Assembly (NCBI GenBank): GCA_026989655.1 | Contig: JALSIX010000009.1 | Location: 1 to 33,101, forward strand | From: Caldilineaceae bacterium | Lineage (GTDB): Bacteria > Chloroflexota > Anaerolineae > Caldilineales > Caldilineaceae | Reading direction: 5' to 3' | DNA: 33,101 nucleotides | Part shown: positions 1 through 33,101 of the stretch, piece after piece | Position numbering within the stretch: the stretch's first letter is position 1 | Layout of the letters: every line of letters starts with the position of its first letter | The notes under the pieces: model-generated | Told to the model about the DNA's origin: nothing | Databases searched by the model: none | The model's input: only the letters and a program-made list of their open reading frames with translations | Translations under genes and position numbers: made by a program

Positions 1-2
1 GG

Positions 3-218
3 GCCATGGTGGGCGGTTTCCTCCTGGGCGCGACAGGCACCCTGGTGGGCAGCCTGGGCCAGGGGGACCTGGGCCCCTGGGGGGCCTTGGGCTACAGCGT
101 GGCCAATGCCATCTACATCCGGCGGACCGGCGTCCGCTGGTGGAAGCTGCTTCTGCTGGCCCTCTTCCTGCTGGAGCTGATGGTCTACCTGCTCCGGTTT
201 CTCGTGGGCTCCGGTTGA
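3..218 (+). CDS. C-terminal part of a small membrane protein (5' end may lie outside window)
   Basis: The reading frame is open from the first bases of the window and stops at 216-218, so the true start may lie upstream. An ATG at 6 is only a possible start, and no ribosome binding site can be judged. The visible 70 residues hold a Gly-rich hydrophobic stretch (about residues 3-18) and a strongly hydrophobic Leu-rich helix near the C-terminus (about residues 45-66, starting at WWKLLLLALF) with Arg before it. This fits an integral membrane protein tail. I do not recognise the family. The next gene has its own promoter, so this one is probably a separate transcription unit. Confidence 0.45.
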   Translation, partial: AMVGGFLLGATGTLVGSLGQGDLGPWGALGYSVANAIYIRRTGVRWWKLLLLALFLLELMVYLLRFLVGSG

Positions 219-229
219 CCCCTTCTGGA

Positions 230-246
230 ACGTGTGTGGGACACGT
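230..246. repeat. Short perfect inverted repeat in intergenic region
   Basis: ACGTGT and ACACGT (6 bp arms) flank a GTGGG loop just after the stop codon of the first frame and about 85 bases upstream of the -35 box of the next gene. It has no T-run, so it is not a convincing terminator. It could be a small operator or chance. Confidence 0.25.
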
Positions 247-332
247 CCATCAGGCCAAGGCCTGCCCTGACGTCCCCCAGTGGGCAGGAACCCTCACCTG
301 GCCGATGATCCTGAAAATATGCCCGACCCTGC

Positions 333-361
333 TTGCTCCCAGGGGGCCGGAGGTGTAGAAT
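333..361 (+). promoter_or_regulatory. Sigma-70-type promoter for the ILEI-domain membrane protein; probably leaderless
   Basis: TTGCTC (333-338) and TAGAAT (356-361) are separated by exactly 17 bp. Transcription would begin about 6-7 bases after the -10 box, at about 368, which is itself a GTG in frame with the ATG at 374. There is therefore no room for a Shine-Dalgarno sequence. The -35 element sits in the string TTGCTCCC, also found at the promoter of the propeller sensor (4393-4400). Confidence 0.6.
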
Positions 362-373
362 CGGGACGTGTCT

Positions 374-3205
374 ATGTCCCGGAAGCGACCGCCCGGCGCC
401 CTTGGATCCCCCCTCGGCCACCACGGTGTAGCCCTGGCCGTCTACACGGTGTTGGCCCTGGTGCTCACCTGGCCCCTGGTGCAGCACATGGCCACCCGCG
501 TCCCCGGCGACGGCATCGACGACCCAGCCCTGGCCTGGAACCTGTGGTGGATCCGCTTTCGACTGGTGGAACAGCTCCAGCCCGACGTCTTCCACGCGGA
601 TTGGATGTTCTACCCCATCGGCGTGAACCTGGCCTTCTACACCTTGACCCTCCTGAACGGCCTCCTCAGCATCCCCTTGCAGGTGGGCCTGTCCCTGGTG
701 TGGGCCTCGAACCTGGTGCTCCTCTCCGCGTATGTGCTGGCCGGGTACGGCGTCTACCTGTTGGTGTCCGAGCTCCTGACCCGGGCCGGCTCCCCGAGCC
801 GCCATGTCCATGCCCTCGCCCTGGTGGCCGGCATCGTCTACGCCTACGCCGGCCCCAAGCTCTTCTACGCCAGCCTGGGCCAGTTCAACATCGCCAGCAA
901 CCAGTGGATCCCCTTCGCGGTGCTCTACCTGCTGAGGGCGGGGACCTCTCGTCGAAGCCGGGATCTCTGGATGGCCGGCCTCTTCTTCGGACTGCAGGCC
1001 TGGGCCGAGCTCACCTACGCGTCCTTCCTGGCGGTCTTCGCGGGGCTCTACGGTGCCTGGATCCTGTTGGGCGGAGAGCCGTTGACCCTCCAGGGAGGGA
1101 GATCCTGGTCTCGCCGCGGGCAGACCTGGCTCCGTCTGGCCGGGATCGGTCTGGTGGCCCTGGTGGCCCTGGCCCCCTTCCTCTGGGCCATGATCCCCGA
1201 TCTGCGGGCGGAGGGGGATTTCTTCGCCCGCGGCGGCGGGTTCGCGGACATCTTCAGCGCGGACCTGGCCGGCTACCTGGTGCCCACCCGTCTCCACCCC
1301 CTGTGGGGCCGCTGGGTGGCCGAGCTGCCTTTCCCCAACGACAAGGGCCAGCACATCTACCTGGGCTACACCGCGCTCCTGGCCGCCTTCCTGGGAGGGC
1401 GGTACCTGGTGCGGCAGTGGGGAAGCCAAGGGCTCTTCTGGCCGCTGGTCGGCCTGGCCTTCGGGTGGTTGACCCTGGGACCCAACGTGCGGGTGATGGG
1501 AAGGCCCACCCCGGTGCCCGGCCCCTTTGCCCTCCTCAGCCAGCTGCCCTTCTTCAGCGGCAACCGCTACCCCAGCCGGTACAGCGTGATGCTCCTCCTC
1601 TGCACAGCCGTGCTGGCCGCCTTCGGCCTCCACGCCCTGCTGCGCTCCCAGCGGCTCCGGCCCCTGGGGCGGCTCGCTCCGGCCCGATCGGTGCTTCTCC
1701 TCTTCACGCTCCTCTTCCTGTTCGAGCATCTGGCCATCCCCCTGCCTCTGAACGACTTCCGGGTCCCCCAGATCTATCGCCGCCTGGCCCAGGAACCCGG
1801 CGACTTCGCGATCCTGGAGCTGCCCACAGGCTGGCGCAACGGCGCCCGGGTCCTGGGGCGTTCCGACGTGTTGATCATGATGCAGCAGTGGTACCAGACA
1901 GTCCACGGCAAGCGACGCCTGGGGGGCAACACCAGCCGCAATCCGGCCTACAAGTTCCAGTACTTCACCGAGGCCCCCTTGTTGGGCGACCTCATCCAGG
2001 TGATGAACGCGGACCGCCCACACCTGGCGCCGGTGGTCCAGGAACAGTGGGACCGAATGGTGGCCCGGAACCGGGCCTGGGCCCAGACAGTGTTGGATTT
2101 CCTGGACGTGCGCTACGTGCTGCTCCACGTGGACCGGTCGCCGCCGGCGCTGGTCCGCTTCGTGGAGGAGGTGCTTCCCGTAGCCCTGGTGGAGACCTGG
2201 CAGGGACCGGATTGGACCGGGGCGCCCAGCACCATCCGCCTGTACCGGGTCCTGGCGGAGGACCCGACCCGCTCCCCGCAGCCCGCCCGCGTCCAGGAGA
2301 TCCAGCCGGCCACGGAGTTCGGTCGGCTCTACCTGGCCGAGGGCTGGTCTCGATTTGGCCTCCAGGAACGTGTCCGCTATGCGACTCGGGCCCGTCCAGA
2401 GCTGCTGCTGGGCCTGCCCTCCGCAGGCGGCACCCTGACCCTGACCGTCTACGGTCCTGCGGCCCTGGTGGACCTGCAGTTGAACGGCGTGCGCCTGCCC
2501 TGGGCAGCCCAGGCCGCCCAGGGCGAGCGCCAGGTGATCCGAGCCCAGATCCCCCCAGGAGTGGCCACCCGGCCTGTGGACCGGCTCACCCTGGCCTTCC
2601 AGGATCTCCGGGCCCACCCCACCTGGATGGATCTCCCTACCCGGGGCCGCTCCCACCCCATTGGGGAAACCGGGGTCGCCCTGCCGCCCCTCCACGCCGT
2701 GGTGGCCTTGAGCGCAGGCGAGGAGGTGGGGAACTTCGCCCACCTCTACGTGACCAACGACCGGATGGCCGGGGTCGACGTGGCCCTGGGCCGGCGAGGC
2801 TACAACCTGGTGGCCCTGGACGAACAGACCCAGGTGCTGGACCGCGCGGTCTTCGACACCCACGGCGATCCCCAGGCCTCCGCGGCCCTGGCCAAGTGGA
2901 TCCGCGGCTGGCCGCCGGGAACCATCATCGCGGGCGCGGTCCAGGACGAGGCCAGCTTTCGGCTGGACGAGGAGGCTGTCCAGGCCCTCCAAGAGCTCGG
3001 GGTGGCCACGGACCTGCGAGGCCGTTTTCGCTGGGCCCATGCCTTCGTGGGGGTGGTGGGCGCGGCCCCGGGGACGGCCCTGGAGGAGACCTCCCTGTTG
3101 CGCCCCGCGGCCGCAGTGGTGGGCCTGCCCATCGACAGCCCCTCCATCACCGGTGGGATCGGGCGTATCCGGTTCGAGGTCCGGCAGGTGGAAGGCACGC
3201 CCTGA
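374..3205 (+). CDS. Large multispanning membrane protein (YfhO/GT-C-like) with C-terminal ILEI domain
   Basis: A 943-residue protein. Residues about 20-455 hold many hydrophobic helices with short loops. The loop after helix 1 has the acidic DDPALAWNLWW segment common in GT-C-type membrane glycosyltransferases and YfhO-like proteins, so a role in building or modifying surface glycans is likely. Residues about 456-775 are soluble and beta-rich. Residues about 776-930 match the ILEI (FAM3/POMGNT1-stem) domain pattern: NFAHLYV, GRRGYNLVALD, VFDTHGDP, PPGTIIAGAVQDEAS, LRGRFRWAHAFVGV. In eukaryotes that fold binds carbohydrate. The next gene is a sugar-type oxidoreductase 70 bases downstream, which fits a glycan pathway. 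An in-frame GTG at 368 coincides with the predicted transcription start and is the alternative start. The membrane architecture is certain; the exact enzymatic role is inferred. Confidence 0.8.
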   Translation: MSRKRPPGALGSPLGHHGVALAVYTVLALVLTWPLVQHMATRVPGDGIDDPALAWNLWWIRFRLVEQLQPDVFHADWMFYPIGVNLAFYTLTLLNGLLSIPLQVGLSLVWASNLVLLSAYVLAGYGVYLLVSELLTRAGSPSRHVHALALVAGIVYAYAGPKLFYASLGQFNIASNQWIPFAVLYLLRAGTSRRSRDLWMAGLFFGLQAWAELTYASFLAVFAGLYGAWILLGGEPLTLQGGRSWSRRGQTWLRLAGIGLVALVALAPFLWAMIPDLRAEGDFFARGGGFADIFSADLAGYLVPTRLHPLWGRWVAELPFPNDKGQHIYLGYTALLAAFLGGRYLVRQWGSQGLFWPLVGLAFGWLTLGPNVRVMGRPTPVPGPFALLSQLPFFSGNRYPSRYSVMLLLCTAVLAAFGLHALLRSQRLRPLGRLAPARSVLLLFTLLFLFEHLAIPLPLNDFRVPQIYRRLAQEPGDFAILELPTGWRNGARVLGRSDVLIMMQQWYQTVHGKRRLGGNTSRNPAYKFQYFTEAPLLGDLIQVMNADRPHLAPVVQEQWDRMVARNRAWAQTVLDFLDVRYVLLHVDRSPPALVRFVEEVLPVALVETWQGPDWTGAPSTIRLYRVLAEDPTRSPQPARVQEIQPATEFGRLYLAEGWSRFGLQERVRYATRARPELLLGLPSAGGTLTLTVYGPAALVDLQLNGVRLPWAAQAAQGERQVIRAQIPPGVATRPVDRLTLAFQDLRAHPTWMDLPTRGRSHPIGETGVALPPLHAVVALSAGEEVGNFAHLYVTNDRMAGVDVALGRRGYNLVALDEQTQVLDRAVFDTHGDPQASAALAKWIRGWPPGTIIAGAVQDEASFRLDEEAVQALQELGVATDLRGRFRWAHAFVGVVGAAPGTALEETSLLRPAAAVVGLPIDSPSITGGIGRIRFEVRQVEGTP

Positions 3206-3275
3206 GCAGCGGGCAGGGACGTCGGGATACCTCCATGTCCGGTCGAGATCCTGTGGGGAAAGGAAACATGTGCCC

Positions 3276-4340
3276 ATGACCGAGATCCAAAAGGCCGTTG
3301 CCCGGGTCCCTGTATCGGAGGGGCAACACCCCGTGGGCGTGGCCCTGGTGGGCTTCGGCTACTGGGGCCCGAACCTGGCCCGGAACTTCGCGGAGATGAC
3401 CCAGGCCGATCTCCTCTACGTGGTGGACCGCGACGCGTCCGCCCGGGCCCGCGCGGCCCACCTGTACCCGGGAACCCAGGTGGTGGCCGAGCTGGCAGAG
3501 GCCCTCGCGGACCCCCGGGTGGAGGCCGTGGCCATTGCCACCCCCGCGCTCTCCCACGTGGCCTTGGCCCAGATCGCGCTGGAGGCCGGAAAACATGTCT
3601 TCGTGGAGAAGCCCATGGCCACCACCCTGGCCGATGCCCGGCGCCTGTTGGCCCAGGCCCAGGCTCGAGGCCGGGTGCTCATGGTGGGCCATGTCTTCGA
3701 GTACAACCCCGCGGTGTGGTACATCCGCGATGCCATCCGCCGGGGAGAGCTGGGCCAGGTGTACTACCTCTACAGCCGTCGGGTCAACCTGGGCCGGGTG
3801 CAGAGCGACATCAACGCCCTGTGGAGCATCGCCCCCCACGACGTCTCCATCGCCCTCTTCCTCCTGGAGCAGATGCCCGAGACCGTGACCTGCCAGGGAG
3901 CCGCCTGGCTGAACGGCCGGGTGGAGGATGTGGTCTTCCTCACCCTCCACTTCCCAGGCAACGTCCTGTGCCACATCCACACCAGTTGGCTGGATCCCAG
4001 CAAACAGCGGGAGATGACCATCGTGGGCAGCCGGAAGATGATCGTGTACGACGATGTGAGCAGCGAGGGCAAGATCCGGGTCTACGACAAGGGCGTGTAC
4101 CGAAAGGGAGATCCCATCTACGGCGAGTACCAGTTCAAGGTCCACACCGGGGACATCCTGATCCCCCGCATCGACATGCGGGAACCCCTGCGCCTGGAGC
4201 TGGAGGACTTCACCCAGGCCATCCGGGCCGGCACCCGCCCGAAGGCCGACGCCCAGGACGGCCTCCGGGTGGTGGCCGTCCTGGAGGCGGGCCAACAGAG
4301 CCTGGAACAGGGAGGACGCCCGGTCCCGGTGGCCGTCTAG
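3276..4340 (+). CDS. Gfo/Idh/MocA-family oxidoreductase (sugar or sugar-nucleotide dehydrogenase)
   Basis: A 354-residue cytoplasmic NAD(P)-dependent dehydrogenase. The Rossmann nucleotide-binding loop is GFGYWG (residues 26-31), and the family signature EKPMA follows at 111-115. The C-terminal half is the usual alpha/beta substrate domain, with HVFEYNPAVWYIRDAI and APHDVSIALFLL. These resemble the WlbA/WbpB branch, which oxidises UDP-N-acetyl-hexosamine uronates at C3, but the substrate cannot be fixed from sequence. The start is ambiguous: GGGGAAAGG (3255-3263) is 6 bases before an in-frame GTG at 3270 and 12 before the ATG at 3276. It follows the ILEI-domain membrane protein after 70 bases on the same strand and probably shares its transcript, suggesting joint work on surface polysaccharide or glycoprotein. 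Confidence 0.88.
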   Translation: MTEIQKAVARVPVSEGQHPVGVALVGFGYWGPNLARNFAEMTQADLLYVVDRDASARARAAHLYPGTQVVAELAEALADPRVEAVAIATPALSHVALAQIALEAGKHVFVEKPMATTLADARRLLAQAQARGRVLMVGHVFEYNPAVWYIRDAIRRGELGQVYYLYSRRVNLGRVQSDINALWSIAPHDVSIALFLLEQMPETVTCQGAAWLNGRVEDVVFLTLHFPGNVLCHIHTSWLDPSKQREMTIVGSRKMIVYDDVSSEGKIRVYDKGVYRKGDPIYGEYQFKVHTGDILIPRIDMREPLRLELEDFTQAIRAGTRPKADAQDGLRVVAVLEAGQQSLEQGGRPVPVAV

Positions 4341-4354
4341 ATCCACGCCGCCCT

Positions 4355-4382
4355 TTTCCAGTGGACCATTTCCAGTAGACCA
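4355..4382. repeat. 14-bp tandem direct repeat upstream of the sensor promoter
   Basis: TTTCCAGTGGACCA (4355-4368) is followed directly by TTTCCAGTAGACCA (4369-4382), with one G/A difference. The pair ends 10 bp before the -35 box of the propeller-sensor promoter. That is a position from which a regulator bound in tandem could act. No regulator is assigned. Confidence 0.5.
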
Positions 4383-4392
4383 TGGAATGTGT

Positions 4393-4420
4393 TTGCTCCC
4401 CAGGCCGTGGCATGTATAAT
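4393..4420 (+). promoter_or_regulatory. Promoter of the propeller-sensor/ATPase/polynucleotide-kinase operon
   Basis: TTGCTC (4393-4398), a 16-bp spacer and a consensus TATAAT (4415-4420). The start of transcription would fall near 4427, giving a leader of about 110 bases before the chosen ATG at 4537. The first bases around the -35 (TTGCTCCC followed by AGG) repeat those at the promoter of the 374-3205 gene. Confidence 0.7.
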
Positions 4421-4536
4421 TGATGCGCGCGGGCTTTGAAAATCGTGAAGCCACCCTGGATCGCGAGGCGAAGGTGAGAGCGGCTGCGCCTACCCCGGAT
4501 GCCCCTCCCCATCGACGGAGAGACCGCCCCCGGCCC

Positions 4537-7897
<3,361 letters not shown>

Positions 7898-7905
<8 letters not shown>

Positions 7906-9205
7906 CCCCTACATCGTTGGGCGCTGGGTCCAGGGCCCACAGCACTACGGCCGACGACACCTGATCGACTACCTGTTCCACTCCCAGGACCTGATCACCT
8001 GGGTGGTGGGCACCCGGCGCATGGGCAAGACCTCCCTCCTGCGTCAGCTGGAGTGGCTGCTGGACCAGGGGCAGGGAGACAGCCGTCTGGTCCCCCTCCT
8101 GTTGGATCTCCAGGGGGTGGAGAGCATGGCGGCCCTCGGCGACGAGCTCCTCTTCGCGCTGGAGGACAACCTGGAACGTTTCGAGCCCCTGGGGGTGAAC
8201 GTGGCCATCCTGCGAGGCAAGGAGGCCACCACCCAGCTCCGCCTCCTGCAGCGGGAGCTGGTGGTCCGGGGGTACACCCTGTTCCTGCTGATCGACGAGG
8301 CCGAGGCCTTCGTCAACATCGCGGAGCACGACTCCTCGGGCCTGGCCCGGCTGCGGAAGATCCTGCAGAACGGCCGTCAACGCACCGTGATGACGGCCAC
8401 GAAGCTGCTCATCCGCCTGGACGAACGGATTCACCACTGGCTCACCAGCCCCTTTCTGGCCGGTGTGCGCCTGGTCAACCTGTGGAGCCTGGATCCGGCC
8501 GCGGCCCAGGCCCTGGTACGCCAGGAGCAGAGCGCCACACCGGTGGATGTGGACGAGAAGACCCTGGAGGACATCCTCTTCTACACCAACCGACATCCCT
8601 ACCTCCTCCAGTACCTCTGTTATCATCTCTTCGATACCCGGCCCGACGGCAGCGGATACCTCCGCCCTGTGTACGACGAGGCCCTGGAGCCTGACCCGCT
8701 CCTGGCCGGCTTCTTCCGGATCGACTTCAGCCACCTCTCGCCCCGGGAACGGGCCATCCTCCTGACCGTGGCCCGGCGCTCCCTGTTGCCGCTGGAGGAG
8801 CTGGAGCACGAGTTCCCCGACATCTCCCGAGAGGAGCTCTGGAAGTTCGTCCACGGCCTCGACAAGTTGGGCCTGCTGCGCCGCGTGTTGGAGGACCAGT
8901 GGGCGGTGGGCAACGAGTATCTGCGTCGATGGCTGCGCCAGAACATGGCCTCTCTGGAGCGGATGACCGAGGCCCTGATCGGCGACCAGGAGGTGGCCCG
9001 GCTCTTGGACGAAGCCCAACAGACCGAACGGACCTACCTCCAGCAACAGCAGGCCCTGCTGCAGCGGAGGCTGGAACACCTTCTGAAGCAACAGGAGGGC
9101 TACGACGGGCAGGCCCCGCCGGAGCTGACCCAGGAGATCCAGGCGGTCCGGCAGGAGCTGGAGGAGATCCGCCATCAACTGGCCGACCTGGCCCAGGAAG
9201 GATGA
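7898..9205 (+). CDS. Soluble P-loop ATPase (STAND/AAA-like) with C-terminal coiled coil
   Basis: A 435-residue cytoplasmic ATPase related to the ATPase half of the preceding sensor: both open with an NP(F/Y)-type segment, a Gly-Arg before the first helix and a (R)RxGKTSLL P-loop. Walker A is GTRRMGKTSL (38-47). Walker B is LFLLIDEAEAF, with Asp133-Glu134. A winged-helix-like middle (LSPRERAILLTVARRSLLPL) is followed by a Gln/Glu/Leu-rich coiled coil from about residue 365 to the end. The ATG at 7898 lies inside the end of the sensor gene (8-base overlap), and its own stop is 5 bases before the next start, so the three genes must be co-expressed. It is a likely partner or signal receiver of the membrane ATPase. 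The biochemical output is unknown. Confidence 0.8.
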
Positions 9206-9210
9206 CCCCC

Positions 9211-10083
9211 ATGACCTTGCACATTCCCGCCCCCTGGCAGGAGCTGCACCTGCCCCAAGGCCCGGGCCCCATCCTCGTCATCGGTGGGCCCGATGCCGGC
9301 AAGAGCACCTTCGTCCACTATCTGGCAGGCCGCTACCTGGAAATGGGCCGGCGGGTGGCCCTGGTGGACGGCGATCCCGGCCAGAGCCGTCTGGGGCCCC
9401 CGGCCACCATGAACCTGGCCCTGGTGGAGGCCCTGGAATCTGGCGAGCGGGTTCGCGGTCTCCGTTGGCGCCGTTTTGTGGGCCATGTCTCGCCCCGAGG
9501 GCGCATGCTGGTGGTCCTGGTCAACGCGGTCCGTCTGGTCTCCATGGCCCGCCGCCAGGGGGCCGAGACGGTCATCTACGACACCAGCGGCCTGATCCGC
9601 CCGGCCCACGGGGGGCTCTACCTGAAGCTGAGCAAGGTCGACCTGCTGCGCCCGGCCGCGCTCATCGCGCTGCGCCAAGGGCAGGAGCTGGAGCCCATCC
9701 TCGCGCCGCTTCGATCCAGCCGCCGGGTGCCGGTCCTGGAGCTGCCCGTCTCGCCCGCGGTCCGTCCCCGGGATCCGGCCACCCGACGGCGCTATCGGGC
9801 CCGGCGCTTCGCCGGCTACTTCGCCCGCGCCCAGACCCTCACCGTCCCCCTGGTCGGTCGGGCCGTGATCCCCGAACCGGCCTTCTACCCCCATCAGCTC
9901 GTGGGCCTGGAGGACCGCCATGGCTTCCTCCTCAGCCTGGGCATCGTCCTCTCCTATCGTCCGCAACGGCATGCCGTGGAGCTCCTGGCCCGCCCCTTTC
10001 CCATGGAACGCCTGGACACCCTCCACCTGGGCGATCTCCTGGTCGACCCCCGGACTTTCGAGGACCATCGGCTCCGCCGTTGA
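9211..10083 (+). CDS. Clp1/Grc3-type polynucleotide 5'-kinase
   Basis: A 290-residue P-loop kinase of the CLP1_P family, whose members phosphorylate 5'-hydroxyl ends of RNA or DNA. Seen here: Walker A GGPDAGKST (25-33), the family's DGDPGQSRLGPP (53-64) that takes the place of LDxDxGQ..xPP, GHVSPRGRMLVVLV, and the VIYDTSGLI strand. The C-terminal third is the beta-rich extension. ATG 9202 overlaps the previous stop (ATGA), but the ribosome site AGGAAGGA (9195-9202) abuts it, so ATG 9211, 8 bases further, is preferred. The enzyme is best known from archaea and eukaryotes; in bacteria it is scattered. Its place in an operon with two signalling ATPases suggests it is the effector. The substrate is unknown. 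Confidence 0.78.
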   Translation: MTLHIPAPWQELHLPQGPGPILVIGGPDAGKSTFVHYLAGRYLEMGRRVALVDGDPGQSRLGPPATMNLALVEALESGERVRGLRWRRFVGHVSPRGRMLVVLVNAVRLVSMARRQGAETVIYDTSGLIRPAHGGLYLKLSKVDLLRPAALIALRQGQELEPILAPLRSSRRVPVLELPVSPAVRPRDPATRRRYRARRFAGYFARAQTLTVPLVGRAVIPEPAFYPHQLVGLEDRHGFLLSLGIVLSYRPQRHAVELLARPFPMERLDTLHLGDLLVDPRTFEDHRLRR

Positions 10084-10178
10084 GGCCCCGGCACCCCCAC
10101 AGCCTGGGCCCCCTTGCCGCGAACCCCGGGGCGCCGCGGGCCCCGCTGTTCCGGCGTGTCCGCGATCCCGGATCCTGC

Positions 10179-10184
10179 TATAAT
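10179..10184 (+). promoter_or_regulatory. -10 box of the cyclase gene; leaderless transcript
   Basis: A consensus TATAAT is followed by exactly six bases and then the ATG at 10191, so transcription should start at or next to the A of the start codon. No Shine-Dalgarno sequence precedes the ATG. The -35 region (around 10156-10161, GTGTCC) is poor. Confidence 0.6.
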
Positions 10185-10190
10185 AGCCCT

Positions 10191-13100
10191 ATGGATCCGT
10201 GCCTGGCCTACATTCCCCTGGACCGTCGCCACGCCCTGGCGGCAGGCGTACCCCTGCCCGAACGGAGCCACGGGGCCGCTCTGTTCGTGGACATCTCCGG
10301 CTTCACGCCCCTTACCGAGGCGCTGCTCCACGCGTATGGGCCTCGCCGGGGCGCGGAGGAGCTGACCGATCGCCTCAACGCGGTCTACAGCACCCTCATC
10401 CACCACGTACATCGCCTCGGCGGCAGCGTCATCGGCTTCAGCGGCGACGCCATCACCTGTTGGTTCGACGACGCGATCGCGGCCCCGGAGGAGCGGGGCG
10501 TCCATCTGGCCCTGGCCGCGGGACTGGCCATGCAACGGGCCATGGCTTCCTTTCAGGCCATCGCCATCCCCCACAGGTCCCCCATCCCCCTGGCCATCAA
10601 GGCCTGCGTGGTGGAGGGGCCGGTCCAGCGGTTTCTGGTGGGCGATCCGGCCATCCAGCGGCTGGACGTGCTGGCCGGATCCCTGATGGCGCGGCTGGAC
10701 GCGGTCCAGGCCCAGGTGCGCCAGGGCGAGCTTCTAGTGGACGGAGCCACGGCCCAGGCATTGGGCGATCGGGCGCGCCTCCACCCGATCCTGGACCGGG
10801 GAGATCCCGTCTACCGAGTGGAGCGGCTGGCGCGCCCGCCCATCCCGCCCCCGGCCCGGGACCCTGCCCCCCCGGTGCCGCCGGAAGAGAGCCGGCGCTG
10901 GGTCCAGCCCGGCGTCTACGAGCGGCTTCAGGGGAAGCAGAACCGCTTCCTGGCAGAGCTGCGGCCCGCGGCGGCCCTGTTCCTCCGTTTTCAGGGCATC
11001 GACTACGCAGGAGATCCCCGGGCCCAGGAGCGGCTGGACGGGTTCATCCGCTGGGTCCAACAGGTCCTGGCCCAGTATGAGGGGACGCTGATCCAGCTCA
11101 CCATCGGCGAGAAAGGCAGCTATCTGTACGCGGCCTTCGGTGCACCCATTGCCCACGACGACGATCCCCTGCGGGCAGTGGCCGCGGCCCTCCAACTGCG
11201 GACACCGCCCCCAGAGGGGCCGGTCCAGGCGGTCCAGATCGGTGTCAGCTGGGGCCGCATGCGGGTGGGTGCCTACGGCTCGCCCACCCGTTCCACCTAC
11301 GGCGTGTTGGGGGACGCGGTGAACCTGGCCGCCCGGCTGATGGCCCTGGCCCGTCCAGGCCAGATCCTGGTCACGCCCCGGGTGGCCCAGGCCGTGGAGG
11401 AACGGTTTCACCTGCGGCGGCTGGGGCCGGTGAGCCTGAAGGGGCGCACCGCCCCCCTGGAGATCCACCAGGTGTTGGGGCCCCGGACCTATCCCCTGCC
11501 CCTTCCCGCGGCCCGATTGGTGCCGCCGGTGGGCCGCGCTCCAGAACTGGCCCAGGTGGAAGAGCTCCTCGCCGCGGTGCACCAGGGGCAGGGCCGGGTC
11601 CTTCGGATCGAAGGGCCCAGCGGGATCGGCAAGAGCCACCTGGCCGTCACCGCGCTGGTCCGCGCACAGGAGCTCGGCTTCCAGGTGGCCGCCAGCCGCT
11701 GTCAGAGCACGGGCCGCTACATCGCGTACAGCAGCGTGCGCCCGGTGGTGTGGCAGCTCCTCGGCCTGGAGTCCCTGGCCCCGCCCCAGGAGATGGAGCG
11801 CCTGGTGGAGGCACTGCAGGAGCGTGTGCGTGCCGTGAACCCAGATTGGCTGGTGCGGCTCCCCCTGTTGGGCGATCTGCTCGGTGTGGCCATCCCGGAC
11901 AACCCGGTGACCGGGGGCTTCGATCCCCAACTGCGCCAGGAGGCCCTGACCGCGCTGGCCATCGGGCTGGTCCAGGACAGGGCCCGACAGCAGCCCTTGG
12001 CCCTGCTCCTGGACGACATCCACTGGATCGACGAGGCCTCCTGGCGGCTGGTCCAGGCCCTGTCCCGGGTCATCCACCGGAGTCCGGTGCTCCTGGTCCT
12101 CACCCAACGGCCCGGCCACGATCCCAGCGTGGAACAGCGGCTGGATCCCCTGCCCCATCAGGAGCTCTGGCCCCTGGGAGAGCTGGATCCGGGGGGCGTG
12201 GAGGCCCTGGTGTGCGCGGCGCTCCAGCGGCTGGCCGGGGAACCCATGGAGGGACCGGTGGACCCCCTTCTGTTGGACCTGATCCAGACCCAGGCCCAGG
12301 GCAATCCGCTCTTCGTGGAGGAGCTCCTCCACGCGCTGTGGGAGGCGAGAATGGTCCAGCACGGCCCTGGGGGGTGCGGGCTGACGGCCGAGGCCATGGA
12401 GCAGCTTCGGGCGGCCAACTGTCTCCAGGAGACTCCCGAGGGCTGGCGTCTTCGCCCCGACGCCCCCCTGGCCGCGGTGAGCCTGGGTCTTCCCGATTCC
12501 ATCCACGGCATCGTCCTGGCCCGGCTGGACCGCCTGCCCGAATCGGTCGTCCCCACCTTGAAGGTGGCCAGCGTCATCGGGCGAACCTTCGAGCTGCCCG
12601 TGCTGCAGCGGGCCCATCCCATGCATCCGGGGCTGGAAGAGCTGCGCGGGCAGATGGCCCTCCTGGAACAGCGGGACTTCACCCACCTGGAACGCCTCCA
12701 CCCAGTGCCGGTCTACCTGTTCAAGCACAACATCACCCAGGAGGTCATCTATCGGACGCTGCTGGCCAGCCAGCAGCAGGAGATCCACCTGGCCGTGGCC
12801 CAGGCCCTGGAGGCCCTGCATGTGGACGCGGTGGAGGAGCTGGCCTTCCACTACCACCGAGCTCCCCTGGACGATCCGCCCGTCCGGGAGAAGGCCATCC
12901 ACTACCTGGTGCTGGCCGCGGATCGGGCCCGTCGGGAGTACGCCAACGAGACGGCCCTGAACTACTACACCTGGGCCCTGGCCCTGCGTCCCCATTGGGC
13001 CTGGCAGGCTGCCCGGGCCGAGCTCTTCCACATCCTGGGACGTCGGGAAGAGGAGCGGGAGGCCTTGGAGGAGCTGGCAGCCATGGAGGGCGCCCCTCCG

Positions 13101-14429
13101 GCCCAGGTCGCGCTCCTGTGGGGACGATACCATGAGGCCACCGCGGACTACGTCCAGGCCCGGGAGGCCATCCAGCGAGCTCGGTACCTCAGTCGGGCAG
13201 AGGGCGACCGACGGGGCGAGGCCCAGGCCCTGGCCCGACTGGGCCTGCTGGAATGGCGCCAGGGCGACTACCAGACTGCAGCGGATCTCTACACCCAGGC
13301 CCTGGCCTCCCTGCCCCGCGACCAGGAGACCCAGCCCATCCAGGCGGAGATCCACTACGGCCTGGGCATCCTGTATCGACAGTTGGGCCGCTACCCAGAG
13401 GCCGAGGCCGAACTCCAGCGGGCCCTGGAGCTGAATCGGGCCCTGGGCAACCGGCAGGAGGAGGCCCGGACCCTGGCCGCGCTGGCCGGCCTGGTCCACG
13501 TGCAGCGCCGGGACTTCCGCCTGGCCATGGCCTACAACCAGGAGGCCCTGGCCCTCCGCAAGCAGATCGGCGACCGCCGAGGCCAGGGGGCCAGCCTCCT
13601 CAGCCTGGCCCAGGACGTGATCCGCTGGACCGGCGACTACGGCCACGCGGTCGAGCTCCTCCAGGAGGCCCTGGCCATCCAACAGGACCTGGGCGACCGC
13701 TGGTGGGAGTCCCTGGTGTGGAACGAACTGGGGGTCCTCTACCTGATGGCGGGCCACTGGGAGGCCGCGGAGCACAGCCTGGCCCAGGCCCTGGCCATCA
13801 GCCAGGAGCTGGAGGACGAGGCCGGCATCGCCTACGTGTTGGGGAACCTGGGACAGCTCTACCGGGAGTATGGCCAGATGGAACGGGCTGCCCAGGCCCT
13901 GGAGCAGGCCCGCTCCTTGGGGGAGACCATGGGAGATCGGCTCTTCCAGGCCGGATGTTCCATGGAGCTGGCCATCGTGGCCCTGGAGGCCGGGGAGCCC
14001 TCCAGGGCCGTGGAACAGGCCCAGGCAGCCCTGGAGACCCTGGAGGCCCTGGACATGCATGCCCACACCAGCGCCGTCCACGCGACCCTGGCCCGGGCCT
14101 GGCTGGCCCTGGACCGGCCCGAACAGGCCCGTTTCCACGCGGAGCGGGCCTGCCAGGTGTTGGAGAGGGGTGGCCTGGACGCGGCCGACTATCCCCAACG
14201 GGACTATCTGTGGTGCGCCTGGGTCTTCCACGCGTTGGGCGACCCGGCCCGGGCGGAGAGCTGCCTGGCCCAGGCCGAGGCCATCCTGGAGGAGAAAGCT
14301 GCCCGGATCCAGGATCCGGCCCTGCGCGGCTCCTTCCTGGAGCAGGTCTCCTTCAACCGACAGATCGGTCGGGACCGGGGCATCCGTGCCGGGCCCAGGC
14401 GGCCGACCGGTGGAGAGCATGAGGCCTGA
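10191..14429 (+). CDS. Class III adenylate/guanylate cyclase with tandem cyclase domains, P-loop ATPase and TPR array (sAC-like)
   Basis: A 1412-residue cytoplasmic protein. Cyclase domain 1 (about 25-215) has both metal-binding aspartates (FVDISGF, Asp34; GFSGDAI, Asp86) but lacks the Asn of the transition-state motif (Ser in GSLMARL). Cyclase domain 2 (about 255-430) lacks the metal aspartates (GEKGSYLYAAFG) but has the Asn-x3-Arg motif (DAVNLAARL, Asn378, Arg382). One composite active site is therefore expected, as in mammalian soluble adenylyl cyclase. Next is an ATPase: Walker A GPSGIGKSH (475-483), Walker B LLLDDIHWID (about 606-615). From about 930 to 1390 there are TPR repeats. The residue that reads the base in domain 2 is unusual (Gly before VLGDAVN where Thr is common), so ATP versus GTP is not certain. 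It probably makes cAMP for the nearby Crp-type regulator. Confidence 0.88.
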   Translation: MDPCLAYIPLDRRHALAAGVPLPERSHGAALFVDISGFTPLTEALLHAYGPRRGAEELTDRLNAVYSTLIHHVHRLGGSVIGFSGDAITCWFDDAIAAPEERGVHLALAAGLAMQRAMASFQAIAIPHRSPIPLAIKACVVEGPVQRFLVGDPAIQRLDVLAGSLMARLDAVQAQVRQGELLVDGATAQALGDRARLHPILDRGDPVYRVERLARPPIPPPARDPAPPVPPEESRRWVQPGVYERLQGKQNRFLAELRPAAALFLRFQGIDYAGDPRAQERLDGFIRWVQQVLAQYEGTLIQLTIGEKGSYLYAAFGAPIAHDDDPLRAVAAALQLRTPPPEGPVQAVQIGVSWGRMRVGAYGSPTRSTYGVLGDAVNLAARLMALARPGQILVTPRVAQAVEERFHLRRLGPVSLKGRTAPLEIHQVLGPRTYPLPLPAARLVPPVGRAPELAQVEELLAAVHQGQGRVLRIEGPSGIGKSHLAVTALVRAQELGFQVAASRCQSTGRYIAYSSVRPVVWQLLGLESLAPPQEMERLVEALQERVRAVNPDWLVRLPLLGDLLGVAIPDNPVTGGFDPQLRQEALTALAIGLVQDRARQQPLALLLDDIHWIDEASWRLVQALSRVIHRSPVLLVLTQRPGHDPSVEQRLDPLPHQELWPLGELDPGGVEALVCAALQRLAGEPMEGPVDPLLLDLIQTQAQGNPLFVEELLHALWEARMVQHGPGGCGLTAEAMEQLRAANCLQETPEGWRLRPDAPLAAVSLGLPDSIHGIVLARLDRLPESVVPTLKVASVIGRTFELPVLQRAHPMHPGLEELRGQMALLEQRDFTHLERLHPVPVYLFKHNITQEVIYRTLLASQQQEIHLAVAQALEALHVDAVEELAFHYHRAPLDDPPVREKAIHYLVLAADRARREYANETALNYYTWALALRPHWAWQAARAELFHILGRREEEREALEELAAMEGAPPAQVALLWGRYHEATADYVQAREAIQRARYLSRAEGDRRGEAQALARLGLLEWRQGDYQTAADLYTQALASLPRDQETQPIQAEIHYGLGILYRQLGRYPEAEAELQRALELNRALGNRQEEARTLAALAGLVHVQRRDFRLAMAYNQEALALRKQIGDRRGQGASLLSLAQDVIRWTGDYGHAVELLQEALAIQQDLGDRWWESLVWNELGVLYLMAGHWEAAEHSLAQALAISQELEDEAGIAYVLGNLGQLYREYGQMERAAQALEQARSLGETMGDRLFQAGCSMELAIVALEAGEPSRAVEQAQAALETLEALDMHAHTSAVHATLARAWLALDRPEQARFHAERACQVLERGGLDAADYPQRDYLWCAWVFHALGDPARAESCLAQAEAILEEKAARIQDPALRGSFLEQVSFNRQIGRDRGIRAGPRRPTGGEHEA

Positions 14430-14477
14430 GTCCGTCTCTGCCCCCCGAGCCGTCCCCCGCCGCGTTCCGGAGCGGGC

Positions 14478-17400
14478 TCACCGGGCGATGAGAGGCAGGT
14501 AGAGACGCTCGGGATATAGCTGGAACTCCTCCACCATCAGCGCGTAGATGCCCACCCCCTGGCTGGGCGCGGCCACGGCCCGTCGTCCGTTGAGCAGGGT
14601 GACCATGCGGGAGGGCAGGGGCTGCCATCCGCTGCCGTCCCAGAAATGGACGGTGGGCCTCAGCTCCTGGGGAAACTGGGGGCCGCCCTCGGGAACGGCC
14701 AGGAAGGGCAGGCGCAGGAGCACCTCGCCCCGGGCCGCCAGCTCTCTCGGCACCGAGATCAGGTTATAGGCCCGGCCCACGACGCGTTTGTCCGGGGGCC
14801 GGGGCGGTCGGCCGGCCATGAGCTGAAGCGCGATGAACTCCCCCGCTGCAAGCTGGACCGTGCCCGTGATCTGGTAGTTGGCGTTGCCGTCGGAGGAGGT
14901 GACCGCCACCCCGCCCAGGCGGCTGAAGGGGCCGGTGAGGCCGCTGCCCCCCACTCCGTAGTCCACGATGAGCTCCCGCCGGGGATTCGTCTCCGTGGCC
15001 GGCTCGTCCACCCAGACCTGCACGTAGGCCGCGGTGGCCCGGACCGGCGACTTGAACACGCCTTCCCAACGCCCATCGCCCTTGGGGCTGAGCGTGATCT
15101 CCGTGGGGGCCGGGATGTGCTCGGGGTAGAGCTTCGCCCGAAGCACCGCGCCGGCGGTGATGGGTTGGACCACCTGGATCTGGACGGTGCGGGTGGAGAT
15201 CGGCGAGAGGGTGACGATGGGCGCCCAGGTCTCGTCCTTCCTCAATCGGAGCTCGTTGTCCCCCGGTTCCAGGATCTCACAGCCCCACTGGTGCCGAGGA
15301 TCGTCCACCACAAAGGGACCGGTGATGTCGAAGAGGCAGAAACGGTCTCGCTCCTGGGGGCCGTAGAGCCGGATGAGGGTGGTGCCCGCGATGGGGCGCC
15401 CCTGGTCGATGACCCGATCGTCCCGGAGGATGTAGGCCCGGGCCTCGGTGGATGCCGTCTCGTTGTCCTGGTAGAGCAGACGGAACACCGGATTGAGCAA
15501 GGGGCGAACCTGGGAGTTCGACGGGTGGAAGATCACCTGGGTCAGGGGCGCGGGGGGGGAGGCCGGCCCGGGATCCACCTGGCTCGGAGGGACCACCCAG
15601 GGATACCAGAGCTGGATGGTGGCCCACTCGGTGCGTCCCAGGATCTGGTGGGCCAGGGTGCTGGCGCAGCGGGCCAGCCAGTAGGCCTCGTCCGCGATGA
15701 ACTCGCTGTTGCGGACGGTGTCGTAGACCCATCCCATGGCGCTGCCCACACAGGTGTCCACCTCCACCTCCCGGCCCTTTTCGTCGATGCCCAGGTAGGT
15801 GTCGAAGAGGAAGAGCCGGTAGTGGCCGGCCTCGTGGGCCAGGGCCAGGCCCCAGTCGTCCTGGGTGAGGACGTTGGGCACGGGGCTCATGCCGGGCACA
15901 TTGAAGCGGTTCCAGGTGGCCCCCATGTGGATCTGGCCCGGGTAGTAGCGCAGGTCGGGGATCTTGGGGTCCGGTGTCCGCTCGGTGAGGATGCCGCCGA
16001 TGACGGCCCGAGGACGCAGGTTGTTGCTCGCGTAGAGCCACACATCCGCGTCGCTCCAGCGTTCGTAGCTCTGGTAGATGTGGACGGTGCCCAGGGTGAA
16101 CTGGCCGTCGGTGAAGTCGTAGAGGGCATTGGCCGCCAGGAGGATGCTCCGCTCCAGATCCTGGCGGTAGAGGGGGTCCGCGGCCATGTTCCACTGGGCC
16201 GCGATGACCAGATCCATCACCAACAGGGGCGACTCGGTGCTCACCCGCAGCCGGAGGACCGGGGGCTCCTCCGGCTGCTCCTGGAAGGCGTCCGGCTCCA
16301 CCGTGACCGGGTCGCCACTGGTCAGGTAGAGGATGCCCTTCTCCTCCTGGGCGACGGGCACCAGGGCCCAGAGACGATCTCCGAAGCGGATGCGGTTGCG
16401 GCCGATGACGTAGCCGTTGGCATCGGTGCGAAGCCGTTCGGCCCAGGGCTGTCGGTCCGGCAGCCGTGGATCGCTGGAGCGGCCCAGAGGTTCTTCGGCA
16501 GGGATGCGGTAGACCAGCGCGTTGGCCACCGGCTTGCAGGTCGGATCGCCGGGATCCTGGCGACAGACCTGGATGTTGTTGGCCGGCCCGAAGAGCCCCA
16601 GGGTCAGGTCGTCGATGGACTCGGGCACGGCCGTGTCCCCGTAGTCCAGGGCCACGGCCGCGATGCGGCCCCGGATGTCGAACAGGCCGATGAAGCCCTC
16701 ATAGCTCTCGGGAACCGGCGAGACAGCGGTGGAACAGATGGGCTCGTTCTGCCCGTCGTAGGCCGTGAGCGTGGCCTTGGGCACGTCCAGGCCGTTGCCC
16801 ACCCACAGGCCCACGTGGCTCTGCTCCCGATCGAACTGGATCCACATGGGGGTCCCCTCGGGACGGAGGGCATCCTGGACGGCCACCTGGGGCGGGGAAT
16901 GGGCCTGTCTGGCCCTCTGGACCACCGTCTGGGTGGCCTTGTCCTCCCGGAAGCGGACGCCGTAGCTGGCCCGGTAGGCGTCGGCCACCGGGCTGTCGGG
17001 CGCGAGCCCATCGAAGTCCAGGACGGCCGATCCAGGCAGGTCGTTGGGCGCGGTCAGGGGCAGACAGGGCGTGTTGCCGGAGAAGTCGCAGGGAACGGAG
17101 AGGGCGAACATCAGGGTGTTCACGAAGAGGGCCTGCCCCGCCTCGGTCATGGTGTCCGGCGGCTCCTGGAACCCCCATAGGACGCGACATCCCTGGGCCA
17201 CGATGGGGGCGTAGGCGGTGGGCTGGCCCGCGACGGATTGCCAGGCCAGGGGGAGCACGACGCTGGTGGCAGGCATGTAGATGTGGCGGGCCGTGATGTT
17301 CGCGGCCTCTGGCACCAGGGGGATGGGGGCAAATCCGTAGCTGCTCAGGTCGTAGGGCACCCGGGAGAAGAGCCCCTGGGGATCCTCCAACACGGCCTGT

Positions 17401-18140
17401 CCGCTGCGGAAGTGGAGAGCACCGTTGGGAAAGCCGATCTCCAGGCCGAGCTGACCGAAGAACCGGTAGCCGCCCTCGCCCAGGCCCAGGATCCGGGGTG
17501 TCTTGGCCAGGAGATTTACCTGGACCTGGTTGTTCCCCGTCCACAGGTCCCCGGTCTCCGGTCCGACCAGCACCAGATCGAACGCGGTCATGTCCACCTG
17601 GAGCAGCTCGGACAGCGAGGCCAGGGTGACCTGGAAGCCCCGTCTCTCGAGGAAGTCGGCAAAGGCCCCGGCCCGATCGCGGTTCTGGTAGATGAAGAGC
17701 AGGGAGGCCTCCCCACGGGGAGGCGTGGCCGTCACCGTGAACCCGGTGCTCGCGGACTCCTGGAAGGGGCCGCTGTCACAGGGGTCGCCGCTGCACACCT
17801 GGATGACGTGGGGACCCACCGGGGCCTGGGGAGGCAGGGCCACCCACAGCTCGAAAGTGCCGTCCTGGGGAAGGGAGGGGATGACGGTGAGCGGGGAGTT
17901 GTCCCAGAGCACGGTGGCCGGTTGGCCGCCGGTGAATCCCGAGCCGGAGAGCTTCACGAATGCGCCGGCGACTGCCTGACGCGGGGTCACGGAGAGGGCG
18001 GGGCTGGGGGTCTGGGCTACAGCCTGGGGCAGGCCCATCCACAGGAGGAGCCCCCATATGCCTACCAGGGCCAGACTCCGTGCGATGGAACGGAGCGCCG
18101 GGCACGTGGGACCACGTCCAGATGAAGGGTTCCGGTGCAT
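14478..18140 (-). CDS. Large secreted protein: TIG-like, amidotransferase-like and HEAGH metallopeptidase-like modules
   Basis: A 1220-residue exported protein. ATG 18140 follows a GGGGGGAG ribosome site and gives an N-terminus with several Arg and a hydrophobic signal core ending at AVAQ. Residues about 40-150 look like an IPT/TIG beta-sandwich (VTPRQAVAGAFVKLSGSGF). About 155-370 resemble a class I glutamine-amidotransferase/ThuA-like fold (LLFIYQNRDRAGAFADFL). About 385-540 look like a lectin-type sandwich (LDFDGLAPDSPVADAY). Residues 769-773 are HEAGH within LALAHEAGHYRLFLFDTY, with Asp779 as a possible third ligand and GSAMGW downstream as a possible Met-turn. This suggests a zinc peptidase. 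The rest is beta-rich. It lies 67 bases downstream of the Crp-type regulator on the same strand, so it may be under its control. Peptidase activity is inferred from the motif only. Confidence 0.72.
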   Translation of the reverse strand: MHRNPSSGRGPTCPALRSIARSLALVGIWGLLLWMGLPQAVAQTPSPALSVTPRQAVAGAFVKLSGSGFTGGQPATVLWDNSPLTVIPSLPQDGTFELWVALPPQAPVGPHVIQVCSGDPCDSGPFQESASTGFTVTATPPRGEASLLFIYQNRDRAGAFADFLERRGFQVTLASLSELLQVDMTAFDLVLVGPETGDLWTGNNQVQVNLLAKTPRILGLGEGGYRFFGQLGLEIGFPNGALHFRSGQAVLEDPQGLFSRVPYDLSSYGFAPIPLVPEAANITARHIYMPATSVVLPLAWQSVAGQPTAYAPIVAQGCRVLWGFQEPPDTMTEAGQALFVNTLMFALSVPCDFSGNTPCLPLTAPNDLPGSAVLDFDGLAPDSPVADAYRASYGVRFREDKATQTVVQRARQAHSPPQVAVQDALRPEGTPMWIQFDREQSHVGLWVGNGLDVPKATLTAYDGQNEPICSTAVSPVPESYEGFIGLFDIRGRIAAVALDYGDTAVPESIDDLTLGLFGPANNIQVCRQDPGDPTCKPVANALVYRIPAEEPLGRSSDPRLPDRQPWAERLRTDANGYVIGRNRIRFGDRLWALVPVAQEEKGILYLTSGDPVTVEPDAFQEQPEEPPVLRLRVSTESPLLVMDLVIAAQWNMAADPLYRQDLERSILLAANALYDFTDGQFTLGTVHIYQSYERWSDADVWLYASNNLRPRAVIGGILTERTPDPKIPDLRYYPGQIHMGATWNRFNVPGMSPVPNVLTQDDWGLALAHEAGHYRLFLFDTYLGIDEKGREVEVDTCVGSAMGWVYDTVRNSEFIADEAYWLARCASTLAHQILGRTEWATIQLWYPWVVPPSQVDPGPASPPAPLTQVIFHPSNSQVRPLLNPVFRLLYQDNETASTEARAYILRDDRVIDQGRPIAGTTLIRLYGPQERDRFCLFDITGPFVVDDPRHQWGCEILEPGDNELRLRKDETWAPIVTLSPISTRTVQIQVVQPITAGAVLRAKLYPEHIPAPTEITLSPKGDGRWEGVFKSPVRATAAYVQVWVDEPATETNPRRELIVDYGVGGSGLTGPFSRLGGVAVTSSDGNANYQITGTVQLAAGEFIALQLMAGRPPRPPDKRVVGRAYNLISVPRELAARGEVLLRLPFLAVPEGGPQFPQELRPTVHFWDGSGWQPLPSRMVTLLNGRRAVAAPSQGVGIYALMVEEFQLYPERLYLPLIAR

Positions 18141-18207
18141 GGGTCTCCCCCCTATGAACTCGAGCGCAGCACACCCCACATGCCCAGGAGCCTGGCTGCG
18201 TTCCGCG

Positions 18208-18951
18208 CTACCACTCGGTCTGGCCCACGTTGGCCTCGATGCGGCTGTCCCGCTCCGCGCGGACCCGCGGCATGTCGAGGATGGTCAGGGACTCCCGTCG
18301 GTAGGTGAGCAGGCCTCGGCGCCGCCACTCGTTCAGCAACCGGTTCACCCATTCCCGGCGGGCCCCTACCATGGAGGCCAGGTCGCTCTGGTTCAGCGGC
18401 AGCTCCAACCGATAGACCTTGTGGGGCTCCACCTCCTGGCCGTAGCGCTCCGTGTAGGAGATCAGGATGTGGAGCAGGCGGCCGGCCGCATCGTACTGGG
18501 CGATGGACTCCGCGAAGGCCGCGGTCCAGCGGAGCTTATGAGCCAGCAGGTGAGCCAGGTTGAGAGCCAACCTTGGAATATGCTCCAGGTGCTGGACAAA
18601 CCGCTGTTGGGCCATCACCAGAAGGGCGGTGTCCTCGATGGCCTTGGCCGACGCGGAACGCGGCTGACCGTCCAGGGCGGCCAGCTCGCCGAAGACATCG
18701 TGGGCCGCGAAGATATCGATGGTGGTCTCATGGCCTGCCGGGCTGATCTTGTAGATGCGGACCTTGCCTCGCAACACCACGTAGACCTCTCGACTCTCAT
18801 CGCCCTGGCGGAAGACGGTCTCGTCCCGGGCGTACTCTCGCAGGTGCAGATCCTGGGCCAGAGTCGCCAGATCCGGGTGGCGAAGACCCCGGAAGAGAGG
18901 CATCTGCTCCAGCCGGGCCACACGCCGGGCAAGGGAATCGGCCTGGTTCAT
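18208..18951 (-). CDS. Crp/Fnr-family transcriptional regulator (cyclic-nucleotide-binding type)
   Basis: A 247-residue DNA-binding regulator. The N-terminal half is a cyclic-nucleotide-binding beta-barrel. The phosphate-binding cassette reads [18 protein letters not shown] (87-104), keeping the Glu and the Arg-Ser pair used by Crp to hold cAMP. There is no Fnr-type cysteine cluster. After the long C-helix comes a winged helix-turn-helix ([20 protein letters not shown], about 186-205) with Arg199, Glu200 and Arg204, equivalent to the Crp residues that read the TGTG half-site. ATG 18951 follows GGAG at suitable spacing. Two matching palindromes lie upstream (19000-19039), so autoregulation is likely. 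The cyclase gene about 4 kb away is a plausible source of its ligand. Confidence 0.88.
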
Positions 18952-18999
18952 CGGTGTCTCCGTTCTACGTTGGATTGTCGCGGGTTGGAACGCTTGACG

Positions 19000-19017
19000 C
19001 TGTGGAGGGCCCCACAG
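19000..19017. promoter_or_regulatory. Crp-like operator 1 (TGTGG-N6-CCACA)
   Basis: CTGTGG and CCACAG frame a 6-bp centre (AGGGCC) as a perfect inverted repeat in the outer six positions of each arm. This is the Crp-family spacing. It lies 50 bases upstream of the Crp-type gene. If GACAAT (minus strand, 18974-18979) is that gene's -10 box, the site is centred close to -41, the class II activator position. Confidence 0.55.
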
Positions 19018-19023
19018 AGACGG

Positions 19024-19039
19024 TGTGCACCGGCGCACA
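19024..19039. promoter_or_regulatory. Crp-like operator 2 (TGTGC-N6-GCACA)
   Basis: TGTGC and GCACA are perfect arms around ACCGGC, with the same N6 geometry as the neighbouring site. The two centres are 23 bp apart, about two helical turns. It lies between the divergent regulator (minus) and DUF3307-like (plus) genes and could serve both. Confidence 0.5.
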
Positions 19040-19136
19040 GCCCCTCTGTGGCCCCCGAAATGGCCCGGTCCAAGGCCCCAGGCTAAGCTGGATCATCCGG
19101 CATGGACATCGAGGGCGCCGAGGGAGAGGATGGACC

Positions 19137-19499
19137 ATGTCCCTCTTCGATTGGCTGCTGGTGGGCCATCTGTTGGGCGACTGGATCTTCCAGAACGACT
19201 GGATGGCAAAACACAAGCAGGCCTGTCTGGTCAACCGAGCCATCGCGCTCCACTGCGCCATCTACACGGCCATCCAGTGGGGGGTCCTGCGCCTGGTGGC
19301 GCCGGAGCTGCCTCTGGGGCCTCTGGCCGGTTTCGCCGCCCTCCTCTTCGCCACCCACTGGGCCATCGACGCCGGGGACCTGGCAGGCCGCTGGATCCGT
19401 GTCTTCCACCAGACCGACGCGCTCTTCATGCGGATCATGGTGGACCAGGTGCTGCACGTGGCGGTCCTGGCCGGTCTGACCGCCCTGTTCCTCTCCTAG
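19137..19499 (+). CDS. DUF3307-like small integral membrane protein
   Basis: A 120-residue, very hydrophobic protein. The opening residues LLVGHLLGDWIFQNDWMAKHK match the family hallmark in which a His and Asp in helix 1 are followed by a Gln/Lys-containing turn. Further helices cover about 33-56, 58-80 and 100-119. A second polar pair (HWAIDAGDLAG) sits in the middle. The function of the family is unknown; homologs occur in bacterial chromosomes and phages. A ribosome site (GAGAGGA, ending 19130) precedes ATG 19137. It is divergent from the Crp-type gene and shares the two-operator control region. Its stop overlaps that of the convergent amidohydrolase gene. Confidence 0.75.
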   Translation: MSLFDWLLVGHLLGDWIFQNDWMAKHKQACLVNRAIALHCAIYTAIQWGVLRLVAPELPLGPLAGFAALLFATHWAIDAGDLAGRWIRVFHQTDALFMRIMVDQVLHVAVLAGLTALFLS

Positions 19500-20797
19500 G
19501 CGGCTCTCGGCTCCACCACCCATTCCACCACCGCGTCCAACAGGACCTGGGCTCCGATGACCCGATCCTCGGGCCGGGTGAACTCCTGAGGACAGTGGCT
19601 GCGCCCCTCCACAGAGGGCACGAAGAGCATGCCCGTGGGCGTGATCCGGGCCAGCATCTGGGCATCATGTCCGGCCCCCGAGGGGAGATCCAGGCAGGGG
19701 ACACCCCGGCGGGCCGCGGCCCGATGCAGGAGGGCCCGTACGGCCGGATCCATGGGGGTGGGCTCGCTGCGGGCCGTGGAGCGAAGCGCCCACTGGCCCC
19801 CCACAGCCCCAGCGGCCTTCGCGGCCCGCTCCCGGATCCCCTGCTCCAGTCGGTCCAGCTCCTCCAAGGTGGCCGCTCGGGCCTCGATCCAGACGACGGC
19901 CCGGCCCGGGACCACGTTGTAGACGCCGGGATCGACCTGGATGTTCCCACAGGTGGCCACGCCCTGGGGCACGGCCTCGGACACCCATTGCGGCAGTTCC
20001 CGGATGAGCTCGGCCGCGGCCACCAGGGCATCGGACCGGACCTCCATAGGGGTAGTCCCCGCGTGGTCCCTGCGGCCCCGAAAGGTGGCCAACCAGGATC
20101 GACGACCGAAGATGGCCGTCACGATGCCGATGGACACGCCGGCCCGTTCCAGCCGCGGGCCCTGCTCGATGTGGAGCTCCAGGTAGCCTGCCAGGCTCTC
20201 CGGAGGCCGTCGGGCCTGGAGGACCGCCTCTGGGGACAGGCCGCCGGGAATCCGTTCCCGGGCCCGGGCCAGGTCCTCGGGGTAGGCTCCGGCCCGTTCC
20301 AGGAAGGCCACCGCCTGTTCCCGGGTGAGCTGGCCGCTCAGGGCCCGGCTGCCGAAGAGATCGCCGAAACGGCCCTCTTCGTCTGTGAAGTCCACCACCT
20401 CTACCCCACAACGCCGGGGAATCCCGGATTCCGCCAGAACCCGCAGCACCTCCAGGCCGGCCAGGACCCCCAGAGCGCCGTCGTAGGGGCCCCCATGGGG
20501 CACCGTGTCCAGGTGGGAGCCCAGGAGCAGGGTCGGGGCATCGGCCGTGGGCCCGGGCAGCCGTGCCGAGACGTTCCCGGCCGGGTCGATCTGGACCTCC
20601 AAGCCGGCCCTCCGGGCCCCGTCCATGAGGAACTCCCGGGCCGCCCAGTGGGCTGAGGAGAAGGGGCGACGCTCTCGGCCCCCACCTGCGGCGTCCGGCA
20701 ACCGACCGATGGCCGCCACGGCCTCCAGATCGGCCAGGAACCGTTCGGCCTGGATCTCCAGCGCGGGCGGTGCTTCGTTCCGGGGCACACCGTTCAT
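19496..20797 (-). CDS. M20-family Zn-dependent amidohydrolase (allantoate/N-carbamoyl-amino-acid hydrolase type)
   Basis: A 433-residue cytoplasmic hydrolase that would cleave a carbamoyl or ureido amide bond. The dinuclear metal ligands expected for the HyuC/AllC subfamily are all present: His95 (GSHLDTVP), Asp106 (YDGALGV), Glu140/141 (FTDEEGRFG), His209 (LELHIEQGP) and His401 (RSHCPQE). The dimerisation insert RGRRDHAGTTPM (240-251) is also typical. Substrate choice (allantoate, N-carbamoyl-beta-alanine, N-carbamoyl-amino acid) cannot be decided. The ATG overlaps the stop of the quinone oxidoreductase gene (ATGA), so translation is coupled. No purine or pyrimidine catabolism genes are next to it. 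Confidence 0.87.
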   Translation of the reverse strand: MNGVPRNEAPPALEIQAERFLADLEAVAAIGRLPDAAGGGRERRPFSSAHWAAREFLMDGARRAGLEVQIDPAGNVSARLPGPTADAPTLLLGSHLDTVPHGGPYDGALGVLAGLEVLRVLAESGIPRRCGVEVVDFTDEEGRFGDLFGSRALSGQLTREQAVAFLERAGAYPEDLARARERIPGGLSPEAVLQARRPPESLAGYLELHIEQGPRLERAGVSIGIVTAIFGRRSWLATFRGRRDHAGTTPMEVRSDALVAAAELIRELPQWVSEAVPQGVATCGNIQVDPGVYNVVPGRAVVWIEARAATLEELDRLEQGIRERAAKAAGAVGGQWALRSTARSEPTPMDPAVRALLHRAAARRGVPCLDLPSGAGHDAQMLARITPTGMLFVPSVEGRSHCPQEFTRPEDRVIGAQVLLDAVVEWVVEPRAA

Positions 20798-21777
20798 GGG
20801 CGCACCTGGAGGACGATCTTGCCCAGATTGCGGAACTCCCGCATGTGCTCGTGCGCGGCCTGGGCCTCCTGGATGGGAAACACCCGGTCCATCACCGGGC
20901 GGATGGCGCCCCTCTCCAGGGCCGCCCCGAACTGCTCCTGGAAGCCCTGGATGATCGCGGCCTTCTCCTCCACGCTGCGGCTGCGGAGCACGGAGCCGAT
21001 GAGCCGCTGACGTCGGGCCATCAGGCGGCGGATGTCCAGTTCGGCCACAGAACCGCCCAGGGTGGCGATGAAGACCAGCCGTCCGGTGGGGGCCAGGGCC
21101 TGGAGATTTCGCTCCAGGTAGGGCGCGCCCACCATGTCCAACACGATGTGGACCCCCACGCCGTCGGTGAACTCCAGGGCGGCCTGGACGAAGTCCTCCT
21201 GGGTGTAGTCCACCGCCCGGTGGGCCCCCAGGCGACGACACAGGGCCACCTTGGCGGGTTTGCCCGCGGTGACGAGGACCCGCCCCCCCGCGTGGCGCAC
21301 CAGTTGGATGGCCGCGGTGCCCACGCCGCTGGCCCCCCCGTGGACCAGGACCGCCTGGCCAGGCTGGAACTCGGCCTCCACGAAGATGTTCACGAACGCA
21401 GTCAGGTAGACCTCGGGCAGGCAGGCGGCCTCCAGGAAGGACCAACCCGGGGGGATGGGCATGAGCAGCCGATGGTCCACGGCCACCTGCTCCGCGTAGC
21501 CGCCCCCGGCCAACAGCGCGCACGCCCGATCGCCCACCTGCCATCCCTCCACCTGGGGGCCTACGGCCACCACGATGCCGGCCGCGTCCAGGCCCAGGAT
21601 GGTCGGCGCGCCCGGTGGCGGCGGATAGTGGCCGGCGGCCTGGGCCAGGTCGGCCCGGTTGACCGAGGTGGCGTGGATCTCCAGGAGCACTTCCCGGGGG
21701 CCGGGGCTTGGGTCCGGCACCTCGGCCCACACCAGGCGGGGGGTTCCGTCCCCTGGGATCACCTGGATGGCCTTCAT
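20794..21777 (-). CDS. NAD(P)H:quinone oxidoreductase, zinc-free MDR family (PIG3-like)
   Basis: A 327-residue cytosolic medium-chain reductase. Seen: N-terminal GroES-like domain (EVLLEIHATSVNRADLAQ, ILGLDAAGIVVAVG) without the catalytic or structural zinc cysteines of alcohol dehydrogenases, and a Rossmann loop VHGGASGVGTAAIQL with NADP-type features. The segment after NRADLAQ, AAGHYPPPPGAP, is characteristic of the PIG3/TP53I3 branch. It would reduce quinones or related electrophiles. Its ATG overlaps the rimI stop and its stop overlaps the amidohydrolase start, both as ATGA, so it sits in the middle of a translationally coupled run. Confidence 0.88.
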   Translation of the reverse strand: MKAIQVIPGDGTPRLVWAEVPDPSPGPREVLLEIHATSVNRADLAQAAGHYPPPPGAPTILGLDAAGIVVAVGPQVEGWQVGDRACALLAGGGYAEQVAVDHRLLMPIPPGWSFLEAACLPEVYLTAFVNIFVEAEFQPGQAVLVHGGASGVGTAAIQLVRHAGGRVLVTAGKPAKVALCRRLGAHRAVDYTQEDFVQAALEFTDGVGVHIVLDMVGAPYLERNLQALAPTGRLVFIATLGGSVAELDIRRLMARRQRLIGSVLRSRSVEEKAAIIQGFQEQFGAALERGAIRPVMDRVFPIQEAQAAHEHMREFRNLGKIVLQVRP

Positions 21778-22376
21778 CTTCTTGCTCTCCGCATCTCCAG
21801 GGGCTCTCCTTCATGGTGGGGTCGAATGCCCCGGGCCATTCGTTCACGGAGCCCGGTGAGCTGGGCGGCCAGGGGTTCCCAGATCGGATCGCGATGCAGA
21901 TCCGTCAACATCAGCACCAGGGCATCCTCCCGATCCGGGTAGTAGCGCCTGCGGTAGCCTACCTCCTGGAAGCCCAGGCTGCGGTACAGCTCTCGAGCCG
22001 CGCGGTTGCTGGGCCGGACCTCCAGGACGGCCAGGGTGAGGGCCGGGGCAGCCTGGGCCCGGGCCTCTTCGAGCATGGAGAGGAGCAGCCAGCGCCCCAG
22101 CCCCCGACGACGCCATTCAGGCTGGACAGCCAGGGTCATGATGTGGACCTCCTGGCCCAGGAGCATGTACCCGCCCTGGGCCAGGAGCCGGGGCTGTACC
22201 GGAGGATCCGTGGGGCCGGGCACCGCCACCCGATAGCGGCTGTGCCGGTTGTGTCGGAGCTCCTGGAGGTAGAGTTCCCGGTCCCACGGGGCGGCGAAGC
22301 TACGGCGCTCCAGGCGGAGCACCTCCTCCAGGTCCTCCAGGGCCATGGGGCGGATCTGGGGGTGAATGGATTCCAT
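21774..22376 (-). CDS. rimI: Ribosomal-protein-alanine N-acetyltransferase RimI-like (GNAT)
   Basis: A 200-residue acetyltransferase. The GNAT core shows IRPMALEDLEEVLRLERRSF (start of fold), VHIMTLAVQPEWRRRGLGRW (acetyl-CoA pyrophosphate loop Arg-Arg-x-Gly-x-Gly) and VRPSNRAARELYRSLGFQEV (motif B). RimI acetylates the N-terminus of ribosomal protein S18. The call rests on the fold plus position directly downstream of tsaB, a conserved pairing. A C-terminal tail of about 45 residues beyond the fold is longer than in E. coli RimI. The ribosome site is weak, and the start ATG 22376 is the first that begins the fold. Confidence 0.82.
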   Translation of the reverse strand: MESIHPQIRPMALEDLEEVLRLERRSFAAPWDRELYLQELRHNRHSRYRVAVPGPTDPPVQPRLLAQGGYMLLGQEVHIMTLAVQPEWRRRGLGRWLLLSMLEEARAQAAPALTLAVLEVRPSNRAARELYRSLGFQEVGYRRRYYPDREDALVLMLTDLHRDPIWEPLAAQLTGLRERMARGIRPHHEGEPLEMRRARR

Positions 22377-22396
22377 GGCGATGATCCATGGACGGC

Positions 22397-23101
22397 TCAG
22401 TGGGTGTCCCGAAGATAGAGGGGCTGCAGGGACGCCACAGAGTCCCGAAGCCCCGCGTCCAGATGGTGCGCTGCCAGCCAGGCCAGGACACCGGCCCTGC
22501 GCAGACCGCTCACCGGGTCTACCACGTGCACGTGGGCCAGGCCCTTTGCCTGGCCCAGGGTCTGGGGCACCTCGCCCACCACCCAGATGGGGCCCGAGGC
22601 CACCCGCAGCTCTTCCTGGAGCCGGGACAGCCGACCGCTGCGGTGCTCCGGGGCCGTGGGCCGTTGCAGCAGGTCTCCCGGCCGGAAGACGGCCCAGTTG
22701 AACCGGCCTCGGCCGGCCGCGAGCACGGCCCACACCGCCCGGGCGTTTCCGCTCTGGGCCAGGGCCAGGAAGGGGGCCGCGGTGACACTCAGAGTCGGGA
22801 TCCCGACCAGCGCAGGCGGCGTGGGCAGGCCCAGGGCCAGCCCTTTGGCCAGGCTGACCCCAATGCGCACCCCGGTGAAGCTGCCGGGCCCTGTGGCCAC
22901 CGCGACGGCCCGGATGCGGCCGGGATCCATGCCCTGGAGGGCCAGGAGATCGCGCAACACCGGCGCCACGGTGACCGTGTGACGTCGATGGGCCTGCCAG
23001 GTCTGTTCCGCCAGGAGCTCGGGGGACCCTGGGTCGGTCGCCGGGAACCGGTAGAGCGCGAGGGAGGCGGTGGCCGTGCTGGTATCGATCGCGACGAGCA
23101 T
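22397..23101 (-). CDS. tsaB: TsaB: tRNA threonylcarbamoyladenosine (t6A37) biosynthesis dimerisation subunit
   Basis: A 234-residue protein of the ASKHA fold. Seen: MLVAIDTSTATASLAL (phosphate-1 strand), HRRHTVTVAPVLRDLL, and AVATGPGSFTGVRIGVSLAKGLA, the hallmark of TsaB. TsaB pairs with TsaD and TsaE to install t6A at position 37 of ANN-decoding tRNAs. It lacks TsaD's metal-binding histidines, as expected. It lies 25 bases after the aldolase stop and 20 bases before rimI, so it is part of the five-gene minus-strand run. tsaD and tsaE are not in the window. Confidence 0.93.
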   Translation of the reverse strand: MLVAIDTSTATASLALYRFPATDPGSPELLAEQTWQAHRRHTVTVAPVLRDLLALQGMDPGRIRAVAVATGPGSFTGVRIGVSLAKGLALGLPTPPALVGIPTLSVTAAPFLALAQSGNARAVWAVLAAGRGRFNWAVFRPGDLLQRPTAPEHRSGRLSRLQEELRVASGPIWVVGEVPQTLGQAKGLAHVHVVDPVSGLRRAGVLAWLAAHHLDAGLRDSVASLQPLYLRDTH

Positions 23102-23126
23102 GGCATGCCAGCGATGTGCCGGGATC

Positions 23127-24536
23127 TCAGTCGGCCAGGCCCAGATCGTCGGCCACGGCCCGGCCGGCCTCGGGCATGGGGCGGTGGAACTCCGGCGGTG
23201 TCACAAAGCGATCCACCAGCTCTCGGGTGTGCTCCACGTTGAGCTGGCTGTAGAAGAAGGCGAACTGCTGTTCCAGGGCCGCGTAGATGGGCTCCCGGGC
23301 CTCCGGGGGCAGGGCCCACAGCTCGGCCTTGAAAGGGCCCAGGGCCTTCTTCCGGGTCTTCAGGCGGAAGACGATCTCCGTCTGGTCCGGCTTGCGTTCG
23401 TCCGCGTGGTGGGCCTCGATGTGGCGGTACATGGCCTCCAGCAGATCCGAGGGAAAGGCCGGGTGGTCCAGGAACGTGTTCATGAAGCCCGTGGCCAGGT
23501 GGATCTCCAAGGTCTGGACCTCGGGGAACTTGTGGAACATCTCCTGGGGGAGGGTGCTGGCACCGTGCTGGACCGCACCGCCCATGCCCCAGTGGCGGGC
23601 CCGGTCGCCCAGGACCTGGAGGGTCTCGAAGTCCACGGCCACCTGGGCCAGGGTGCCATCGGGCAGGAGGATGCCGCCGTGGGCTGTGCCGGTCTGGACG
23701 CTGATCTTGCTCAGGCCCGTGTCGTCCCCAAGCTGGCCCAGTGTTCGAGTGTAGCCCTCCATGTACGCGTCCAGCTCCTCGGGCGTGGAGTTCTTCTCGC
23801 CCACCTCGCCGATCTCCCCTCCCAGGCTGATGGTGACCCCTGGGGGCTCCAGCTCCCGTACGTACCGGGTCAGGTGGGCCGATACCTCGTAGTTGTCCCG
23901 CTGCTGCTCATCCAAGTTCTCCCGGTCCAGGTCCACCAGGGTGCTGGAATCGATGTCGATGTTCCAGAACCCCGCGGGGATCGCCTTGGCAATGAGATCC
24001 TTCACCTCCCGGACAGCACCCTCTGGGTCCTGGCGGTACTTGGAGGCCTTCACCTGGAAATGATCCCCCTGGATGAAGAGAGGCCCCTGGTAGCCCTCCC
24101 GGATGGCCGCGGCGATCAGGCAGGTGCTGTACTCCGCGGGTTCCTGGTCGGTGTAGCCCATCTCGCTGCGGGCGATCTCGAAGATGAAGGCGCCCACCTG
24201 GGCCCGCAGAGCCGCGCGCAGGGCGGCCCGGGCCGTGTCGTAGGTGGTGAAGCGGATGTTCATGGCCGGCACGGTCCGATCCTGCCAGGCGTCCTGGGCT
24301 CGGGCCATGTAGAAGTCGTGGATGCTGGCCGGCCGGACCCCCAGGGCCTGTCCCAGCTCCCAGATGAGCCAGCGGCTGAACTCCCGCACCTCTGGGGTGC
24401 CGAAGACCGCGTTCCGGACCAAGGAGTCCACGAGTCGACGGGCCCTCTCCTCGTCCAGGACCTCGACCGCGTCCGCTCGGATGCCCACCGCGCCCCGCAG
24501 ATCCTGGCGCAGTTCGGCAAGGGATTCATGGATCAT
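23127..24536 (-). CDS. Class II (zinc) aldolase, long fructose-bisphosphate/ketose-bisphosphate type
   Basis: A 469-residue cytoplasmic aldolase, longer than the roughly 300-350 residues of most class II enzymes, with an N-terminal helical extension of about 85 residues. Class II features are present: GDHFQV with His159, WNIDIDSST (193-199 region), GGEIGEVG with Glu241, GTAHGG with His286 and VQHGAST with His324. It would split or join a ketose bisphosphate in glycolysis/gluconeogenesis. ATG 24536 follows a strong AGGAGGAA (24545-24552 on the minus strand). It is the first gene of the run to the amidohydrolase, transcribed from a TATAAT at 24653-24648 with a leader of about 105 bases. The exact ketose substrate is not proven. 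Confidence 0.87.
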
Positions 24537-24610
24537 GGATTCCGTTCCTCCTGGATGGGTGGATTGGGAGAATGGTCGGCTCAACGGCTCGAGTACGGGG
24601 TCCCTTGCAC

Positions 24611-24626
24611 CGTGGCGGGGCCCACA
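24611..24626. promoter_or_regulatory. Possible Crp-like operator in the aldolase leader
   Basis: CGTGG-N6-CCACA differs from the operator at 19001-19016 in the first base of the left arm and is followed by the same G. It would lie about 22 bases downstream of the aldolase transcription start, a repressing position. Confidence 0.35.
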
Positions 24627-24647
24627 GGCCCATCGCGCTTGGCTACA

Positions 24648-24653
24648 ATTATA
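24648..24653 (-). promoter_or_regulatory. -10 box of the aldolase-tsaB-rimI operon
   Basis: A consensus TATAAT on the minus strand. Transcription would begin near 24641. The -35 at 17 bp (24671-24676, TAGCCG on the minus strand) is poor, so the promoter may need an activator. Confidence 0.5.
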
Positions 24654-24908
24654 ACCCAAGGCAGGTCATCCGGCTATACCGGCGGGAAGCTGCCCGGGGG
24701 TCTTTCCAGAGTCCCGGAGGACAGAGCGCGTTGGCCAGCTCGGCCTGGGCCTGACCCGGCTGCCGGAGGGATCACCCGAGCAACCTGCACCCCAAGGCGG
24801 AAGCCCTCTCCCCCGGCCCCGAGGCCACCTTACGGATCGGGGAGTACCCAGGAGCCGCCCCACCTGCCCCCTCTTCAAAGAGTTCGCTCGACAGGCGGAT
24901 CTCGATAG

Positions 24909-24937
24909 TTTCTGAAGGCTCCGATCCGGTATAAAAT
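24909..24937 (+). promoter_or_regulatory. Thiolase promoter
   Basis: TTTCTG (24909-24914), 17 bp, TAAAAT (24932-24937); TATAAA at 24930-24935 is the alternative register. The surroundings are otherwise very GC-rich, which makes this AT-rich patch stand out. The start of transcription would fall about 24944. Confidence 0.5.
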
Positions 24938-24948
24938 AGGCTGTTGGT

Positions 24949-24962
24949 CGTGCTCGAGCACG
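24949..24962. promoter_or_regulatory. 14-bp perfect palindrome at the thiolase transcription start
   Basis: CGTGCTCGAGCACG reads the same on both strands and lies 11-12 bases after the -10 box, covering about +5 to +18. This is a classic repressor-operator position. As it has no loop it is more likely a protein site than an RNA hairpin. Confidence 0.45.
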
Positions 24963-24995
24963 CACGGAAAGAGCTCAACCACCTGGGGAGGAACG

Positions 24996-26159
24996 ATGCG
25001 AGGCGTCTCCATCGTGGGAATCGGCCAGATCCCGGTGGGCGAACACTGGGACCAGTCCATCCGCCATCTGGCCTACGGCGCGGTGTCCGCAGCCATGCAG
25101 GACGCGAACATCGACCGGGCGGACGCGCTCTACGTGGGCAACATGCTCAGCGGCATCCTCCTGGGCCAGGAGCACCTGGCCACCCTCATCGCGGACTTCT
25201 GCGGCCTGCGCGGCATCGAGGCGGCCAAGGTGGAGGCGGCCTGTGCCAGCGGTGCCGCGGCCCTGCGCATGGGCTACCTGGCGGTGGCCAGTGGCCTGCA
25301 CGACGTGGTCCTTGTGGCAGGGGTGGAGAAGATGACCGACACCCCGAGCGGAAGCACCACCGCGGCCCTGGCCACCGCCGCGGACGCGGAGTACGAATCC
25401 GCCCACGGGGTCACCTTCGTGGGGCTGAATGCCCTGATCATGCAGCGCTACATGTACGAGTACGACGTGCCCATGGAGGCCTTCGCGGGGTTCAGCATCA
25501 ACGCCCACCGCAACGGCGCCCACAACCCCTATGCCATGTTCCAACGGCCCATCGACCTGGAGACCTACCGGAACGCCCCCATGGTGGCGGAGCCCATCAA
25601 CATGATGGACAGCAGCCCCATCTGCGACGGCGCGGCCGCGGTGGTCCTGGTGCCCACGGATCGGGCCCGGGAGTTCGTCACCGGACACCACCGCGGCCCT
25701 GTGCGGATCCTGGCCAGCGCCAGCGCCACGGACATGTTGGCCATCCACGACCGCCGAGATCCCCTCTTCCTGGAAGCGGCCCACCTGAGCAGCCAGAAGG
25801 CCTATCTCCAGGCCGGCGTGGGTCCGGAGGAGATCGACTTCTTCGAGCTGCACGACGCCTTCACCATCATGAGCGCCCTGAGCCTGGAGGCCACGGGTTT
25901 CGCCCGCCGAGGCGAGGGGTGGCGCATGGCCACCGAGGAGGAGATCGGCATCCGAGGCCGACTGCCCATCACCACCATGGGGGGACTGAAGAGCCGAGGA
26001 CACCCGGTGGGCGCCACCGGGGTCTACCAGGTGGTGGAGGCGGTGTTGCAGCTCACAGGCCAGGCCGGAGAAAACCAGGTGCCAGACGCCCGCATCGGCA
26101 TGACCCAGAACATCGGCGGCAGCGGCGCGACCATCATCACCCACATCCTGGCCACCTGA
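24996..26159 (+). CDS. Thiolase-family acyltransferase (archaeal-type acetyl-CoA C-acetyltransferase / lipid-transfer-like)
   Basis: A 387-residue thiolase fold enzyme. The nucleophile is Cys83 in EAACASGAAAL, a catalytic His285 sits in FELHDAFTIM and His335 in GGLKSRGHPVGATG. The sequence has the short, compact form of archaeal acetoacetyl-CoA thiolases and SCPx-like thiolases rather than the bacterial PhaA/FadA form: no CxG motif near the end (it has TQNIGGSGATIITHIL). In many genomes this type is encoded beside an OB-fold Zn-ribbon DUF35 partner and an HMG-CoA synthase; neither is here. Start ATG 24996 follows GGGGAGGA at good spacing. Its stop is 2 bases from the stop of the convergent methyltransferase. 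The reaction (acetoacetyl-CoA formation or cleavage) is inferred from family. Confidence 0.85.
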   Translation: MRGVSIVGIGQIPVGEHWDQSIRHLAYGAVSAAMQDANIDRADALYVGNMLSGILLGQEHLATLIADFCGLRGIEAAKVEAACASGAAALRMGYLAVASGLHDVVLVAGVEKMTDTPSGSTTAALATAADAEYESAHGVTFVGLNALIMQRYMYEYDVPMEAFAGFSINAHRNGAHNPYAMFQRPIDLETYRNAPMVAEPINMMDSSPICDGAAAVVLVPTDRAREFVTGHHRGPVRILASASATDMLAIHDRRDPLFLEAAHLSSQKAYLQAGVGPEEIDFFELHDAFTIMSALSLEATGFARRGEGWRMATEEEIGIRGRLPITTMGGLKSRGHPVGATGVYQVVEAVLQLTGQAGENQVPDARIGMTQNIGGSGATIITHILAT

Positions 26160-26161
26160 CC

Positions 26162-26776
26162 CTAGGGGGCCTCCTGTACCGCGGGCTTGCGGAGGACGAA
26201 CCACGCCGAGGGACGCAGGCCCCGCTCCGTGCCGTACTGACGCCGCACCAGCTCCAGAGGCGCAAAGTCGGCCAGCTCCTCCTCCCGGATGCCCGAGGGC
26301 CCGGGTCCAGAGCCGTTGGCCAGGAAGGCGTAGAGCATGTAGGTGCCGCCCGGAGCCAACAGACGCCGCACGTTCTCCTGGTACCCTCTCCGGGCCTCCG
26401 GGGGCAGGGAATGGTAACAGCCCATGTCCAGGATGAGGTCGAAGGGGCCCGTGACCGGCAGGGGCTGGCTCACGTCCGCGACCCGAAAACAGGCCGAGAC
26501 CCCGGCCTCCCGGGCCTTGCGCTCCGCCTTGCGGATGGCCCGCCGCGCGAAGTCCACCCCCACCACATCCCAGCCCCGTTGGGCCATGGTGATCACATTG
26601 GTGCCCGTGCCACAGCCCAGGTCCAGTGCCCGGCCCGGTGGGTGTTCCTCCAAGAAGGCCAGCAGCTCCGGCGGGGAGATCCCTGTGTCCCAGGGAGGGC
26701 GCTGCAGGTACCACAGGTCGAAGAACAACCGACGCATGCCCAGTTGACGCACCAGCCGACGGATCCAGGCAAACAT
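26162..26776 (-). CDS. Class I SAM-dependent methyltransferase
   Basis: A 204-residue soluble methyltransferase. The SAM-binding motif I is ALDLGCGTGTN, followed by GWDVVGVDFARRAI (acidic end of strand 2), FRVADVS (motif for the adenine pocket) and LILDMGCYHSLPPEARRGY. The fold matches the small thiopurine/tellurite-resistance-like methyltransferases, and the PPWDTGISPPELLAFL start is also typical of them. The substrate is unknown. GTG 26779 and ATG 26776 are adjacent starts; AGGAGGT (26787-26793, minus strand) is 7 and 10 bases away. It is divergent from the bactofilin-like gene and convergent with the thiolase. Confidence 0.87.
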   Translation of the reverse strand: MFAWIRRLVRQLGMRRLFFDLWYLQRPPWDTGISPPELLAFLEEHPPGRALDLGCGTGTNVITMAQRGWDVVGVDFARRAIRKAERKAREAGVSACFRVADVSQPLPVTGPFDLILDMGCYHSLPPEARRGYQENVRRLLAPGGTYMLYAFLANGSGPGPSGIREEELADFAPLELVRRQYGTERGLRPSAWFVLRKPAVQEAP

Positions 26777-26934
26777 CACACACGCGACCTCCTCACACGC
26801 CTATTCGTAGTCGATGGTGAGCCTCTGTCCCGGCTCTCCAAGGCCGGGCCCGGCTCAGGATGCTGGGCGCACCAGACGCTTCCACTGCGCCCCAGAACTG
26901 CCCCATGGAGCCCACGGGAAAGGAGAGCGGAACG

Positions 26935-28179
26935 ATGGACCGGCTGCATATTCACCGGCAACCCCGTGTCGTTCCTCTGCGGAGGACACGGTTCGTCGTC
27001 CTTCTGGCCCTCCTGGGAATGCTGGCCCTGGGCCAGAGCACGGCCCGGGCCGGGGAGTTCATCAGCCAGGATCTGTACCGCCTGCCCCCCGGGGAGACCC
27101 TCCGGGATGACCTCTACGTGGGCGCCGACCAGGTCTACATCGAAGGCACCTTGGACGGCGATCTCTACGCGGCCGCTGCGGAGATCCACATCACCGGCAC
27201 GGTCACCGGAGACGTCTTCGCTGCGGCCAACAGCGTGATCGTCCGGGGACCCGTGGGCGACGATCTCTTTGCGGCCGGCAACGCGGTGTGGGTGGACGCA
27301 CCGGTGGGCGGCGACCTCCTCGCGGCCGGCGGCGGCGACGTTCCCGGCCTCCCCGTCTCCTCGGCCGAGCCCGGCGTCCATCTCACCGAGCGGGCCCAGG
27401 TGGGCGGCGACAGCATCCTCATGGGCGGCCGGGTGGAGATGGCCGGCCAGATCGGGCAGGATCTCCATGCCTTCGGCGCCCAGGTCCAGCTCCGGGGACG
27501 GGTGGCCGGAGACGCCCGCATCTCCGCAGAGCGCCTGGCCGTGGATCCCGAGACCCGGATCCAGGGCATGCTGCGTTACTCCGTGCCAGAGGAGCTGAAA
27601 CAGGTGGACGCCATCGCGGGACAGGTCGTCTACGAGCCCCCCGAGACCGAGGAACGCCCCTCTCCGCTCATGCAGGCGTTCCGCTGGGGCATCCGCACGG
27701 TGCTGGTCTTCGTGGGCTTCCTGGTCCTGGGCCTGGCCCTGGGACGCCTGGCCCCCGGCCTCCTCCAGCGCCCGCTGCAGGCCCTCCAGGAACGGCCCCT
27801 GGAGACCGGAGTCTGGGGTCTGGTGGCCGGGATCCTCCTGGCCCTGATCCCCCTGCTCTCCGGGGTGCTGGTCCTGTTCACCTGGATCTTCTGGGGGCTG
27901 TGGCCGGCCCTCCTGGTGGCGCTGGTCCTCTTCGGCAGCGTCCTGCTCCTGTGGACCTTCAGCCCGGTGATCACCGGGCTCTGGCTGGGCGAGCGCATCC
28001 GGGAGCGCCTCGGCACCCCCCTTCCCGTGTGGATGGGGCTGGCCCTGGGGCTGGCCGTTCTGGTCTTCCTGGGAAGGCTGCCCTACGTGGGCGGGCTGGT
28101 CTACCTGGTCAGCTTCCTCCTGGCCCTGGGCGGGCTGCTCCGAGGCCCGCGAGTTGCCCGTTCGGCCCAGGCCGGGTAG
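26935..28179 (+). CDS. Bactofilin-like beta-helix domain fused to a membrane domain
   Basis: A 414-residue exported membrane protein. Start ATG 26935 has AAGGAGAG 7 bases upstream and gives a signal-like helix ([20 protein letters not shown]). Residues about 45-215 are short repeated beta strands of the polymer-forming/bactofilin type: Gly-Asp-(L/V)-(Y/F/L)-Ala-Ala recurs ([56 protein letters not shown]), each about 18 residues. After a linker there are four to five TM helices (about 250-400). Bactofilins are usually cytoplasmic scaffolds without a signal peptide; this one would place the beta-helix outside. A role in envelope organisation is an inference. Confidence 0.78.
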
Positions 28180-28189
28180 GATAGAGGAC

Positions 28190-28438
28190 ATGCTACGCAT
28201 CGACGAGACCCTCTACATCGGGGATGTGGTGCGCATGCGCAAGCCCCATCCCTGCGGTGGATACGAGTGGACGGTGACCCGGGTCGGCGCGGACATCGGC
28301 ATCGTCTGCCAGACCTGCGGCCACCGGGTGCTCATGCCTCGCCGGAAGTTCGCCCGGGCCGTGAAGGCCTTCGTCCGGCGAGGCCCCCACGCAACACCGT
28401 CCCAGAACCCAGGCAAGGACACGCCCCATGCACCGTGA
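28190..28438 (+). CDS. DUF951 family small zinc-ribbon-like protein
   Basis: An 82-residue protein. The core [37 protein letters not shown] and [12 protein letters not shown] is the DUF951 signature. The cysteines (PCGG, CQTCGH) suggest a metal site or nucleic-acid binding, and the basic C-terminal segment agrees. Start ATG 28190 lies 11 bases after the previous stop with AGAGGA just before it. It overlaps the NIF3-like gene by 11 bases. The family's function is unknown. Confidence 0.82.
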
Positions 28439-29180
28439 CGAACTGGTCGCCTACCTGGACGAATACCTGCGCATCCACGAGATCCAGGACTACGGGCCCC
28501 AGGGGCTCCAGGTGGAAGGGCGGGAGACCGTCCACAAGATCGTGGGCATGGTGGATGCCCAGATCCCGTGTGTAGAGGCCGCTCTGGCCCACGGCGCGGA
28601 CTTCGTCCTGGTCCACCACGGCATCTTCTGGCGAGAACCGCAGCGGCTGGTGGGGGGCTTTCGGAAGCTGGTCCAGCTCTACCTGGGCAACAACCTGAAC
28701 CTCTACGCCGCGCATCTGGCCCTGGACGCCCACCCCCAGGTGGGGAACAACGTGACATTGGCCCAACGCCTGGGGCTCACCGTGGTGGACCGGTGGGCCT
28801 CGGTGAACGGGACCCCCATCGGAGTCCTGGCCGAGAGCCCAGAACCCCTGGAGGTGGACCAGGTGGTGGCCCGATACGAGGCCCAGGTGGGACCGGTGCT
28901 CCAGGTCCAGAGCCATGGCCCCGCAGCGGTACGCCGGGTGGGGATCCTGAGTGGTTCCGGGGCATCCCACATCCAGGAGGCCGCTCGGCTGGGCTGCGAC
29001 CTCCTCCTGACCGGGGAGACCAGCCACGCAGCCTACTACGATGGGCAGACAGCCGGCATCCACGTGATCTACGGGGGCCACTACACCACGGAGACCGTAG
29101 GGGTCCAGGCCCTGGGCCGGCACCTCCAGGAACGGTTCGACGTGGAGTTCGAGTTCGTGGACCTGCCCACCGGGCTGTGA
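28428..29180 (+). CDS. NIF3/YbgI-like dinuclear metal-centre protein
   Basis: A 250-residue protein of the short NIF3 form without the extra middle domain. Metal ligands expected for the family are visible: LVHHGIFW (two His), [10 protein letters not shown], and the C-terminal GGHYTTET with His and Glu. Members form hexameric rings with two metal ions per subunit. Some act as GTP cyclohydrolase-like hydrolases, but the general role is not settled. The ATG lies inside the end of the DUF951 gene, so translation is coupled. A strong hairpin terminator follows 24 bases after the stop. Confidence 0.9.
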
Positions 29181-29204
29181 ACCTCCACCCCGCGGGAGGA
29201 ATGG

Positions 29205-29235
29205 ACAGGGCAGCCAGCGAATCTGGCTGCCCTGT
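29205..29235. terminator. Bidirectional hairpin terminator between the NIF3-like and SelW-like genes
   Basis: A perfect 13-bp stem (ACAGGGCAGCCAG / CTGGCTGCCCTGT) with a 5-base loop sits between two convergent stop codons (29180 and 29257). On the plus strand it is followed by TCTGTGCCCCTCTT, which is T-rich only in part, so it is a strong stem with a weak tail. Confidence 0.75.
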
Positions 29236-29256
29236 TCTGTGCCCCTCTTCCCGGGA

Positions 29257-29532
29257 TCACTGCTCCTGGGCCACCGGGCTCACGCCCAGTTTCTCCGCGA
29301 AGAGCCGCTCCAGCTCTCCCTCCTCCACATGGCGCCCCTCGGCTTTCTTGCTGAAGACCAACACATCATCGGCCAGGACCTCGAAGCGGCCCCCGCCAGA
29401 GGGAATCAGGGTGAGGCTCTCGATATAGGGGGTGAACTTCTCCAGGAGTTCCGCCGTCGCCCGGACGGCGCGAGGGGTGTAGTTTCACTGAACGCAGTAC
29501 TCGATGCTCACCTTGTACTTCCGCACGTCCAT
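29257..29532 (-). CDS. SelW/Rdx-family selenoprotein with in-frame UGA (Sec) codon
   Basis: A 92-codon frame read through a TGA at codon 16 (29485-29487) gives a 91-residue Rdx (SelT/SelW/SelH) thioredoxin-like protein. The redox motif EYC-V-Q-[UGA]-NYTPRAVRA is exactly the family's CxxC/CxxU site with selenocysteine as the second residue. Downstream, [40 protein letters not shown] and [11 protein letters not shown] continue the family pattern to the stop at 29257-29259, so the frame is conserved after the TGA. Start ATG 29532 follows a strong AAGGAGGG. A hairpin starts 14 bases after the UGA (29470-29452, minus strand). Selenocysteine machinery genes are not in this window. A sequencing error TGC/TGT to TGA is the main alternative, but the hairpin speaks against it. 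Likely role: thiol/selenol redox protein. Confidence 0.85.
29452..29470 (-). promoter_or_regulatory. Bacterial SECIS-like stem-loop inside the selenoprotein gene
   Basis: On the minus strand CGCCGTC (29470-29464) pairs perfectly with GACGGCG (29458-29452) around the loop CGGGC. The loop begins 21 bases after the UGA and has a G in its first two positions. This fits the general pattern of bacterial SECIS elements that SelB binds: an upper stem of several base pairs, a small loop with an early G, and this distance from the UGA. Confidence 0.7.
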
Positions 29533-29676
29533 GGAATCCCTCCTTGCAGACGGATGCCGGCTTTGCCGCCGGAGAGAATGGAACAAGGGCACAGCCCACA
29601 GTGTCCTTCACGGGAATCCCCGGGAGCCTCCTGGGCCCTCGGCCCGGATCGACCGATTCGTGGGCCGCGCCCACCT

Positions 29677-29706
29677 ATTATACCGGTTTTGTTCGCCCAA
29701 TGCGAA
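29677..29706 (-). promoter_or_regulatory. Promoter of the selenoprotein gene
   Basis: On the minus strand TTCGCA (29706-29701), an 18-bp spacer and a consensus TATAAT (29682-29677). Transcription would start near 29670, leaving a leader of about 138 bases. Confidence 0.55.
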
Positions 29707-29822
29707 CCTCTCTCGCGGCCCCCACCCCGTTCCTCGGCCTCCTTGCCCGGGGACCCGCCCCGGGCCCGCTTCCCGGATGGAGGCCCTCGGTGGGTGCCCG
29801 GCCATCCGAGCGGATCCCGGTT

Positions 29823-29852
29823 TTGAGCCCATCTCCCCAATGGTGGTATAGT
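29823..29852 (+). promoter_or_regulatory. Promoter of the Tat lipoprotein gene, very short leader
   Basis: TTGAGC (29823-29828), 18 bp, TATAGT (29847-29852). The ATG at 29862 is only nine bases after the -10 box, so the mRNA would begin within a few bases of the start codon. Confidence 0.5.
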
Positions 29853-29861
29853 GGAGCGTGT

Positions 29862-31205
29862 ATGAGTGAGCACAACCCGAGACGACGTTCCGGGCCCAAC
29901 CCCATGGACCCGCTGTCGAGTCCATCACCGGCCGAGCCCCCACCGAGGACAGGGAGGATCCGCGGCGGGCGCTGGAGCCGTCGTGGCTTCCTGCTCGGCC
30001 TGGCAGCCGGCGCCGGGGTCCTGGCCGGATGCCGCCCCCCCGGCCCTACGTCCCCTACCCCTACGCCCAGCAAGACCCCCACCCAGGGGAGCCCTTCGTC
30101 CCTGCCCACCTCCACCCCGGAGGAACACTCGGTCTACCTGCCCAATGTGGGCAATGCAGGACCTGCCGTCGAACCCCGGACGACCCCCACGCCTCCCAAG
30201 GCCACGCCAGCTCCCCAGGCCCCGCCCCCCACCCCCACGCCCACGGTGACGCCCTTCCCGCCGGGGCCGCCCAGCAAGCTGGGCCTCTTCGTGGCCCGCA
30301 ACCTGCCGGAGATCTTCCGGCTGCTACGCACAGGCGGCGTGGCCGTGGTCAAGACCTTGGAGCTGGATCCGAACTTCGCGGCCGAGATCAAGCGGACCTC
30401 CCCGGGCACCAAGCTCATCGGCCGCATCGACCTGCCCCAGCTCCGTCTGGCCGAGCTGGACCCTCTTCCGGCCGCCCGGGCCTTCGTGGAACAGCTCCTG
30501 ATCTACGCCGGCGACCCGGCCCGACAGCCCTATTTCGACGGCTGGGAGTCCTACAACGAGCCCGTGGCCGGCAGCCCAGAGGAGATGAAGCGCTACGCGG
30601 ACTTCGAGGCCGAGCGGGTTCGGCTGCTGGCTGCCCGAGGCATCCGCAGCGTGATCGGCAACTTCGGCACCGGTCAGCCCCCGCTGGAGCTGTGGGAACA
30701 GTTCCTGCCCGCGGTCCAGGCCGCCCACGAACACGGGGGCTGGCTGGGGCTGCACGAGTACGCCGCGCCCACCATCTACTATCTGACCACCCGAGATGGT
30801 CTGGGACGATATCCGGGCATCTCGCCCCAGGACACCGGATGGTTGACCCTTCGCTACCGGAAGGTTTACAATCAGGTCCTGGGACCGGCCGGACTGGCGA
30901 TCCCCCTGGTGATGACCGAGCTGGGGGTCGACGGCCTGGTGGCAGATCGCCCTGGGCCGCCCAATGCCCGGGGATGGCAGCATTTCCAACAGTACTGGGC
31001 CGAGAACGGATACGGCCTGTGGGGGCCGGGGGCCTACGTGGAGCAACTGGTGTGGTACGACCAGGCCATGCAGCAGGACGACTACGTGATCGGCGGCTGT
31101 ATCTACGCCCTGGCCGCGAGCACCGGTTGGCAGAGCTACGAGATCCTGGGCCCCGTGGTGGACGTGCTGGAACAGTATTTCCAGGTCCACGCGCCCACCG
31201 GGTGA
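29862..31205 (+). CDS. Tat-exported lipoprotein with clan GH-A-like glycosidase domain
   Basis: A 447-residue exported protein. A long charged n-region ends in the twin-arginine motif SRRGFL (39-44), then a hydrophobic core and lipobox LAGC with Cys57, so a folded lipid-anchored protein outside the membrane is expected. Residues about 58-142 are a Pro/Thr/Ser linker. The catalytic part (about 145-447) is TIM-barrel-like: DGWESYNEP with Glu233 as probable acid/base and [12 protein letters not shown] with Glu353 as probable nucleophile. This pairing (NEP, then a later TELG) is typical of clan GH-A retaining glycosidases. The exact family and sugar are not clear. It has its own promoter; the next gene starts within 80 bases and is probably cotranscribed. 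Confidence 0.8.
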
Positions 31206-31283
31206 CGTCCGGTGGCCCCGGCCTCCTGGTTGGGCCTCCTTCATCGGCTCCAGTTCGCCACAGCCCACAGAAGCCACGAAGAG

Positions 31284-31664
31284 ATGATCGAACCGTTGCG
31301 CACGATCCACATGGGCCTGAGCCAGACCGCCATTCTCTACTTCGCGGCCCTGGGCCTCTGGGCCCTGTTCTACCGAGTGCGATCCCGCCCGCTGGATGGA
31401 AGCTGGTACGGGGCCGGCGTCATCGCCTGGCTGCTCATGGTCCTGCAGTTGGTATCCGGCTTCGCGCTCTACAGCCAGGGGCTGGGGGTGGCCCTGCCCC
31501 GTCCCGCGGTCCACATCCTGTACGGCGTGGTCTCGGTGGTCACCCCACCCTCGGCCTACGCGTATCTGGTCAAGGTAGAGGACGAGAACGCCAAGAGCAT
31601 GGTCTTTGCCCTGGTGAGTTTCTTCCTGATGGGCGTGGTGATCCGAGCCCGTATGGTGGCTTAG
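31284..31664 (+). CDS. Four-helix integral membrane protein of unknown function
   Basis: A 126-residue membrane protein from ATG 31284 ([11 protein letters not shown]). An upstream in-frame GTG at 31212 would add 24 residues without a better ribosome site. Four hydrophobic helices can be seen: [17 protein letters not shown], the stretch from [16 protein letters not shown], the stretch from [13 protein letters not shown], and the stretch from [16 protein letters not shown] His in the first (IHMGLSQ) and one in the third (AVHILYG) helix could bind haem or a metal, but this is only a thought. I do not recognise the family. It follows the Tat lipoprotein gene after 78 bases on the same strand. 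Confidence 0.65.
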
Positions 31665-31666
31665 TT

Positions 31667-31703
31667 CCCCTCCAAGCTGCCGGAGACGCGGCGGTCGGAG
31701 GGG
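31667..31703 (+). other. Large imperfect hairpin between membrane protein and HNH genes
   Basis: CCCCTCC (31667-31673) pairs with GGAGGGG (31697-31703); inside, GCCG (31679-31682) pairs with CGGC (31689-31692) and wobble pairs extend it. It begins two bases after the stop codon at 31664. No T-run follows, so it may be a weak terminator or an mRNA end-protecting structure. Confidence 0.4.
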
Positions 31704-31735
31704 CCCGGGCATCAAACACGGTTGGAAGGTCTGCC

Positions 31736-32281
31736 ATGTCTCGTTCGGTCCTGGTGTTGAACGCGACCTACGAGCCCCTCAGCCTGATCTCCGTGCGCCG
31801 GGCCCTGATCCTGCTCCTGCGGGAGAAGGCCGAGCTGGTGGAGGCCACAGAGCGCATGCTCCGCAGCGCGAACGCCACCTTCCCCGAGCCGCTGGTGATC
31901 CGACTCACCCGATACGTGCGCCTGCCCCACCGGACCGTGCCGCCCACCCGCACCACCGTGATGCTGCGGGACGCGTACACCTGCCAGTACTGCGGCGCCA
32001 CCCCGGGCCGAGACCAGCTCACCGTGGACCATGTGGTGCCCCGGAGCCGGGGTGGAGACCACACCTGGGAGAACCTGGTCACCGCGTGCAAGCCATGCAA
32101 CCATCGCAAGGGCAACCACCTGCCCGAGGAGGTGCAGATGCATCTCCGGCGCAAGCCCTACGAGCCCACCTACGTGGCCCTGGTGCTGCTCAGCAACCCC
32201 GTGGCCGCGGCCCGCTGGGAGGCCCTGATGGGCAGCGTCCTCGGCCAGGCCGCGCCCGCGTCCCAGCCCGTCCATCCCTGA
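31736..32281 (+). CDS. HNH endonuclease (McrA/DUF-type, zinc-knuckle HNH)
   Basis: A 181-residue protein. An N-terminal module of about 75 residues ([20 protein letters not shown], then a Leu/Glu-rich helix and [20 protein letters not shown]) precedes the HNH nuclease: [19 protein letters not shown] with the catalytic DH pair, [15 protein letters not shown] with the Asn and the second CxxC. This complete arrangement is the common stand-alone bacterial HNH protein found in many phyla, most often of unknown cellular role, not an intron or intein nuclease. Start ATG 31736 has GGAAGG 6 bases upstream. No restriction or toxin partner is adjacent. Confidence 0.88.
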
Positions 32282-32305
32282 GCCCCATGGCCCACCCATC
32301 CCGGT

Positions 32306-32320
32306 TCCCCTGACAGGGGA
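32306..32320. other. Small perfect hairpin between HNH and following gene
   Basis: TCCCCT and AGGGGA (6-bp arms) around GAC, 25 bases after the HNH stop and 24 before the next ATG. There is no T-run. It could be a weak terminator or a leader structure. Confidence 0.3.
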
Positions 32321-32343
32321 GCCCACCACCGGACCTTCTTCCC

Positions 32344-32994
32344 ATGGCCGATCTCGACTCCCGGCAAGCGACCCTGGACGCCCTGATACGCCGCATCCAG
32401 GACCTGAGCGAGGAATCCCTGCTCCAGCTCTCCCAGTTCATCGGCTACCTGAAATGGCAGGAGGAGCTGTGGCACAGCCTCCTGGAGGAGCCCCAGGCAG
32501 AGGTCCAGGAAGGGTGGCACCTGACGTGGAAATTCGATCTTCTGGAGCATTTCCCCCAGGCCCGGATCGCGTCCACCCGAGAGCCAGACCTGATGGAGGT
32601 GAAGGTGGGCGTGGCCACCTGTGGCATGATCCGCCGCCCTGCCCTGTGGCAACATCCGCCGGTGCACGGCAGCGCGGTGGTGGAGTACCAGATCCCCGTT
32701 CCACCCCAGGTGGACCGCCTGCGGATGCGCTTTGCCGTGGGCATCCGGGACGGCGCGCTCATGGAGGGGGACAATGTCTGCGCCTTCCGCATCTACGTGA
32801 ACGGCCTGCGCCTGTGGAGCACCACCAAACAGAGCCACCCATGGGAGCGACACGAGATCGACCTGCCCAACCTGGCCGGCCAGGAGGCGGTGGTCCAGCT
32901 CATGACCGATGGCCTGGGAGATCCCCGCTGGAACTGGGCCGTGTGGGCGGAACCCCAGCTCCTGGGCTACGTCCGAGAGGAGGACGAGCCCTGA
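32344..32994 (+). CDS. Two-domain protein: DUF2281-like helical N-terminus plus beta-sandwich
   Basis: A 216-residue protein with no signal peptide. Residues 7-48 (LDALIRRIQDLSEESLLQLS, then QFIGYLKWQEE) resemble the Leu-Ser-Glu-Glu helix-turn of DUF2281/antitoxin-like modules. Residues about 70-215 form a beta-rich domain with VEYQIPVPPQVDRLRMRFAV, FRIYVNGLRLW and VVQLMTDGLGDPRWNWAVWA, reminiscent of NPCBM/galactose-binding sandwiches, but here in a protein with no export signal. I do not recognise the full architecture. It lies 62 bases after the HNH gene on the same strand. Function unknown. Confidence 0.68.
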   Translation: MADLDSRQATLDALIRRIQDLSEESLLQLSQFIGYLKWQEELWHSLLEEPQAEVQEGWHLTWKFDLLEHFPQARIASTREPDLMEVKVGVATCGMIRRPALWQHPPVHGSAVVEYQIPVPPQVDRLRMRFAVGIRDGALMEGDNVCAFRIYVNGLRLWSTTKQSHPWERHEIDLPNLAGQEAVVQLMTDGLGDPRWNWAVWAEPQLLGYVREEDEP

Positions 32995-33101
32995 CCCCCA
33001 CCCCAGGCGCAGACGGCTCCCCCCACCCACCGCCCCGAGGGACAGAGGACACCCCCCTTCTCCCACAGACACACCCCCCCCGGAGGGACCCCGTGCCGGC
33101 C
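32995..33101. other. Non-coding end of window
   Basis: Pyrimidine-rich (C-runs) sequence after the last stop codon. I see no start codon with a ribosome site, no hairpin and no promoter. Confidence 0.4.

Follow-up and report, generated by a model that had tools for sequence, protein, structure and literature searches.

A short gene on the minus strand of the contig analysed here is, with a probability that we put at roughly 0.96, an intact and probably monocistronic selenoprotein gene of the SelW-like Rdx family, in which the UGA at codon 16 would be translated as selenocysteine (Sec) by means of SelB, tRNA-Sec and a hairpin in the message. The match to Rdx, the Sec machinery of the host, the conservation of the TGA among relatives, the putative SECIS and the association of the gene with selB together make it very probably a genuine SelW-like selenoprotein gene. 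The window, by which we mean the whole stretch of DNA analysed, is the entire contig C9 (33101 bases) of an assembly of 4.09 Mb in 150 contigs that is 99.2% complete and 2.7% contaminated. Judged by its gene content, the host may belong to Chloroflexota. The features discussed are collected in Table 1.

Table 1. Features in and around the predicted selenoprotein gene (window coordinates)
Feature	Position	Strand	Basis or remark
Predicted SelW-like (Rdx, PF10262) selenoprotein gene	29257..29532	-	91 codons plus TGA stop; profile, PDB and structure matches
Ribosome binding site AAGGAGG	29539..29545	-	6 nt before ATG; read directly
In-frame TGA, codon 16, predicted to be read as Sec (CVQU)	29485..29487	-	Position common to 98/108 homologue rows
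Putative SECIS hairpin of bacterial type with a stem of 7 bp (CGCCGTC/GACGGCG) and the loop CGGGC	29452..29470	-	Fold, register, loop G
Promoter-like site TTCGCA-18-TATAAT	29677..29706	-	Promoter/terminator scan
Perfect 13-bp inverted repeat, loop ATTCG	29205..29235	.	Read directly; between convergent Rdx and NIF3 genes

The gene starts with an ATG at 29532-29530 and ends at an ordinary TGA stop at 29259-29257. An earlier note on this DNA had described a minus-strand frame with a strong ribosome site running through a TGA at codon 16; all of its coordinates were confirmed, and so was its claim that this TGA occupies the second Cys position of a CxxC or CxxU motif (Cys13-Val-Gln-[TGA]16, hereafter C13-V-Q-U16). 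The frame had also been said to stay family-like past the TGA, and it does: the downstream part alone matches the Pfam Rdx model over 74 of its 75 residues (E 5.8e-12). Continuity of the frame across the TGA is far beyond chance.

With the TGA translated as Cys, the read-through protein matches Pfam Rdx (PF10262) with an E of 1.8e-20 and 73.4 bits (cut-off 22.6), and the NCBIfam SelT/SelW/SelH model TIGR02174 with 57.1 bits (cut-off 34.2); against the equivalog model NF041051 (SelTWH_Campy) it reaches 85.9 bits, for a cut-off of 88. The window gene, with one TGA inside, was the sole match in a scan of its own genome with the Rdx profile. An alignment of 50 of the 108 homologue rows described below has C13, residue 16 (Sec or Cys), G48 and S61 as invariant columns, and served as input for an AlphaFold2 model (mean pLDDT 94.3). 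The modelled fold has a strand and a helix followed by three strands and two helices; strand 1 covers residues 6-13 and ends with the CxxU motif (13-16), and helix 1 covers residues 19-36, an arrangement in which CxxU lies between strand 1 and helix 1 as it does in thioredoxin-like folds. The PDB structures closest to the model are SelW-related bacterial proteins (2fa8, TM 0.79, rmsd 1.1), followed by MIEN1 (2ljk) and mouse selenoprotein W (2npb); thioredoxins match far more weakly. SelW-related PDB chains were matched by sequence as well. The comparison with Rdx family members that the earlier note had proposed thus places the read-through protein as a full-length member by profile, sequence and structure, and its matches suggest a SelW-like protein, not specifically a SelT or a SelH.

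Among these structures the bacterial Cys-form Rdx proteins 2fa8, 2p0g, 3dex, 2obk, 2oka and 2ojl resemble the window protein in family, by sequence, and in fold. Those aligned by residue (2fa8, 2p0g and 3dex) differ from it in having Cys at the Sec position and, eight residues later, Trp rather than Arg, Ser or Gly. Mouse selenoprotein W shares the fold (TM 0.60, rmsd 3.3, E 0.01) but is distant in sequence (phmmer E 1.3), and its kind differs in that eukaryotic SECIS elements are described as lying in the 3' UTR (PMC12013277).

The genes that the earlier note had named for a search, selA, selB, selD and that for tRNA-Sec (selC), are all present in the same assembly. The tRNA-Sec scores 73.6 bits, over its Rfam cut-off, and is also called by ARAGORN, with anticodon TCA; selB scores 325 bits (cut-off 242), selA 582 bits and selD 332 bits. 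The selD gene (L019, C118:17962-18957) has one in-frame TGA of its own, at U16 in ACAGUASK, and the gene for the alpha subunit of formate dehydrogenase, FdhA (L130, G000:C94:5121-7124), has an in-frame TGA in NCSRAUHAP; we take both to be the usual Sec sites of these families. Six protein families were sought in this genome (Rdx, selB, selA, selD, Fdh-alpha and AhpC-TSA), and for three of them the best match contains one in-frame TGA; none was found in the eight matches to AhpC-TSA (peroxiredoxins). This complete machinery, together with the TGA in relatives and the full-length Rdx match, supports the earlier claims that the UGA is read as Sec and that the host decodes Sec.

Homologues were collected from a sample of 200 genomes, the window's own included, 101 of which have an Rdx match. 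A search of the genome contigs with the single window protein gave one locus. The resulting 108 Rdx rows comprise the window gene, 106 matches in relatives and one metagenome-assembled genome (MAG) contig. At the fourth position of the motif 98 rows have TGA (from 97 genomes and the MAG contig), and the other 10 have Cys; the latter, with CxxC in place of CxxU, are the Cys homologues that the earlier note had suggested looking for. An in-frame UGA is thereby aligned with the Cys of homologues, as is characteristic of selenoproteins, and the TGA appears to be read as Sec in nearly all relatives that carry the gene.

The distribution of selB points the same way. With genomes assigned from the E-value ranking among the matches listed, selB is over its cut-off in 165 of the 200 genomes: in 95 of the 97 with a TGA form, versus 70 of the 103 others (Fisher p 3.6e-9, uncorrected for kinship). 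Of the two TGA-form genomes outside this count, G101 has tRNA-Sec and selA over cut-off; G002, which is 85% complete and in 1170 contigs, has none of selB, selA and tRNA-Sec over cut-off, and we count it against the Sec reading. Four genomes (G022, G176, G186 and G193) have Cys forms only, with selB below cut-off or absent in each. From selB alone all four would seem to lack the Sec machinery; this is ruled out by the presence of tRNA-Sec and selA in G176 and G193, which we count against our preferred explanation. Only in the case of G022 is absence of the machinery therefore clear; it is likely in that of G186, which lacks selA and whose tRNA-Sec match is borderline (50.5 bits, just above the 47-bit cut-off). 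G022 also has a sub-cut-off selA-like match that reads through one TGA (G022:C48:12313-13155), possibly a broken paralogue.

A tree was made from 76 rows, namely all 10 Cys rows and 66 of the 98 Sec rows (near-copies being dropped), over 87 columns, with many forks unresolved. The Sec/Cys label requires three changes on this tree, of which at least two are forced by well-supported branches. Seven Cys rows (L039, L053, L054, L057, L069, L078 and L084) make up a single, long-branched clade; among them, five come from genomes that also hold a TGA form (G001, G003, G013, G014 and G026) and are therefore paralogues there. For six of these rows the surrounding open frame has 247-409 codons, which may point to an additional N-terminal part. 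A second Cys clade has two rows, from G193 and G003. The remaining Cys row, L122 from G186, pairs with a Sec row on a long branch whose placement is unsure. It is the single candidate that the tree offers for a recent in-place replacement of Sec by Cys, and its genome has neither selA nor a selB over cut-off; the tree does not fix which way the other changes went. The TGA-form row L129 (CALKOE010000502.1), filed as an Acidimicrobiales MAG, groups within the rows of the class, with families f36 and f15, and would reflect either a binning error or a transfer.

Measured from the TGA, the stem of the window's putative SECIS starts at 14 nt and its loop at 21 nt; the second base of the loop is G. 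The bacterial SECIS model, as quoted in PMC13188914, has a loop of 3-9 nt, a stem of 4-16 bp, a minimum free energy of at most -7.5 kcal/mol, a G in the first two loop positions and a spacing of 16-37 nt from the UGA; the window hairpin falls within it, with a loop of 5 nt, a stem of 7 bp, a spacing of 21 nt and a fold of -13.9 kcal/mol. Among the 98 TGA rows, 90 satisfy a strict definition of four base pairs plus the loop G, and the other eight fail mostly through a mismatch under the loop; 88 reach -7.5 kcal/mol and 10 miss it. The energy itself carries no signal: that of the window hairpin is not significant against dinucleotide shuffles (z -0.90; 34 of 200 did at least as well), and synonymous-codon resampling over the 98 genes gave a mean z of -0.28, beside -0.48 and -0.31 for control stretches.

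Pairing was compared among registers in 63 of the 98 TGA rows, left after dereplication, for 6-bp stems with loops of 3-18 nt; columns are numbered with the T of the TGA as 0, such that columns 19-24 pair with 33-28. This register was the best of those scanned, with 5.52 of 6 positions paired versus 5.03 expected from column make-up. For the register one step further out (columns 18-23) an average of 5.05 was found, versus 4.66 (sd 0.04, maximum 4.83) in a null of 5000 swaps of 3' arms between rows, uncorrected for relatedness; the outer pair 18:34 forms in just 29% of rows, among them that of the window. Column pair 20:32, in which both members are third codon positions, shows co-changes between the two arms: it is CG in 51 rows, TA in six, GC in one, GT in one and unpaired in four. 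In the pairing excess of single pairs it is exceeded by pairs 27:38, 17:27 and 3:9 outside the hairpin, which we count against the SECIS.

Loop column 25 is G in 63/63 dereplicated rows and in all 98 TGA rows. This G is the middle base of the eighth codon after the UGA, so that the residue encoded is only ever Arg (56 rows), Ser (40) or Gly (2). Where it is Ser, the codon is AGY in 40 of 40 cases, versus 145 of the 375 Ser codons found 48-210 nt past the TGA in the same genes. In the 10 Cys rows the same residue is Ala (6), Trp (2) or Glu (2), and Trp too has a middle G. What speaks for the predicted hairpin is the register comparison across homologues and this choice of loop codon, and these only.

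In the proposed mechanism the UGA at codon 16 would be decoded as Sec by SelB and tRNA-Sec (UCA anticodon), under the direction of the hairpin, whose small loop would present its guanine to SelB. Cys13 and Sec16 may then act as a pair, forming a reversible selenenylsulfide in thiol-disulfide redox chemistry of the thioredoxin or glutaredoxin kind. Of this probable scheme, the gene and the Sec machinery, and the conservation of both UGA and hairpin, are supported by sequence; a redox role for the product we infer solely from its motif and its fold.

Since the gene is short, it might be a pseudogene or artefact whose TGA is a genuine stop or stems from a sequencing error. The homologues strongly disfavour this: the same codon is TGA in 98 of 108 rows, from 97 genomes and the MAG contig, and the region after it stays conserved, with a mean column identity of 49% (50 rows); we consider the idea barely tenable. 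DNA never shows selenocysteine itself, and TGA might instead have a new meaning throughout the genome (Trp or Gly, for instance) or be decoded by some near-cognate tRNA. Such a reading is hard to reconcile with the complete Sec machinery, with Cys aligned to the TGA in all 10 homologues that lack it, with TGA serving as the ordinary stop of both the Rdx gene and its NIF3 neighbour, and with the in-frame TGAs of selD and FdhA at what we take to be their customary Sec sites, and its chances are in our view vanishingly small.

A less improbable departure from the scheme accepts Sec insertion and makes the protein chiefly a carrier of selenium or metal, or a regulator, rather than a thiol/selenol oxidoreductase. 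It draws on the lack of a widely conserved neighbour pointing to a pathway and on the title of the bacterial PDB homologue 2obk, 'putative Se binding protein'. Set against it are the CxxC/CxxU motif, invariant in the 50 aligned rows and placed where strand 1 ends, ahead of helix 1, and a paper on the Sargasso Sea data (PMC1088965) in which CXXU is taken to suggest a redox function and a SelW protein is reported to interact with glutathione; we regard it as unlikely. The SelW-like selenoprotein with a putatively redox-active Cys/Sec pair remains our preferred reading.

The surroundings of the gene say little about a substrate. Its convergent downstream neighbour is a NIF3-type gene (28428-29180, PF01784) with a TGA stop; the upstream neighbour (29862-31202) is divergent and has no Pfam match. 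Scanning of both strands between 28400 and 30000 gave two promoter-like sites, for a shuffle mean of 0.1. The same scan recognises terminators only if they have a T tail, and it gave none; the inverted repeat between the convergent genes is a possible shared terminator. Among the neighbourhood clusters listed (up to 12 members of each), the loci that share the divergent upstream neighbour and the convergent downstream one are of the window's own family; the clusters include antisense frames, so that their counts are not gene counts. No partner recurs across families among these clusters; the gene therefore looks apparently monocistronic here, and context gives no substrate. One co-directional gene follows Rdx repeatedly, in five loci of another family, f34 (L041, L043, L048, L068 and L070); by its sequence it may be a tRNA methyltransferase.

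Elsewhere in the window there is a weak bactofilin match at 26860-28179 on the plus strand (PF04519, 29.8 bits, cut-off 27.9). A scan of the window at Rfam gathering level gave no match, and a 96-base tRNA-Ala (CGC) called by ARAGORN at 2198-2293 on the minus strand, with no Rfam support at that level, is probably false.

There are good descriptions of bacterial SelW-like selenoproteins (PMC1088965, PMC1794560, PMC2398784, PMC4607533, PMC11955535), which were listed as known already in 2005. They number 48 with Sec and seven with Cys in the Sargasso Sea set (PMC1088965) and head the table for the GOS set, with 427 Sec and 56 Cys forms (PMC2398784); a 2006 paper (PMC1794560) notes that organisms using Sec have few Cys forms, if any, and counts three selenoproteins in Chloroflexi. 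The window gene resembles the proteins of these three papers in its CxxU motif, its SelW family, the predominance of Sec over Cys and a SECIS that directly follows the UGA and bears a G in its small apical loop; as far as compared, it differs in lineage only, with no difference of kind. SelW genes were missed by annotation in Epsilonproteobacteria (PMC4607533), and for Campylobacter jejuni SelW full-length translation through the UGA was supported in 2025 by ribosome profiling and proteomics (PMC11955535). That gene, too, is small; it is unannotated, and its UGA is read by tRNA-Sec; the window protein differs in falling just below the NF041051 cut-off, and its read-through is predicted. Among literature on selenocysteine, selenoproteins or SECIS in Chloroflexota, Anaerolineae or Chloroflexi, no paper on this gene in the lineage was found by title.

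We regard the window gene as a well-supported further case of the bacterial SelW-like selenoproteins already known, and it leaves the general picture of bacterial selenoproteins unchanged. What it adds is the rescue of a gene that standard gene calling likely cuts or misses, here and in 96 relatives, and the recognition that the selenium form is the rule among the genomes of the class that carry the gene (97 of 101). The aligned set is moreover a natural experiment on SECIS constraint versus protein constraint. Whether the SelW-like protein of this bacterial class is an obligate selenoprotein, whose SECIS would dictate part of the protein too, is a proposal for which we judge the odds to be about even.
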